Program-made: the position numbers and the translations under genes
The notes under the pieces: model-generated
What the model was told of the DNA's origin: nothing
Seen by the model: only the letters and a program-made list of their open reading frames with translations
The model's database searches: none
NCBI RefSeq assembly: GCF_002849655.1
Contig: NZ_PDNW01000012.1
Coordinates: 62,001-126,000 of the forward strand
Reading direction: 5' to 3'
DNA from: Pollutimonas subterranea
GTDB lineage: Bacteria > Pseudomonadota > Gammaproteobacteria > Burkholderiales > Burkholderiaceae_B
Length of the DNA stretch: 64,000 bases
In this document: positions 1 through 64,000 of the stretch, piece by piece
Position numbering within the stretch: position 1 is the first letter of the stretch
Layout: each line of letters begins with the position of its first letter

Positions 1-500
1 GCACTGATCCGATCCAGTATCCGGGCCAGCGGCTCTGCGCCTCCGGATAGAGCAACAGTGGTGGGAGCCGCGACTGCACCGCCCTTCGCCGTTACGGCGA
101 GACGGGGCGAGAAATGCTCCAAAGGCAGCAAGGCGTCGGGTCCCACATGAACCGGAATATCGGTTGCGGATGTAATGCGTTGAGCCAATCGCGATAAATC
201 CATGGCTCCATCGGCGAACATCATTGTGGTGCTGACATTGGCTCTCAGGGCGGGCGGCAACGTTATTTCGCGTGCCAATGGCTCGGCCCGGCCCACAAGC
301 CACGGCCGGTCCACAAGCTGGGCCGCCCGTCTTTCTTCCTGGCTTCCAACGGAACGGATAAACCCTTCATGCTGCCCCTGGACGGAGGAACGCACCTGGC
401 TTATGGCGGCCACCATTTCCTGCATTCGTTCACCGATCGCACAGGCCGATAGGAAAATGCATGACACCGTCGCAGCCAGACAGCGAATCGGGGACATCAT
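1..500 (-). CDS. PilN-type type IVb pilus secretin, N-terminal part (runs off left edge)
   Basis: Only the first ~166 codons are present; the frame stays open to base 1, so the C-terminal secretin domain lies outside the window. The start is an ATG-ATG pair at 500, overlapping the stop of the preceding gene (ATGA), which implies translational coupling. The product begins with a lipoprotein signal ending in LSAC (Cys about residue 20). A charged, Gln-rich stretch follows, then a segment resembling secretin N-domains. Family knowledge: R64 PilN / BfpB proteins are outer-membrane lipoprotein secretins of type IVb pili. The assignment rests on the N-terminus and the TcpQ-domain neighbour; another secretin-like lipoprotein is possible. 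Confidence 0.6.
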   Translation of the reverse strand, partial: MMSPIRCLAATVSCIFLSACAIGERMQEMVAAISQVRSSVQGQHEGFIRSVGSQEERRAAQLVDRPWLVGRAEPLAREITLPPALRANVSTTMMFADGAMDLSRLAQRITSATDIPVHVGPDALLPLEHFSPRLAVTAKGGAVAAPTTVALSGGAEPLARILDRIS

Positions 501-1351
501 GAGGTCCCCGCGCCGGCGACGGTACGATTGCACTGTTGGGCATAGGGGACGATGCGCAAGACGCGGTTGGAGTAGAAGCATGGCCGCAAGGGCCGGTCCG
601 CCAACTCGGTACTTGCTACAAGATCCTGCACCGCGAGCCTGAAACCAGGCTCGAACGTCGCCGAGGCCACAATGGGGATATCGGCATCGACGGCCCAGTG
701 TTCGGGCTCAAACGTCCACCCGACCGATTGCGCCCAGCGCGACAGGGCCGAGCGCAGATTGAGGTCTTTGGGGCTGACGTCATAACGTTGCGTTGACTCA
801 TCCGGCATGCCTGCTACCGGCAGCGTGATTGGTGGCGTGATCGTTGGGGTCGTCGTCGGCGTGGCAGCCGTCGTAACCGTGGAAATATCGACAGGCATTT
901 CGGAAGAAATAGCAGGCGAAGCCACCGACAGTGCGGCTGGCAGGTCTGCGGGAACCACGGCCGCGGGCGGTTCGGCCGCAGGCTCATGCAGTCGTTCGAC
1001 CCGGCTTTGCAGTCGTCCTCCACGTAAGGCCAGCTTGGGCCATACGCCATTCAAGACCATATAAGGTCCTTCCTGCGTATAGGTCAAGGGACGATCGCCT
1101 GTGGCGGTATGTTCGAATACTGCCGGCAGGGGCTGCTGTGGCAGGAACTGCAACCAGGTCTTTTGTCCGTTGTCGAAAACCTGGACGGGGGCGACCGCCC
1201 TGTCGCCCGACAAACGCCATTCGAAGCTGTAGTGTGAAACCGGGTCGACGACCTGGTGATTCCTGGAGGGAATGACCAACGCCCATTCGGGCATGCCGGA
1301 GCACGCCGACAGGAATCCGGACAATATCGAAGCGACAAACATTCTGGCCAT
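497..1351 (-). CDS. Pilus-assembly lipoprotein with VirB9-like and TcpQ-like domains
   Basis: ATG 1351 is chosen over a GTG at 1381 because the product then starts with a lipoprotein signal ending in LSAC (284 aa). Residues ~35-110 look like the C-terminal domain of VirB9/TrbG proteins (pattern VFDNGQKTWLQF...LPAVF...GPYMVLNGVW). A Pro/Thr/Ala-rich linker follows (~115-185). The last ~85 residues match the TcpQ type (LRSALSRWAQSVGWTFEPE, then DRPLRPCFYSNRVLRIV). TcpQ-type proteins help localise type IVb pilus secretins, in keeping with the PilN-like gene that starts at its stop codon. It probably acts at the outer membrane as the secretin's partner. Similar genes occur both in chromosomal pilus clusters and on integrative elements. 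Confidence 0.65.
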   Translation of the reverse strand: MARMFVASILSGFLSACSGMPEWALVIPSRNHQVVDPVSHYSFEWRLSGDRAVAPVQVFDNGQKTWLQFLPQQPLPAVFEHTATGDRPLTYTQEGPYMVLNGVWPKLALRGGRLQSRVERLHEPAAEPPAAVVPADLPAALSVASPAISSEMPVDISTVTTAATPTTTPTITPPITLPVAGMPDESTQRYDVSPKDLNLRSALSRWAQSVGWTFEPEHWAVDADIPIVASATFEPGFRLAVQDLVASTELADRPLRPCFYSNRVLRIVPYAQQCNRTVAGAGTS

Positions 1352-1522
1352 ATTCAGATCCAAGACAGAGGTCCACGCCACCTTGGCGTTGAAGCTATCT
1401 TGGGCGTCGCTCCGGGATGCCGCCAGTCAGACTTTTACGAATAGAGTCTTTTATCGCCTCGCCGCTGAAAAACTATTCCATACAAATCAGTCACTTGGAT
1501 AGATTCTTCGATCATAAATACA

Positions 1523-1559
1523 AAACACCCCATGGGCTGGAATTGCCCATGGGGTGTTT
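1523..1559 (-). terminator. Perfect hairpin, distal terminator of the solute-binding-protein operon
   Basis: Two 15-base arms (1523-1537 and 1545-1559) are perfectly complementary around a 7-base loop. On the minus strand the stem is followed by a short TTTTG run. It lies 52 bases past the stop of the solute-binding protein gene and before the pilus genes. Confidence 0.6.
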
Positions 1560-1571
1560 CATGTCTTAGGT

Positions 1572-1606
1572 GAAAATGTTGGCGGCGCGCAACCGCCAAC
1601 ATTTTC
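1572..1606 (-). terminator. Perfect hairpin, proximal terminator after the solute-binding protein
   Basis: Arms 1572-1585 and 1593-1606 pair perfectly over 14 bases with a 7-base loop, just 5 bases beyond the stop codon at 1611. There is no clear U-tract, so it may act with the second hairpin at 1523-1559 or protect the mRNA 3' end. Confidence 0.5.
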
Positions 1607-1610
1607 TTCT

Positions 1611-2936
1611 TTACTGAAGCATGAGCTTGCCCGCTTCAGCAGATGCCGATTTGAGCGCCGTCACCGCCGGCTGCTTGCCATTGAAGGCCCCATCGAGTTT
1701 CTGCTGGAACATGGCCCGGATCTGCGGATAGTTCTTGATACGGAAACCGCGCGATGTGACCGCGGGCTTCGTCTCGTAGACGGCTACGAGCTGCTGCCAG
1801 TCACCCAGGTTCTTGTAGTATGACTTCTCGGTCTGGTCGAAAGCTTGCTTGGTCAAAGGCAGGAAGCCGGTATTCTGGAACCAATCGGCAGCTTGCTTTG
1901 GCTGGCTGAGCCAGGACAAGAGCTGAACGCTGGCTGCATCGCTTTCCTTGGACAGCCCCGATATCGCCCACAGCGCAGAGCCGCCCACGAAAGGATTTCC
2001 CGGCTTCGGAGTGACTTCTGGATAATACGGCAAGCCGCTGATGGCGAAGTCCAGTTTTTTGGCATCCTTGAACCATCCAAGGTTGCTGGACGTTGACATC
2101 AACACAGCGCATTCGCCGTTGGCAAAGCGCTTGGCCGCCATCGTATCGAATTCCGGCTTGACAAGCAGTTCGGTGCGAACCCAACTGATCATCATGGAAA
2201 GATGACGTATGTACATCGAATCGAATGTGAATACCGGCGTACCTTTACCCTTGGACGCAAGACCATTCTCTTGCGTGGTATATGGCTGCTTGTTCACGGC
2301 CGCCAGGTTTTCAAGGTTTACCGACACCGACTGGTCGCTGGTCATCGGGCAATTGCGCGAACCGTTATTGGCCATGGTCACCAGCTGGTCTTGCAAGCCT
2401 TTCCAGGAGCGCTGGGGTTCGGCAGGCTTGATGCCCGCTTTCTTGAACGCATCCACGTTGTAATACATGACCGGCACGTCAACCATATACGGGAAAGCGA
2501 CCAGCCGGCCCTTTGCATCCCGCATGAAGGTATTGAATTCGGGCAGGAACCACTTGGCATCCTTGACCGGATACTTGGCGATCAGCGCATGCAGCGGTTG
2601 AATGTAGGAACGTGTTGCAATATTGTCCGGCGCGCGTGAATCATCAAGCTGCACCAGCGCCGGCTTGTCTTCGCGCTTTTTGACCTTGTTCAATGCAGAT
2701 TCGATCTCTTGCGGAGTATCGAATGACTTCAGCTTTACGTTGACGTCTTTCTGGCCCTTGTTGAAATCCTTGACCAGTTCTTCGAAGACTTTCTTGTTGT
2801 AGGGATTAAGCGAATGCCAGACCTGGATATCGGTTGCGGCCGCGGCGGCCATGGAAGAAAACAGTAAGGACCCGGCGCTCACCCACGCCAACCGACGCCC
2901 GGAACCAAGGGCGTCGAAAAACCAATGTTGTGTCAT
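1611..2936 (-). CDS. ABC transporter substrate-binding protein, family 1 (UgpB/MalE-like)
   Basis: A 441-aa protein with a signal peptide of about 33 residues ending in an Ala-rich site, then the fold of family-1 solute-binding proteins (VWHSLNPYNKKVFEELVKDF; later FPYMVDVPVMYYNVDAFKKAG and NGECAVLMST). It would bind a sugar, glycerol phosphate or similar ligand in the periplasm and deliver it to an ABC permease. No permease or ATPase gene is adjacent. The gene starts 7 bases after dadA and is probably co-transcribed with it. UgpB is the nearest family I recognise, but the ligand is unknown. Two strong hairpins follow the stop. Confidence 0.8.
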   Translation of the reverse strand: MTQHWFFDALGSGRRLAWVSAGSLLFSSMAAAAATDIQVWHSLNPYNKKVFEELVKDFNKGQKDVNVKLKSFDTPQEIESALNKVKKREDKPALVQLDDSRAPDNIATRSYIQPLHALIAKYPVKDAKWFLPEFNTFMRDAKGRLVAFPYMVDVPVMYYNVDAFKKAGIKPAEPQRSWKGLQDQLVTMANNGSRNCPMTSDQSVSVNLENLAAVNKQPYTTQENGLASKGKGTPVFTFDSMYIRHLSMMISWVRTELLVKPEFDTMAAKRFANGECAVLMSTSSNLGWFKDAKKLDFAISGLPYYPEVTPKPGNPFVGGSALWAISGLSKESDAASVQLLSWLSQPKQAADWFQNTGFLPLTKQAFDQTEKSYYKNLGDWQQLVAVYETKPAVTSRGFRIKNYPQIRAMFQQKLDGAFNGKQPAVTALKSASAEAGKLMLQ

Positions 2937-2943
2937 AAAACAA

Positions 2944-4197
2944 TTAACCTAGAAAAGGAAATTCGGGTTCGGGTTGGCGGCCCGAAATAATGTCGGCCAA
3001 GGCGCGCCCAGAACCGACGCCCATGGTCCAGCCCAATGTACCGTGGCCGGTATTGAGGTACAGGTTACGGATTCTTGTCTTGCCAATAAGGGGAACATTT
3101 GAAGGGGTTGCAGGGCGCAGTCCCGACCAGAAACGTACGTTATCAAAATCCAGAGCCGTTGGAAACAACTCTCGGGCCAAGTGCATCATATTATCGCAAC
3201 GGATTGTATTAAGAGCACGCGAGTAACCGGAAAGTTCCGCAGTGCCCGCCATACGCAATTGGTTGCCCAGGCGACTGTATACCACCTTGTGCGCGCTGTC
3301 AGTCAGGCTGACCATCGGCGCCGCCGCAGCGTCGACAATATCAAACGAAGCGGAATAGCCTTTGGCCGGATAAACGTTGCAAGGAATTCCCAGCGGCGCC
3401 ACGAAGTGAGGCGTATAAGACCCCAGCGCGGCCACATAGGCATCGGCCTGTATGGTTTCGTAGAGGCCGTCCGGCCGGATAACCTCGGCTCCTATAATTT
3501 GTCCGCCTGCAGGTATCAGCCGGCTCAGCTGGGTCGAGTAACGGAACTCCACGCCCGCGTTGCGCGCACGCTCGGCCAAGGCCGTTGTAAACAGATAGAC
3601 GTCGCCTGTTTCATCTTCAGCGGTATAGTCGCCGCCCACAATTTTGCTGCGCATATGAGCCAGTGACGGCTCGAGCTGGATGATCTCAGCGGTCGTGACG
3701 ATACGCCGGTCTACGCCGAACTCGCGCATGACGCCCGCCATTTCCTGGGAATTTTCGAATTCGGCCGGATCACGATAGAAATTGATGATGCCCCGTTCGA
3801 GGTGGTCGTACTGTATGTCGAGATCGCTGCGCATCTCACGCAGCGTACCGCGACTATATTCGGCGAGCCGCACCATGGCGCGTATGTTGGGCGCAAGACG
3901 GCCGGGCAAGCATTCACGCAAGAACATCAAGCCCCACCACCATTGCCGCAAATCGAACTTCGGACGAAACAGCAAAGGGGCATCGTCGCGGAAAAGCCAG
4001 CGTGCCAATTTCATGGGTGCTTGCGGATTTGCCCACGGCTCGGCATAAGACACCGAAATCTGGCAGCCGTTGGCCCGACTGGTTTCCTGGGCAGGCCCGG
4101 TTTCACGGTCTATGACCACCACGTCGTGCCCAGCCTGGTTCAGCCACCATGCGGTGGATGTCCCGATAATCCCGCTACCCAATACTGCTATTTTCAT
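2944..4197 (-). CDS. dadA: D-amino acid dehydrogenase (DadA family)
   Basis: A 417-aa FAD-dependent oxidoreductase with an N-terminal dinucleotide-binding motif (VLGSGIIGTSTAWWLNQAGH). The DAO-fold C-terminus contains FWSGLRPATPSNVPLIG and NTGHGTLGWTMGVGSGRALAD. Family role: oxidative deamination of D-amino acids (classically D-alanine) to 2-oxo acids and ammonia at the inner face of the membrane, with electrons passing to quinone. Length and motifs fit DadA well. It sits between a ferredoxin-reductase gene and the solute-binding protein on the same strand. No alanine racemase gene (dadX), its usual partner, is nearby. Confidence 0.88.
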   Translation of the reverse strand: MKIAVLGSGIIGTSTAWWLNQAGHDVVVIDRETGPAQETSRANGCQISVSYAEPWANPQAPMKLARWLFRDDAPLLFRPKFDLRQWWWGLMFLRECLPGRLAPNIRAMVRLAEYSRGTLREMRSDLDIQYDHLERGIINFYRDPAEFENSQEMAGVMREFGVDRRIVTTAEIIQLEPSLAHMRSKIVGGDYTAEDETGDVYLFTTALAERARNAGVEFRYSTQLSRLIPAGGQIIGAEVIRPDGLYETIQADAYVAALGSYTPHFVAPLGIPCNVYPAKGYSASFDIVDAAAAPMVSLTDSAHKVVYSRLGNQLRMAGTAELSGYSRALNTIRCDNMMHLARELFPTALDFDNVRFWSGLRPATPSNVPLIGKTRIRNLYLNTGHGTLGWTMGVGSGRALADIISGRQPEPEFPFLG

Positions 4198-4274
4198 AGT
4201 CGTTGCCTTTGCCGCTGATAAGATAGGCGCCGCAAAACGCCTTTACTGCCGGCCCGCGTCTTGCCTGCGACCGC

Positions 4275-5309
4275 TTAGGGCACGTCAGCTTCTGTCGTAA
4301 ACGCGTCGGCGAAGAAGTCGTCTTCCGGCAAGCCTCTACCGCCGATGAAATCCCTTCTAGCGCTTTCCACCATGACGGGAGCCCCGCAGACGTATACCTG
4401 GTGCCCCGAAAGATCAGGGTAGTCCTCCAATACGGCCTGGTGCACAAACCCGGTGCGACCGTTCCAGCCATCCGATGCTTGAGCGTCGGACACCACCGGC
4501 ACATAGCTGAAATCGGGCAGGTTGGCGGCCCATTCCATCGCCTTGTCGTGCATGTACAGATCGCTTGGGCGGCGCCCACCCCAGTACAAGACCGCCTTGC
4601 GCTGGTTCCCGGACTCGATCATGCGCTCGACGATGGCCTTGATGGGGGCAAAGCCCGTGCCGCTCGCGAGGAAAATAACCGGTTTATCGCTATCGTCACG
4701 CAAGAAGAATGAACCGAAAGGACCTTCGACACGCAAGATTTCACGCACTTTCATTTGCGTTGGTCCGGCCCCGAATACGTGGTCAGTGAAGACGCCTCCG
4801 GGGGTATGGCGAACGTGCAGCTCAACCAGGTTGTTGTCGGACGGCGGCGTAGCCATGGAATAGCTGCGCCGACGTCCATCCTTGAGGATAAATTCCAGAT
4901 ACTGTCCCGCATAAAAGCGAAACGGGTCCGTGGCAGGCAGCTGCAGCTTGATGATCATGACGTCGCTGGTCGCCATATCAAGCGCCATTACACGGGACGG
5001 CATCTTGCGTATCTGGATATCGCTGGCCATGCGGATCTCATGGGCCTCGATCAGCAGGTCGGAGTGTGGCTTGGCCTGGCAAAACAAGGTATAACCTTGC
5101 GCCAGGTCTTCGGGAGACAATATTTGCGCTGGACTGGGTCCCGCATCGTAGTCCCCCGAGACCACCTTGCCTTTACACGTAGAGCATGCGCCATTGCGGC
5201 AGCTGTAAGGCAACACTATGCCCGCCGCCAGGGCGCCGTCGAGCACGGACTGTCCGTCTTCGACCTGAAATTCGTGATTGCTGGGATGGACGGTGACCTT
5301 GAAACTCAT
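4275..5309 (-). CDS. 2Fe-2S ferredoxin/FAD-NAD(P)H reductase, AscD-like
   Basis: A 344-aa two-domain electron-transfer protein. The N-terminal plant-type ferredoxin domain has the cluster ligands CRNGACSTC plus a distal Cys in LFCQAKP. The FAD/NAD reductase part has RRRSYSMATPP (flavin binding) and ASGTGFAPIKAIVERM (nucleotide binding). Proteins of this layout are usually annotated CDP-6-deoxy-delta-3,4-glucoseen reductase (AscD/RfbI), but the same layout serves oxygenase reductases. No sugar-nucleotide genes are nearby, so the sugar role is doubtful. It lies 55 bases after parC, same strand. Confidence 0.75.
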   Translation of the reverse strand: MSFKVTVHPSNHEFQVEDGQSVLDGALAAGIVLPYSCRNGACSTCKGKVVSGDYDAGPSPAQILSPEDLAQGYTLFCQAKPHSDLLIEAHEIRMASDIQIRKMPSRVMALDMATSDVMIIKLQLPATDPFRFYAGQYLEFILKDGRRRSYSMATPPSDNNLVELHVRHTPGGVFTDHVFGAGPTQMKVREILRVEGPFGSFFLRDDSDKPVIFLASGTGFAPIKAIVERMIESGNQRKAVLYWGGRRPSDLYMHDKAMEWAANLPDFSYVPVVSDAQASDGWNGRTGFVHQAVLEDYPDLSGHQVYVCGAPVMVESARRDFIGGRGLPEDDFFADAFTTEADVP

Positions 5310-5364
5310 AGTGGCTGATAGTAAAAATTAAAGGGAATAGGCCCATTTTAAGGGCAAGGCGGTG

Positions 5365-7674
5365 TTACACCGGCGACAGTGAGGGCTGCTTGACCTTTAT
5401 CGACAAGGCCTTGCCCTTGCGGGCGCGTTTTCCCACATATTCTTCCAAGGCGGCCGTATCGAGTTCCAGCACCGTTTCCTTGTTGCGGTACACCCCGCTG
5501 GCCAATATGCCAGCCGCGCCTCCGGGTACCCATTGGGCCAGGATATCACCTGCATCCAGGCCCATCAGAATGGTACCCCGCCCACCGCCCGACAGGGATT
5601 TGAGTTCGGCCAGATCAACGACCAGAAAGCGCCCTTTCCTGGACAGCATGGCAATATATTGATCCGTGGCACGCAGCGCCATGGGCTTCAATAGAACGTC
5701 GTCCTTTTCCAGCGTGACGAATTGCTTGCCTGCCCGCTGGCGCGACGCAAGGTCCTTGAGCGTCGTCATGAAGCCATAGCCGGCTTGTGTACCCAGCACA
5801 TAGCGCTGGGTTGGCGGGCCCGCGACCATGTGCGTAATCCGGGTGCCCGGCTCCATGTCTATCATGGTCGTAACGGGCTGGCCATCGCCACGTGCTGAAG
5901 GCAGGCCGGCCACGGCCACGGTGTAGACGCGGCCACTGGTCGAGAAAGCAATGAGGTCATCGGTGCTGCGGCATTCGATGGCATCGTAAAGGCCGTCGCC
6001 CGCCTTGAAGCTGAACTGCCCTGCATCGTGGCCATGTCCCTGGCGGGTACGCAGCCAGCCGCGCTGCGAAATAATAACGGTTACCGGTTCCTCGACAACC
6101 CGATTCTCGAGCACTGCGCGTTCCGCGGTTTCGATGAGTGTGCGGCGGTCATCGCCATACGTTTTCGCGTCGGCTTCGATTTCCTTGATCATCAGGCGCT
6201 TGAACGCATTGGGATTATCCAGCAACTCCTGGAGTGCGGCCTGCTGTTCCTTCTGTGCGGCCAATTCCTTCTCTATCTTGAAGCCTTCCAGTCGCGCCAG
6301 TTGGCGCAGCCGCATTTCAAGAATGTCTTCAGCCTGGCGCTCGGATAAATCAAAGCGCTGCATCAGTGCGGCGCGAGGATCATCGGATTCGCGTATGGTC
6401 TGGATTACCTCGTCCACGTTCAGGTAGACCACCATCCGGCCTTCCAGCACATGAATCCGGTCGGTGACTTTATCCAATCGGAACTGGGTGCGGCGCGTAA
6501 TGGTATGCGCGCGAAAGCCCAGCCAGTCGGTCAGGACCTGGCGCAGGGAACGCTGGCCAGGCCGTCCATCGGTGCCGATACAAACCAGGTTGATGGAGAC
6601 ACCCGTCTCCATGCTGGTCTGTGCAAGCAGAGTGTTGACGAATTCATTACGATCCACGCGACTGCTTTTCGGCTCGAAAACCAGGCGTATGGAAGCCTGT
6701 TTGCCGGATTCGTCGCGCACCGTGTCCAGCAAGCCCAGAATCAGGGCCTTGGTCTGCTGCTGATCGTTACTCAGGCTTTTCTTGCCGGCCTTGATCTTCG
6801 GGTTGGTCCTGTCTTCGATTTCTTCCAGGATCTTCTGCGACGAGGTGCCGGGCGGCAGCTCGGTAATCACCAATTGCCATTGCCCTCGGGCAAGCTCCTC
6901 GAACTGCCAGCGTGCACGGGCCTTGATCGAGCCTCGTCCCACGCTGTAGATATGCGCGATATCGGCCGGCGAAGAAATGATCTGTCCGCCTCCGGCAAAG
7001 TCCGGCCCGGGCACCAGGGCATAGAACTCTTCATCGGAAAGCTTGGGGTTCTTGATGAGGGTCACGCACGCGCTGGCGATCTCTCGAAGATTATGCGCAG
7101 GAATCTCTGTGGCCATACCCACCGCAATGCCCGAAGCGCCATTGAGCAACATGACAGGCAGCCGGGCGGGCAGCAGCATAGGCTCTTTCTGGCTGCCATC
7201 GTAATTCGGTGCGAAATCAACGGTCCCTTCATCGAGCTCGTCGAGCAGCACGCGGGCAAAAGGGGTAAGCCGGGCTTCGGTATACCGCATGGCCGCGGCA
7301 TTATCGCCGTCGCGCGAGCCAAAATTACCCTGGCCATCCACCAGGGGGTAGCGCAACATGAAGTCCTGCGCCATTCGCACCATGGCATCGTAGGCCGCCT
7401 GATCCCCGTGAGGGTGATACTTACCCAGCACATCGCCGACGACACGGGCGGACTTGACAGGCTTGGCCCCGGACGTCAGGCCCATGGCCTGCATGGAATA
7501 AAGGATGCGGCGTTGGACCGGCTTTTGGCCATCGGTCAGATCGGGCAATGCCCGCCCGCGAACCACCGAAACCGCGTAATCCAGGTAAGCCTGCTCGGCA
7601 TAATGCGCGAGCGTAATACTGTCGCCGTTCGGTGCTTCATCGAACAAGCCTGTTTGTATACTATCCATTGTCAT
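5365..7674 (-). CDS. parC: DNA topoisomerase IV subunit A
   Basis: A 769-aa breakage-reunion subunit that decatenates daughter chromosomes with ParE. Visible are the [12 protein letters not shown] region, [20 protein letters not shown] and the catalytic tyrosine in AMRYTEARL (about residue 128), followed by the C-terminal beta-propeller. The length fits ParC rather than GyrA, and the GyrA-box is not evident. At the two quinolone-resistance positions (E. coli Ser80/Glu84) this protein has Gln92 and Asp96. A second ATG two codons downstream (7668) has a better-spaced AGAG and could be the true start. It follows parE by 12 bases. Confidence 0.95.
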
Positions 7675-7686
7675 CTCTGTGTGGAT

Positions 7687-9648
7687 TTAAACGTCGACTT
7701 CGGCCAGATTGCCTTTCTGCTCGAGCCAGATGCGCCGTTGCGCCGATTCGCCCTTGCCCATCAGCATGTCGAACATTTGCGTCGTCGCCGCGAGCCCCAG
7801 GTCGCCGTACGCCACGGGCGTAAGCCGCCGGGTGTCCGGGTTCATGGTCGTGTCCCATAGCTGTTCCGCGCTCATTTCGCCCAGGCCCTTGAAACGGCTG
7901 ATGCTCCACGATGCCTCGCGTATGCCTTCCTTGCGAAGCTTGTCCTGCGCCGCATCGAGTTCGCCCTGGTCCAGGCAGTACACCTTGCGGGCAGGTCGCT
8001 TGCCGGCAGCAGGTACGTCCAGGCGGAACAATGGGGGGCGTGCGACATAGACATGTCCGGCTTCAACCAGCTTGGGGAAATGCCGGAAAAACAGCGTCAG
8101 CAACAGCACCTGGATATGCGAGCCGTCCACGTCGGCATCCGACAAAATGCAGACGCGCCCATAGCGCAGGCCCGAAAGATCGGCCTTGTCGTCGGGCCCG
8201 TGGGGATCCACGCCAATGGCCACCGCAATATCGTGAATCTCGTTATTGGCGAACAACCGGTCGCGGTCGACCTCCCAGGAATTCAAAACCTTGCCGCGCA
8301 GTGGCAAGACAGCCTGGAATCCCTTGTCGCGTCCCATTTTTGCCGAACCGCCGGCCGAATCCCCTTCGACCAGGAAAACCTCGGTTCGGGAAATATCGTT
8401 GGATTCGCAATCCGTCAACTTGCCAGGCAATACCGCCACACCGGAGCTTTTCCGCTTCTCGACCTTCTGCGCCGACTTGGCGCGTGCCTGCGCCTGCCGT
8501 ATGGCGCTCTCGGCCAGCTTCTTGCCGTATTCGACATGGGCATGCAGCCAGAGATCCAGCGCATTCCGGGAGAATCCGCTGACTAGCCGTACGGCATCCC
8601 GGCTATTCAGCCGTTCTTTGATCTGTCCCTGGAACTGTGGATCGAGGACCTTGGCGGACAAGACGAAACTGGCCCGCGCAAAGACGTCTTCGGGCAATAA
8701 CTTGACACCCTTGGGCACCAGGCTGTGCAGCTCGGCAAACGACTTGACGGCATTGAACAAGCCGTCGCGCAGCCCGGCTTCGTGGGTACCGCCGGCCGTG
8801 GTCGATATGAGGTTCACGTAGGATTCCCGTACCACCGCGCCGTCAGCCGTCCACACGACCACCCAGTGCGCGCCTTCGCCCGGAGCAAAGGAATCATCAT
8901 CATCGGCGGCATATTGCTTGCCCTCGAAGACCGGTATGATTCTCTCGGCATCGCCCAAGGCCTCTTCCAAATAGCCCCGCAAGCCCTCTTCATACTGCCA
9001 TTCGCGGGTTTCGCCGGTTTTTTCTATAGTCAGCGTAACCTTGATGCCATTCAGCAGCACAGCCTTGCTGCGCAACACATGCACAAGCTCGGCCATAGGT
9101 ATGGCGGCCGAGTCAAAATACTTCGGATCGGGCCAGACCCGCACCCGCGTGCCGGTTTTCTTGCGCCCGACCGGATCGAGCTGTTCCAAAGGCTTGATGA
9201 CATCGCCATTGGCAAATACCAGTTCATGTGTCTTGCCGTCACGCCACACGCGTACTTCCAGTCGCGTGGACAGAGCATTGGTGACTGAAACCCCGACGCC
9301 ATGCAGGCCGCCGGAAAACGCGTAGGCACCACCGTCTTTCTTGTCGAACTTGCCGCCGGCATGGAGTCGCGTAAACACCAATTCGACCACGGGAGCGTGC
9401 TCTTCGGGGTGCAGTCCCACCGGAATCCCGCGGCCGTCATCCTCGACGGTCACACTCGCATCGGCGTGCAGGGTCACCTTTATCTGCTGGACGAAACCGG
9501 CCAGGGCTTCGTCTGCGGCATTATCGATGACCTCCTGGATAATGTGCAGGGGGTTGTCGGTACGTGTATACATGCCCGGGCGTTGCCGCACAGGCTCCAG
9601 CCCTTTCAGGACTCGGATGGATGCTTCGTCGTAGCGTGGTGTAGCCAA
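7687..9648 (-). CDS. parE: DNA topoisomerase IV subunit B
   Basis: A 653-aa GHKL ATPase subunit. ATP-site motifs are [13 protein letters not shown] and [11 protein letters not shown] near residues 40-80, then [15 protein letters not shown]. The TOPRIM domain shows [21 protein letters not shown] and the metal-binding [10 protein letters not shown]. The C-terminus ends in [13 protein letters not shown]. The start is TTG at 9648, since the next Met (PGMYTR) would remove the conserved N-terminus; a GAG precedes it by six bases. parE and parC form a two-gene unit, and the ferredoxin-reductase, dadA and solute-binding protein genes follow in the same direction. Confidence 0.95.
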
Positions 9649-9776
9649 TTTTTTCTCGAATTTTCGGTAGTAATTACGGTATTTTACGGAGTATGCGCTT
9701 TATTGCAGCCGATGCGCCTCGTACCGCCATGGAGGTAACGTCTTGTGCGCAGCCCGGCTGTCGGTGGTATGCTTGT

Positions 9777-9801
9777 AAAAAAACGGGCGCCAGGCGCCGT
9801 T
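9777..9801 (-). terminator. Intrinsic-terminator-like hairpin facing parE
   Basis: On the minus strand, arms 9801-9793 and 9791-9782 pair with one bulged base and are followed by seven U residues (A-run at 9777-9783). It lies ~130 bases upstream of the parE start with no minus-strand gene upstream. It could attenuate a long parE leader or stop antisense transcripts from trxA. Confidence 0.45.
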
Positions 9802-9884
9802 TGCACTTATTAGAATACATGGTCTTGCTGTCTTGTCTCCCGGCAGCAAATTCAAGTCACTATCATCTTCTTAGTTTTCCTATC

Positions 9885-10211
9885 ATGAGCGAATCTATCA
9901 AACACGTGAGCGACGCGTCTTTCGAGAATGACGTCCTGAACTCCGACGTACCCGTCCTGGTCGACTACTGGGCTGCATGGTGCGGGCCCTGCAAAATGAT
10001 CGCCCCGCTGCTCGAAGAGGCCGCTGGTCAGTACGAGGGGCGTGTTATCATAGCCAAAGTCGATGTCGACGAAAACCCCGAAACAGCTGCCAAGTTCGGC
10101 ATTCGCGGAATCCCGACCCTCATGCTCTTCAAAGACGGCAAGCCTGCCGCCACCAAAGTTGGCGCACTGTCCAAGTCACAACTCAATACCTTCCTAGACG
10201 AATCCCTGTAA
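9885..10211 (+). CDS. trxA: Thioredoxin 1
   Basis: A 108-aa thioredoxin; the frame is open further upstream but ATG 9885 gives the family's usual start and length. The active site WCGPC has cysteines at 33 and 36, preceded by [10 protein letters not shown]. The cis-proline loop is [12 protein letters not shown]. It is a cytoplasmic general disulfide reductase kept reduced by thioredoxin reductase. It is divergent from parE and lies 67 bases upstream of rho, an arrangement shared by many proteobacteria. Confidence 0.96.
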
Positions 10212-10225
10212 AAGGTCGTTTTCGC

Positions 10226-10246
10226 GCGAGCCTGCTCTAGGCTCGC
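10226..10246 (+). terminator. Hairpin in the trxA-rho gap
   Basis: An 8-base perfect stem (10226-10233 with 10239-10246, 5-base loop) lies 15 bases after trxA. No U-tract follows, so it may be a weak terminator, an mRNA-stabilising hairpin or part of the rho leader. Confidence 0.35.
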
Positions 10247-10278
10247 CACTACTTTGCAAATACCCCCTCTTTCCACAC

Positions 10279-11535
10279 ATGCATCTCACCGAATTAAAAG
10301 CACAGCACGTTTCGAAGCTTCTCGAAATGGCCGCCGCCCTTGACATAGACAATGCCAGCCGGCTGCGCAAACAAGAACTGATGTTTGCCATCATGAAGCG
10401 GCATGCCAAGCAAGGCGAACAGATTTTTGGCGACGGCGTTCTTGAAGTCCTGCCTGACGGCTTTGGCTTCCTGCGCTCGCCTGAAACCTCCTACCTGGCC
10501 AGCACCGACGATATCTACATTTCGCCGTCACAGATCCGTCGCTTCAATCTGCACACCGGTGACTCCATCGAGGGCGAAGTTCGTACTCCCAAAGACGGCG
10601 AACGCTATTTCGCATTGGTCAAGGTCGACAAAGTCAATGGCATGCAGCCCGAGGCCATCAAGCATCGCATCATGTTTGAGAATCTCACGCCGCTGCATCC
10701 AGACGAAGTCATGACTCTTGAACGCGACATCAAAAGCGAAGAGAACGTGACCGGCCGCATCATGGATATCTTTGCCCCGATCGGCAAAGGTCAGCGCGCC
10801 CTCATCGTAGCCAGCCCCAAATCCGGTAAAACGGTCATCATGCAGCACATGGCCCACGCCATCAGCACCAACTATCCTGACGCGGTCATGATCGTGCTGC
10901 TGGTCGATGAACGCCCGGAAGAAGTCACCGAGATGCAGCGCACCGTACGGGGTGAAGTCGTGGCATCCACGTTCGACGAGCCGGCTACCCGCCACGTGCA
11001 AGTGGCCGAAATGGTCATTGAAAAAGCCAAGCGCCTGGTCGAACTCAAGAAAGACGTCGTCATCCTGCTTGATTCCATTACACGCTTGGCACGCGCCTAC
11101 AACACCGTGGTTCCTGCGTCCGGCAAAGTCCTTACCGGCGGTGTGGACGCCAACGCACTGCAGCGCCCCAAACGGTTTTTCGGGGCTGCCCGCAACGTTG
11201 AAGAAGGCGGCTCGCTTACCATCATCGGCACAGCCCTGGTCGAAACAGGCAGCCGCATGGATGAAGTCATCTACGAAGAATTCAAGGGCACCGGCAATTC
11301 CGAAGTTCATCTGGAACGCCGCCTGGCCGAAAAACGCGTCTATCCGGCCATCAACCTGAACAAGTCCGGTACGCGTCGTGAAGAACTCTTGATCAAACCA
11401 GAACTTCTGCAGAAAATCTGGGTGTTGCGCAAGTTCATCCACGACATGGACGAACTCCAGGCGATGGAATTCATACTGGATAAAATTCGCGCGACCAAGA
11501 CCAATTCCGAATTTTTCGACATGATGAAGAAATAA
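10279..11535 (+). CDS. rho: Transcription termination factor Rho
   Basis: A 418-aa hexameric RNA-dependent ATPase/helicase. The N-terminal helical region begins [18 protein letters not shown]. The cold-shock-like RNA-binding domain follows ([20 protein letters not shown]). The Walker A is [12 protein letters not shown] with Walker [15 protein letters not shown], and the Q- and R-loop region is [20 protein letters not shown]. Length matches the E. coli protein almost exactly. gdhA starts only 5 bases after the stop, so the two may be co-transcribed. Rho commonly controls its own leader; the 67-base gap with a hairpin is where such control would act. Confidence 0.97.
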
Positions 11536-11540
11536 AAACG

Positions 11541-12887
11541 ATGACTCTACCCACACTCGACCAGTTTCTCGCCCAGATACACGCCCGCGATCCGAATCAA
11601 CCGGAGTTCATGCAGGCTGTCAAAGAAGTCATGAACAGCCTTTGGCCGTTTATTGAGCAGAATCCCCATTACGCCAAACATGGCATCCTGGAACGCCTGG
11701 TCGAACCGGAACGCGTCATCCAGTTCCGCATATCATGGGTGGACGATCAAGGCAAGGTACAGATCAACCGCGGCTTCCGCATACAGCACAGTTCCAGCAT
11801 AGGTCCCTACAAGGGCGGCATGCGGTTCCACCCATCGGTGAACCTGTCCATCCTTAAGTTCCTGGCCTTCGAGCAGACGTTCAAGAATGCCCTGACCACA
11901 CTGCCCATGGGCGGCGGAAAAGGCGGCTCCGACTTCGACCCCAAAGGCAAGTCCGATGGCGAGGTCATGCGCTTCTGCCAGGCGCTCATCGTCGAGCTGT
12001 ATCGGCACCTGGGTCCCGACACCGACGTTCCCGCCGGGGATATTGGCGTAGGAGCCCGCGAAGTCGGTTTCATGGCCGGCATGATGAAAAAGCTGTCCAA
12101 CTCAGCGGCTTCGGTTTTTACGGGCAAGGGCTTGAGCTTTGGCGGTAGCCTCATTCGTCCGGAGGCCACCGGATACGGCACGGTCTATTTTGCCGAAGAA
12201 ATGCTCAAGCATGCGCGTCAATCGATTGAAGGGTTTACCGTATCCGTATCGGGCTCCGGGAACGTCGCCCAATACGCAATCGAAAAATGCATGCAGTTGG
12301 GTGCCAAGGTCATCACGGTCAGCGACTCGCATGGCGTAGTGATCGACAAGGCAGGCTTCACGCCAGAAAAGCTGGCCGCGCTTATCGAACTCAAAACCAA
12401 GCATCGCGGACGGGTCGAAGACTACGCGAAACAGTTCAACCTGGTCTATGAGGCAGGCAAGAGGCCTTGGCACGTGCCGGTCGACGTCGCTCTACCTTGC
12501 GCGACGCAAAACGAGCTTGAAATCGACGATGCGAAAATGCTTATCAAGAATGGCGTGCGCTGCGTCGCCGAAGGCGCCAACATGCCGACCAGCCTTGATG
12601 CCGTCGATGCATTTATTGGTGCCAACATCCTGTATGCACCCGGCAAAGCCAGCAATGCGGGCGGCGTAGCGGTATCGGGTCTTGAAATGAGCCAGAACTC
12701 GCAGCGCCTGCATTGGACGCGCGAACAGGTTGACAACAAGCTGCACGCCATCATGCGGAACATTCATGAGAACTGCGTACAGCACGGTACGTGCTCCGGC
12801 GCTAAGACGGTCAACTACGTTAACGGCGCCAATATTGCGGGCTTCGTGAAAGTGGCCGATGCAATGCTGCATCAAGGCGTTTGTTAA
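11541..12887 (+). CDS. gdhA: NADP-specific glutamate dehydrogenase
   Basis: A 448-aa hexameric-type glutamate dehydrogenase that makes glutamate from 2-oxoglutarate, ammonia and NADPH. Visible are the substrate-binding region HSSSIGPYKGGMRFHPSVN, the catalytic-lysine motif LPMGGGKGGSDFDPKGKS and the Rossmann glycine motif VSGSGNVAQYAIEK. Start ATG 11541 lies 5 bases after rho, and no recognisable Shine-Dalgarno sequence sits in the A-rich gap, so translation may be coupled to rho. A strong bidirectional hairpin follows the stop. Confidence 0.96.
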   Translation: MTLPTLDQFLAQIHARDPNQPEFMQAVKEVMNSLWPFIEQNPHYAKHGILERLVEPERVIQFRISWVDDQGKVQINRGFRIQHSSSIGPYKGGMRFHPSVNLSILKFLAFEQTFKNALTTLPMGGGKGGSDFDPKGKSDGEVMRFCQALIVELYRHLGPDTDVPAGDIGVGAREVGFMAGMMKKLSNSAASVFTGKGLSFGGSLIRPEATGYGTVYFAEEMLKHARQSIEGFTVSVSGSGNVAQYAIEKCMQLGAKVITVSDSHGVVIDKAGFTPEKLAALIELKTKHRGRVEDYAKQFNLVYEAGKRPWHVPVDVALPCATQNELEIDDAKMLIKNGVRCVAEGANMPTSLDAVDAFIGANILYAPGKASNAGGVAVSGLEMSQNSQRLHWTREQVDNKLHAIMRNIHENCVQHGTCSGAKTVNYVNGANIAGFVKVADAMLHQGVC

Positions 12888-12901
12888 GAAACTGACAAGT
12901 A

Positions 12902-12952
12902 AATAATGCCGCGCTGCGGCAGCCTTCACAGGCTGCGCAGCGCGGCATTATT
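12902..12952. terminator. Bidirectional terminator between gdhA and yhdP
   Basis: A long hairpin: left arm 12902-12925, loop TCAC, right arm 12930-12952, paired throughout except for one bulged G. It starts 14 bases after gdhA and ends 19 bases before the yhdP stop. With A/T ends on both sides it can serve both converging transcripts. Confidence 0.75.
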
Positions 12953-12971
12953 GCTTTCCGTGTCCATTGCT

Positions 12972-15900
12972 TCAGTGCGGGACCAGCTCGGACTCTTTGT
13001 TGCCCTTGGGCTCGGTAGAGTGATTGGCTGGCACGACGGCATCGCTGATCCTGGGATCATCCCAGTCGCCATCGATATGGTATTGGACCGTCATAGCCTT
13101 GGCCAGAGGCGCTTGCAAGAGCCATTGCGTCAGGAAAGCACCAATCCCTACTATCGGGTTAATGGCGATGCCGGCGGCAATAGCCGCCCCACTGACATCC
13201 AGGTTGGGGACGACCACTGCCTCCAGATCCAGCTGTTCACTGATCAAATTGACGTCGCCGGCAATCACAATGGTGCCCACGGGACCCACCACCCTGTAGT
13301 CATCGGTGTTCATGACGCCGTCATCGAGCAGCAAGGTGCCGCGAAGCCTGTCATACGGAAACCCCTCTTTGATTAACCCCGCTGGGCTCACGTCCATGCG
13401 CGCCAACCTGTGCAGCGACTGCAGGGACAGCAATTCCAGCAGGCGCGACGAGCGCGAATTCACATTGCTGAAACGCCCTTTTTCCAGGTCGACGTCGACC
13501 TTGCCGCTGAGGTCGGCCTTGCTCACATCCCACGGCATATTGCGCCATTCGAACTGGCCGACGGCTTTGCCGCCCCCGCCTTTCATGATTTCCCCGAAAC
13601 CGGCGTGCTTCAAGTACTTGCCCAGGTCGCTGAACTGCGCCTCGGCATTCAACGCCAATCCGCGATCCTTGCCACTGAGCCGCCACGTTCCGGAACCCGT
13701 CAAGGTCGCGCCCGGACCGGTCAGCTTCAGCTGCTCTAGCTGCCATAATCGTCCACGAGCCTGATTGACCCCGACGACAGACAGCTCACCGGCATCACGA
13801 CCGTACAGGCGAAGACTCTTCACATACAAATTTACGCCAGGGATGTCCAGGTCGTCGCTGATCTGATAGCCGGGCTCATCATGCTCATTGCCCTTGGAAG
13901 CGCCATGCGTATCCTCGCTCCCAAGCGCCAAGCGGTCGAAATGGGCATCAATACGGCCGGCAATTCGGCGATGGGCTTCACGCCAAAACAAGGTGCCGGC
14001 CGTTTGCGACGAACTGATGTCCACGCGCCACTGTGCGACAGCGGGACGGCGGGCGGTAAAGGTCAACTCATCAAGCACCAGCCCCAGTGCGCGGGCTTTT
14101 TCGGTCTGCAAACGCAATTGGCGCAGTTCCGGCAACAAGGGGCGCTTCTGCTGCTGTTTCGTCTCCGGCAACGGTATGGAGAACTCGGTAACCACCCGGT
14201 CCCATACATCGACATCGACCGATGGGTAGCGAATATCGACACTCACGCCAGCCTGTGGCAGCTCCGGATTCCGATCCACGCCAAGCGCAGCGGAATAAAA
14301 ATATGCGCCCGTATCCGTTCTTTCGTCATGCAGTAGCGTGGCGTTCATGTTTTTCCCCAGCGAAATCCCCAGCGCCATGCTCTTGCCATCGCTGTGTGGG
14401 CGCCAATCTACGCGCAAGGGTAACGGCTGGGCTGCGGTCTTTCCCAGGGGAGGCGGCAGGTCAAGCGACAGGCCCGATAAATCCGAATCTATCGTGAAGG
14501 ACAAAGGCTGGCGGTCGGGACGGCGCAGAAAGGCTTTATACGCCACTGTCCCATGCAGGCGTTTCATTCCCTCCACACCCACAAAGTTCGTCAACGCGGC
14601 GGCACTCATTTGACCCTGCATCTGCAAGCCCTTCAATGCCCCCCCTACCCCACCGCTCAGCGATACGGGGCCTCCCAAGAACGCGGCCTTGATTCCGTTT
14701 GAACTGATTCCGGTATCGGTGAAGTTCAGAGTGCCGGACACCTGTGTAAACGGCGGTATGGCGGGCGAGAGGCGCACGCTATTGCCTGAAAACCGGATTG
14801 CGCCCTGTACGGTCGTATCGCGGCTATGAGTCAGGGGAATGCTCAGGATCAACGGAACCTCCCATTCGCCATCGCCCGTTGCTGCGTTCAATTCCTCATC
14901 CAGCAGTTCCCCCAACGGGGTATGCGTCATCAGCGCCAGGTAGGTTTCTGCCTTGCCCTTCGTAGCGCCCTGTATGGCTAGGATGGAATCACCGTCGAGG
15001 TCGGGAATATGGGCGGTAACGGAGCTCAGCTGTATAGGAAGGCGTGAGTCCGGATGCATCAATGCCCCGTCGGCCACCAAGCGCAAATCGGCGCGACTCA
15101 GCGCCACCCTGCCATGCATATCGGTGATGCGGGGCCAGCCCAGCGATTTGCCCTGCGCAGGCAGATAGTCGATCACACCTCCGGAGAACAGGCCCGCTAC
15201 ACGGAAAGCGCCCTTGGACGGGTCGTCCGCAAACGGAAAGTGCGCGAGATCGCCATTGAGCGTCAGGGACGCGTTGTTGATCTGGCCATCCAGCAAGCCG
15301 GTGGCCATCCAGTCGCGCGCCTCCTGGCTGACCACATTCGGCAGGTATTCGTCAATCGAGGCGATAAGCGCGCGAGGAAAGCGGCCATAGACGTCGATCA
15401 GTCCGGCAGGGCCGGACCCGCCCTCTTGCCAACTGCCGGCCAGGCTGCCTTGTATATCGCGATTGGACAGGTTTATGCGCTCGACCTCCAGCCGCAGGAA
15501 TGAATCCAGGGTGGTCCGGGCACTGCCTTTTGCATCGAACTCGTCAAAACGCATCGGATGCCCGAACATGTCCGGCGCCAGGAGGCCGACGCCGCTGGCA
15601 CTCAGGCGGAATTCTATCGGCGTACCGGGCAAGGCCGGGCCCGCTGGCCTGGGTGCGGGCTGACCGCCGACGTCAACCTTGGCAAGCGATGGAAATACAT
15701 GCTGGAAGCCGCTCCACGCGCCTGCCAGATAGAGACGGAGGGATTCGGCCTCGATGTGGGCGCCATCATGGAGATCGTTGAGCCCCCACCGACCCTTCCA
15801 GGCCGTCATATCCGATGTGTAATGTTCAATCTTGCCGGCATTCAGTTCCACCCATCCCTTTGCCGACACTTCGCCCGACAAAAGTTGCCGGGGAGTATCG

Positions 15901-16667
15901 ATCCAGGTGCTCCACCCTAACGGACTCATCCTGTCCACATGGGCATACAGCTGCCCCGCGCTATTTCGCAGCGAGAAGGCCTGCCCTTCCGCGGAGGCCA
16001 ATTGCTTGAATTCGCCACGCAGGTCCAACGAACGCCCCAGTTCCGACGGAAGAACGGCACTCAGTGAAAAACGATGGTCAGTACCGCGATTCTGCACGAC
16101 CAGTGTCATGCCGCTGAATACCAGGGGCATCTTCGTACGCGTTTCATCCAGCCAGCGCAACGTGGAATCGCGCAACACAAGCTCGCGCTGTGTCGCCAGC
16201 CAGCCCATCACTTCGTCGCTCACGCCGGTATCGTGCTGTTCCAGGGCGCTTGGCTCGAACGATCGCCCCATGACCCAGAACCGCTCAAAACGGTCGCGCC
16301 GCACACTGAGATCGACACCGCTGGCTTCGATATGGGAAAACTGAGGCGTCAACATGGCCAGGCTGCGCCAGCTCAGTTCCGCCTGCACATGCGGCAGGTC
16401 AAGCACCTTGCGTTGACGCCTGTCGGTCAATGTAACGTCGGACACCGCAAACCGCGGGCGCAGGCCGCTCCAGTCGGCACTGATCCGGCCCAGGCTCACC
16501 GTGACATTCAAGGTGGAAGACAGTTGCTGCGCTATTTGTGGCCGCCATTGATCAATATTGGGCAGCAGCCAGTACCTGACGCCCAGAAACAGGCCTCCCG
16601 CTACAAAATAAATGAGGAGTACTATCCTGGCGAGTAATGTGAAGAGTGAGGAAGCGATTCGTAGCAC
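12972..16667 (-). CDS. yhdP: YhdP-family AsmA-like envelope protein
   Basis: A 1231-aa protein with one N-terminal membrane anchor (SLFTLLARIVLLIYFVAGGL) and a very long periplasmic part of repeated beta-strands. It fits the YhdP/TIGR02099 AsmA-like family (DUF3971 plus AsmA C-terminal region). In enterobacteria YhdP, TamB and YdbH are proposed to bridge the periplasm for phospholipid transport to the outer membrane. Length is close to the family's usual ~1270. The start is GTG 16667, with no better Met downstream of the anchor. It is divergent from glnE across a ~100-base gap. Confidence 0.85.
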   Translation of the reverse strand: MLRIASSLFTLLARIVLLIYFVAGGLFLGVRYWLLPNIDQWRPQIAQQLSSTLNVTVSLGRISADWSGLRPRFAVSDVTLTDRRQRKVLDLPHVQAELSWRSLAMLTPQFSHIEASGVDLSVRRDRFERFWVMGRSFEPSALEQHDTGVSDEVMGWLATQRELVLRDSTLRWLDETRTKMPLVFSGMTLVVQNRGTDHRFSLSAVLPSELGRSLDLRGEFKQLASAEGQAFSLRNSAGQLYAHVDRMSPLGWSTWIDTPRQLLSGEVSAKGWVELNAGKIEHYTSDMTAWKGRWGLNDLHDGAHIEAESLRLYLAGAWSGFQHVFPSLAKVDVGGQPAPRPAGPALPGTPIEFRLSASGVGLLAPDMFGHPMRFDEFDAKGSARTTLDSFLRLEVERINLSNRDIQGSLAGSWQEGGSGPAGLIDVYGRFPRALIASIDEYLPNVVSQEARDWMATGLLDGQINNASLTLNGDLAHFPFADDPSKGAFRVAGLFSGGVIDYLPAQGKSLGWPRITDMHGRVALSRADLRLVADGALMHPDSRLPIQLSSVTAHIPDLDGDSILAIQGATKGKAETYLALMTHTPLGELLDEELNAATGDGEWEVPLILSIPLTHSRDTTVQGAIRFSGNSVRLSPAIPPFTQVSGTLNFTDTGISSNGIKAAFLGGPVSLSGGVGGALKGLQMQGQMSAAALTNFVGVEGMKRLHGTVAYKAFLRRPDRQPLSFTIDSDLSGLSLDLPPPLGKTAAQPLPLRVDWRPHSDGKSMALGISLGKNMNATLLHDERTDTGAYFYSAALGVDRNPELPQAGVSVDIRYPSVDVDVWDRVVTEFSIPLPETKQQQKRPLLPELRQLRLQTEKARALGLVLDELTFTARRPAVAQWRVDISSSQTAGTLFWREAHRRIAGRIDAHFDRLALGSEDTHGASKGNEHDEPGYQISDDLDIPGVNLYVKSLRLYGRDAGELSVVGVNQARGRLWQLEQLKLTGPGATLTGSGTWRLSGKDRGLALNAEAQFSDLGKYLKHAGFGEIMKGGGGKAVGQFEWRNMPWDVSKADLSGKVDVDLEKGRFSNVNSRSSRLLELLSLQSLHRLARMDVSPAGLIKEGFPYDRLRGTLLLDDGVMNTDDYRVVGPVGTIVIAGDVNLISEQLDLEAVVVPNLDVSGAAIAAGIAINPIVGIGAFLTQWLLQAPLAKAMTVQYHIDGDWDDPRISDAVVPANHSTEPKGNKESELVPH

Positions 16668-16771
16668 CGATTGAGAATTAGCCAGAACAGTATTATTTGC
16701 AGTATCTTGTACCCGCTTTCACGGTTTTCGTCTCGCTGTTTTTTCCAGCATCACCCTTTCTTCCAAACTTT

Positions 16772-19552
16772 ATGTCACTCGCCATTATATTAGAGCCAGC
16801 CCTGCAATGGTCCGGCGCGCTGCGTCGCAAGCTGGGCGCCAACGGCACGTTTGAGCAATGGCTGATCAGCGCGATCGAACAGCCTGTCACGCCGGTCCTT
16901 ATCCATGCCTGGTTCGACGAACTACGGCCGGGCGTCGGGGACACTGCACTTGCCCCGCCGGAAATACGCCGCGTGTTGCGCCAGCTGCGCGAACGCGTGT
17001 TCTTCACCGCCATGGTGCGCGATATCAACGGTTCCGCCGGCCTTCATGAGGTGGTGACGGCCATGTCCGCCCTGGCCGACCTGGCCGTGGCCGAAGCCTA
17101 TAAAAGCATCGCGGGCAGCCTGGCCGAAGTCCATGGCGTGCCGCTGGATCCGCACACGGGCCGCCCGCAGGAATTGCTGATCCTCGGCATGGGGAAACTG
17201 GGCGGCGAGGAGCTCAATGTGTCGTCCGACATAGACCTCATCATGCTGTACGGAGAGGAAGGCGAAACCAACGGCAGGCGAAAACTCAGCCATCACGAAT
17301 TCTATGGACGCGTCACGCAACGCATGATGCCGGTGCTGTCGGAGCTGGATGCCGACGGGCAAGTGTTCCGTACCGACCTGCGCCTGCGTCCGGACGGCGA
17401 CTCGGGTCCGCTGGCCTGGAGCCTGGACGCCCTGGAGAACTATCTGGTGACGCAGGGCCGCGAATGGGAGCGGTACGCCTGGCTGAAAAGCCGTGTCATT
17501 CCTTGCAAGGCATTTCCCGACAGCGACCCAACCGGGCAGCTGGAGCAGCTGGAATCCCTGCGCACTCCTTTCGTCTACCGCAAGTACTTCGATTTCGACG
17601 CGCTGGCTGCATTACGAGGCTTGCGCGAACGGATACGCCAGGACTGGCAACGCCGTGCGTTGGCGCGCACAGGCGTCGATACGATCCATAACATCAAGCT
17701 TGGCGATGGCGGCATACGCGAAATCGAATTCATCGTTCAGTTGAACCAACTGATACGCGGCGGCCGCATGCCGTCGCTGCAGCAGCGTTCGCTACTGTCA
17801 GCCCTGCACGCACAGAAAGACGCGGGCGTCATTTCCAGCGAAGTCGCCGACACACTCGAGGCGGCCTATTGTTTTCTGCGACGGGTCGAGCACCGGCTGC
17901 AGTATCGGGAAGACGAGCAGACCCACCTGCTCCCCCGCGACGAAGACCAGCGCGTCGGATTGGCGCGATCCATGGGCATGACGCTATCGGACTTCGATAC
18001 CCGATTGTCCGATCATCGTGCCTTCGTCGAGCAAAATTTCCGTAACGCCTTTCGCCTGGCCGGCATGGGCGGCGATGATGACAACGGCGACGACACATCG
18101 CCAACACACGCCGAAGCACCCTGCAGCAATCTGGCCGACCATATCCGTCTTCATCTGGGCACGCAGGCGCCGGCGATCTGCCAGCGCGTCGACGCGTTGA
18201 TGGACAGCCATCGCATCCGCAGCCTGCCGGCAACCAGCCGAAAACGGGTTGAATCGCTGCTGCCTTCGATCATCAGTATCGCGGGCCAGACGAAACAGGC
18301 TCAGGAAACGACCATACGACTCTTGACGCTGGTTGAAAACATCGCACAGCGCAGCGCATACCTGGCCCTGCTGGCCGAATATCCCGATACCCTTGCACGG
18401 GTGGCCCGCATCGTCAGCGCCAGCCCGTGGGCCTCCGACTATCTGAGCCGCTACCCTCTCTTGCTGGACAGCCTGATCGAATGGCATTCTCTGCTGGAAC
18501 CGCCTGACTTTCAACAGATCGCCAAGCAACTGCACAGCGAGCTGGACGCCTGCACATTGCCGGACGGGCAGCCGGACATCGAACAGCAAATGAACTTGAT
18601 GCGCGATCTGCAGCATCAAATCACTTTTCAATTACTTGCCCAGGACCTGGAAGGCGTCGTAACGGTCGAACATCTTGCAGACCGCCTGTCCGCCCTGGCT
18701 GACACGCTGCTCGCTGAAACCATCCACCGCGTATGGCCATTGGTGCAGGGCCGTAAGAGTCGCAAGAACCTGACACCCCCACGATTCGCGATCATTGCGT
18801 ATGGCAAGCTCGGCGGCAAGGAAATCGGCTACGCCTCCGACCTCGACCTGGTGTTTCTTTACGATGACCCGGGCGACGACGAAGCCGGCGAGATCTACGC
18901 CAAGCTCGGCAGGCGAATGTCGTCGTGGCTGTCCACCATGACATCGTCGGGCCGGCTTTATGAGATCGACCTGCGTCTGCGCCCTGATGGCGATGCCGGC
19001 CTGCTCGCCGTATCGGTCGAGGCCTTTGCCGAGTACCAGACCAAACATGCCTGGGCCTGGGAGCATCAGGCCATTACGCGGGCGCGATTCGTGGCCGGAG
19101 ACCCGGAAATCGGCGAGCGCTTCGACCGCATCCGCCAGGAGGTCATGCTGCTACCGCGCGATCCCCAGTCCTTCAAGGCGGAAGTGCGTGGCATGCGCGA
19201 AAAGATCATTGCCGGACATCCCAATCCCGGACCCAATTTCGACGTGAAGCACGATCGCGGCGGCATGGTGGATGTCGAATTCATCACCCAGTACTTGGTA
19301 CTTTGCCATGCACGGCAGCATCCTGTGTTGTTGGAAAACCTGGGCAATATCACGCTATTGCGCCTGGCGGCAGAGGCAGGCCTCATTTCCGACGATCTCG
19401 CACGACTGGCGGGCGATGCCTACAGGGAGTTCCGGAAATCGCAACATGCCTTGCGTCTGCAAGGGGCCGAGAAGGCCCGGGTGCCGCCGGATACACTGAT
19501 CAAGGAACGCGATTGCGTGCAGGAACTTTGGAATACCGTGATCGGAGACTAA
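16772..19552 (+). CDS. glnE: Bifunctional glutamine synthetase adenylyltransferase/adenylyl-removing enzyme
   Basis: A 926-aa protein with two nucleotidyltransferase domains, each with its signature: [19 protein letters not shown] in the N-terminal deadenylylase half and [20 protein letters not shown] in the C-terminal adenylylase half. It adds or removes AMP on glutamine synthetase in response to PII proteins and glutamine. Start ATG 16772 is preferred over an in-frame ATG at 16697 because homologues begin near [12 protein letters not shown]. It is divergent from yhdP, and queH follows by 50 bases. Confidence 0.95.
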
Positions 19553-19602
19553 AATGGCCAAATCACCACCCATCGATACGCTGGTATCCACGCATTCCGA
19601 CC

Positions 19603-20292
19603 ATGACCGATATTGAACGCCCAACGCTCGTCCTGCCCGATAACCGCAAGAAAGTCCTCTTGCATTCATGCTGTGCGCCCTGTTCGGGCGAAGTCATGGA
19701 AGCAATGACCGCATCGGGCATCGACTATGCCATCTATTTCTACAATCCCAATATCCATCCCGACCGCGAATACGAAATTCGAAAAAACGAGAACATCCGA
19801 TTCGCGGCCGAACACAACATACCGTTCATCGATGCCGACTATGATCGCGACAACTGGTTCGAGCGCGTGAAAGGCCTTGAAGACGAGCCCGAGCGTGGAG
19901 AGCGTTGCACGGTCTGCTTCGATATGCGGTTCGAGCGTACCGCGCTCTACGCGCACGAGCATGGCTACGATACGATATGCAGTTCGCTTGGAATTTCACG
20001 CTGGAAAGACATGAACCAGATCAATGGTTGCGGCGAACGGGCCGCGGCCCGCTATCCGGAACTGGTCTACTGGACATACAACTGGCGCAAGGGCGGCGGA
20101 TCCGCCCGCATGATAGAAATCAGCAAGCGTGAAGAGTTCTATCAACAGGAATACTGCGGCTGCGTATATTCCTTGCGGGACACCAACCGGCATCGCCGCG
20201 CCCAAGGCCGTGACCGAATACAGATCGGCATCAAGTTCTACGGCAAGGACGAGCTGGAATTGAATCCGCCGCCCGCATTGCCACAGAAGTAA
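19603..20292 (+). CDS. queH: Epoxyqueuosine reductase QueH
   Basis: A 229-aa protein of the DUF208/QueH family, which reduces epoxyqueuosine to queuosine in tRNA and replaces the unrelated QueG. The cysteine ligands are visible: [10 protein letters not shown] at residues 21-30, RCTVCFDMR in the middle and YCGCVYSL near the C-terminus. ATG 19603 starts just before the conserved region; the longer open frame upstream is antisense-like coding inside glnE. Together with queF at 34388 it indicates a queuosine pathway; other que genes are not in the window. Confidence 0.9.
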
Positions 20293-20327
20293 AGTGGGGA
20301 TGGCGCCGTCGTCAAACAGGCGGTGGC

Positions 20328-20370
20328 TCTTGACACGCTTTAGTCTTGACACACTTTAGTCTTGACACGC
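20328..20370. repeat. 16-base tandem repeat, two full copies and one partial
   Basis: Copies at 20328-20343 (TCTTGACACGCTTTAG) and 20344-20359 (TCTTGACACACTTTAG) differ by one base; a third copy of 11 bases follows at 20360-20370. Each contains a TTGACAC core. Confidence 0.85.
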
Positions 20371-20530
20371 CGCTGGCGTGGTGGGGGAAGGTAGCGGTCC
20401 GCGTTGCCTGGTCCGCCGCCCTGCGCGCCGGACCCCGCATCGCCTTATTCGTCCGCGCCTTCGCGCTCCCTTCATAATCGGCTCGCTCGGCCCCGACCGT
20501 CCCGCTACCTTCCCCCACCACGCCAACGGC
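20369..20530. repeat. 29-base inverted repeat spaced by 104 bases
   Basis: The arm 20369-20397 is the reverse complement of 20502-20530 with a single mismatch, the inner 23 bases being identical. The 104 bases between are GC-rich and contain smaller inverted repeats. The layout could fold into a large cruciform or structured RNA, or be a small non-autonomous repeat element. Confidence 0.8.
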
Positions 20531-20714
20531 TGCATCATGATTTTTGTGCCGGTGCCAGGAGGGACTGTGCTTGGCATTGGTTTGCTGCGGCTTGGTTGGG
20601 AAGAAAGAGGTCTTGCGCTCGCCCTGCACGGGCCGCCGACCGGCCCGCTTGGGCATCGGGAGGGGTGTGGCATACGGTGCCCCACCTCTCTGCCAAAGCC
20701 GGCCGCCTCGCCGC

Positions 20715-23309
20715 TTACTGCAAGGTCCTGGAAAACACGAACTTGTCGTTTTGCCAGTCTACCGGCACCACGTCCTTGGGCCCGAACTTCCCTTCCAGTA
20801 TCAGACGTGCAACAGGATTCTCGATGTGCTGCTGAATAGCGCGTTTCAAAGGCCGTGCACCGAATACAGGATCGAAGCCGGCCCGAGCCAACTGCGCCAG
20901 TGCGCTGTCCGACACCTCGAGCCGCATCTCTTGCTGGGCCAACCGCTGCGCCAGCCGCTGCACCTGTATGCGGGCAATCGCCTCGATGTGCTTGGCTTCC
21001 AGTCCGTGGAAAACCACAACCTCGTCGATCCGGTTAAGGAACTCCGGCCGGAATGACGTTTTCAGCTCATCCCAGATCACTTCCTTGATGACGTCATAGG
21101 GCTGCCCCGCCATGCTCTGGATATGCTGCGAACCCAGGTTCGACGTCATGATGATGACGGTGTTGCGAAAATCAACCGTACGCCCCTGCCCGTCGGTCAG
21201 ACGGCCGTCATCCAGCACCTGTAGAAGCACATTGAACACATCGGGGTGTGCCTTCTCGACCTCGTCCAGCAATATCACGCTATACGGCTTGCGGCGTACT
21301 GCCTCAGTCAGGTAACCACCCTCTTCATACCCTACATATCCCGGCGGCGCGCCGACCAGGCGCGACACCGAGTGCTTTTCCATGAATTCGCTCATGTCGA
21401 TACGGACCATGTGATCGTCGGAGTCGAACATGAAATTGGCCAGCGCCTTGCTCAGCTCGGTCTTGCCTACCCCGGTTGGTCCAAGAAACAGGAAGGATCC
21501 GTAAGGGCGCGCAGGGTCGGACAAGCCCGCACGCGAACGGCGGATGGCATCGGCGACCAGGCTGACGGCTTCGTTCTGCCCGACTACCCTCTGGTGCAGG
21601 AAGTCTTCCATCCCCAATAATTTGGCCCGCTCGCCCTGCAGCATCTTCGAAACGGGAATACCGGTGGAACGTGATACCACTTCGGCAATTTCCTCGGCGC
21701 CGACCTGAGTGCGCAATAGTCGCGGCTTTTCCGTATCGCGTTCCGCTTGTTGTCCTGCCTCGGCCGCCTCCAGGCGCCCTTCCAGCTCAGGGAGCTTGCC
21801 ATACTGGAGCTCGGCGAGCTTGTCGAACTGGCCCCGGCGCTGCAATTCCGCCATTTCGGAACGGACGCGCTCGATTTCCTCTTTGATCGCTTGCGAACCC
21901 TGTACAGCGGCCTTCTCAGCCTTCCAGATTTCTTCGTAGTCGTTGTACTCGCGCTGAAGCTTCAGCAGCTCGTCCTCAATGGCCTTGAGGCGCCGTTGCG
22001 ATCCCTCGTCCGTGTCTTTGTTCACGGCCTCGCGCTCGATCTTCAATTGGATGATGCGTCGATCGAGTTTGTCCATGACTTCGGGCTTGGAGTCGATCTC
22101 CATGCGTATGCGTGCGGCGGCCTCGTCGATCAGATCGATGGCCTTGTCCGGAAGGAAACGGTCGGTAATATAGCGATGGGACAATTCCGCCGCCGCAACA
22201 ATGGCGGGGTCGGTAATGGCCACCCCGTGGTGCAACTCGTAACGCTCCTGCAAACCGCGCAAGATCGCAATGGTGGACTCGACATCAGGCTCATTGACCA
22301 GCACCTTCTGGAAGCGGCGTTCCAGCGCGGCGTCTTTCTCGATGTACTTGCGGTACTCATCCAGCGTGGTCGCGCCTATGCAATGCAGTTCTCCGCGCGA
22401 GAGCGCGGGCTTGAGCATATTGCCGGCGTCCATGGCGCCTTCGGCCTTGCCGGCGCCCACCATGGTGTGCAATTCATCAATGAAGACGATGGTTTTGCCG
22501 TCGTCCTGAGACAGTTCCTTGAGTACCGCTTTCAACCGCTCCTCGAACTCGCCGCGGTACTTGGCACCCGCAAGCAGTGCCGCCATGTCCAGCGACAGCA
22601 CACGCTTGCCCTTAAGCGTCTCGGGGACCTCGTTGTTGACGATACGCTGGGCCAGGCCTTCGACGATGGCCGTCTTGCCCACACCAGGCTCACCGATCAG
22701 TACCGGATTATTCTTGGTCCGGCGTTGCAGTATCTGGATTGAACGGCGAATTTCGTCGTCGCGCCCGATAACGGGGTCCAGCTTGCCCTGGCGGGCACGA
22801 TCGGTAAGATCGGTCGTATATTTGGATAAGGCCTCGCGGTTGGATTCACCCTCGGAATCGGACACGGCGGCCCCGCCGCGTACTGCATCAATCGCGGTTT
22901 CCAGCGCCTTGCGCTGCAGGCCAGCCTCCTTCAGGATACGCGCTGTTTCGCCCTTGTCGTCGGCTAGCGCCAGAAGGAATAATTCGCTGGCAATATAGCT
23001 GTCGCCCCGCTTCGATGCCTCTTTGTCGGTGCGTGTGAAAACGGCCTGCAGTTCCCGGCTCACCTGGATATTACCTTCGGCCCCCTGCACTTGCGGGTAG
23101 CTTTCGATAAGTGTGTTCAAAGACGGCCCCAATCGGTTTACCGCCACGCCGGCGCGCGCCAGCAGGCTTGCCGCGCCGCTATCGCCATCGGCCAGCAAAG
23201 CCGCCAGCACGTGCGCGGGTTCGATATAGGGATTGTCATGCTTGGCGGCCAAGCTCTGCGCATCGGCGAGTGCTTGTTGGAATTTTGTGGTTAATTTGTC
23301 GAATCGCAT
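20715..23309 (-). CDS. clpB: ClpB disaggregase
   Basis: An 864-aa Hsp100 chaperone that, with DnaK, extracts and refolds aggregated proteins. It has the N-domain ([20 protein letters not shown]), a first AAA module with [16 protein letters not shown] and [20 protein letters not shown], the long M-domain coiled coil (~400-530) and a second AAA module with [17 protein letters not shown]. Start ATG 23309 gives the family's normal N-terminus; an upstream in-frame start would add 31 unrelated residues. A heat-shock-type promoter lies directly upstream. Confidence 0.97.
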
Positions 23310-23351
23310 AATCATTTCACATGAAAAGAGAGCTGCTACGCTCGAATGAAG

Positions 23352-23382
23352 AATAGGTGCGGCCATAACAAGGGATTTCAAG
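23352..23382 (-). promoter_or_regulatory. Candidate sigma-32 promoter of clpB
   Basis: On the minus strand CTTGAAA (23382-23376) is an exact sigma-32 -35 element. After 16 bases CACCTATT (23359-23352) is a partial match to the CCCCATnT -10. Transcription would begin near 23345, about 36 bases before clpB, as expected for a heat-shock chaperone. Confidence 0.6.
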
Positions 23383-23460
23383 GGCCGCTCTTGTTGACAC
23401 ACCGTCTAAACTGTTAAGCTCGCAGGAGCCGGTTTATTCCAACGTGCAAAGGAGCCCGTC

Positions 23461-23691
23461 ATGCGTGGAGTGATAAAAAAATGGGGCAACAGCGCGGCAG
23501 TTCGCCTGCCCTCTTCAATGATGAAAACGCTCAAGCTCGACCTGGAAGACATGGTCGAGGTCAAGGTAGAGCGCGGATGCATCGTCCTTGAGCCGATTCG
23601 TTCACAGGAATATCTGCTCTCCCAATTGCTCAGCGGCATAAAGCCCAGCAACCTGCATGCCGAAATCGATTTCGGCATCGCCGATAACTGA
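23461..23691 (+). CDS. mazE: MazE-type antitoxin
   Basis: A 76-aa SpoVT/AbrB-fold protein with the MazE/ChpI signature IKKWGNSAAVRLPSSMMKTL at the N-terminus and an acidic C-terminal tail. That tail would wrap and inhibit the toxin. AAAGGAG six bases before ATG 23461 is a strong ribosome site. The mazF-like toxin follows after 15 bases on the same strand. MazE proteins repress their own promoter with MazF; a TTGACA at 23394-23399 is a possible -35 but no good -10 is evident. Confidence 0.85.
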   Translation: MRGVIKKWGNSAAVRLPSSMMKTLKLDLEDMVEVKVERGCIVLEPIRSQEYLLSQLLSGIKPSNLHAEIDFGIADN

Positions 23692-23706
23692 TCGCCGGGA
23701 GCCGCC

Positions 23707-24045
23707 ATGAATAAACGTTACGTACCGGATGCAGGCGATATCATCTGGCTGCACTTCGACCTACCCAAAGGCAGTACTGCACAAGACTATAAACCCGCCC
23801 TCGTGCTCAGTCCCTTGTCCTACAACAAGAAAACTGGTCTTGTCGTATGCTGTGCAATAACGTCTAGCATCAAGGGCTATCCCTTCGAAGTGTCGATCGC
23901 ACCCGAGAACCGTCTGGCGGTGCTAGCCGACCAGGTCAAAAGCCTGGATTGGGTTAATACAAAAATAAGCCATCACGGACGTGTCGACTCGAACGAACTC
24001 GGTCAGGTACGGGCAAAATTGCACGCGCTCATTTTCAAGGCGTGA
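23707..24045 (+). CDS. mazF: MazF/ChpB-type mRNA interferase toxin
   Basis: A 112-aa PemK/MazF-fold protein: the N-terminal PDAGDIIWLHFDLPKGSTAQ is the typical start, with PALVLSP and CCAITSSIKGYPFEV in the central sheet and LADQVKSLDW near the toxin active site. Family role: sequence-specific cleavage of mRNA under stress or when the antitoxin is degraded. Full length with intact motifs suggests an active toxin. GGGAG precedes the ATG. The pair sits between clpB and a LysR regulator. Confidence 0.88.
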   Translation: MNKRYVPDAGDIIWLHFDLPKGSTAQDYKPALVLSPLSYNKKTGLVVCCAITSSIKGYPFEVSIAPENRLAVLADQVKSLDWVNTKISHHGRVDSNELGQVRAKLHALIFKA

Positions 24046-24130
24046 GCCCTGGCATTGACGCCGGCTTTGCTATCATTCGCTTCCCATAGCCGAAAACCGG
24101 CCGCACGCTGTCCGCCTTTACTTCATCCGC

Positions 24131-25039
24131 ATGGACAAATTCAAACAACTCAAGAGCTTTGTGGCTGCCGCCACGCTGGGCAGCCTTTCCGCCGCGGCGC
24201 GCGCCGAAGGCGTGGCGCCTGCCATGATGGGACGACGCATCAATGCCCTGGAAGCTCGCCTGGGCATCAAGCTTTTACTACGCACCACACGCCGGCTTAC
24301 CCTCACTTCCGAAGGCAGTGCCTTTCTCGAAGAGGCACAGCGCATCCTGCGCGATCTGCACGATGCTGAAACCCGAATTGCACAAGGCGGCGTCAATCCC
24401 AGCGGCCATCTGCGCATCAGCGCTCCCGCGGGCTTCGGCCGTCGCCATGTGGCGCCCCTGCTTCCGGACTTCATCGCGACCTACCCCGACGTAACGCTTG
24501 CCCTGGACCTGAGCGACCGGTTGGTCAATCTTATCGAAGAAGGCTACGACTGTGCCATCCGCATTGGCGAGCTCGACGATTCCCAGATAGTCGGGCGCCG
24601 CATCGCCGACAACAAGCGCGTAATCGTCGCCGCCCCGTCGTATCTGGGCCAACATGGCCGGCCCAACACGCCGGCAGACCTCACGCAGCACAATTGCCTG
24701 TCGTTCGGCGATCAGGGCAATCAATCCCGAGGCTGGCTGCTGGCGGAAGACGGCCAGGTCAAAGCCATACGGGTGAAAGGCAGCCTTGCATGCAGCGACG
24801 GCTCCATCCTGCATCAATGGGCTTTAGCAGGCTATGGCCTGGCGTGGCGCTCCCTGTGGGAAGTTCGTGAAGATCTCGAAACAGGCCGGCTGGTAAGCGT
24901 ACTAGACGAATATGCTGCGCCCGCGAATGGGATTTTCGCCATGCTGCCCGAACGCAAGCATCTGCCATTGCGCGTGCGCCTGTTTATTGATATGTTGCGC
25001 GCGCACTATGCGGCGCCTTCCTACTGGGAAACGCATTAG
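24131..25039 (+). CDS. LysR-family transcriptional regulator
   Basis: A 302-aa LysR-type regulator. The winged helix-turn-helix is at residues 1-60 (FKQLKSFVAAATLGSLSAAA, INALEARLGIKLLLRTTRRL), followed by a linker helix and a periplasmic-binding-protein-like effector domain with ISAPAGFGRRHVAPLLPDF. It resembles the large group near DsdC/AaeR-like regulators of unknown targets. No divergent target gene is adjacent, since mazF is upstream in the same direction and fnr follows. Targets and effector cannot be inferred. Confidence 0.85.
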   Translation: MDKFKQLKSFVAAATLGSLSAAARAEGVAPAMMGRRINALEARLGIKLLLRTTRRLTLTSEGSAFLEEAQRILRDLHDAETRIAQGGVNPSGHLRISAPAGFGRRHVAPLLPDFIATYPDVTLALDLSDRLVNLIEEGYDCAIRIGELDDSQIVGRRIADNKRVIVAAPSYLGQHGRPNTPADLTQHNCLSFGDQGNQSRGWLLAEDGQVKAIRVKGSLACSDGSILHQWALAGYGLAWRSLWEVREDLETGRLVSVLDEYAAPANGIFAMLPERKHLPLRVRLFIDMLRAHYAAPSYWETH

Positions 25040-25094
25040 CAGAAAAACCACACTTATGGCCACTGGCCTGCATGACTTCGGCGATCCCGTATAC

Positions 25095-25108
25095 TTGATA
25101 TAGATCAA
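25095..25108. promoter_or_regulatory. FNR box upstream of fnr
   Basis: TTGATATAGATCAA is a perfect TTGAT-N4-ATCAA palindrome, centred ~107 bases before the fnr start. It may mediate autoregulation. A TAAAAT at 25134-25139 is a possible -10 for activation, while TATACT at 25090-25095 overlapping the box would instead allow repression. Confidence 0.75.
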
Positions 25109-25207
25109 TCGCAGGAATTGCGTGCTTGTGCAGTAAAATCGCCGCAAATTCCCCGAACCTGCCCGAAAATGCTGCATAAGCAGCTCACCCTCCGCCGCTG
25201 TACCCGT

Positions 25208-25936
25208 ATGCAAAAGAAAATTACCGTTACTCCCGATTCAACCCGTTGTTCGACATGCATGCTTAGCGAGATATGCCTGCCATTGGGCATGGCTCGCCAT
25301 GACGTCGACAAACTGGACGAACTGATCAAGGAACGGATCCGCATCCCGAAGGGGTCGGCGCTTTTCCATCTGGGTGACAAGGCTGAGGCGGTGTACGGCA
25401 TACGATCCGGATCGCTGAAGACGCAACTGGAAGATGTCAACGGCCAGGTTCAGATCACCGGCTTCCTCCTTCCAGGTGAAATCCTGGGCATGGACGGCTT
25501 GCTGGAAAATCGGCAGGTATCCCACGCCCTTGCGCTTGAAGATAGCGAAGTATGTGTAATACGCATCGACGAACTGGACCAGCTATCACAGCACCTGCCG
25601 GTTCTGAACCAGCAGCTTCGACGCCTGATGAGCAAGGAAATAAACCGCTCGCATCAATTGGTGATGTCGCTGGGTTCATTGCGTTCGGAACAACGCCTGG
25701 CTGCTTTTCTGATTAATTTGTCGCAACGCCTAGCGGCACTGGGCTATTCGTCCACCGAATTCCTGCTGCGCATGAGCCGCGAGGAAATCGGCAACTACCT
25801 GGGTCTGACCTTGGAAACAGTAAGCAGGCTGTTTTCGCGCTTCGCCCGCGAAGGCGTGCTGCATATCCAGCAACGCCAGGTTCACATCATCGATATCCAG
25901 GCCCTGCGCGCCCTGGCCGGCACCGATTGCGGTTGA
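25208..25936 (+). CDS. fnr: FNR/ANR-type oxygen-sensing transcription regulator
   Basis: A 242-aa CRP-family regulator. The start is ATG 25208, placing cysteines 14, 17 and 23 (RCSTCMLSEICLP) at the N-terminus like FNR Cys20/23/29. Cys116 (SEVCVIR) is the fourth [4Fe-4S] ligand. The recognition helix LTLETVSRLFSRF keeps the E-x2-S-R residues that read TTGAT. Without oxygen the cluster drives dimerisation and DNA binding. It is encoded next to the cbb3 oxidase genes, two promoters of which carry perfect FNR boxes. Confidence 0.93.
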   Translation: MQKKITVTPDSTRCSTCMLSEICLPLGMARHDVDKLDELIKERIRIPKGSALFHLGDKAEAVYGIRSGSLKTQLEDVNGQVQITGFLLPGEILGMDGLLENRQVSHALALEDSEVCVIRIDELDQLSQHLPVLNQQLRRLMSKEINRSHQLVMSLGSLRSEQRLAAFLINLSQRLAALGYSSTEFLLRMSREEIGNYLGLTLETVSRLFSRFAREGVLHIQQRQVHIIDIQALRALAGTDCG

Positions 25937-25949
25937 TTCCCGCGTAGAC

Positions 25950-25985
25950 GGCGTTGACCAGGCGGAGTCGCCTGGGCACGACGCC
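25950..25985. terminator. Hairpin between the converging fnr and small membrane protein genes
   Basis: CCAGGCG (25958-25964) pairs with CGCCTGG (25969-25975) around a 4-base loop; an outer GGCGT/ACGCC pair extends it. No U-tract is evident. Its place between two converging stops suggests shared termination. Confidence 0.45.
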
Positions 25986-26234
25986 TTAAATAGGGTCGCC
26001 GAAGTCGTCGAGCACCTGGCCGCGCGGCGCCATATGCAGGGTCAAGGCACTGGACAGCGCTGCCATGATCCAGAACAGGAAGAAACCCGCCGCATACGCG
26101 AACTGCCGGCCTATCTGCACGTAGCCCAGAAAATTGATGTCGAGTGGATCGACAAGCGCGAACACCGTAGCACTGGTGGCGCCCGCGATAAGAAACGATG
26201 GCCATAATACCCACATTAACGCACGCCACTTCAT
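25986..26234 (-). CDS. Small two-helix membrane protein of the cco cluster
   Basis: An 82-aa protein with two hydrophobic segments (about residues 5-28 and 45-68) and a hydrophilic tail ending DDFGDPI. GGGGGG just before ATG 26234 gives a good ribosome site. I do not recognise a named family. It is the last gene of the run ccoN-O-Q-P-ccoG-fixH, 30 bases after fixH, so a role in oxidase assembly or stability is plausible but inferred from position only. Confidence 0.65.
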   Translation of the reverse strand: MKWRALMWVLWPSFLIAGATSATVFALVDPLDINFLGYVQIGRQFAYAAGFFLFWIMAALSSALTLHMAPRGQVLDDFGDPI

Positions 26235-26264
26235 ATCGGCCCCCCTTGTCTTGTCGATTTATTG

Positions 26265-26531
26265 TCAGTGTTCCGGCGACGCTTGCGTCGGATTCGTTGC
26301 TACCGCCGGTTTGCTTACCACCAGTCCCCGCTTGATGCCGCCATCAGTAATTGCCTGATCGCTAAAATTCTGCACAGCGAGAAAGATGGTAATAATACAG
26401 CCAATCATAGCTGCAGCAGGGCCCGCCATCAGTATCCAGGGCCAGGGTTCACGCCACCACGGTTTGGCGGGGCGTGGTTCCATCTGTTCTTTGGTAGCGA
26501 CTTGCGGCATAAGACCTTCCTTTGTCGACAT
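26265..26531 (-). CDS. Short FixH-like protein
   Basis: An 88-aa protein with one transmembrane helix (~28-50). The motif KPWWREPWPWILMAGPAAAM then AVQNFSDQAITDGGIKRGL matches the N-terminal third of FixH, where the usual form is an aromatic W-P-W stretch and a Y-K-x-G-L. The C-terminal beta-rich domain of full-length FixH (~160 aa) is absent, and the next gene leaves no room for it. FixH works with FixG/CcoG in copper delivery to cbb3 oxidase. Its ATG directly abuts the ccoG stop. Confidence 0.7.
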   Translation of the reverse strand: MSTKEGLMPQVATKEQMEPRPAKPWWREPWPWILMAGPAAAMIGCIITIFLAVQNFSDQAITDGGIKRGLVVSKPAVATNPTQASPEH

Positions 26532-28034
26532 TTACTTGGGTACAAAAAAGCTGGAGCGTTCGACCACGACATTCTCGTCACCCTCGGCGGAAGTCGCCGT
26601 CGCCGTCAGATTGATGTCGTAGAGTCCTGGCTTGACTTCCTGGGTCGGAGCCCGCAGCACCACCGGTACCAGTTTATTGGACGCGGCGTCGATTTCCAGC
26701 GAGTTCGAGGAACTGTCGGCAGTGAGTATGGACAGACCCGGCACGCCGCTGGCTCCAAGGGTGATCGTCAACGGAGATTCTGTCGTATTGATGATTTGAA
26801 GGCGGTACACGTTTTCTATCATTCCGCCGGCCACCTCGCGTCCGAGTACGCCTCGATCCCGGATCACGTCCACGCGCAGCGTAGTGCGCGTCACCAGCGA
26901 AATGACAAAGGCAATGCTGATTAGCGTGAGAATGGCCATGTACGCGAGAACACGCGGCCGGAACAAGCGCTTGCGTACCTGCGGCTGGGTAAGGCCTTCG
27001 GTAATGGCCCGGCCCGATGTATAGCGGATCAATCCTTTCGGATAGTCCATTTTTTCCATGACCTGGTCGCATGCATCGACACAGGCGCCGCAACCTATGC
27101 ACATGTACTGCAAGCCGTCTCGGATGTCGATGCCAGTAGGACAGACCTGCACACACAAGCTGCAATCGACACAATCCCCCATGCCCGCTTCTTTGTGATC
27201 GATACGGCGCGAGCGTCCTCCCCGCGGTTCGCCACGCTCAAAGTCGTAGGTGACCACGTAGGTGTCATCATCGACCATAACGCTTTGGAATCGCGCGTAG
27301 GGGCACATGTACTTGCAAACCGCTTCACGCATGAAGCCCGCATTTCCCCACGTGGCGAATGCATAGAAGGCCATCCAGAACCATTGCCACGGCCCCAGCG
27401 ACAAGGTAATCAAGCCCATGCCCAGTTCGCGTATCGGCGCAAAATAACCGATGAAGGTAGAGCCGGTCCACCAGGCAATGAGAATCCAGACGGTGTGCTT
27501 GGCGGCTTTCAGTCGCAGCTTGCGCCAGGTCCAGGGCTGTTCGTCCAGGCGTATGCGCGCTAACCGATCGCCCTCGATGCGGCGTTCGACCCACATGAAG
27601 ATTTCGGTGTAGACGGTTTGTGGACAGGCGTAACCGCAGAACAGGCGCCCGGCCATGGCGGTAAAGAGAAATAACGCGAAGGCCGACAGCACCAGCAAGA
27701 CCGCGAGGTAAATCACGTCTTGCGGCCACAGCACCATGCCGAATATGTAGAACTTGCGCGCGGCCAGGTCCAGCAATACTGCCTGGCGCCCGTTCCACTG
27801 CAACCATGGAAGACCGTAGAAAATGAGCTGGGTCAGCACGACCATGGCAATGCGCCAGTGCGCAAACAAGCCCGACACCGAACGTGGATAAATCTTCTTG
27901 CGTACGTCGGCCAGGGCCTTTTCGACCTGAGGAGACGAACCACCGCCCACTTTCGTGACCCGCGGCGGCTGCCAGGCCGGTGCTGCCGCCGTTGCAGGGC
28001 CTTGTTCCGGGTTTACGGATGGTTCGCTACTCAT
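26532..28034 (-). CDS. ccoG: Cytochrome cbb3 oxidase accessory protein CcoG
   Basis: A 500-aa membrane ferredoxin (RdxA/FixG family). Several N-terminal transmembrane helices are followed by two 4Fe-4S binding motifs: CVDCSLCVQVCP and CIGCGACVDACD. An extracytoplasmic immunoglobulin-like C-terminal domain follows. Family role: a cupric reductase supplying Cu(I) for CcoN maturation. A conserved FCGYACPQTVYTEIFMWVER motif lies in the membrane part. It lies 9 bases after ccoP and is followed immediately by the fixH-like gene. Confidence 0.93.
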   Translation of the reverse strand: MSSEPSVNPEQGPATAAAPAWQPPRVTKVGGGSSPQVEKALADVRKKIYPRSVSGLFAHWRIAMVVLTQLIFYGLPWLQWNGRQAVLLDLAARKFYIFGMVLWPQDVIYLAVLLVLSAFALFLFTAMAGRLFCGYACPQTVYTEIFMWVERRIEGDRLARIRLDEQPWTWRKLRLKAAKHTVWILIAWWTGSTFIGYFAPIRELGMGLITLSLGPWQWFWMAFYAFATWGNAGFMREAVCKYMCPYARFQSVMVDDDTYVVTYDFERGEPRGGRSRRIDHKEAGMGDCVDCSLCVQVCPTGIDIRDGLQYMCIGCGACVDACDQVMEKMDYPKGLIRYTSGRAITEGLTQPQVRKRLFRPRVLAYMAILTLISIAFVISLVTRTTLRVDVIRDRGVLGREVAGGMIENVYRLQIINTTESPLTITLGASGVPGLSILTADSSSNSLEIDAASNKLVPVVLRAPTQEVKPGLYDINLTATATSAEGDENVVVERSSFFVPK

Positions 28035-28043
28035 GATATATCC

Positions 28044-28967
28044 CTATTTTGCTGCTACGTTACTACCCTGATTCGAGAGTCCCCACACCCAAGCGGTGAG
28101 CATGCGGATCTGGGCTTCAGTCAGAATGCCTTCCTGCGCCGGCATGATGTTCTGGCGCCCATTGAGGATGGTTTCCACAATGGAGGCCTCGGAACTGCCG
28201 TACAACCAGATACCGTCGGTCAGGTTGGGCGCGCCCATGGCCGTATTGCCCTTGCCCTCGACACCGTGGCAGGCCACGCAAAAGGTATCGAAGCCACGTT
28301 TGCCGGGCACGACCCGCAAGGAGTCGCTGGCCAGGCCCGAGAGCGAGCGCACATACTGGGCAATGTCGGCGGCTTCGCTGGGCTTGATCTGGGCGCTCCA
28401 GGGCGGCATCATGCCATGACGACCTTTGGTGATCGTTTGCATGATCTGCTCTGGATCGCCGCCGTATAACCAATCGCCGTCGGCAAGATTCGGAAAGCTT
28501 CCACTACCCCGGGCGTCAGACCCATGACACTGTGCACAGTTGTTCAGGAACAGGCGCTGACCGATTTCACGAGCCTCGGCATCGTGCGCGACCTGGGTGA
28601 CCGGCATTTGCTGATAGCGTTCGAACAATGGCTTGATCTGTTCGTTCAAGGCCAATTGCTCGTCCTTGACTTGCTTGGCGGCCGTATACCCCAGCGTGCC
28701 CTTGTAACTGCCTACGCCAGGATACAAGAACAGCAGAGCCAGGGCGACGACGCACAAGCCCAGGTAGAAAACGGTCCACCAGCGCGGCACCGGATTATTG
28801 AGTTCGGTAAGGTCGCCGTCCCAGATGTGTCCTGTATCCGTGACCTGCTTGACGTCCTGCTTGAGCCAGGCGCGCTGGCTATACAGCAACCATATGCAAA
28901 AGGCGATTCCGCCCAGGGCAATCACACCAATGAAGTAGCTCCAGAAGCTACTGACGAAATCACTCAT
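28044..28967 (-). CDS. ccoP: cbb3-type cytochrome c oxidase subunit III (CcoP)
   Basis: A 307-aa di-haem cytochrome c. Start ATG 28967 gives MSDFVSSFWSYFIGVIALGG, the typical N-terminus; the frame extends further upstream but the sequence there overlaps ccoQ and is not CcoP-like. Two transmembrane segments (about 8-30 and 60-80) are followed by two haem-binding motifs, CAQCH and CVACH. It passes electrons from cytochromes c to CcoO and CcoN. The ATG overlaps the end of ccoQ by 8 bases, implying coupled translation. Confidence 0.94.
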   Translation of the reverse strand: MSDFVSSFWSYFIGVIALGGIAFCIWLLYSQRAWLKQDVKQVTDTGHIWDGDLTELNNPVPRWWTVFYLGLCVVALALLFLYPGVGSYKGTLGYTAAKQVKDEQLALNEQIKPLFERYQQMPVTQVAHDAEAREIGQRLFLNNCAQCHGSDARGSGSFPNLADGDWLYGGDPEQIMQTITKGRHGMMPPWSAQIKPSEAADIAQYVRSLSGLASDSLRVVPGKRGFDTFCVACHGVEGKGNTAMGAPNLTDGIWLYGSSEASIVETILNGRQNIMPAQEGILTEAQIRMLTAWVWGLSNQGSNVAAK

Positions 28968-29133
28968 GGGATCCCCCATCATTCTTGTTGATTGGTCGTT
29001 CGTCCGGCACGGCAAAGGGCAAGAGCGAAGCCTCGTGGTTGGCATCGGCACGGCCGCGTGAGAACGCCCACCATACGATGCCAAGGAAAGTCGCCATGGC
29101 GACGATCGTCATTATTCCGTTGAGCACTGCCAT
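28960..29133 (-). CDS. ccoQ: cbb3-type cytochrome c oxidase subunit IV (CcoQ)
   Basis: A 57-aa protein read directly from the sequence: MAVLNGIMTIVAMATFLGIV, then WWAFSRGRADANHEASLLPF and a hydrophilic tail ending GGSHE. It has one transmembrane helix followed by the WWAFSRGR type of junction seen in CcoQ proteins. Family role: it stabilises the CcoNOP complex. The ATG at 29133 abuts the ccoO stop and the 3' end overlaps the ccoP start, exactly the order expected for ccoNOQP. Confidence 0.88.
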   Translation of the reverse strand: MAVLNGIMTIVAMATFLGIVWWAFSRGRADANHEASLLPFAVPDERPINKNDGGSHE

Positions 29134-29793
29134 TTACAGGCCTCCATCCGAAACAGCCTTGGCGGCCGCAGCACGGCCCGCCACGCCCAAACCTTGCAGG
29201 TAGGCGACCAGTGCGTCTTCTTCGGTCTTGCCTTTCAATTGCTCAGGCGCCTTGGCGATCTGTTCATCGGTGTACGGCACACCCAGTGTGCGCAGCACTG
29301 ACATGCGGTCCTGCACGTTTTCATTGGTCACCGAATTATGCTGCAGCCATGGGTAGCTGGGCATATTCGATTCTTTCACCACATCGCGCGGATTGCGCAG
29401 GTGGATACGATGCCAATCATCCGAATAACGCTGACCAACCCGGGCCAGGTCGGGGCCCGTGCGTTTGGAACCCCACAGGAACGGATGGTCGTACCGCGAC
29501 TCACCCGCCAGTGAATACGGACCATAGCGCTGGACTTCCGAGCTGAGCATCCGGATCTGCTGCGAATGGCAGCTGACACAGCCCTCGCGGATGTAGATGT
29601 CGCGCCCGATAAGATTGAGCGGCTCGTAGGGCTCGACGCCTTCAGTGGGAGTCGTTGTCGAGTGCTGAAAAAACAGCGGCACGATCTGCGCCAGACCCGC
29701 AAACGAAATAACGGCAATACTTAAAATAATCAGCAGGCCGACATTTTTTTCCAATGTCTTGTGCGAAAAAAAACCATGATCTTGCTTGGACAT
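29134..29793 (-). CDS. ccoO: cbb3-type cytochrome c oxidase subunit II (CcoO)
   Basis: A 219-aa mono-haem cytochrome c. ATG 29793 is chosen because [20 protein letters not shown] is the usual start. It has one transmembrane anchor (~18-40) and the haem motif CVSCH at residues 72-76 ([14 protein letters not shown]), followed by [20 protein letters not shown]. It relays electrons to the catalytic subunit CcoN. Its start overlaps the ccoN gap by a few bases, and its stop abuts ccoQ. Confidence 0.95.
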
Positions 29794-29804
29794 TACGGTT
29801 CTCC

Positions 29805-31289
29805 TCAAGCAGTAGTCGACGCAGGTCCGAGCAAGGCCGGATCACGCGCATCGGGACTGAACAAAGGCACGACCGGATTCACCTTGACCTGGCCTTTGAC
29901 CGTCAACCATGTATTCCAGGCCATGACGAAGACGCCGCCCAGGAAGCACAGGCCGCCCAGCATGCGAATGACATAGAAGGGATAAGTGGCCTTGACCGCT
30001 TCGACGAAGCTGTAGGTAAGGGTGCCATCGACGCCCGTGGCGCGCCACATCAAGCCTTGCATCACCCCGGCGATCCACATCGCGCTGATATACATCACCA
30101 CGCCCAGCGTCGCCAGCCAGAAATGCAGCTCGATGAGCTTGGTGCTGGCCATGGCGCTGCGGCCATACAGCCGGGGAATCATGTAGTACAGCGACCCGAA
30201 GGTGATCATGGCCACCCAGCCCAGGGCACCTGAATGCACGTGTCCGATCGTCCAGTCGGTGTAATGCGACAAGGCGTTGACCGTGCGGATGGACATCATC
30301 GAACCTTCAAAGGTGGACATGCCGTAGAACGACAGCGCCACGACCAGGAACTTCAAGATAGGATCGGTACGCAGCTTGTGCCAGGCGCCCGACATCGTCA
30401 TGATGCCATTGATCATGCCGCCCCATGATGGCGCAAGCAGGATCAACGATAGTGCCATGCCGAGCGACTGGGTCCAGTCAGGCAGCGAGGTGTACAGGAG
30501 ATGATGCGGGCCGGCCCACATATAAGTGAAAGCCAGTGCCCAGAAGTGGACGATGGACAAGCGATAGGAATAGATCGGACGCTCGGCCTGCTTGGGCACG
30601 AAGTAATACATCATGCCCAGGAAGCTGGTGGTCAGAAAAAAACCCACGGCATTGTGGCCATACCACCACTGCACCATGGCGTCCTGGACGCCGGCGTAAG
30701 CGGAATACGACTTCCACATTGAGACCGGCAACGCAAAGTTGTTGAATATGTGCAGGACCGCAATGGTAAGTATGTATGAACCATAGAACCAGTTGGCCAC
30801 GTAGATATGCTTGACCCTGCGCTTGACGATAGTGCCGAAGAACACCACCGCGAAGGCAACCCACACCAAGGTCAGCAGGATATCGATAGGCCATTCAAGT
30901 TCGGCATACTCTTTCGTACTGGTGTAGCCCATGGGCAGCGTGATGACGGCAGCGACGATGACGGCCTGCCAGCCCCAAAACGTGAACGCCGCCAGCTTGT
31001 CGCTGTACAGGCGTGCCTGACAGGTACGCTGCACCACGTAATAGGCTGTGGCGAACAAGGCACTGCCGCCGAACGCGAAAATGACCGCGTTGGTATGCAA
31101 TGGCCGCAAGCGGCCGTAGCTGAGCCAAGGAATATCGAAATTCAGTTGCGGCCATATGAGTTGTGCGGCGATCCATACACCGACCGCCATGCCTACCACA
31201 CCCCATACTATGGTCATGATCGTGAACTGACGAACCACACCATAGTTGAAGATTTCGGCCTGTTTTCCGAACGTATCGGAAGTGCCCAT
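29805..31289 (-). CDS. ccoN: cbb3-type cytochrome c oxidase subunit I (CcoN)
   Basis: A 494-aa haem-copper oxidase catalytic subunit with about twelve transmembrane helices. Metal-ligand motifs are visible: [14 protein letters not shown] (low-spin haem His), [20 protein letters not shown] (Cu-B His and the cross-linked Tyr region), [18 protein letters not shown] (two Cu-B His) and [14 protein letters not shown] (haem ligands). It reduces oxygen to water and pumps protons under low oxygen. It is first in the ccoNOQP-ccoG operon, behind a perfect FNR box. Confidence 0.97.
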
Positions 31290-31314
31290 GAGTTTCCCCT
31301 AAAACAAATAAACA

Positions 31315-31332
31315 ATGCTTGACGTCAAGCAT
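31315..31332. promoter_or_regulatory. 18-base perfect palindrome at the ccoN transcription start
   Basis: ATGCTTGACGTCAAGCAT is perfectly palindromic with no spacer. If FNR activates from its box at 31359-31372, transcription should start at about 31324, inside this palindrome. A repressor bound here would block ccoN; alternatively it forms a 5' mRNA hairpin. Confidence 0.55.
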
Positions 31333-31372
31333 GATCCAGCATGGCAACGAAGCCGACTTTGATGTGCATCAA
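31331..31372 (-). promoter_or_regulatory. FNR-dependent promoter of the ccoNOQP operon
   Basis: The FNR box TTGATGTGCATCAA at 31359-31372 is a perfect palindrome. A class II position (-41.5) puts the -10 hexamer at 31336-31331, where the minus strand reads GATCAT (4 of 6 consensus bases), and the start site at ~31324, 35 bases before ccoN. Confidence 0.75.
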
Positions 31373-31443
31373 GGTCAAATTACAGCCGGGCAGGTTGACG
31401 TTTCCACACCACACTAACTAAATAAAGATACGATCCAAGCGAA

Positions 31444-31674
31444 CTATTTCTCGCGCTGGCGCCCATTTTCCGCAAGCGAAGCAGGCTTTGCCGCGTCGCG
31501 ATCTTCCGTCGTGGCGAGGTTTTCACCAGGGGCGTCATTATCGTTCAGTATGGACTCGCCTCGCGATTGCGTATCGTCGAACTGACCCGAAAAGATCGCC
31601 CACCAGAAAAACACTCCTATCACGATCACGAAGACCAGCGATATCGGCAACAGCAGAAACAGAGACGACGCCAC
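31444..31674 (-). CDS. ccoS: cbb3 oxidase assembly protein CcoS
   Basis: A 76-aa protein with one N-terminal transmembrane helix (LLLPISLVFVIVIGVFFWWA) and the CcoS signature FWWAIFSGQFDD directly after it. A longer than usual hydrophilic tail (~45 residues) follows. The start is GTG at 31674 with CGGAG seven bases upstream, lying 3 bases after the ccoI-like gene. Family role: maturation of CcoN, needed for haem and Cu-B insertion. Confidence 0.88.
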   Translation of the reverse strand: MASSLFLLLPISLVFVIVIGVFFWWAIFSGQFDDTQSRGESILNDNDAPGENLATTEDRDAAKPASLAENGRQREK

Positions 31675-31677
31675 GCA

Positions 31678-32643
31678 TCAGCTCCGGGCGACCGCGGACT
31701 GCCAATCGCCGCTGGATACGCGAATCTGCGAGCGGTACAGACGCCACGAATTTGCTGCTACAGCCAGCGAGGACAAGAGCATGGATATGGCGGCCAGCCA
31801 CGGCGCGACAAATCCCAATGCGGCAAGAGGCGTCATCAGGAGATGCCACGCGACGGAGGCATAGAGGTTCTGCCTTGAAATACGGCCAGTGGCCTGGACC
31901 AGGCGCACAATATCGATATCCTGGGCCGGCGCGCCGGCTGAAAGGCTTGCGTGCGCCGCAGCGACGGCAGTCGGTACCGCCATGGCCATCGCACAGGGAC
32001 AGCTCATTACCAGCAAGGAAACCATTACCGCTACGGCATGCTCGGGCGCGTAGACGTACCAGACCGCCCCCACCAAGAATGCGAGGGCCAGCTGAATGAC
32101 GACAAACCAGAATGCCAGCTGATTGGCGCGCTGCGTGACAGCAAGCCGGAATTCCTCGATGACGCGATGAGCCTTGCCCACACCTACCGCCTGGCGTGCA
32201 CAGAGCTCGAGATAACGGGCGGTCAATAAAAATGCCACGAACATGGTGACAGAGTCGAAATAGACTTCTCCGTTGTCGAACCAGGTCGCGTAGGCACTGG
32301 GAATGAACGCCGCAATAATTCCAAGCGCCACCGGCACGTCCATGCTGACCCTGCCCTGCATCAGGCGGCTGAACGCCCCGCCCCAGACCGGCCACGCGCA
32401 ATAAAGCACGACGGGGACGGTGAGCACGAGGCTGATCCAGTTCATGATAAAGATGGCCTGATCGAGCAGCGCCAGGTTATCGGGCGCCATGCTTTCGCTA
32501 CGCAGATAGCCCGGGAACGCAAACATCATGACCTGCATCATCCCCAGCCAAGCCAGCCCCATACGCGCAAGCATGTGGCGGCGCTTCTGGCGATCGGAGC
32601 CAGACAGGCCTTGGGGTGTGGAAAAAATCGAGAAGGCGCGCAT
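31678..32643 (-). CDS. CcoI-like copper P-type ATPase membrane domain lacking all catalytic domains
   Basis: A 321-aa protein that is almost entirely transmembrane helices. It keeps GMMQVMMFAFPGYL, the region up to YLELCAR, and the CPC metal-site helix (VMSCPCAMAMAVPTAVA). It then passes straight to a segment resembling the last two helices (RISRQNLYASVAWHLLMTPL, PWLAAISMLLSSLAVAANSW). The N-terminal metal-binding domain, the TGE actuator loop, the DKTGT phosphorylation site, the nucleotide domain and the GDGxND hinge are all absent, about half of a normal CcoI/FixI (~750 aa). The frame is continuous and the gene sits where ccoI belongs, before ccoS and behind a perfect FNR box, so it is probably functional. 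It cannot hydrolyse ATP alone. Confidence 0.85.
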   Translation of the reverse strand: MRAFSIFSTPQGLSGSDRQKRRHMLARMGLAWLGMMQVMMFAFPGYLRSESMAPDNLALLDQAIFIMNWISLVLTVPVVLYCAWPVWGGAFSRLMQGRVSMDVPVALGIIAAFIPSAYATWFDNGEVYFDSVTMFVAFLLTARYLELCARQAVGVGKAHRVIEEFRLAVTQRANQLAFWFVVIQLALAFLVGAVWYVYAPEHAVAVMVSLLVMSCPCAMAMAVPTAVAAAHASLSAGAPAQDIDIVRLVQATGRISRQNLYASVAWHLLMTPLAALGFVAPWLAAISMLLSSLAVAANSWRLYRSQIRVSSGDWQSAVARS

Positions 32644-32651
32644 GGATACGA

Positions 32652-32692
32652 ACTATACCCGGCTAGGGATTCTACGTATTGATCTAGATCAA
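32652..32692 (-). promoter_or_regulatory. FNR-dependent promoter of the ccoI-like/ccoS unit
   Basis: TTGATCTAGATCAA at 32679-32692 is a perfect FNR box. On the minus strand TATAGT (32657-32652) is a good -10 at class II distance. The predicted start (~32645) is only two bases from ATG 32643, so the mRNA may be nearly leaderless. A 10-base inverted repeat (32674-32683 with 32708-32717) overlaps and flanks the box. Confidence 0.7.
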
Positions 32693-32768
32693 GTTCAGAG
32701 ATTACGTATCAATACGTGACAAGAGGTAGCCCCTCGACTCCCTCCCGTTTTCATCCCGCGCGCGGTAC

Positions 32769-34094
32769 TTAGGCTACTTTCAAGCCTTGGCCGCTGCTAT
32801 TGTCAAACTGCGCCTCTTCAGTGGAACCCGTAAGGGCCGTTGTTGAAGATTGCCCGCCTTCGATAGCTTGCGTTACCGCATCGAAGTAGCCCGTGCCTAC
32901 CTCACGCTGATGCTTGACGGCCGTAAAGCCGAGGTCGGCGGCTGCAAACTCTTTTTGTTGCAGCTCCACAAAAGCGCTCATCTGGCGTCGGGCATAGCCA
33001 TGGGCCAGCTCGAACATTCCGTAGTTGAGGGCGTGGAAGCCAGCAAGCGTAATAAATTGGAATTTATAACCCATGGCGCCCAATTCCCGCTGGAATTTGG
33101 CAACTGTGGCGTCGTCCAGGTTCTTTTTCCAATTAAAGGATGGCGAGCAATTATAGGCCAGCATCTTGCCCGGGAACTGGCGATGGATTGCTTCGGCAAA
33201 CTGACGCGCATATTCAAGATTGGGCGTCGATGTTTCGCACCACAGCAAGTCGGCATACGGGGCATAGGCGAGGCCGCGGGAAATACCCTGCTCAATGCCG
33301 GGCCGTGTACGGAAGAAACCCTCAACAGTACGCTCACCGGTAATGAAGGCCCTGTCATTTTCATCAACATCGCTGGTAACCAGGTCGGCCGCGTCGGCAT
33401 CCGTACGTGCCAGCAACAAGGTGGGTACGTTGAGGACGTCCGCCGCCAAGCGGGCCGAAACCAGTTTCGCCACGGCTTCCCGAGTGGGTACAAGCACCTT
33501 TCCACCCATATGGCCACATTTCTTGACAGACGCCAGTTGATCCTCGAAATGGACCCCCGCCGCGCCGGCTTCGATCATGGCCTTCATCAGTTCGAATGCA
33601 TTCAGCACGCCGCCAAACCCGGCTTCGGCATCGGCGACGATAGGAGCGAAATAGTCCAGATAATCGTCATCCTGCGGATTCTTTCCCTCCATCCACTGAA
33701 TCTGGTCGCAGCGTGTAAGCGCGTTATTGATGCGCTTTACCACCAGCGGCACTGAGTTCGCCGGATATAACGATTGATCCGGATACATCTCGCCGGCACC
33801 ATTGGCGTCGCCAGCGACTTGCCAGCCAGAAAGATAGATCGCTTTCAATCCTGCTTTCACTTGCTGCATCGCCTGGTTGCCGGTGAGCGCCCCCAGCGAG
33901 TTCACAAAGGGCTCAGAATGCAACAGACCCCAGAGTTTTTCGGCTCCTCGCCTGGCCAACGTATGCTCCACCATCACAGAGCCGCGTAGCCGTATGACTT
34001 CTTCCGCGTTATAGCCGCGCTTTATGCCTTGCCAGCGCACATCTTCTGCCCAGCTCTTCTGCAGATTTCGAACTTCGTTTTCTCGTGTGGTCAT
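32769..34094 (-). CDS. aceA: Isocitrate lyase
   Basis: A 441-aa glyoxylate-shunt enzyme splitting isocitrate to succinate and glyoxylate. The catalytic loop [11 protein letters not shown] is intact. [20 protein letters not shown] binds magnesium and substrate, and [13 protein letters not shown] is typical. Start ATG 34094 is chosen over 34121 because homologues begin just before NLQKSW. The gene is monocistronic here, with no malate synthase nearby. A perfect 14-base palindrome ~95 bases upstream could be an operator. Confidence 0.95.
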
Positions 34095-34181
34095 GATGCT
34101 TTTCCTTGTGAAGTGAGACAAATCATATGAAAACCCATTGAGAAAAGTCTACGCTCTTGCTGCAGGGCAAGGAGCCCTTGA

Positions 34182-34195
34182 GTCTTATATAAGAC
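34182..34195. promoter_or_regulatory. Perfect palindrome upstream of aceA
   Basis: GTCTTATATAAGAC is a 14-base perfect palindrome 88-101 bases before the aceA start, in the divergent aceA-queF gap. Its form resembles operators of GntR/FadR-family carbon regulators; this is inference. Confidence 0.45.
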
Positions 34196-34387
34196 AAAAA
34201 ATATAGATGTTTAAATTCAAGCAGTTCTGATTTTGTTTCCGCAATATGAAATGAAATCCTTTCTCGTGAAAACTGTTATCGTGCAACGCAGCACGACAAT
34301 TTCACATGTCGAAAGTCATTTTTCATAATGTGGGAATGACACTGCAAGAGGGTACAATGACGTACTGATTCTTCTATTTCTTTTGCG

Positions 34388-35212
34388 ATGACTGCTTTTG
34401 TTCCTCCAAACGCCCCGCTAGGCCGGGACGTCTCTTACCCCGATTCCTACGATGCCACCCTGCTCTTCCCGATCGACCGCAAGCTCAATCGCGAGAAGCT
34501 CGATATCCCTCACGATTGGTATGGCGACGATATCTGGAATGCCTACGAAATATCGTGGCTCGATGGCAAGGGCAAGCCTATCGTAGGCATGGCCCGCTTT
34601 ACCGTTCCGGCTGCAAGCCCCAGGCTGATTGAATCCAAATCGTTCAAGCTATACCTGAATTCATACAACGACGAACGTTTTGCCGCGCAGAGCCTGGTCC
34701 GGGAACGCATGACCGCCGATCTGAGCGCTGCAGCGGGTGCGCCGGTGAAGGTCGAGATCAATACCGACATCAAGCAACAGGATTTTTTGTGTGCGCCCAT
34801 GGACGGCATCTGCATCGATGACGCTGACATCGAAATCACCACTTACCGGCCTACGCCCGAACTCTTGCACTGCGTAGCGGGCGCCAGCACCATCAGTGAA
34901 ACCCTGATGTCGGATCTGCTGAAATCCAATTGCCCCGTCACGGGTCAACCGGACTGGGGCAGCGTCCAGATTACATACACCGGCCAGCAAATAGACCGGT
35001 CCGCCCTGCTGGAATATATCGTTTCCCTGCGCCAACACAATGAATTTCATGAACATTGCGTAGAGCAGCTGTATTGCGACATCTGGACAAGTTGCCAGCC
35101 AGAGTCCCTGCTGGTCTATGCGCGCTATACGCGCCGCGGTGGCCTGGACATCAACCCATGGCGCAGCAGCCGCCCCGCCACTGTCAGCCAGACGCGTACG
35201 CCACGCCAGTAA
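34388..35212 (+). CDS. queF: NADPH-dependent 7-cyano-7-deazaguanine reductase QueF
   Basis: A 274-aa long-form (E. coli-type) nitrile reductase making preQ1 for queuosine. The NADPH motif ESKSFKLYLNS is at 82-92. The catalytic Cys182 lies in SNCPVTGQPDW, and the substrate region NEFHEHCVEQL follows near residue 220. Two T-fold halves give the characteristic length. It is divergent from aceA across a 293-base gap with TACAAT at 34353-34358 as a possible -10. It is the second queuosine gene in the window after queH. Confidence 0.94.
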   Translation: MTAFVPPNAPLGRDVSYPDSYDATLLFPIDRKLNREKLDIPHDWYGDDIWNAYEISWLDGKGKPIVGMARFTVPAASPRLIESKSFKLYLNSYNDERFAAQSLVRERMTADLSAAAGAPVKVEINTDIKQQDFLCAPMDGICIDDADIEITTYRPTPELLHCVAGASTISETLMSDLLKSNCPVTGQPDWGSVQITYTGQQIDRSALLEYIVSLRQHNEFHEHCVEQLYCDIWTSCQPESLLVYARYTRRGGLDINPWRSSRPATVSQTRTPRQ

Positions 35213-35220
35213 GGGAACAA

Positions 35221-36519
35221 TCAGGCGCTGACCGGGCGAAGTACTGAACGGGTAGCGGTTCTGGCAACCCACAAGGCCAATACCGCGGCAACGCAAAAAC
35301 CGATGGCGGCCCCGAACCACGGCCCTTGCACGAAGCCGGCATCCAGCATCAAGCCAAAGCCCACCGGCGCAAGCGAAGAGCCTACGTCCATACCCGAATA
35401 GACCAGGCCATACACGGCGCCGGTGGCTCCTTTAGGGGTTACGCGCCGGATCAGCATGTCGCGCGACGGGGCCGATACGCCTGAGCAGAAGCCGGCCATT
35501 GCGACGAGCGCGATGGCATAGGAAGGCGGTATCGCCCCATAAGCGAGCACCAGCAATAACGTTCCCGCCAGTACAAGGGAAATCGCTACCGTGCGCTCGG
35601 TATTCGGCGTGGCTCCAACCAGAAAGCCGCCTGCCAGCATGCCCAGCGCGGCAGCCACCATATAAGCGGACAATGTGGTGCCTGCCACAATCTTGTCGAT
35701 GGCATACACCTCGCTGAGCATCGGGATGGTGTAGTTTTGCACGGCCGACAGCGCCATGGACGTGAAAGCAAAAAACAGGAAGGCGCCCCATAATGCCGGC
35801 TGTGCGAGCAAAGTGGTCAAGGTCTGCATGGCGGTCTGGTTGGATAAGTCGGCTTCAGCGGCATCGGTAGCAGTCGCCGCTTTGCTTGCAGTGTCAGCGG
35901 ATACGGCTTGACTGCTGCCAGTGAGCAGGTCGCGTCCCAGCCATGTCAACAACAGGACCACCGCCACCAGGGCGGCGGCCGAGAATGCCGCGACCCGCCA
36001 GTTCGCCAGATAGATGATGGTTGCCATGAAGACCGGCGTAAGGGCCCAGCCAAGATTGCCGGTGAGACCGTGCGTGCTGAATGCGTGCCCCAGCCGCCGT
36101 GGACTGACCCTGTGGTTCAGAATGGAGAAGTCGACAGGGTGAAAGACAGAATTTCCAATTCCTCCTATGACGGCCGCCAGCAGCAGCATCGGATAAGAGG
36201 TAGAGACGCCAATGAGAATTCCGGATACGACAAAGCACGTGAGCCCGAACCGCAGCACCGGCGCCGGTCCGATGCGGTCCACGACAAAACCCGACGAGGC
36301 CTGGCCAAAACATGACACAAGGAAGAACGCGGAAGCCAGCATGCCCAGCTTGACGAAGTCGTAGCCATATTCGTTGGCCAATGACAGGTATAGCGTGGGC
36401 AGCACCAGTTGAAAAAAATGCGAACTGGAATGAACAGCGCCCACCAGGCTGATGACGAGCCAGTCCTGGCGTTTCTGGGACGATGTATCGGGTGAGTGAT
36501 CCGGGGTTGCGGAGCTCAT
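35221..36519 (-). CDS. Major facilitator superfamily transporter (Fsr-like)
   Basis: A 432-aa protein with twelve predicted transmembrane helices in two halves separated by a hydrophilic loop rich in Ala/Asp (~210-230). The N-terminal HSSSHFFQLVLPTLYLSLA and GGIGNSVFHPVDFSILNHRV resemble fosmidomycin-resistance-type (Fsr) exporters. The substrate is unknown. Its ATG overlaps the pgsA stop (ATGA), so it is probably translated from the pgsA transcript. It converges on queF with an 8-base gap. Confidence 0.82.
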   Translation of the reverse strand: MSSATPDHSPDTSSQKRQDWLVISLVGAVHSSSHFFQLVLPTLYLSLANEYGYDFVKLGMLASAFFLVSCFGQASSGFVVDRIGPAPVLRFGLTCFVVSGILIGVSTSYPMLLLAAVIGGIGNSVFHPVDFSILNHRVSPRRLGHAFSTHGLTGNLGWALTPVFMATIIYLANWRVAAFSAAALVAVVLLLTWLGRDLLTGSSQAVSADTASKAATATDAAEADLSNQTAMQTLTTLLAQPALWGAFLFFAFTSMALSAVQNYTIPMLSEVYAIDKIVAGTTLSAYMVAAALGMLAGGFLVGATPNTERTVAISLVLAGTLLLVLAYGAIPPSYAIALVAMAGFCSGVSAPSRDMLIRRVTPKGATGAVYGLVYSGMDVGSSLAPVGFGLMLDAGFVQGPWFGAAIGFCVAAVLALWVARTATRSVLRPVSA

Positions 36520-37100
36520 GAGAGCGACCTGCCGCCTTTGTCGCGGATTTCAGGCCACGCCCGCCGCAGGTAATAACACATGGACCACACGGTAAGCACG
36601 GCAGCCACCACGATAAGCACCTGGCCCACCAACTGAACGGACACGCCCTGGAAGGGTTGCCAATAGAGCAGGCAAGGAATGGCGATCATTTGGGCCGCGG
36701 TCTTGAACTTGCCCAGCCGATGCACGGCTACGCTGCCACTGGCGCCTATCTTGGCCATCCATTCGCGCAATGCCGATATGGTGATTTCACGGCCGATGAT
36801 GACCAGTGCAATGAAGGAATCGACGCGATTCAGGTCCAGCAAAATCAGCAGCGCGGCGCACACCATGAGCTTATCGGCGACCGGGTCGAGAAAGGCGCCG
36901 AACGACGAGGTTTGGTTCCAGCGCCGCGCCAGCCAGCCGTCGAACCAGTCGGTCAGGGCGGCTATGACAAATGCGGCGGCCCCCACCATATCGCGCACCG
37001 GAACGGATATCCAGTCGGCGGGGATATAGAACAGTCCCACGATAAGCGGGATCATGGCTATGCGCAGCCAAGTCAGGGCGATGGGTAAGTTGAATGGCAT
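36516..37100 (-). CDS. pgsA: CDP-diacylglycerol-glycerol-3-phosphate 3-phosphatidyltransferase
   Basis: A 194-aa integral membrane enzyme for the committed step of phosphatidylglycerol synthesis. The CDP-alcohol phosphotransferase motif D-G-x2-A-R-x8-G-x3-D-x3-D is intact in FDGWLARRWNQTSSFGAFLD followed by PVADK. It begins NLPIALTWLRIAMIPLIVG, the usual N-terminus. It follows uvrC by 15 bases, the uvrC-pgsA order common in proteobacteria. The tRNA genes often found after pgsA are not present; an MFS gene overlaps its end instead. Confidence 0.94.
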   Translation of the reverse strand: MPFNLPIALTWLRIAMIPLIVGLFYIPADWISVPVRDMVGAAAFVIAALTDWFDGWLARRWNQTSSFGAFLDPVADKLMVCAALLILLDLNRVDSFIALVIIGREITISALREWMAKIGASGSVAVHRLGKFKTAAQMIAIPCLLYWQPFQGVSVQLVGQVLIVVAAVLTVWSMCYYLRRAWPEIRDKGGRSLS

Positions 37101-37115
37101 AAGTTGAATAGTACC

Positions 37116-38939
37116 TTATCGGAGCGCATGATAGATACGTTCCGCCAAATCGGCGGAAATTCCATCCACCGAACGCAGGTCATCGACGCTCGCGTCCACC
37201 ACACCTGAAAAGCCGCCAAATCGGGCCAACAGCTTCTGGCGCCGCCTGGCGCCCACGCCCTCGATCTCTTCGAGGCGCGACACATTGCGCGCCTTGGCCC
37301 GCTGCGCGCGCATGCCGGTAATGGCAAACCGGTGCGCTTCATCGCGGATCTGCGCTACCAGCATCAAGGCCGCGGATTCAATGCCCAGTGCCACGGGCTC
37401 GCGGCCATCCGCAAAAACCAGGGTTTCGAGTCCGACCTTGCGCCCCTCGCCCTTGGACACGCCGACAATGCTTCGGGTATCCAGGCCAAGTTCCACAAAG
37501 ACCTGCCTGGCAATCTCGACCTGCCCCTTGCCGCCGTCTATCAGCACGATGTCGGGCATCTCCGCCAAGCCGTCGGCCACCCGGCTGAACCGGCGGGTCA
37601 GGACCTGCCGCATGGCGGCATAGTCATCCCCCGGTGTAATTCCCGCTATGTTGTAGCGGCGATACAGGGACGGCTGCATGTCATGATGCCGGTACACGAC
37701 ACAGGACGCCTGGGTTGCTTCGCCGGCGGTATGGCTGATGTCGAAACACTCGACATGCAAGGCATCCAGCGCGGCTTCGTCGGTATCCATCTCAAGCGCC
37801 GATGCCAGGGCCAGGCTGCGCGCGGCCCGTGCGCTGGACTCCGTCAATAGGCGTGCCAGCGCCATCTCGGCGTTCTTCATGGCTTGCTCCAGCCATGTCT
37901 TGCGTACGCCCTGGGGCTTGATGATCACGCGCGCCTTGACGCCAGTCCGCTCGGCCACCAGCGCAATAAGATCGGGATCAGGCAAAGGATGCGAACACAC
38001 CAGAACGGCGGGCATGCTGCTTTCGACATAGTGCTGGCTAACGAAAGCGGCCAGCACGTCCCCGGGGCTATCATCGTTGGCATGCGACGGAAAAAATGGC
38101 TTGTCGCCCAGATGCCGTCCACCGCGTATCATCGCCAGGTTCACGCATACCCGTCCTCCCGCTGAAGCCAGTGCAATGACATCCACGTCGTCATTGCCAA
38201 CCTTCTCCATGGATTGTTGCTGCAGGACTTTGGCCAACGACCCCATCTGGTCGCGCAACACGGCGGCCTTTTCGAAATCAAGCGCGTCGGATGCCTGGCG
38301 CATGCGCGCATCGATATCCTGCATGACCTCCTTGGCCTGGCCGTCAAGAAACCGCACCGCGCGCTCGACGTCAGCCTTGTAGTCTTCATCGCTGATCAGG
38401 TTCACACAAGGCGCCGAGCATCGCCCGATCTGGTACAGCAGGCAAGGCCGCGACCGATTGGCATACACACTGTCTTCACACGTACGCAAGCGAAATACCC
38501 GTTGCAGAATCTGTATGGTTTCGCGCACTGCCCATGCATTGGGATAAGGCCCGAAAAACCGCCCCTTGCCGCTAGTACTGCCGCGATAATAGGCAATCCG
38601 CGGCGCCTCATGGGCACTGAGCATCAAGTAAGGGTATGACTTGTCATCCCGGAAAAGGATGTTGTAGCGCGGCTTCAGGCGCTTGATGAGGTTGCTTTCA
38701 AGCAGCAGCGCTTCGGCTTCGGAGCGCGTGACCGTCACTTCCAGCCGCGCCACCCGCGCTACCATGTGCGCAATTCGAGGACTGTCCGGCGTTTTCTGGA
38801 AGTATGAGTTCACGCGCTTTTTCAGGTCGCGCGCCTTCCCGACATAAAGCACCTCGCCTTGCGCATCGATATGCCGATATACGCCGGGCAGATGCGGCAG
38901 GTCAGCCAGAAACGATTTGAGATTGAAGTCGTCGGGCAT
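37116..38939 (-). CDS. uvrC: UvrABC nuclease subunit C
   Basis: A 607-aa nucleotide-excision-repair endonuclease. The N-terminal GIY-YIG domain reads [20 protein letters not shown]. The Cys-containing [19 protein letters not shown] follows, then a UVR motif around residue 210. The RNase-H-like nuclease is at [20 protein letters not shown] and [16 protein letters not shown], with helix-hairpin-helix repeats at the C-terminus. ATG 38939 is preferred over ATG 38954 because homologues start [19 protein letters not shown]. The start lies inside the end of nagZ (38-base overlap). Confidence 0.95.
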
Positions 38940-39960
38940 ATTGGTAACGTTCATCGGCTTGCAGTGCTTCCCAATTGCAAGCGGGCTTTTTCGGCATCAG
39001 GCGCCGTATGCGCTCGACGGATTCCGCACTGTGCACGGTCTGCAAGCGCGCAAGCAGATCATCGGCCATATCGGGACGATTACACACAAGGACCATATCG
39101 CAACCGGCAGTCAGGGCGGCCTGGGCGCGTGCCAGGATATCACCGGCAACCGTCGCACCTTCCATGGTCAGATCGTCGGAAAACACGACGCCATCGTAAC
39201 CAAGGTCCTGGCGTAAAACCTTCTGGATCCAGTGCGACGAGAATCCTGCCGGCTGTGGATCGACCTTGGGGTAGATGACGTGGGCCGGCATCACCGAAGG
39301 CAGGACCATATCACCCAGCCAACCGTAAGGGGCGGCGTCCTCCTGCATGATTTCCTCGAAGCTGCGCTGATCGACCGGAATTTCATGATGCGAGTCGGCC
39401 TCGACCGCGCCATGGCCGGGAAAGTGCTTGCCGCAAGCAGCCATGTCGGCAAGCATCAAGCCTTGGATCAAGGAACGGGCCAGCATGGCAACCACCCGCG
39501 GGTCACGATGGAAAGAACGGTTACCTATGACTTTACTGACGCCGTAGTCAAGGTCCAGTACAGGGGTAAAGCTGAGATCGACGCCACAGGCGCGAAGTTC
39601 CGCCCCCAGCACGTAGCCGGTTTCCGAGGCCAGTCGCATGGCCGCCAGCGAATCCTCAAACCATAGTTCACCAAACACGCTCATGGCGGGAATTTCGGTA
39701 AAGCCGTCGCTGCGAAAGCGCTGCACCCTTCCCCCCTCGTGGTCCACGGCAATCAGCAAAGGCTCATCGCGTTCGGCGTGTATGGACTGGCACAGGTCTG
39801 ACAATTGCGCGCGATTGTCGAAATTACGCGCAAACAGGATCACCCCGCCCACCAAGGGGTTGCGCAGGCGGGCGCGTTCGTGGTCAGTCAGCGCCGTGCC
39901 TTCGACATCGACCATTACCGGTCCTGGCGGGAGGCTCACACGCATCTGCTGTGCTGTCAT
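38902..39960 (-). CDS. nagZ: Beta-N-acetylhexosaminidase NagZ
   Basis: A 352-aa GH3 glycosidase that removes GlcNAc from 1,6-anhydromuropeptides in the cytoplasm during cell-wall recycling, producing signals for AmpC-type regulation. The motif [20 protein letters not shown] contains the substrate-binding KHFPGHG and the catalytic Asp-His dyad. [12 protein letters not shown] holds the nucleophile aspartate. Its 3' end overlaps the uvrC start, and acpS precedes it by 46 bases on the same strand. Confidence 0.93.
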
Positions 39961-40006
39961 TCTAGTAATCCGTTATTCGTTCGGTTGATGGATGGGATGG
40001 GATGAT

Positions 40007-40432
40007 TTATTGCTTTACGGCGGTCTCGACCATGACAAACGCCAGGACCGAATCGCTTTCATCCGTTATTGAAACATGGGCGGGACCAAAGCGCTGGTGA
40101 TACCAACCAGCCAGCGGCTCGGACAGCTGCACACGCGGCTTGCCGCTGACATCGTTGAGCGTCTGCATGCGCGACCAGGCCATGGGACTATGCATACCCA
40201 GGCCTATTGCCTTGGAAAAGGCTTCCTTGGCCGCGAACCGAGTAGCCAGGAAACGCATACCGCGCTTGGGGTCCCGTTGGTAGCGCTGGTTGAATTTCTC
40301 GATTTCCTCGGGCCCGAGTATGCGTCGTACGAATTTTTCACCGTGGCGCTTGAATACCTGCTCGATGCGGTCGACTTTCAACAGGTCGACCCCAATGCCC
40401 GCGATCTTGCCTTCCGCTGCCTGAACAATCAT
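40007..40432 (-). CDS. acpS: Holo-[acyl-carrier-protein] synthase
   Basis: A 141-aa phosphopantetheinyl transferase that activates ACP using CoA. The signature [18 protein letters not shown] has the metal-binding Asp, and [19 protein letters not shown] the catalytic Glu-Lys pair. Length is slightly above the E. coli protein (126 aa). pdxJ, its common partner, is not upstream; the 170-base gap up to the antitoxin gene carries a small hairpin (40451-40468). nagZ follows downstream. Confidence 0.94.
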
Positions 40433-40602
40433 CTAACCATCCGCATAGCTCCACGCCGCTGCGGCGTGCTCAGACCCTAGATGATACCTTGCCCATCGTA
40501 TAAGCGATGCATAGGATCGAACGCGATGCGTCCTTTACCCATACTTGAATCTCACGCAGCAGTAGAATTCCAACTAGGTATTCTTACTTTCAGGGCCCCG
40601 AT

Positions 40603-40881
40603 ATGCAAATCACTGACAAAGGCCAAGTTACCATTCCCAAGCGCCTGCGCGACGCAGCCGGTTTCCTGCCTGGCAGCCAGGTCTCCTTCTCATTGGAGGA
40701 CGGAAAGATCATCATCCGCAAAACAGGCATGGGAAGGGACGACCGGCGTAAATCGCTGCGCGCCGCCGCCGCCAAAGTACGCAAGAGCCTGGATGAGCCA
40801 TTCAGGCAGATGAACAGCAAAGACATCATGGCGTTCCTGCGCCCGGACGACGATGACGGTGCATCACCTGGCCAAGCATGA
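40603..40881 (+). CDS. AbrB/VapB-type antitoxin, orphaned
   Basis: A 92-aa protein starting MQITDKGQVTIPKRLRDAAG, the classic SpoVT/AbrB swapped-hairpin DNA-binding fold. A basic middle region and an acidic C-terminus (FLRPDDDDGASPG) typical of toxin-neutralising tails follow. VapB proteins of this type pair with PIN-domain VapC toxins. The downstream frame contains only the first part of such a toxin. AGGG 10 bases before the ATG is a weak ribosome site. Confidence 0.8.
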   Translation: MQITDKGQVTIPKRLRDAAGFLPGSQVSFSLEDGKIIIRKTGMGRDDRRKSLRAAAAKVRKSLDEPFRQMNSKDIMAFLRPDDDDGASPGQA

Positions 40882-40960
40882 CGGCTCGACTTTTTTTGCC
40901 GATACCAACGTCTGGATTGACTGCATGGACGCCGGCAGCCCTCGACACACCTGCCTTTCT
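40853..40960 (+). pseudogene. VapC (PIN-domain toxin) N-terminal remnant
   Basis: Starting at an ATG inside the antitoxin gene, the frame reads MTVHHLAKHDGSTFFADTNVWIDCMDAGSP. FFADTNVWIDCMDA is the start of a PIN domain, with the first catalytic aspartate. After about 30 residues the similarity ends in a Cys/Arg/Pro-rich sequence that runs into the paaK 3' end on the opposite strand. The rest of a ~130-aa toxin, including the other acidic residues, is missing. The right limit given is approximate. Confidence 0.6.
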
Positions 40961-41030
40961 CAAGAACGAAAAGCAGTCCCCAACGCTCCGCGCTTCAGCG
41001 AGCCTTGTAGACACCTCGCCCAAAAATGCT

Positions 41031-42350
41031 CTACTGCCTGGGCCGCTTGTCCACCACGCGCCGGGCCTTGCCGGTAAGCGTGCGCTCCACCAGGCCGGAA
41101 GTCTGTACCGTAATGCGCGCCGAGACCCCGATATAGGTCTTGACAGCATGCCGGAGCTTGGCCGCGAGCACATCGCGATCGGCCACGCTCAAGTGGTCGA
41201 ATTCGGGACGTACTTCGGTAAGAATTTCAAGTTCATCCAGATTGCCGCTGCGCGTCAACACCAATTGATACTGGGCGGCAAGCTCGGGGATGCGCAATAC
41301 GACTTCCTCTACCTGTGTCGGGAAAAGGTTCACCCCGCGCACAATGAGCATGTCGTCGCTTCGACCCGTGATCTTGCCGATACGGCGCATGCTGCGTGAG
41401 GTGGGTGCAAGCAAGGAAGTCAGGTCGCGCGTACGATAGCGAATCACCGGCATGGCTTCCTTGGTCAGCGATGTAAATACCAATTCGCCGGCTTCGCCGT
41501 CCGCAACAGGTTCGCCGGTATCCGGATCAACGATTTCCGGATAGAAATGATCTTCCCATACGACCGGGCCATCTTTGGATTCGACGCACTCCATGGCCAC
41601 TCCAGGCCCCATCACCTCGGACAAGCCATAGATGTCCAGCGCGTCGATGCCGGCGCGGTGTTCGATATCCGCGCGCATTTGCCCGGTCCAAGGCTCAGCA
41701 CCGAATATGCCTATACGCAAGGAGCTGTCGCGCGGGTCGATTCCCTCGCGCTCCATCTGCTCGAGAATATTGCAAAAATACGAGGGGGTCACCATGATGA
41801 TGGCGGGCTTGAAATCCTGGATCAGCTGAACCTGCTTTTCGGTCTGGCCGCCGGACATCGGCACCACCGAGCAACCCAGCCTCTCGGCGCCGTAATGAGC
41901 GCCCAGGCCTCCGGTGAACAGGCCATAGCCGTACGCAATATGTGCGATGTCGCCTGGACGGCCACCGGCCGCCCAGATTGAGCGCGCAACAAGATCGGCC
42001 CAATTGGCAATGTCGTTGGCCGTATAACCGACTACGGTGGGCTTGCCCGTGGTCCCGCTGGATGCGTGAATGCGTGACACTTGTTCGCGCGGCACCGCGA
42101 ACATATTGAATGGATAATTGTCACGCAGATCTTGCTTGGTGGTGAATGGAAACCGTGAAATATCCGAGAGCTGCTGCAAGTCGTTGGGATGCACCCCCGC
42201 TGCGTCGAATGACTTCTTATAGTGAGGAACATTTTCATAAGCATGCGTGAGCGACCACTTCATGCGCTCAAGCTGCAAGGCCAGCAATTCATCACGGCTG
42301 GCGTGCTCGATGGCATCGCGTCCCGCATTCGATGATTTCAACTCGGACAT
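41031..42350 (-). CDS. paaK: Phenylacetate-CoA ligase
   Basis: A 439-aa adenylate-forming enzyme that activates phenylacetate to phenylacetyl-CoA, the entry step of the aerobic CoA pathway. Visible are the P-loop SSGTTGKPTVVGY, the substrate region FTGGLGAHYGAERLG, IFGAEPWTGQMR and DIYGLSEVMGPG, and the hinge GRSDDMLIVRGVNLFPTQ. ATG 42350 is chosen because GGAG lies six bases upstream, rather than ATG 42362. It is last in the paa operon; its end abuts the decayed toxin gene. Confidence 0.96.
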   Translation of the reverse strand: MSELKSSNAGRDAIEHASRDELLALQLERMKWSLTHAYENVPHYKKSFDAAGVHPNDLQQLSDISRFPFTTKQDLRDNYPFNMFAVPREQVSRIHASSGTTGKPTVVGYTANDIANWADLVARSIWAAGGRPGDIAHIAYGYGLFTGGLGAHYGAERLGCSVVPMSGGQTEKQVQLIQDFKPAIIMVTPSYFCNILEQMEREGIDPRDSSLRIGIFGAEPWTGQMRADIEHRAGIDALDIYGLSEVMGPGVAMECVESKDGPVVWEDHFYPEIVDPDTGEPVADGEAGELVFTSLTKEAMPVIRYRTRDLTSLLAPTSRSMRRIGKITGRSDDMLIVRGVNLFPTQVEEVVLRIPELAAQYQLVLTRSGNLDELEILTEVRPEFDHLSVADRDVLAAKLRHAVKTYIGVSARITVQTSGLVERTLTGKARRVVDKRPRQ

Positions 42351-42386
42351 TTTCCACTCCATCTGTGTTTTTGCTATGTTTTTGCG

Positions 42387-42860
42387 TTATTCGCCTACAA
42401 CCTGGCCTTTTATCCGGTATGAGCGCCCTCGAAAAATGGCAATGCGTTTGCCATCCTGATTCTTCACATGGACGTCATACACGCCGGTGCGACCGGCCAA
42501 CGAATATTCGAGGGCTTCGGCCGTCAACACATCGCCTTCGAAACCGGGAGCCAGGTAATCGATGGAGCATCCCGAAGCGACCGTGACCATATTGCGCGAA
42601 TTGCAGGCGAAGGCGAATGTGCTGTCCGCCAAGGCGAAGATGAACCCGCCGTGGCAGGTCTTGTGGCCGTTCAACATGTCGGCCCGTACCGTCATGGACA
42701 TGCTGGCCTGCCCCGGTGCCACCGATACGACGCGGGCACCGATTGCCTGCGATGCCGCATCGTTGTCGTACATGGTTCTGGCGGCCAATTCAGCAAGCGC
42801 CTGGGGATCTTCAGGCAGCGTTAGCGACACCGCCGGAGATGGATGGGGCAATGAGTTCAT
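42387..42860 (-). CDS. paaI: Hydroxyphenylacetyl-CoA thioesterase PaaI
   Basis: A 157-aa hotdog-fold thioesterase. The motif NGHKTCHGGFIFALADSTFAFACNS contains the HGG and the catalytic Asp region of PaaI. It is believed to hydrolyse dead-end ring-hydroxylated CoA esters so CoA is recovered. ATG 42860 overlaps the paaG stop by one base (TGATG), implying translational coupling. paaK follows after 36 bases. Confidence 0.93.
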   Translation of the reverse strand: MNSLPHPSPAVSLTLPEDPQALAELAARTMYDNDAASQAIGARVVSVAPGQASMSMTVRADMLNGHKTCHGGFIFALADSTFAFACNSRNMVTVASGCSIDYLAPGFEGDVLTAEALEYSLAGRTGVYDVHVKNQDGKRIAIFRGRSYRIKGQVVGE

Positions 42861-43648
42861 CACTTTCCTTTGAATACCGGCTGACGCTTGCCCAGGAAAG
42901 CGGACACCCCTTCGGCGTAATCGGCGCTGGCGCCGAGTTCGCGCATCAAGTCGCGCTCGAGGTCCAGCTGTTCGTCCAGCGTATTGGACAGGCTCTGGTT
43001 CAATGCGCGCTTGGTATAGGACAGGCCTTTGGTGGGCGCGGCCGCAAAATGCCGGGCGAGCTCATCGAGGCGGGCATCGAACTGGTCGTCGGGGACGCAC
43101 TGCCAGATCAGGCCCCATTGCGCGGCTTGTTCGGCGCTGAGCTTTTCCCCCAGCAAGGAAAGGCCCATGGCCCGTGCATGACCCACCAGTCTAGGCAAGG
43201 CGTAGGTACCACCGGTATCGGGCAGCAATCCCAGGCGGCAGAACGGCTGAATGAAACTGGCCGACTGTTTGGCAATGACGATATCGCCGGCCAATGCCAG
43301 GTTGGCGCCCGCGCCGGCGGCAACACCATTGACGCCAACCACTACCGGCATCGCGAGAGCCCGCAGTCGACGGACCAGGGGTGCATAGTATTTTTCGATT
43401 GTGGCGCCGAGATCAACGGCAGCCGAACCCGCGCTCATTTCGCGCTCGGACAGATCCTGGCCGGCACAAAAACCGCGACCGCTGCCGGTCAATACCAGCA
43501 CGCGCGCCCCCTGGTTTTCTGCCTTGGTCAGGGCGTCGGCCAATTCAGCGTGCATGGCCGCGGTAAAGCTATTGAGCTTGTCCGGCCGGTTCAGCGTGAT
43601 ACGTGCGATAGCGCCTTCGTCTTTGTATTCGATATTTTCGTAGCTCAT
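42860..43648 (-). CDS. paaG: Ring 1,2-epoxyphenylacetyl-CoA isomerase
   Basis: A 262-aa crotonase-fold enzyme. FCAGQDLSER and NGVAAGAGANLALAGDIVIA form the oxyanion holes. LGLLPDTGGTYALPRLVG carries the Asp of the PaaG/FadB-isomerase subgroup (PaaG Asp136 position) and lacks the two hydratase glutamates, so isomerase rather than hydratase activity fits. It converts the epoxide to oxepin-CoA. It lies between paaN and paaI in the operon. Confidence 0.92.
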   Translation of the reverse strand: MSYENIEYKDEGAIARITLNRPDKLNSFTAAMHAELADALTKAENQGARVLVLTGSGRGFCAGQDLSEREMSAGSAAVDLGATIEKYYAPLVRRLRALAMPVVVGVNGVAAGAGANLALAGDIVIAKQSASFIQPFCRLGLLPDTGGTYALPRLVGHARAMGLSLLGEKLSAEQAAQWGLIWQCVPDDQFDARLDELARHFAAAPTKGLSYTKRALNQSLSNTLDEQLDLERDLMRELGASADYAEGVSAFLGKRQPVFKGK

Positions 43649-43672
43649 TGCGTCTCTTTCTTATAGTGTTAA

Positions 43673-45337
43673 TCAGGCATGCCAGCGCGTTTGCACAACG
43701 CGGAAGCGATTGGATACGTATGCCGAATCACATAGCGCGGCATTGGCCGCCGGATTCGCCCCGGTACCATGGAAATCGCTGAAGGCGGCTGTCTGGTTCA
43801 CGAACACGGGCCCCGTCAGATTCAATGAAAGCGAGACACCCGACTGTTCGGCGGCCTTTTGTACTTGCCGCGCAACGGCGTCATCAGTGGTGTAGGCCGA
43901 CAAGGTCAGTGCACCGTGGTCCAGTACAGTCTGCCTGGCCAATTGGATGCTATGGTCGGTGGAATCGGTGGCTACGACAAATACGATAGGCCCGAACCAT
44001 TCACGCAGTATTGCCCCGTTGCCGGCATCGGCCTGAAGCAGCAACGGCGTTTGCACCTGGGCATCGCCGAAGTCGGGATGGGCGAGACGGCGGCTATCGC
44101 TGAGTACCGGCATGCCCAGGCCCCTGGCCTCGTCGATGCGCTGCAAGGTAGCCGTGCTCTGGATGGCGCCGGTGAGCTCCACGGCTTTGGCAGGGTCGGC
44201 GGTAAGCTTGTCGACGGCTTGCGCCAAGCCGGCAGCCACCTCGTCGAAACTCATGTGGCCGTCGGCGGTCTTGATGCCGTCGCGGGGTACGTAAACGTTC
44301 TGCGGTGCCGTACACATCTGGCCCGAATACAAGGCAAATGAAAAGGCCAGGTTGCGCGCCACGCCTTTAAAGTCGTCAACGGAATCAATGATCACCTGGT
44401 TGACGCCGGCCTTTTCGGTATAGACCTGAGCCTGACGGGCGTGTTCCTCGAGCCAGTTGCCGTTCGTCGTGCTGCCGGTGAAGTCGATGAGTTTGACCGC
44501 AGGATTCAACGCCAGCGCCTGAGCGGTGTCATCGCTGGCGGAGTGGGCGGCCAGCAGGACGACATTGGGATCGAACCCGGCCTCGGCCAGTACATCACGG
44601 GCAATGCTGACGGTAATGGCGAGCGGAAGAATTGCGGCCGGATGCGGCTTTACGATAACGGTATTTCCGGTGGCCAGGCTGGCAAAAAGCCCGGGATAGC
44701 CGTTCCAGGTGGGAAATGTGGAGCATCCCACTACCAGCGCGATGCCGCGCGGCACAACCGTGAACTGCTTCTGCATCTTGATGGGGTCATGCTTGCCCTG
44801 CGGCTTTTCCCAACTCACCAGCCCGGGGATCCGGGCCATTTCCTGCCATGCGTAGGCCACGGCTTCCAGGCCACGGTCTTGCGCGTGCGGGCCGCCCGCC
44901 TGGAAAGCCATCATGAAACCTTGCCCGGTGGTGTGCTGCACCGCATAGGCCATCTCGAAACTGCGCTGATTGATGCGCTTGAGAATCTCCAGCGATACCC
45001 CCGCCCATGCCCGCGGACCCGCCTCGCGCCATGAGGCAAGCGCTTCTTCGGACTGTTCAATGAGGACCTCGGCCGGGACCTGGGGGTAGCCGATATTCAA
45101 CGCTATACCGAATGGCGAGACTTCGCTGCCGATGCGACCGGTCGCGCCGTCCTGCCGCAAAGGAAAATCGTTGCCCTGGTAGCCTTCGAATGCAGTACGT
45201 CCTTCGTCCTTGGCATTCTCGCCATAAACGCGCGGGCTGGCGGACTCTGGAAAAGGACTCCAGTACCCACGTGTCGCGGCGGCAGCCACGGCCTGTTCAA
45301 GCACTTGTTCATGGGTAGTAAAAAAATCAGTGGACAC
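43673..45337 (-). CDS. paaN: Phenylacetic acid degradation aldehyde dehydrogenase PaaN
   Basis: A 554-aa aldehyde dehydrogenase-fold enzyme. The start is GTG 45337 because AAAGGAG lies eight bases upstream and homologues begin just before DFFTTHEQ; the frame is open to 45403. Catalytic Cys is in YSGQMCTAPQNVYVP, and VVGCSTFPTWNGYP and LIDFTGSTTNGNWLE are typical. It is thought to replace the PaaZ dehydrogenase half in oxepin-CoA ring opening; no MaoC hydratase domain is attached. Between paaE and paaG in the operon. Confidence 0.9.
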   Translation of the reverse strand: MSTDFFTTHEQVLEQAVAAAATRGYWSPFPESASPRVYGENAKDEGRTAFEGYQGNDFPLRQDGATGRIGSEVSPFGIALNIGYPQVPAEVLIEQSEEALASWREAGPRAWAGVSLEILKRINQRSFEMAYAVQHTTGQGFMMAFQAGGPHAQDRGLEAVAYAWQEMARIPGLVSWEKPQGKHDPIKMQKQFTVVPRGIALVVGCSTFPTWNGYPGLFASLATGNTVIVKPHPAAILPLAITVSIARDVLAEAGFDPNVVLLAAHSASDDTAQALALNPAVKLIDFTGSTTNGNWLEEHARQAQVYTEKAGVNQVIIDSVDDFKGVARNLAFSFALYSGQMCTAPQNVYVPRDGIKTADGHMSFDEVAAGLAQAVDKLTADPAKAVELTGAIQSTATLQRIDEARGLGMPVLSDSRRLAHPDFGDAQVQTPLLLQADAGNGAILREWFGPIVFVVATDSTDHSIQLARQTVLDHGALTLSAYTTDDAVARQVQKAAEQSGVSLSLNLTGPVFVNQTAAFSDFHGTGANPAANAALCDSAYVSNRFRVVQTRWHA

Positions 45338-45437
45338 TGCACTCACTCCTTTTAAAGGCCGCTCCCGGGGCCGGGGCCGCCAAACATCTATTTTAGGGTT
45401 CAACCGCTATGTTTCGATAGGGCCATTGGACGCGGAT

Positions 45438-46520
45438 TCAGGTTTCCTGGTCGAAATCGATGACAAGACGATCGGTTACCGGGAAACTCTGGCAGCACAG
45501 GACGAAACCCCGGGCCACTTCGTAGTCTTCAAGCGCAAAGTTGGCATCCATATCGACCTCGCCTTCAATGACTTTGCAGCGACAGGTGGAACAGACGCCG
45601 CCTTTGCATGAATAAGGCAGCTCGATGCCCTGGGCCAATGCGGAATCGAGCACGCTGTCCTTGTTCTTTTCTATGCTTAATGTGCGCGTCACGCCGTCTT
45701 GTATGACAGTGACTTCACAGAGATCCCTGCCCGGCGCCTTGCGTGCCTCGTGTCCTGTGCGCAGGGCGCGCGGACCTTTGGGCGACCCGAACAGCTCAAA
45801 CTTGATCGACGACTTATCAAGGCCCTTGTCCATCAGCGCCTTGGTGACGGACTCGGTCATGTCTTGGGGGCCGCAGACGAAGGCGTAGTCGATCATGGAC
45901 GGATCCATCCATACGTTGAGCAACTGCGCAACCTTGTCTCCATCCAGGCGTCCATTGAACAAATCGATGTCCTGGTGTTCCCGGCTCATCACGTAAACCA
46001 GCGAAAACCGCGTCATGTAGCGGTTCTTGATGTCTTCGATTTCCTCGCGGAACAATACGGCGGACGACGCCCGGTTGCCGAAAAACAAAGTAAAGCTGCT
46101 TTCGGGCTCGGTGTCGAGCGCGGTTTTCACCAATGACAATATGGGGGTGATACCGCTGCCCACTGCAAAGGCCACATACCGGCGGGCGTTGGCCGGCGAA
46201 AACTCAACCGTGAAATTGCCGTCGGGCGGCATGACATCCAGCGACTGCCCGGCTTCCAGATGCTGGTTTGCCCAGCTGGAGAACGCTCCGTCGTTAAGGC
46301 GCTTGATCGCAACGCGCAGCTGCCTGTCGCTTGGAGCTGCGCAAATCGAATACGAGCGGCGCAGCTCTTCACCGTCGACACTGGTGCGCAGCGTAAGGTA
46401 TTGCCCCGGCCGGAATGAAAACTTGTCGTTCAGCTGCCCTGGAACGTCGAAGGTGACAACCACCGCATCGCGGGTGTTCTTGGCCACCGAAGCCACTTTC
46501 AAAGAATAGAACTGATTCAT
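45438..46520 (-). CDS. paaE: Phenylacetyl-CoA 1,2-epoxidase reductase subunit PaaE
   Basis: A 360-aa reductase: the N-terminal FAD domain (FRPGQYLTLRTSV, RRSYSICAAPS), an NADPH domain (FAVGSGITPILSLVKTAL) and a C-terminal plant-type ferredoxin with CKGGVCSTC and a distal CCQSFP. It delivers electrons from NADPH to the PaaAC di-iron core. ATG 46520 gives the normal length; the upstream 60 in-frame codons overlap paaD and are not PaaE-like. It follows paaD by one base. Confidence 0.95.
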   Translation of the reverse strand: MNQFYSLKVASVAKNTRDAVVVTFDVPGQLNDKFSFRPGQYLTLRTSVDGEELRRSYSICAAPSDRQLRVAIKRLNDGAFSSWANQHLEAGQSLDVMPPDGNFTVEFSPANARRYVAFAVGSGITPILSLVKTALDTEPESSFTLFFGNRASSAVLFREEIEDIKNRYMTRFSLVYVMSREHQDIDLFNGRLDGDKVAQLLNVWMDPSMIDYAFVCGPQDMTESVTKALMDKGLDKSSIKFELFGSPKGPRALRTGHEARKAPGRDLCEVTVIQDGVTRTLSIEKNKDSVLDSALAQGIELPYSCKGGVCSTCRCKVIEGEVDMDANFALEDYEVARGFVLCCQSFPVTDRLVIDFDQET

Positions 46521-46521
46521 T

Positions 46522-47031
46522 TTAATGTGCCTTGAAGTAATCAAAGGGCTCTCGGCAATCGTTACAACGGTATAAGGCCTTGCACGATGTCGACCCGAAG
46601 TGGCTGACCAGCCGGGTATGGTTCGAACCACATAATGGACAGGGCACGACGACGTCCGTGGCGCGCCTTGTAATACCTGAAATATTGATCGCTTTCTCAC
46701 CGGGCGGCGCGATGCCGTAGCCTTTCAGCGCCGCATGGCCTTCCGGTGTCATCCAGTCGGTCGTCCAGGCCGGTGACAGCTGTGTTTCTATTCGAACGTC
46801 CTCGATGCCATGCGCCTGCAATGTGCTGGTGATATCCGCCGAAATTTCATGCATTGCCGGACATCCCGAATAGGTGGGCGTTATGGTCACCACGCAGGTC
46901 GACCCATCCCAGCCGATACGGCGGATCAAGCCCAGGTCGACCACCGACAAGACGGGAATCTCGGGGTCTGGAACGCCGGTCAGCCACTGCATGACGTCGT
47001 CCGACGACCTTTGCACCAACCCGCTCACCAC
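46522..47031 (-). CDS. paaD: Phenylacetyl-CoA epoxidase subunit PaaD
   Basis: A 169-aa SufT/DUF59-like protein: VPDPEIPVLSVVDLGLIRRI and TPTYSGCPAMHEI are the MIP18-type motifs. A C-terminal zinc-ribbon-like set of cysteines follows (CPLCGS, CKALYRCNDC). It is required for maturation or stability of the PaaABC oxygenase, probably iron-sulfur related. The start is GTG (47031 or the next codon), overlapping the paaC stop. Confidence 0.92.
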   Translation of the reverse strand: MVSGLVQRSSDDVMQWLTGVPDPEIPVLSVVDLGLIRRIGWDGSTCVVTITPTYSGCPAMHEISADITSTLQAHGIEDVRIETQLSPAWTTDWMTPEGHAALKGYGIAPPGEKAINISGITRRATDVVVPCPLCGSNHTRLVSHFGSTSCKALYRCNDCREPFDYFKAH

Positions 47032-47789
47032 ACCGCTCCCGGATAAGCACGTTGCAGATGTTGCATCTCGGCCAGGATATAACCCAGCGCTTCGGTGTGG
47101 CGGCCGGTAACTCCGCCTCGATGTGCCCGATGATGGGCGTCATCGGGATTCGGCAGCGCCACGGTCGACTCCTGGAGCGTGGTGGAGACATGATCGAGCC
47201 AGGCCGGCCACAATTGAGAATGCAAGGGCGCAACCTTGCGTTCGGCCAGTGCCTCGGTAATCTCGTCATCCAGGAAGAGTTCGCCGACAAAACGCCACGC
47301 GTCGTTGACCGAGTCTTGCATTCTGGCGTGGCTTTCGGCGGTTCCGTCTCCGAGACGCACAAGGATGTCCGACGAGCGGCGCACGTGATAAGTGACTTCC
47401 TTGATCGACTTCTCAGCGATGGCTGCCACCCGTTCGTCTGAAGAAGAGCATAACTCCTTGAGCAGGAAGTAATGCCACACGTCGAAGAAGAACTGGCGCG
47501 CGATCACGCTACCGTAATGGGTGTTGGGCCGCTCAGCCAGCAGGTAGTTGCGAAACTCAGGCGCATCCCGCAAATAAGCCAATTGGTCCTCATCGCGCGA
47601 ATTGCCTTCGACCTCGCCGGCCAAGGTCAGCCACAAGCGCGACTGGCCCAGTAGATCGAGCGCCACATTGGTCATGGCAAGATCTTCTTCAAGCGCCGGC
47701 CCGTGGCCGGTCAGCTCGGACAAACGGTGCGAGAGTATCAAGGACGTATCGCCCATGCGCAGCAAATACTGAAACAAAGCTTGATCCAT
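47025..47789 (-). CDS. paaC: Phenylacetyl-CoA 1,2-epoxidase structural subunit PaaC
   Basis: A 254-aa ferritin-fold subunit that forms the heterodimer with PaaA. LRMGDTSLILSHRLSELTGH, LALDLLGQSRLWLTLAGE-like helix text (VALDLLGQSRLWL) and HYFLLKELCSSSDE match the family, and it lacks a full di-iron site as expected for PaaC. TAGGAG lies five bases before ATG 47789. It lies 8 bases after paaB. Confidence 0.94.
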   Translation of the reverse strand: MDQALFQYLLRMGDTSLILSHRLSELTGHGPALEEDLAMTNVALDLLGQSRLWLTLAGEVEGNSRDEDQLAYLRDAPEFRNYLLAERPNTHYGSVIARQFFFDVWHYFLLKELCSSSDERVAAIAEKSIKEVTYHVRRSSDILVRLGDGTAESHARMQDSVNDAWRFVGELFLDDEITEALAERKVAPLHSQLWPAWLDHVSTTLQESTVALPNPDDAHHRAHRGGVTGRHTEALGYILAEMQHLQRAYPGAVW

Positions 47790-47797
47790 GAGATCTC

Positions 47798-48085
47798 CTA
47801 CATGTGCTTGATTTCTTCAGGCATCGGAAAGAAAGTGGGATGACGATAGATTTTGCTATTGGCCGGTTCGAACAATGGCTGCTTGTCGCCGGGGCTGCTG
47901 GCAACGACATCGGCCGCCTTGACCACCCAGATGCTTAACCCTTCATTGCGACGCGTATAGACGTCGCGCGCATTGTTGATCGCCATTTCTGCGTCGGGCG
48001 CATGCAGGCTTCCGACATGCTTGTGGGCCAGGCCATGCTGGCTGCGAATAAAGACTTCCCAGAGGGGCCATCCGTTTTGGCTCAT
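47798..48085 (-). CDS. paaB: Phenylacetyl-CoA epoxidase subunit PaaB
   Basis: A 95-aa protein: WPLWEVFIRSQHGLAHKHVG then YTRRNEGLSIWVVKAADVVA and YRHPTFFPMPEEIKHM match PaaB almost end to end. The second of two ATGs (48085) is chosen because AAGGA is then seven bases upstream and the length equals E. coli PaaB. PaaB bridges PaaAC dimers in the oxygenase complex. Confidence 0.94.
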   Translation of the reverse strand: MSQNGWPLWEVFIRSQHGLAHKHVGSLHAPDAEMAINNARDVYTRRNEGLSIWVVKAADVVASSPGDKQPLFEPANSKIYRHPTFFPMPEEIKHM

Positions 48086-48138
48086 TTTCATATCCTTCGC
48101 CGGCTCGGGCCGCCGACACGCATTGAATAAAAGAAAGG

Positions 48139-49131
48139 TCAGGCAGCGGCTTTTTTGCGAGCCTGCTTGTCGGCATAGGCCGTAAAGGCATCACGAACCC
48201 AGGCACCGTCTTCATGCGCCTTGACGCGGGCCTTCAGGCGCTCCTGGTTGCATGGGCCATGGCCCTTGATGACGGCATAGAATTCCGACCAGTCAATGTC
48301 CCCGAAGTCGTAATGGCCGAGTTCCTCGTTCCATTTAAGGTCCGGGTCGGGCACTTTCAGGCCCAGGTACTCAGCCTGCGGCACCGTCTGATCGACCATT
48401 TTCTGGCGCAACTCGTCGTTGGAGAACAACTTGATGCGCCACTGCATGGATTGCGCGCTATTGGGGGAGTCGGCGTCTGAAGGACCGAACATCATGAGAG
48501 CCGGCCACCACCAACGGTTGAAGGCTTCCTGGCACATGTCCTTCTGGGCCTGCGTGCCATGCAGGCACATTTGTATCAGCAGGTCGTAGCCCTGGCGCTG
48601 ATGAAAAGATTCTTCCTTGCAAACCCGGACCATGGCGCGCGCGTAAGGCCCATATGAGCAGCGACAGAGTGGAATCTGGTTGATGATGGCGGAGCCGTCG
48701 ACCAGCCACCCTATCATGCCGATATCGGCCCAGCTAAGGGTTGGATAATTGAAAATGCTTGAGTATTTGGCCTTGCCCGAATGCAGGTCGTCGACCAGGT
48801 CGTCGCGGGAAACGCCCAAGGTCTCGGCCGCGCTGTACAGATACAGTCCATGACCGGCCTCATCCTGCACCTTGGCCAGCAAGATGGCCTTGCGCTTGAG
48901 CGAAGGCGCCCTGGTGATCCAGTTGCCCTCGGGCAGCATGCCGACTATTTCAGAGTGCGCATGCTGGGAGATCTGCCTGACCAGCGTTTTTCGATAGGCC
49001 TCGGGCATCCAGTCTTTTGCCTCGATACGAACGCCTTCGTCGATGCGCTGCTGGAAAGCCAATTCAGGCCCAGTCAGTTGTTCGACGCTGCGCACGCTTT
49101 TTACCCCGGTTTCAACAAGCTGAGCATACAT
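48139..49131 (-). CDS. paaA: Phenylacetyl-CoA 1,2-epoxidase catalytic subunit PaaA
   Basis: A 330-aa ferritin-like di-iron oxygenase subunit that epoxidises the ring of phenylacetyl-CoA. Iron-ligand regions are visible: [18 protein letters not shown] and [20 protein letters not shown] 49131 is preceded by GGAGG with proper spacing. It is first in the operon paaABCDE-N-G-I-K, with its promoter inside a large inverted repeat shared with divergent paaX. Confidence 0.96.
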
Positions 49132-49169
49132 GAGAGCCTCCTTTCGGCTGGACAATACTTTATGCCTTC

Positions 49170-49198
49170 ATTATTTAATACAAAAATATTGATGTCAA
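49170..49198 (-). promoter_or_regulatory. Sigma-70 promoter of the paa operon
   Basis: On the minus strand TTGACA (49198-49193) and AATAAT (49175-49170) are spaced by exactly 17 bases. The start would be near 49163, about 32 bases before paaA. Confidence 0.75.
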
Positions 49199-49219
49199 TC
49201 ATATTTTAGTATCAAATAA
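49171..49219. promoter_or_regulatory. Candidate PaaX operator (large inverted repeat)
   Basis: Arms 49171-49189 and 49201-49219 are inverted repeats matching at 17 of 19 bases around an 11-base centre. They cover the paaA -35 and most of the -10. Adjacent paaX encodes the expected repressor, which in E. coli is released by phenylacetyl-CoA. Confidence 0.65.
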
Positions 49220-49269
49220 GATGTGGGCAGCTTCGTATAACATGAGCGCTCTGCCAACGGACACATCTC

Positions 49270-50217
49270 ATGCAAGACTCGCCCAGCACCCTGCAGCGCC
49301 TGATCCACTCCCTGCTCGAACGCGATCCGCCTCGGGCAAAATCACTTTGCGTCACCCTGCTGGGCGACGCCATAGGTCCCCACGGGGGCCGCATATGGCT
49401 CAGCGATCTCATCGAACTGGTCACTCCCCTTGGCATCAATGAACGGCTGCTGCGCACGAGCGTATTTCGCCTGGTGGCCCAGGGCTGGCTTCAGTCCGAG
49501 CGCCATGGCAGGCGCAGCCTGTATCGCCTGAGCGAGCAGGGCGAAGACCTTACCCGCCAAGCCTCCAGCCGTATTTATGAAGGTTCGCCACCGCAATGGG
49601 AAGGCGACTGGACGCTGGTCATCCTGCCCCGCTTTGGAAACGGCAGCATGAGCAAACGCAGCGAGGTGCGCCGAGAGCTGATCTGGGCGGGATTCGGCGC
49701 CATCGCGCCAGGCATTTTCGCCCTGCCCCGCAATCAGGCGGACGTGGCACAGAAAGTGCTCAATAAACTGAAGTTGTCGAACAATGCGCTGGTGCTCGGC
49801 GCCCATGACATGAACGAGAACAAGGGGCTCGCGATCAGTTCGCTGATTTCACAATGCTGGGATCTGGAAGGGGTGGCACGCCAGTATCAGGAATTTTCCG
49901 AGACATTCGGCCCCATGCTGGCGGCCATCGGCGATAACATCCGGCCATCGCAGGCCTTTGCGGTGCGTGCCCTGACCATACATGAGTGGCGCCGCATCGT
50001 TTTGCACGATCCCCAATTACCCAACCAGATGCTGCCCCCGGACTGGCCCGGTCATGCGGCGCGCGTTTTATGCGGCGAGCTGTACTGGTCGATTTTTGAC
50101 CTAGCGGAACGTCACCTTGATCAGTTGCTGGATAAGGATCCCGTGCATTACCAGCCGGCCAAGCCGTCCATCTACAAACGGTTTGGCCCGCAGCGCATGG
50201 CACAAGCTACAACTTGA
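49270..50217 (+). CDS. paaX: PaaX-family phenylacetate operon repressor
   Basis: A 315-aa regulator with an N-terminal winged helix ([40 protein letters not shown]) and the C-terminal PaaX effector region (WTLVILPRF..., [19 protein letters not shown]). It is divergent from paaA and probably binds the inverted repeat at 49171-49219, releasing it on phenylacetyl-CoA. Its 3' end overlaps the orn gene on the opposite strand by 11 bases. No clear ribosome site precedes the ATG. Confidence 0.9.
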
Positions 50218-50752
50218 TGAAGTGCTCGCGATAATGCTTGAGTTCTTCGATTGATTCATAGATATCGGCCAATGCTTCATGCCGGCTTTTCTTGACAAAG
50301 CTTTTGTACACCTCGGGCTTCCACCGCAGGGATAGCTCTTTCAATGTACTGACGTCGAGATTGCGATAATGGAAAAAAGCCTCGAGCCTGGGCATGTACT
50401 TGACCATGAAACGCCGATCCTGACCGATGGTGTTACCGCACATCGGCGATTTCCCGGCCGGCACATACTGAGCCATGAATTCCAGCAGTTGTTCTTCAGC
50501 CTGCTCTTCGGATATGGTAGAGGCCTTGACCTTGTCGGTCAGTCCGCTTTTCCCGTGCGTGGACTGATTCCATTTGTCCATGGCGTCCAATAGTTCGTTG
50601 CTCTGGTGTATAACCAACACTGGGCCTTCAGCGACAAACGTCAGGTCAGGCTCCGTAATGACCACAGCCACCTCGATAATACGTTCTTTTTCGGGATCAA
50701 GGCCCGTCATTTCCATATCTAGCCACACCAACCGCTGCTCGTTCGCCGCCAT
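50207..50752 (-). CDS. orn: Oligoribonuclease
   Basis: A 181-aa DEDDh 3'-5' exonuclease that degrades 2-5-mers of RNA and pGpG from c-di-GMP turnover. Asp12 and Glu14 are in [20 protein letters not shown], and [16 protein letters not shown] and [20 protein letters not shown] complete the active site. The ATG is only 33 bases from the divergent protease start, so the two promoters must overlap or lie within neighbouring genes. Confidence 0.96.
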
Positions 50753-50785
50753 ATAATCCTTCCTTAAAACACCGATTTTCGCATA

Positions 50786-52042
50786 ATGGCGCTCTCTATG
50801 TTTACCTTGGCCTTCATTGTCTTCCTACTTTCCGATATCGCGATGCGCCTATGGCTGGCATCTCGCCAGTTGCGTCACGTTCATCGGCATCGGGCGGCCG
50901 TCCCGGCGGAGTTTTCCGACCGCATAAGCCTTCATAGCCATCAGCGGGCCGCCGACTACACCACAGCCAAAATGAAGGTATCGATGGTAGAGCGCGTCAT
51001 CGAAGCGGTCGTGCTGGTCGCATTCACCCTGCTCGGGGGCCTGCAAGCGCTGGACGTCCAGCTGGGCAACCTGATCGACAACGAAATGCTGCGCCAGTTA
51101 TGCCTGATCGGGGTGGTGATGGCTTTGCTCGGTGTCGTCGGCCTGCCGTTTTCGATCTGGAAGAAATTCAAGCTTGAAGCCCGGTTTGGCTTCAACCGCA
51201 TGACGCCACTGCTGTTTATGCTGGATGCGTTCAAAACCCTGGTCCTTAGCCTTGTGCTGGGCACCCCTCTGGTGGCAAGCATCCTGTGGATCATGGGCAA
51301 TGCAGGCCCCTACTGGGTCTTGTGGGCCTGGGGAATATGGGTTGCGTTCAATCTGCTCGTGCTCTGGCTTTTGCCCACGGTCATCGCTCCCCTGTTCAAC
51401 AAGTTCACCCCCTTGAACAATCCCGAGATGGCCGACCGCATCCATCGGCTGGCACAGCGTTGCGGTTTTTCGCTTAGCGGTTTGTTCGTCATGGACGGGT
51501 CCAAGCGCTCGGCGCACGGCAATGCCTATTTCACCGGTTTTGGCAAAGCGCGACGCATCGTCTTCTTCGACACCTTGCTTGCACGCCTGAATATCGACGA
51601 AATCGAAGCCGTGCTGGCGCACGAGCTGGGGCACTTCAAGCATAAGCACATCCTCAAGCGCATGGCCATCAGTTTCAGCGTGGCCTTGCTGTTTGCCTTG
51701 CTACTGGCCTGGCTATCGACCCAGGTCTGGTTTTATGTCCAGTTGGGCGTGCTGCCGCAGCTGGGCCGGCCCAACGACGCCCTGGCCTTGATACTGTTTT
51801 TTCTCGCCCTGCCGGTGTTCACGTTCTGGCTCACTCCGCTTGCCAGCTGGATATCCCGCAAAGACGAATTCCAGGCCGACCACTATGCCGCCCAGCAGTG
51901 CTCGCCCGACGCCCTGGTATCGGCCCTGGTGAAACTTTATGACGACAATGCCGCCACCTTGACGCCCGATCCGGTACACTCGGCGTTTTATGATAGCCAC
52001 CCACCCGCCGTGATACGAATACAGAACTTGAAGCATGGCTAG
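50786..52042 (+). CDS. M48-family zinc metalloprotease (CAAX-protease/Ste24-like)
   Basis: A 418-aa polytopic membrane protease with about six hydrophobic segments. The zinc site [10 protein letters not shown] is around residue 278, with a downstream [13 protein letters not shown] carrying the third ligand. The conserved [20 protein letters not shown] is also present. Bacterial members probably take part in membrane-protein quality control. Its stop overlaps the rsgA start by 8 bases. Confidence 0.9.
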
Positions 52043-52940
52043 CACGCCCGCGCCCGAAGGGCGCATCATTGCGGCGCATGGACGCCACTACACAGTAGAA
52101 TTTCCCGACGGCAGCCTGCGCAAATGTTTTCCACGCGGCAAGAAGGCCGGCGCAACGGTTGGCGATTACGTCGTCATCAGCCCCCAGGGGGCCGACGAAG
52201 GCTCCATCGATCGTATCCTTGAGCGTCGCAACCTGCTGTACCGCTCCGACGATATGCGAACCAAGCAGTTTGCGGCCAATGTCGACCAGCTGCTTATCGT
52301 CGTCGCTCCCGAACCCGCGTTTTCCGACGACTTGACCGGTCGCTCGCTGGTGGCAGCGTGGAGCGCCGGAATAGAACCCATCGTCGTCCTGAACAAGATC
52401 GATCTCACTAATAGCATAAGCCAGGCGCGCCAGCGCCTGGCCACCCTTTCGAAACTGGGCATTCATATCGTCGAGCTCAGCGCGCACGCGCCTGAGCAGA
52501 TGCGCACCGCCCTCTTGCCCCTGCTGCGGGACCGCTGCACCCTGCTGCTGGGTCAAAGCGGCATGGGGAAATCGACAATACTGAACGCGCTCGTGCCAAA
52601 CGCCCGCGCACATACCCAGGAACATTCCCAGGCGCTGGGGGCCGGGAAACACACGACCACCAGTACCCGCCTATACCATTTGCCGGAACAGCCTGGCGAC
52701 ATCATCGATTCGCCCGGCTTCCAGGCCTTTGGCCTCTATCACCTGACCGCGACGGATATCGAGCGTGGTTTTCCGGAATTCACAGAGGCGATTCAGAACT
52801 GCCGTTTCTATAACTGCACGCACAGGCATGAGCCGGGATGCGGAGTACTGGCAGCCATGGAGCAAGGCGCCATCACTGCTGCGCGCCACGAGCTTTACAA
52901 GCGCATACTGGCCGAGAACGAAGCCCAGGGACGATACTGA
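52035..52940 (+). CDS. rsgA: Ribosome small-subunit-dependent GTPase A
   Basis: A 301-aa circularly permuted GTPase for late 30S assembly. An N-terminal OB domain is followed by G4 (VLNKIDL) ahead of G1 (GQSGMGKSTILNAL) and G3 (DSPGFQAF), the permuted order. A zinc site in CRFYNCTHRHEPGCGV closes the protein. It starts within the end of the protease gene; orn, protease and rsgA are neighbours in many betaproteobacteria. Confidence 0.95.
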   Translation: MASTPAPEGRIIAAHGRHYTVEFPDGSLRKCFPRGKKAGATVGDYVVISPQGADEGSIDRILERRNLLYRSDDMRTKQFAANVDQLLIVVAPEPAFSDDLTGRSLVAAWSAGIEPIVVLNKIDLTNSISQARQRLATLSKLGIHIVELSAHAPEQMRTALLPLLRDRCTLLLGQSGMGKSTILNALVPNARAHTQEHSQALGAGKHTTTSTRLYHLPEQPGDIIDSPGFQAFGLYHLTATDIERGFPEFTEAIQNCRFYNCTHRHEPGCGVLAAMEQGAITAARHELYKRILAENEAQGRY

Positions 52941-52961
52941 TTCCGATAGGCCGCCCCAAAG

Positions 52962-53693
52962 CTAGCTATGCTGGGCCTGGGCAGCGGCAAGAAAGTGGTA
53001 GAAGTTTCGTATCAGGGCCGCCGTAGCGCCCCAGATGAAATAGGACTTCCACGTTATCGAAAAATAAAAGCGGTGTCCGCCACCCGGCAGCGCGGCCTCA
53101 TGCAGACGATGCAAGCCAGTATCCATCAGCACAGACAGTGGCACCTCGAATACCTCGGCGACTTCGGTGAGATCGGGACTGATGGTGAATCCCGGACGTA
53201 TCGACCCTATGACCGGCTTCATGGTGAAGCGAGTGGAGGTCAGGAAGCTTGGCTGCGTACCGATGATGTCGATAAATTCGGGCGACACACCGATTTCTTC
53301 ATGGGTTTCCCGTACTGCTGCCGCAATAGCGTCGGCGTCTGTGGATTCAATGCGCCCGCCCGGAAAACATATTTGCCCTGCGTGATCATACAGATGCGAG
53401 GCCCTGCGCGTAAACACCACGTGTACGCCAGAGGGACGCTGCACCAGCGCAACAAAGACCGCGGCCTTGATAACACCATGGTGCCCGATGACATCGGCCT
53501 GGAAAGAGTCGACAAAAATAGGTTCGACTCGCCATTCAACGGGAACCGCGAATGCGGAAGAAATGAAATCGAGCTGAATCGACGCCTTGGAGAGAGGTGG
53601 CAATATTTCGCTCGAAATGACGGGTTGGACCAGGGGGTCGAAGCCCGGTAGAATCACACGCCTGTTTCTAGGAATAACGGTGTTCTGAGACAT
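52962..53693 (-). CDS. Nudix hydrolase, CoA pyrophosphatase (NudL-like)
   Basis: A 243-aa protein. The Nudix box G-x5-E-x7-R-E-x2-E-E-x-G is intact (FPGGRIESTDADA... RETHEEIG). It is preceded by VVFTRRASHLYDHAGQICFP, the additional motif of CoA pyrophosphatases. It would split CoA to 3',5'-ADP and 4'-phosphopantetheine. The ATG lies in the U-tract of the rplS terminator, so it needs readthrough or a promoter within that hairpin region. Confidence 0.85.
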   Translation of the reverse strand: MSQNTVIPRNRRVILPGFDPLVQPVISSEILPPLSKASIQLDFISSAFAVPVEWRVEPIFVDSFQADVIGHHGVIKAAVFVALVQRPSGVHVVFTRRASHLYDHAGQICFPGGRIESTDADAIAAAVRETHEEIGVSPEFIDIIGTQPSFLTSTRFTMKPVIGSIRPGFTISPDLTEVAEVFEVPLSVLMDTGLHRLHEAALPGGGHRFYFSITWKSYFIWGATAALIRNFYHFLAAAQAQHS

Positions 53694-53733
53694 AAAATAA
53701 ATAAAGCAAAGGCACCCATGGGGTGCCTTTGCT
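53690..53733 (-). terminator. Terminator after rplS
   Basis: Perfect 13-base arms (53705-53717 and 53721-53733) around a 3-base loop, followed on the minus strand by the U-rich TTTATTTATTTT. It lies 23 bases past the rplS stop and directly before the Nudix start codon. Confidence 0.8.
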
Positions 53734-53756
53734 GGTTTAAACCGGAAAAACGCTGC

Positions 53757-54143
53757 TTATTTAGCGGCTGCTTTCTTGGGGTTGCGAACCAGCTTTTCTT
53801 TGATACGAGCAGCCTTACCCGAACGGCTGCGCAAGTAATAAAGTTTAGCACGACGAACATCACCGCGACGTTTTACTTCGATGCTTGCGATTTGCGGGGA
53901 ATAGAGCTGGAACGTACGTTCAACAGCTTCGCCAGAGGAAATCTTGCGAACGATAAAGGCTGAATTCAGACCACGATTGCGGCGGGCAATGACCACGCCT
54001 TCGTAAGCCTGGACGCGTTTGCGCGCGCCTTCGACCACGTTTACGTTGACGATAACAGTATCGCCAGGGCCGAATGTGGGCATTTCTGCGCCGCCGGTAA
54101 GGCGCGCAATTTCTTCTTGTTCAAGAATTTCAATCAAATTCAC
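53757..54143 (-). CDS. rplS: 50S ribosomal protein L19
   Basis: A 128-aa large-subunit protein at the 30S-50S interface. [40 protein letters not shown] and [20 protein letters not shown] are diagnostic. The start is GTG 54143 with AGGAG eight bases upstream. In many bacteria rplS ends the rpsP-rimM-trmD operon; here those genes are not upstream, and a possible promoter (TACAAT on the minus strand near 54230) lies in the preceding gap. A strong terminator follows. Confidence 0.96.
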
Positions 54144-54250
54144 GGTAAAGCTCCTGATTTCATCATGACACGGGCTAATTTTTGATATGTAGCAAGCCAG
54201 GCAGAGGATGAGTTAGCAAAGCCGATTATTGTACAGGCAAAAGCCTTATA

Positions 54251-54427
54251 TTAAAAGCCGCCTGCGGCCCCGAGCCACATAAGCCCAGGTATTGTTGCGC
54301 CCCATGCTGCGACCAGGCAGATATCAGCCACCATGGTACCCCGTGTAAGGTACGAGCACTTGCCCCGGCTGGGCCGTGAATGGAAGGGCCATTTGGATGG
54401 CTGTTTTTTTGGTTGATACGTTTGCAT
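54251..54427 (-). CDS. Small membrane-anchored protein of unknown function
   Basis: A 58-aa protein with a basic N-terminal half (MQTYQPKKQPSKWPFHSRPS) and a hydrophobic C-terminal helix (MVADICLVAAWGATIPGLMW) ending LGAAGGF. GGAG at eight bases before ATG 54427 is a good ribosome site, the main reason for accepting it. I recognise no family. It lies alone between the peroxiredoxin terminator and rplS. Confidence 0.5.
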   Translation of the reverse strand: MQTYQPKKQPSKWPFHSRPSRGKCSYLTRGTMVADICLVAAWGATIPGLMWLGAAGGF

Positions 54428-54666
54428 GGGGTTGTCTCCAGAAATGGCCGCGACAATGAGGTTCACTGCAAGCGCCTGCTACACCAGGCAGTGCAACACG
54501 ACGCTGAGCACTGTTTAAAAAAACAGCTATCGCGTAAATAGAACTGTATAAAACAACAGTATTATTTGCAAGCGTTAATTTGCCTTATGCGGCAATAAAC
54601 TGACAACCCCCGTTCCAGCCGCTTTCCCTTTCCGCCTTTTTGCCAAAGGTAAAGGAATGACAGTCG

Positions 54667-54692
54667 AAAAAAAACCCGCCAGGTGGCGGGTT
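54667..54692 (-). terminator. Intrinsic terminator of the peroxiredoxin gene
   Basis: AACCCGCC (54673-54680) pairs with GGCGGGTT (54685-54692) around AGGT; on the minus strand an eight-base U-run follows. It starts ~20 bases past the peroxiredoxin stop. Confidence 0.85.
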
Positions 54693-54712
54693 GAGGCGGT
54701 ATTACGTCGTAA

Positions 54713-55354
54713 TCACTTATTGGGCTGGGGCGTGACACGCAGGTAGGGGCGTACTTCCGTATAGCCTTTAGGGAATTTCTCTTTCAGTACCGCTTCGTCT
54801 TTGAGCGAGGGAACGATGATGACATCGTCACCATCCTGCCAATTTACTGGCGTGGCAACGCTATGGCTGTCCGTCAGCTGCAGGGAATCGATCACACGAA
54901 GGATTTCATTGAAGTTGCGCCCTGTGCTGGCCGGATAGGTCAGGGTCAGGCGGATTTTCTTGGCAGGATCAATAATGAATACCGAACGGACCGTAGCGGT
55001 CGTACTGGCATTCGGGTGGATCATGTCGTAGAGCGCCGATACCTTGCGATCCGCATCCGCCAAGATGGGAAATTCCACCTTGGTGTTTTGCGTATCGTTG
55101 ATATCTTCGATCCATTTTTTGTGTGACTCGGCATCGTCCACCGATACGGCAAGTACCTTGACGTTGCGCTTGGCGAATTCGCCAGACACAATGGCCGTGT
55201 AGCCGAGTTCTGTTGTACATACCGGCGTGAAATCGGCGGGGTGCGAAAACAACACACCCCAGCTGTCACCTAGATACTCGTGTAAACGGATCTTTCCGAT
55301 GGAAGAATCCTGTTCGAAATCAGGGGCGGTATCGCCCAAACGCAAAGTTGACAT
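54713..55354 (-). CDS. 1-Cys peroxiredoxin (Prx6 type)
   Basis: A 213-aa peroxidase. The peroxidatic cysteine is in HPADFTPVCTTELG (about residue 46). DDAESHKKWIEDI and the long C-terminal extension (NWQDGDDVIIVPSLKDE, RPYLRVTPQ) mark the Prx6 group, which lacks the AhpC resolving Cys motif. It reduces hydrogen peroxide and organic peroxides in the cytoplasm. It is monocistronic, with its own terminator. Confidence 0.93.
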   Translation of the reverse strand: MSTLRLGDTAPDFEQDSSIGKIRLHEYLGDSWGVLFSHPADFTPVCTTELGYTAIVSGEFAKRNVKVLAVSVDDAESHKKWIEDINDTQNTKVEFPILADADRKVSALYDMIHPNASTTATVRSVFIIDPAKKIRLTLTYPASTGRNFNEILRVIDSLQLTDSHSVATPVNWQDGDDVIIVPSLKDEAVLKEKFPKGYTEVRPYLRVTPQPNK

Positions 55355-55447
55355 AATGGCTCTCTTGGTCGTAGAACAAAAGGAAAAGGTATGCCATATA
55401 TTGTGGCAGCATAAGAACGCTAAAGGAAATAACCCCTAAACATATAC

Positions 55448-57271
55448 TTATGCCGTGCCTGCCGTAGCAGCATACCGACTCGCAACGTTTCCTTCCACGA
55501 TGGAAGCCGACAGCGACTCGGCCCGAGGAAGAATATGCGCAGCATAGAAAATACTGGTAGCAAGCTTTTGAGTATAAAACGCCGTGCCCTGCCCCGCATC
55601 GGCCTTTTGACTGCAAACCAGTGCCGCACGTGCCAATTGCCAGCCGGCATGAACCGTACCTGCCAGCATCAGGTAAGGCACGCTGCCCAGGAAAACAGCG
55701 CGAATCGATGATTGCGCATTGGCCAACGTAAATGCCGTCGCCTTATCGTAAGCGTCTATGGCGGCGTTCAGGCGCCGGGCTATCAAGGCCAAACCGTCCG
55801 CATCCGTAGCCACCTTGGCGCAGGCATCTTCCAACTGAGCAACCACCGACCGCATCTCGCTGGACAGCGCCTTTGCAACGGCGCCGCCATCGCGAATTAT
55901 TTTTCGCCCCACAAAATCATTGGCCTGGATCGCCGTGGTGCCTTCGTAAATGGGCAGGATGCGGGCATCACGGTAAAACTGGGCAGCCCCGGTCTCTTCG
56001 ATGAAGCCCATTCCGCCATGGACTTGCACGCCCAGGGAGGCAACCTCGATGGAAGACTCGGTGGAAAAGCCTTTGACTATCGGGACCAGATATTCGTATA
56101 GAGCCTTGTTCTGCGCCCTGACGGCGGCGTCGGAATGACGGCGCGAGGAGTCGCACGCTGCCGCGGCCACGTACGCCAAGGCTCGGCCGCCCTCCGTCAG
56201 CGCCCGCATGCTCAGTAGCATGCGTTGCACATCAGGGTGATCTGAAATAGCAACGGGGCCCGCCGAGCCCTCTAGTGCCTGGCCTTGACGGCGCTCGTCG
56301 GCATAAGCCACCGCATGTTGCAAAGCCCGTTCCGATACTGCAATACCCTGGACTCCTACCGCATATCGCGCAGCGTTCATCATGATGAACATGTACTCGA
56401 GCCCACGGTTTTCTTCTCCGACTACATAGCCGATAGCGCCTTCCCCAACGTCGCCCTTGCCGGAGCCATACAGCAGAACCGCTGTCGGGCTTCCGTGTAT
56501 GCCCAGCTTATGTTCGAGCGATGCACACCAGACGTCGTTGCGCTGCCCCAGCGTGCCATCTTCATTGACCAGAAACTTGGGCACAATGAACAGTGAAATC
56601 CCTTTTACGCCTTTAGGCGCATCCGGCGTACGCGCCAGCACCAAGTGCACGATATTTTCCGCCATATCGTGTTCGCCGTAGGTGATGAAGATTTTCTGCC
56701 CGGACAAGCGGTAGCTCCCATCGTCCTGCCTTACCGCCCTGGTGGCAATCTGAGCCAGGTCCGAGCCCGCCTGAGGCTCGGTAAGATTCATCGTTCCGGT
56801 CCAGCGGCCCTCGAGCATGGGCGGGATGAAGCGTGATTGCTGATCGTGCGTGCCCACGGCCGTCAAGGCTTCGATGACGCCATCGGTAAGCAGGGGGCAC
56901 AATGAAAACGCCAGGCTGGCCGCGTTCATGTTTTCACTGGCAGGAGCGCCGACTAGCTTGGGCAAGCCCTGCCCGCCCCATTCTTGCTCGTGCTGCAAAC
57001 CTTGCCAGCCACCTTGTGCGAATTCATGAAAAGCGTTCTTGAATCCCGGCGAGGTAGTCACTTGTCCGTCTGTCCATTGGGAAGGTGAAGTATCACCGGC
57101 CCGATTCAGCGGGGCAATGGCCTGCTCCACGAATCTGGCGTTCTCTTCCAGCACCGCATCGACCAGGTCCTCCGAAACTTCTTCAAAACCCGGCAAGGCC
57201 AACACACTTTTCAGGCCCGCCAGCTCTTTAAGGACAAAACGAATATCTTGGGTTGGTGCGCGATAACTCAC
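55448..57271 (-). CDS. Acyl-CoA dehydrogenase (DmdC/AcdA-like, ~600 aa type)
   Basis: A 607-aa FAD-dependent acyl-CoA dehydrogenase of the long type with a C-terminal extension. LTEPQAGSDLAQIATRAVRQ is the FAD/substrate loop. GMGFIEETGAAQFYRDARIL and PIYEGTTAIQANDFVGRKII mark the C-terminal domain. The catalytic Glu is probably that of IYEGTTAIQ. The start is GTG 57271 with GGAG eight bases upstream. Members oxidise medium-chain or methylmercaptopropionyl-CoA; the substrate is unknown. It is 125 bases downstream of the six-gene catabolic run and may have its own promoter. Confidence 0.88.
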   Translation of the reverse strand: MSYRAPTQDIRFVLKELAGLKSVLALPGFEEVSEDLVDAVLEENARFVEQAIAPLNRAGDTSPSQWTDGQVTTSPGFKNAFHEFAQGGWQGLQHEQEWGGQGLPKLVGAPASENMNAASLAFSLCPLLTDGVIEALTAVGTHDQQSRFIPPMLEGRWTGTMNLTEPQAGSDLAQIATRAVRQDDGSYRLSGQKIFITYGEHDMAENIVHLVLARTPDAPKGVKGISLFIVPKFLVNEDGTLGQRNDVWCASLEHKLGIHGSPTAVLLYGSGKGDVGEGAIGYVVGEENRGLEYMFIMMNAARYAVGVQGIAVSERALQHAVAYADERRQGQALEGSAGPVAISDHPDVQRMLLSMRALTEGGRALAYVAAAACDSSRRHSDAAVRAQNKALYEYLVPIVKGFSTESSIEVASLGVQVHGGMGFIEETGAAQFYRDARILPIYEGTTAIQANDFVGRKIIRDGGAVAKALSSEMRSVVAQLEDACAKVATDADGLALIARRLNAAIDAYDKATAFTLANAQSSIRAVFLGSVPYLMLAGTVHAGWQLARAALVCSQKADAGQGTAFYTQKLATSIFYAAHILPRAESLSASIVEGNVASRYAATAGTA

Positions 57272-57396
57272 TTGATCTCCACAATGTAAACAGTCGCGGT
57301 TTTATTCGAACCATCGTTATTGATTTCATGAACAATGTCTGCGGATCATTTTGCCATACTTTCACACTGGCCCGAACGTAATGCAATAGAGAGAAA

Positions 57397-58389
57397 TCAA
57401 GGAATCAATATGATTGATCCCGTAGTATTCCGAGACTCCAGTGCCTCATGCATTAATGCAACATCCTCAAGCGGCACACGGTGCTTTATATCTACTTTGA
57501 CTGCGCCGCTAGCAAGCACCTCGAACAAGCCTTCCGCAAGCGACTCAATGTCCGAGCGTTCTTGGATAAAAGTAGCGAGAGTAGGCTTGGCAAGAAAAAT
57601 CGACCCTTTTTGAGCCAGCACGCTTATGTCTATTGCATCAACCGGGCCGCTCGCTTGGCCAAAGCTGACCATGGTTCCCAAGGGCCGCAGAGCATCCAGC
57701 GAACCCGCAAACGTATCCTTGCCAATAGAGTCATAAACGACATCAACACCTCGCCCTGCCGTAAGCTGCCTGACATGCCCGGCAAAGTCGGTATCACGAT
57801 ACAAAATTACATGATCGCATCCCATTGCCTTGGCAATCGGCATTTTTTCTATAGACCCAACAGTACCTATAACCATGGCACCCAGATACTTGGCCCATTG
57901 ACAAAGCAATTGCCCAACGCCGCCCGCTGCCGAATGAACAAGCACCACATCGCCTTGTTTAACGGCATAAATTCTGTGCAGTAAATACTGTGCCGTGGTC
58001 CCCTTTACCAAACAGGCAGCGGCTATCTCGTCGGAAACAAAATCAGGAAGCTTTACCAGGCGAGACGCGTCAATAAGCCGCTTTTGCGCATAAGCTCCTC
58101 GAACCATCCAATAGGCAACCCGATCGCCTGTATGGAAACCACTGACGCCTGGTCCAACCTCCTCGACAACACCCGCCGCCTCGACCCCTAAGATTGCAGG
58201 ATGGTCTATGGCGTATTGCCCACTGATTGCCGTCCGATGATAGACATCAATCAGATTAACGCCGATGGCCGTTTGCCGAAGCAACACCTCCCCGCTGCGC
58301 GGCGCATCCAATTCCTGGAAAACCGGCTCCAGGACTTCGGCCCCGCCGGGCCGAGTTGTGCGTATGGCCTTAATCGGAGGCATTTTCAT
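57397..58389 (-). CDS. Quinone oxidoreductase, zinc-free MDR family (QorA-like)
   Basis: A 330-aa NADPH:quinone oxidoreductase. It begins MKMPPIKAIRTTRPGGAEVL, and QTAIGVNLIDVYHRTAISGQ is the QOR signature. The nucleotide site is HSAAGGVGQLLCQWAKYLGA. The zinc cysteines of alcohol dehydrogenases are absent. ATG 58389 is chosen (or 58383), since the 47 upstream in-frame codons overlap mmsB. It overlaps the mmsB-like stop by ~20 bases. Confidence 0.87.
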   Translation of the reverse strand: MKMPPIKAIRTTRPGGAEVLEPVFQELDAPRSGEVLLRQTAIGVNLIDVYHRTAISGQYAIDHPAILGVEAAGVVEEVGPGVSGFHTGDRVAYWMVRGAYAQKRLIDASRLVKLPDFVSDEIAAACLVKGTTAQYLLHRIYAVKQGDVVLVHSAAGGVGQLLCQWAKYLGAMVIGTVGSIEKMPIAKAMGCDHVILYRDTDFAGHVRQLTAGRGVDVVYDSIGKDTFAGSLDALRPLGTMVSFGQASGPVDAIDISVLAQKGSIFLAKPTLATFIQERSDIESLAEGLFEVLASGAVKVDIKHRVPLEDVALMHEALESRNTTGSIILIP

Positions 58390-59287
58390 TCGAAACCCCT
58401 GTGCGGCCTGAGACCAGATTAAAAATAAAACTAAAATCCTTGGCTGCGTAACCGTTGTCGACCGCTTTTTGATAAAGCGCAGCAGCGCTTGCGGCAGTGG
58501 GAGTAGAAGTGGAGACATCAGCGGCGGCACTTTGAGACAGCAGCATGTCTTTGAGCATCATGGCCATGGAGAACCCGGCGGCATAATCGCGATTGGCGGG
58601 CGAGGCAGGCACCGGACCAGGCACCGGACAATAAGCCTGTAAGGCCCAGCAATTGCCGGACCCTTTTGTCACGACATCGTACACAGTCTGGTAATCCAGG
58701 CCCAAACGCTCAGCCAAGGTAAGCGCTTCGCTGAGCGCAACCATGCTCATGCCAGCCATCATATTGTTGCAGATTTTCATTGCCTGGCCACAACCTGCAG
58801 CGCCCACATGGACCAGGGAAGTTCCCATGCACGTCAAGGTCGGAACCACGCGATCGAAGGCCTCCTTGGTCCCGCCGACCATGAATACCAGCGTTCCTGC
58901 CTCGGCAGCCGGCACCGCTCCGGAAACTGGGGCATCCACCATAACAAAACCCGCCGCTTCAGCGGCTTGGCTAACCGCACGCGAATTCTCGACGTCAATA
59001 GTCGAACTATCTATCAGCAACGTACCCGGGCGCGCATGTTGCAACACCCCGTCTGGCCCCTCGTAGACTGCACGGACATGTTTCCCGGTAGGGACCATGG
59101 AAATGACAATATCCGCTACCGCTACGGCGTCGGCAATGGAAGCTGCCGTCTGGCCGCCGACACTAACCAGGCGATTACAATTTTCAGCAACAAGATCGAA
59201 ACCAATAACGTTATACCCGGCTTTCAATAAGTTTTTAGACATCGGGTAACCCATGTTGCCCAATCCAATAAAGGCAATCGTCGACAT
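58370..59287 (-). CDS. 3-hydroxyisobutyrate dehydrogenase-like enzyme (MmsB family)
   Basis: A 305-aa NAD(P)-dependent beta-hydroxyacid dehydrogenase. The N-terminal MSTIAFIGLGNMGYPMSKNL binds NAD. DAPVSGAVPAAEAGTLVFMV is the substrate loop, and GCGQAMKICNNMM contains the catalytic Lys. It oxidises 3-hydroxyisobutyrate or a similar 3-hydroxyacid to a semialdehyde. With the aldehyde dehydrogenase upstream this suggests a two-step oxidation to an acid or acyl-CoA; valine-type degradation is possible but unproven. Confidence 0.88.
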   Translation of the reverse strand: MSTIAFIGLGNMGYPMSKNLLKAGYNVIGFDLVAENCNRLVSVGGQTAASIADAVAVADIVISMVPTGKHVRAVYEGPDGVLQHARPGTLLIDSSTIDVENSRAVSQAAEAAGFVMVDAPVSGAVPAAEAGTLVFMVGGTKEAFDRVVPTLTCMGTSLVHVGAAGCGQAMKICNNMMAGMSMVALSEALTLAERLGLDYQTVYDVVTKGSGNCWALQAYCPVPGPVPASPANRDYAAGFSMAMMLKDMLLSQSAAADVSTSTPTAASAAALYQKAVDNGYAAKDFSFIFNLVSGRTGVSNENASD

Positions 59288-59368
59288 AATGCAACTCCTG
59301 TAAATAGGTACCTCCCAAGGTTAAATACCAGACCAACGGCCCGCCATTCAGCCTTGGGACCGCGGTTT

Positions 59369-60571
59369 TCAGCTTTTTTTGACTAGCTCACACATGCTTT
59401 CAGAGAGCGGCATAGTGACTTGATCGGCTGGAATTGTTCTAAGGATTTTGTAATAGTCCCAAGGCCCTTTTGATTCGGCTGGCGATTTAACCTGGATCAG
59501 GTACATATCGTGCTCCATACGACCATCAACACGAACTTTGCCATTTTGGGCAAAAAAGTCGTTTACCGGCAGTTCGCGCATTTTTTCCGCAACCACCTTG
59601 CCATCTGCGGTTCCAGCAGCTTTGGCGGCCTTCAGATAATGCATCACCGAAGAGTACACACCCGCCTGCACCATACCCGGCTTACGCTTGGTCCGTTCTT
59701 CAAATCTCTTGGCGAATTCCCGGCTCGCATCGTCGCGATCCCAATAATACGCAGTTGTGGCGACAAGCCCTTTTGCCTTATCCAACCCCAAAGCATTGAC
59801 ATCGCTAATGACCAGGGCCAGCGCCACCAGTCGCTGACCTTGATCTACCAAACCAAAATCAGCTGCCTGCTTGATGGAATTGACCGTATCCGTGCCGCCA
59901 TTGGCCAAGCCGACTATCTTGGCTTTGGACGACTGCGCTTGCAGCAGGAATGACGCGAAATCTGACGTATTAACGGGATGATTAACCTGACCTAGTACTT
60001 TGCCGCCGTTCGCGACGACCGTTTTTGTCAGGTCTGCCGCCATCTGTGCGCCAAATGCATAGTCCGCAGCAAGAATGAACCACTCTTTCCCGCCATCTTG
60101 AAGCACGCCGCGGGCGGTACCCACCGATGAGGCATAGGTATCAAATGTCCAGTGAAAACCAGTAGGAGAACAATTTTCGTTGGTCAGCTTGGTTGAGAAC
60201 GGGCCGGAAGCAAGCGTTATTTTTCCACGCTCTTTGGCCAACCCCTGTACCGCAAGGGCAACCGCAGAATTGGTCAGATCCGCAATAACTTCAACATTGT
60301 CGACATCGAACCACTTGCGCGCGGTCGAGGTGGCGATATCGGTTTTATTTTGGTGATCGGCTGAAAGCACTTCAATCTTCTTGCCCAGCAAGGTGCCGCC
60401 AAAGTCTTCCACCGCCATTTTGGCGGCGACGACGGACGTTACACCGCCAAAGTCAGAATACAGCCCGGACTGGTCATTCAAGACGCCAATACGTATTACA
60501 TCGCCGGCGGCAAAAGCAAGCGGTGCAGAAAAGCATGCAGCCAGCCCAATCGCCATAATGGTCTTTTTCAT
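59369..60571 (-). CDS. ABC transporter substrate-binding protein, LivK type
   Basis: A 400-aa periplasmic protein with a 21-residue signal peptide (MKKTIMAIGLAACFSAPLAF) and the Leu/Ile/Val-binding fold (VIRIGVLNDQSGLYSDFGG). WFILAADYAFGAQMAADLTK is in the hinge region. Family members bind branched amino acids or aromatic and short-chain acids for Liv-type ABC transporters. No permease or ATPase gene lies in the window. It lies between the mmsB-like and aldehyde dehydrogenase genes. Confidence 0.87.
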   Translation of the reverse strand: MKKTIMAIGLAACFSAPLAFAAGDVIRIGVLNDQSGLYSDFGGVTSVVAAKMAVEDFGGTLLGKKIEVLSADHQNKTDIATSTARKWFDVDNVEVIADLTNSAVALAVQGLAKERGKITLASGPFSTKLTNENCSPTGFHWTFDTYASSVGTARGVLQDGGKEWFILAADYAFGAQMAADLTKTVVANGGKVLGQVNHPVNTSDFASFLLQAQSSKAKIVGLANGGTDTVNSIKQAADFGLVDQGQRLVALALVISDVNALGLDKAKGLVATTAYYWDRDDASREFAKRFEERTKRKPGMVQAGVYSSVMHYLKAAKAAGTADGKVVAEKMRELPVNDFFAQNGKVRVDGRMEHDMYLIQVKSPAESKGPWDYYKILRTIPADQVTMPLSESMCELVKKS

Positions 60572-60600
60572 GTGTTGTCTCCGTCCTTTTATGCCTGTGG

Positions 60601-62097
60601 TCAGGCTAAATTAATAATGATGGTTTTCTTATTGGTGAAGTGTTCCAGCATCGCCTCCAATGATGCTTCTTTTCCAAGGCCAGACTGCTTTATGCCACCA
60701 TACGACAGCCCAGGCTGCGCGACGATGTTCTGATTAACCTGGACAAAACCAGCCTGCAAGCGCTGTGTTGCATCCATTGCCAGCTTGATGTTGCTGGTCC
60801 AGATGGTTGCGGCTAATGCGAAGTCCGAGTCATTGGCTTGCCGAATAGCGTCTTCATAGTCTTTGAAAGCGATAACGCAAGTGACCGGGCCGAAAATCTC
60901 TTCGCGGGCAACCTGATGATCATTTGAAATACCCGTAAACATAACGGGTTGAACAAAGAGGCCGTCTTTCAAGGCTGGGTCTTCAGGGACAACAGATAGC
61001 CGATGAGACTTTGCCCCCGGGACTTGCTCGCCAAGGCTTATATATGAATGCACGCGCTCAAACTGCGCACGCGAAATAATGGTGCCTATATCGGTAGATT
61101 CGTCGAGCGGGTCACCCATTTTCATGGCATTGACCTTTTCCTTGACCTTCTCCACAAAGATATCAACGATAGATTCATGGACAAACATCCGCGAAGCCGC
61201 TGTGCAGCTTTGGCCTTGGCGTGTAAAGCGCATCCCCGACACGGCGCCAGCCACCGCTTTGTCAAGATCGGCATCATCCATCACTATCATGGGGCTTTTC
61301 CCGCCTAGCTCCAAGGTGACCGGAATGAGCTTTTCAGCGGCTGCTCGTGCAATATGCTTGCCCGTTTCGACCGACCCGGTGAACGTCACTTTACCCACCC
61401 GTGGGTGAGCAACCAGTGGTGCGCCACAAGTCGGGCCGTCCCCGGACAAAATATTAGCCACTCCCGCCGGCAATACTTCGTTCACGATCTCGATTACCCG
61501 TAGGGCAGCCAAAGGTGCCTCTTCGGCGGACTTGACCACAACTGTATTTCCCGCCGCAATCGCTGGCGCGATCTTGAATGCCATCAGCATTAACGGAACA
61601 TTCCAGGGAATAATAGCGGCCACCACGCCTATGGGTTCCCGCTGCGTCAGCGTAAGCATTTTAGGGTCAAAGGGCACTGTTTCGCCCTTGAGCTCGCTAG
61701 TCAGGCCGCCGTAAAAACTAAAGCACTCTGCTACCAGTTTCGCCTCCACCCGGCTTTCGGTACGAATAGCCTTGCCCGTCTCCAGCGCAAGCAGCTGCGC
61801 GATTTCTTCGGAATGCTCCAATAGGCGCCGGGCACATTCATGCAAGGCTTTACCCCGCTCGCGTGCCGATGTCTGGGCCCAAGCGACTTGAGCCTTGCTT
61901 GCTGCGGCAACCGCCACATTCACGTCATCCGCCGCGCCGTTTGCTGCGTACCCTATTTCCTTACCCGTTGCGGGATTTACGACGGGAAAACTGGTATCTG
62001 AAAGCGCCGGCGCAAACCGGCCATCAATAAGATGGTGTCCCGACAAACGTTTAGCCAAGGATGCTGCAGCAATAGCCGCTTGCGATAAATTACCCAA
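60601..62097 (-). CDS. NAD(P)-dependent aldehyde dehydrogenase
   Basis: A 498-aa ALDH. IIPWNVPLMLMAFKIAPAIA and FTGSVETGKHIARAAA bind the cofactor. LELGGKSPM holds the general-base Glu and RQGQSCTAASRMF the catalytic Cys. The start is TTG 62097, since AGGAG lies seven bases before it and no ATG fits the N-terminus. General betaine-aldehyde-type similarity; no CoA-dependent MmsA signature is evident, so a free acid is the more likely product. Substrate unknown. Confidence 0.87.
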   Translation of the reverse strand: MGNLSQAAIAAASLAKRLSGHHLIDGRFAPALSDTSFPVVNPATGKEIGYAANGAADDVNVAVAAASKAQVAWAQTSARERGKALHECARRLLEHSEEIAQLLALETGKAIRTESRVEAKLVAECFSFYGGLTSELKGETVPFDPKMLTLTQREPIGVVAAIIPWNVPLMLMAFKIAPAIAAGNTVVVKSAEEAPLAALRVIEIVNEVLPAGVANILSGDGPTCGAPLVAHPRVGKVTFTGSVETGKHIARAAAEKLIPVTLELGGKSPMIVMDDADLDKAVAGAVSGMRFTRQGQSCTAASRMFVHESIVDIFVEKVKEKVNAMKMGDPLDESTDIGTIISRAQFERVHSYISLGEQVPGAKSHRLSVVPEDPALKDGLFVQPVMFTGISNDHQVAREEIFGPVTCVIAFKDYEDAIRQANDSDFALAATIWTSNIKLAMDATQRLQAGFVQVNQNIVAQPGLSYGGIKQSGLGKEASLEAMLEHFTNKKTIIINLA

Positions 62098-62176
62098 GAT
62101 ATATCTCCTGTATAGGAATGTTGTCGTTATTCTGTGAAGAGGGCTGGCTATGGGCTAAAAACGGCCCATACAAAAT

Positions 62177-63148
62177 CTAATTGGCCGTCTCACGGCTTGC
62201 TTTAGCCAGCCGCAGGCCTTGCTCCCCTTCTTTCCGGGCGAACTTGACGAACTCCTCAACAGAAGCGGATGGAGCAACTTCTTCGTAGTTGGACGCCAGG
62301 CTTTGCCGAACGCCTTCGTCGGCCAGCACCTTATTCGTGGCGTTGAACAACACGTCTATGACCTCTTTCGACGTCCCCTTGGGAACAAAAATGCCCCACC
62401 AATTGGCAATGTTGTAGCCTGGAACACCCAGATCCGAAATAGGCTGATATTGGGGAATAAGGCCAGATGGCTTGGCGGTCGTTATTCCCAGACCTATGGC
62501 TTTACCCGTATCAATGGCGGCTCGTGCGGAAGGCGCTGTTGCAAAAGAAATGTCTGTATCGCCGGCAGCAACGGATTGTGTCGCCGGCGCACCACCCTTA
62601 AAGGGTATGTGCATGAATTTAGTATGGCTGACGTCCATGAACTCTACCGCAGCCAGATGAGTGATCACACCATTACCCGACGATGCGACGTTAATCGTGC
62701 CGGGCGATTTTTTTGCCCGTTCCAGCAGATCTTTCACGCTGCTTATGCCCGACGCCTTACTTGCAATCAATATCATGGGAGCGATGGTAAGCCGCGCCAC
62801 TGGCATGAAGTCATCGGGCGTATAGCTTACGTTGTAAAGAATGCTATCGCTGCCCATGACACTAGAATTGCCAAGATAGAGGGTGTAGCCATCGGGCTTG
62901 GCTTTCGCCACCTGGGCCGCCCCTATCGTTGACCCTGCGCCAGGCCGGTTCTCGACAACAACTGGATGCTTTAATAGCTTGGACAGGTTATTCGCATAAA
63001 CCCGGCCCACGTTATCTGCGCCACCACCGGGGGGAAACCCCATCACTAATGTAATGGGCTTGGCAGGATAACTTTCTGCCCCCTGGGCCGTTGCCACGAC
63101 ACCCAAAGCGATACAAGCCAAACTCAGTTTCATCATTTTTTTCATCAT
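62177..63148 (-). CDS. TctC/Bug-family substrate-binding protein
   Basis: A 323-aa periplasmic protein with a signal peptide of ~23 residues (MMKKMMKLSLACIALGVVAT). YPAKPITLVMGFPPGGGADN and VVENRPGAGSTIGAAQVAKA are the hallmarks of the Bug receptors, hugely expanded in Bordetella and relatives. It binds carboxylates or similar small molecules, usually for a TctAB transporter absent here. GAGGAG precedes the double ATG. It lies between the crotonase and aldehyde dehydrogenase genes. Confidence 0.92.
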   Translation of the reverse strand: MMKKMMKLSLACIALGVVATAQGAESYPAKPITLVMGFPPGGGADNVGRVYANNLSKLLKHPVVVENRPGAGSTIGAAQVAKAKPDGYTLYLGNSSVMGSDSILYNVSYTPDDFMPVARLTIAPMILIASKASGISSVKDLLERAKKSPGTINVASSGNGVITHLAAVEFMDVSHTKFMHIPFKGGAPATQSVAAGDTDISFATAPSARAAIDTGKAIGLGITTAKPSGLIPQYQPISDLGVPGYNIANWWGIFVPKGTSKEVIDVLFNATNKVLADEGVRQSLASNYEEVAPSASVEEFVKFARKEGEQGLRLAKASRETAN

Positions 63149-63175
63149 TACTGTCTCCTCGTATTCATTCAGTTT

Positions 63176-63970
63176 TCAAGTGCCATTGAATTGCGGCAAG
63201 CGTTTTTCCTTCCAGGCCAATGCGCCTTCCGAAATATCGCTGGAACTTTCGGAACAACGCACTCCCTCTTCGATATCCTGGCTTTCGACCTGCGCTCTTG
63301 CGATCAGATTCAAGTGCTTCTTTATGCCTAGCAGAGCAATAGGCGCCATGCCGGCAAGCAATTGGCTAAGCTCGTCAAGACGCGCAGCCAACTGGTCGCC
63401 CTGGACAATTTCCGTCAAGAAACCTATACGCAACATTTCTTCAGCGTCTATTTTTTCGGCCGTTAGGAAAAGCCGCTTAGCCTGATTCAGGCCTAGCCTG
63501 GATATATATCTGGCCATACCGCCAGGATAAAAATGCAGTCCGAGCTTGGCTGCGGGCATAAACATATTTGCTGCCGGCACGCCGATACGGAAGTCACAAG
63601 CCAGGCAAAGGTCTGTGCCCCCGCCATAAGCGCCGCCATTGATCGCCGCAATCGTAACGGGCCGTGCGCTTTCTATCAGGTCTATCGTTTCCCCAAAGAA
63701 GAGGGAACTGGGTGCATTTTCCGCAGCGAGCGATGAAATGTCGTATCCGCTGCAAAAATACTTACCGTCTCCGACAAACCGCAACACCAAAACCTCTTTG
63801 GTCCGGTTGACCGTCGCGATGTATTCCCGCAGCGTTAGCAAATCATCGGGACTTAAGCGATTTGCGTATTCAGGCTTGCGAAACCGGATCGTCGCAATAG
63901 AACCGTAAATAGTAAGTTCTGGCTTAGCTGCATCCTTCAATGTGTCTGGGGCGCTGCTTGCGTCTGACAT
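63176..63970 (-). CDS. Enoyl-CoA hydratase/isomerase-family protein with altered active site
   Basis: A 264-aa crotonase-fold protein: FCSGYDISSL and NGGAYGGGTDLCLACDFRIG form the oxyanion holes. The two hydratase glutamates are not present: the first position is Asp (GGGTDL) and the second, in FMPAAKLGLHFYPGG, is Ala. It may therefore be an isomerase, hydrolase or lyase rather than a classical hydratase. It is the first gene of the catabolic run ECH-tctC-ALDH-livK-mmsB-qor; its promoter is at or beyond the right edge of the window. Confidence 0.85.
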   Translation of the reverse strand: MSDASSAPDTLKDAAKPELTIYGSIATIRFRKPEYANRLSPDDLLTLREYIATVNRTKEVLVLRFVGDGKYFCSGYDISSLAAENAPSSLFFGETIDLIESARPVTIAAINGGAYGGGTDLCLACDFRIGVPAANMFMPAAKLGLHFYPGGMARYISRLGLNQAKRLFLTAEKIDAEEMLRIGFLTEIVQGDQLAARLDELSQLLAGMAPIALLGIKKHLNLIARAQVESQDIEEGVRCSESSSDISEGALAWKEKRLPQFNGT

Positions 63971-64000
63971 TTTTGCCTACCAATAGTTTTAGTTATTTAT

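Follow-up and report, generated by a model that had tools for sequence, protein, structure and literature searches.

A CcoI orthologue reduced to its membrane domain, with an apparently rebuilt copper site, is conserved in cbb3 oxidase clusters of Alcaligenaceae

The window, a 64,000-nucleotide stretch of the Pollutimonas subterranea genome (contig NZ_PDNW01000012.1), contains a cbb3 oxidase cluster, arranged as ccoI-ccoS-ccoN-O-P-G-H, and fnr on the opposite strand (Table 1). Its ccoI gene, referred to here as short ccoI, is an uninterrupted, ATG-initiated open reading frame encoding 321 aa, and its end is separated by 3 bases from the assigned GTG start of ccoS. A first-pass annotation had placed the gene in the ccoI position of a cbb3 assembly cluster, behind a perfect FNR site. 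The position was confirmed beyond the window: ccoS and ccoN follow short ccoI in 26 of 26 loci (the window and 25 others). For ccoG, no match was found in locus L057, and the contig of L063 stops before the gene. The perfect FNR-type box was located as well, and 31 of 37 short-form loci have such a box, with no more than one mismatch, 35 to 80 bp upstream of the gene; in 24 of these the box is perfect. We regard it as a putative promoter element of short ccoI.

Table 1. Features of the cbb3 cluster, in window coordinates
Feature	Position	Strand	Basis or remark
Short ccoI; 321 aa, membrane domain only, 8 helices (MA, MB, M1-M6)	31678..32643	-	ORF and alignment to full CcoI
Remnant loop, residues 154-168, at the site of the lost actuator domain	32140..32184	-	Alignment
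CPC codons, C215-P216-C217, M4	31993..32001	-	Each residue in 37/37 short forms
Remnant loop, residues 230-254, at the site of the lost P and N domains	31882..31956	-	Alignment
W266-H267 codons, M5 (Tyr-Asn in full CcoI)	31843..31848	-	Sequence and alignment
Putative FNR-type box, perfect, TTGATCTAGATCAA	32679..32692	-	Far end 49 bp ahead of the short ccoI start codon
ccoS	31444..31674	-	TIGR00847 and PF03597 over cut-off
ccoN, with YGHN and GPHH motifs	29805..31289	-	TIGR00780 over cut-off; motif count
ccoO	29134..29808	-	Position and synteny only
ccoP, start codon uncertain	28044..29084	-	Position and synteny only
ccoG	26532..28034	-	TIGR02745 over cut-off
ccoH, 88 aa, also short	26265..26531	-	PF05751 over cut-off
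Conserved 82-aa protein downstream of ccoH	25986..26234	-	Without Pfam or NCBIfam match
Fnr-type regulator	25118..25936	+	NF008365 over cut-off

CcoH (FixH) was also short, at 66 to 105 aa in 34 of the 36 short-form loci with a match; values of 254 and 265 in the remaining two probably reflect starts called too far upstream. Its length was 64 to 100 aa in five neighboring full-CcoI loci (L064, L177, L183, L194, and L195). Among the other 17 full-CcoI loci, it was 165, 171, and 177 aa in three and 74 aa in L178, with no match in 12 of the 17 and one value unusable. Because CcoH is already short in the five neighboring full-CcoI loci, its shortening probably preceded that of CcoI. Genes like that of the 82-aa protein were present in 30 of 37 short-form loci, all five neighboring full-form loci, and 1 of the 17 other full-form loci.

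Alignment showed that the short protein covers MA, MB, M1, and M2, then M3-M4, and then M5-M6 of full CcoI, and that its start coincides with the end of the N-terminal metal domains in full CcoI. The A-domain segment (residues 151 to 175) has a median of 25 residues in short forms versus 131 in full CcoI, and the P/N segment (residues 226 to 258) has 33 versus 286 (22 full-length sequences). Neither DKTGT nor GDGIND occurred in any of 37 short forms; CxxC was likewise absent from all 37, indicating that the N-terminal CxxC metal domains are gone, and the bare letters TGE occurred in 3. In profile searches, the short protein scored 69.6 bits against the NCBIfam model TIGR01511, whose cut-off is 397, and its match to PF00122 was limited to profile positions 108 to 178 of 181. 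An AlphaFold model was all-helical and of moderate quality (pLDDT 81.3, pTM 0.74). Its best matches among solved structures were P1B copper ATPases (7r0g, 4bbj, and ATP7B; TM 0.47 to 0.51), with two fold matches reaching an E value of 0.001 or lower, and a profile search of the sequences of solved structures placed the same kind of protein on top. The alignment and motif counts uphold the initial description of a product that keeps the CPC helix and flanking helices and is missing the ATP domains and N-terminal metal domains. The product is a CcoI by descent and, by definition, no P-type ATPase.

The metal site was compared between 37 short and 22 full CcoI sequences. C215, P216, and C217, together with the M6 residues Met288 and Ser291, were invariant in all 37 short and all 22 full sequences. 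In PMC8475189, an N-M-S set of residues, Asn included, is the second membrane copper site (TM-MBS2) of CcoI. The short form departs from this site at the Asn and retains M288 and S291: at position 267, the M5 copper ligand, all 22 full sequences have Asn and all 37 short ones have His (as do 44 of 44 in alignment A1). At the adjoining position 266, Tyr stands in 21 of the 22 full sequences, versus Trp (33) or Phe (4) in short forms. Short forms also carry Gln at position 184 in M3 (37 of 37, versus Leu, Ile, Val, or Thr in full CcoI), mostly Met at position 221, four residues past CPC (31 of 37, versus Leu in 22 of 22), and mostly Gly at position 262 (31 of 37, versus Trp in 21 of 22). An acidic residue, D or E, occupies position 130 in every short and full sequence, and two positions are variable in the 37 short forms, namely 146 in M2 (32 E, 1 D, 4 A) and 174 (25 D, 12 N). 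Over 296 shared columns, short forms averaged 15.6 Met and 5.8 His versus 12.3 and 3.4 in full CcoI, with overlapping ranges. Because CPC, Met, and Ser are invariant while the M5 Asn became an invariant His, the copper site has been retained and rebuilt and is more than a leftover. The change of the M5 pair from YN to WH, as read from the alignment, had been missed by the first-pass annotation, as had the extent of the distribution described below.

The first survey comprised 61 genomes, 37 of them from Alcaligenaceae including the window genome (G000). The short form was found in 26 of these 37, where it occupies the place of full ccoI in relatives. A ccoN gene over the family cut-off was found in 30 of the 37, which are exactly the 26 short-form genomes and four with full CcoI (G015, G016, G030, and G033). 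The 7 genomes without ccoN over the cut-off, among them G025, which is 75% complete, gave a weak short-form match (E value of 3e-7 or worse) or none. A larger set of 250 Alcaligenaceae genomes contained 183 that matched the short form, of which 168 were short-type, 14 were full, and 1 was undecided (G105). A best E value of 1.8e-77 or better defined 164 short-type genomes (the best full form reached only 4.3e-36), with counts below an E value of ∼2e-93 based on the E value as sole criterion. Open frames for this set were taken from among the matches listed, and the frame of G272, counted as short-type, is partial. The remaining 19 of the 183 comprised 15 genomes that were re-examined and 4 known from the 61-genome survey. 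This added four short-type genomes, G254 (two aligned pieces in one frame), G087 (contig edge), G209 (a two-piece match skipping ∼50 residues, an apparent internal deletion), and G117 (interrupted gene). The 14 full-length genes were assigned by open frame, and the 9 of them whose sequences were extracted each have DKTGT.

Genera with the short form included, among the best 80 of 285 matches, Pollutimonas, Pusillimonas, Alcaligenes, Achromobacter, Castellaniella, Paenalcaligenes, and Pelistega. Outside the family, 349 genomes of the order and 299 of the phylum gave no single-stretch short-form match among the matches listed. Frames of less than 500 aa found there (G415, G484, G350, G817, G785, and G811) match the first half of the short form only; those of G484 and G785 lie within ∼220 bases of a contig end, and in G415 the second half is present in another open frame of the same contig. 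The short form is clade-wide. The first-pass annotation had named a full-length gene at this place in close relatives, a sign of assembly error or recent deletion, as grounds against its reading; across the 26 short-form genomes, close relatives carry the short gene in place of a full one.

In a membrane-domain tree (FastTree), the short forms made up one clade (37/37; local support, 0.69), and a clade of the short forms and the full CcoI proteins of the five neighboring loci had a support of 1.00. The interrupted gene of L186 (G117) was excluded from trees and residue counts. A second tree split CcoI, short and full, from 27 other P-type ATPases including CopA with a support of 0.891; in the membrane-domain tree, the printed label of the CcoI/CopA split was only 0.22 after rerooting. 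A CcoN+CcoG tree of 49 loci, which omits L057 and L063 (no ccoG match) and the 8 of 22 full-form loci without a ccoN or ccoG of more than 400 aa, again placed the short-form loci in one clade (35/35; support, 0.973). The sister of that clade comprised four of the five full forms, and the fifth branched next. Since both trees show a single clade, the ATP motor was most likely lost once, in an ancestor of most cbb3-bearing Alcaligenaceae, and passed on with the operon. G030 (L064) belongs to genus g27, like several short-form genomes, yet it has a full CcoI and a cluster that branches outside theirs; an exchange of the whole cbb3 cluster is possible.

Selection was assessed as the median pairwise dN/dS (NG86; pairs with dS of 0.05 to 2). 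For short ccoI, the 26 Achromobacter genes (324 retained pairs) gave 0.138, with a highest value of 0.265, and the 9 Pollutimonas-like genes (34 retained pairs) gave 0.104. Values in the Achromobacter comparison were 0.064 for ccoN, 0.084 for ccoG, 0.122 for ccoS, 0.145 for ccoO, and 0.241 for ccoH. Short ccoI is under purifying selection, and the values of 0.10 to 0.14 contradict the neutral decay that had been named as grounds for doubting a useful gene. Conservation, cbb3 linkage, and a probable usefulness are well supported. Across the 37 short forms, the mean share of the top residue was lowest in the C-terminal tail (0.29) and the two remnant loops (0.38 and 0.43); it was 0.73 to 0.89 in the helices except M3 (0.57), 0.60 at the N terminus, and 0.57 in the short stretch 84-96. 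In L186 (∼6590 to 10358), short ccoI is split by ∼1.1 kb and ccoN lies in two overlapping pieces, a cbb3 locus that is decaying. The short ccoI frame of L189 (G267) stays open far upstream, giving 747 aa from the most distant start and no DKTGT; the extension is probably a GC-rich open frame and possibly a fusion.

Other P-type ATPases were sought in the same genomes. The window genome contains 13 other PF00122 places, and tree placement of all 13 put none among CcoI. Each of 14 screened short-form genomes has at least one P-type ATPase. G018 (2.0 Mb) and G027 (1.7 Mb) combine an intact short form with one PF00122 place each at an E value of 1e-15 or lower; the ATPase at this place has MxCxxC, CPC, and YN and groups with CopA in the tree. 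Within an 8-kb stretch around this CopA-like gene lies a PCuAC gene in G018 and an SCO gene in G027. In G000, G018, and G027, the other ATPase genes are on different contigs or hundreds of kilobases from short ccoI. No CcoI-clade ATPase was found in short-form genomes in trees that included the 13 of the window genome and selected ones of 10 others. The search for a second full-length CcoI, which the first-pass annotation had proposed, came out negative for the window genome, by tree placement of its 13 ATPases, and for G018 and G027 at the threshold just given. A split gene with its ATPase parts encoded apart was also rejected for G018 and G027, where the only PF00122 place at the same threshold is part of a complete CopA-like gene.

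PCuAC and SCO were present in 30 of 30 ccoN genomes. Of six further genomes searched, none with ccoN over the cut-off (G025 left out), five had them as well. Because they also occur in the latter, their presence permits a periplasmic route and does not prove it or single it out. No difference in the presence or absence of periplasmic chaperones was seen between short- and full-form genomes. Elsewhere in the window genome (L208; contig C33, 36500 to 50000) lies a second oxidase-like cluster, divergent from the first and encoding a 531-aa subunit I-like protein, a 217-aa subunit II-like protein, and further proteins of 319 and 378 aa. It has its own 739-aa P-type ATPase with MxCxxC, CPC, and YN.

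In the accepted view, cbb3 oxidase assembly depends on CcoI exporting cytosolic Cu(I). The short CcoI resembles CcoI/FixI/CtpA, the CopA2-type P1B-1 ATPase of cbb3 assembly, in locus, gene order, clade, eight helices, CPC, and the M6 Met/Ser, but it is without the N-terminal metal, A, P, and N domains and has Trp/Phe-His in place of the M5 Tyr-Asn. CopA, the CopA1-type exporter (3j08, 7r0g, and 3rfu/4bbj), supplied the best solved matches by profile and, by fold, 7r0g and 4bbj, whereas the short form falls outside the CopA clade and CopA retains the motor and the YN pair. Cox11, SCO, and PCuAC are periplasmic or membrane-anchored soluble domains, unlike this eight-helix membrane protein, and Cox11 delivers Cu(I) to the oxidase copper site without ATP. 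The likeness of the short form to these three lies in the way of working only: Cu(I) would reach the copper site of an oxidase without expenditure of ATP. For SCO and PCuAC, such a hand-over is described in PMC7558416 and PMC8267372.

PMC8475189 presents R. capsulatus CcoI as an ATP-driven Cu(I) exporter, with ∼2% oxidase activity in a CPC mutant and reduced protein amounts of mutant CcoI variants. Surplus CopA cannot substitute for CcoI in that organism (PMC8475189), and R. capsulatus CcoI therefore does more than raise periplasmic copper. The paper further states that the ccoI deletion was not restored by copper in earlier assays and that, in a DMPD assay, copper lifted activity from <10% to ∼30%. 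A C. jejuni ccoI deletion was largely rescued by copper, as given in PMC8267372. Copper insertion is on the periplasmic side, yet the copper is routed via the cytosol, and the review that notes this calls the dependence on the cytosolic pool puzzling (PMC7558416). Since transport by R. capsulatus CcoI is ATP dependent, a form lacking the motor might fail to sustain CuB insertion in that organism.

We propose that the short CcoI, a motorless CcoI orthologue, persists as an integral membrane protein that binds Cu(I) and hands it over for use in the cbb3 oxidase, a reading to which we assign a probability of roughly 55%. In this relay, whose Cu(I) step and direction we infer, a pocket formed by CPC, Met288, Ser291, and His267 would take up Cu(I), probably from the periplasmic chaperones SCO/SenC and PCuAC or else from copper released by the general exporter CopA. 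From the short CcoI, Cu(I) would pass to the CuB site of CcoN, with CcoS perhaps taking part. The transfer would be driven by differences in affinity, not by ATP, and what is essential about CcoI in the Alcaligenaceae lineage would be its site for docking and hand-over, not its pump. An invariant site with a new His, combined with the loss of CxxC, would fit such a relay better than a leftover channel. More tentatively, and at somewhat less than even odds, the protein may be an ATP-free membrane metallochaperone made from a P-type ATPase, with CuB loaded without cytosolic pumping through CcoI, by copper that comes from the periplasmic side via the rebuilt CPC/His/Met site.

The main rivals to the relay are a passive channel and a partner of CopA. 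In the channel or uniporter reading, loss of the domains that drive the gates of the membrane domain would leave Cu(I) free to move down its exchange gradient between cytosol and periplasm. The eight aligned helices, the retained CPC, Met/Ser, and most of the M2 acidic residues agree with this, as does the predicted fold with its P1B copper ATPase matches, but the CxxC metal site is absent from all 37 short forms and a W/F-plus-H pair in M5 would seem better suited to holding metal than to passing it. Moreover, outward flow of Cu(I) against the membrane potential is unfavorable without energy input, and we consider the channel rather unlikely. Less likely again is that the short form docks to CopA or another P1B pump, receives copper from it, and guides it to CcoN, which is a variant of the relay idea and not its opposite. 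The P-type ATPase in each of the 14 screened genomes, single and CopA-like in G018 and G027, speaks for such a partner, and so does the PCuAC or SCO gene near it in those two genomes. Against it stand the distance of the other ATPase genes from short ccoI in G000, G018, and G027 and the R. capsulatus finding of PMC8475189 that surplus CopA is no replacement for CcoI.

A pure assembly scaffold for CcoN, CcoS, and CcoH without any copper role would explain why short ccoI accompanies the oxidase genes in 26 loci, but it appears improbable given the invariant metal residues, the fixation of a metal-type ligand as His267 (37/37), and Met221 in 31 of 37. It is very improbable that the work is actually done by another full-length CcoI encoded elsewhere: one of the 13 other PF00122 places in the window genome does adjoin the second oxidase-like cluster, but none of the 13 is among CcoI, and G018 and G027 have only the CopA-like place at the E value threshold of 1e-15. 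A degenerate leftover or an assembly artefact is hardly credible. The broken short ccoI and ccoN of G117 and the ∼50-residue gap of G209 look like decay, but the short type recurs in 168 of 250 family genomes, its dN/dS is low, and the gene is intact in two genomes of 1.7 to 2.0 Mb; the artefact or pseudogene reading was rejected on this recurrence and on purifying selection.

Searches of the openly licensed PMC literature on ccoI in Bordetella or Alcaligenaceae and on truncated P-type ATPases yielded no description of such a form; fixI and cbb3 are named together with Bordetella pertussis in some of its papers. We know of no earlier example in nature of a P-type transport domain that works in the absence of its motor, and the short CcoI would be the first, if the proposal is true. 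Across most of the family, the oxidase and the metal-binding membrane portion of CcoI are retained and the pump is gone. The short CcoI could let the pumping role of CcoI be separated from its hand-over role and opens the question of whether the copper step of cbb3 assembly needs pumping at all. Beyond the oxidase, it bears on whether a P-type transport domain can operate without ATP.
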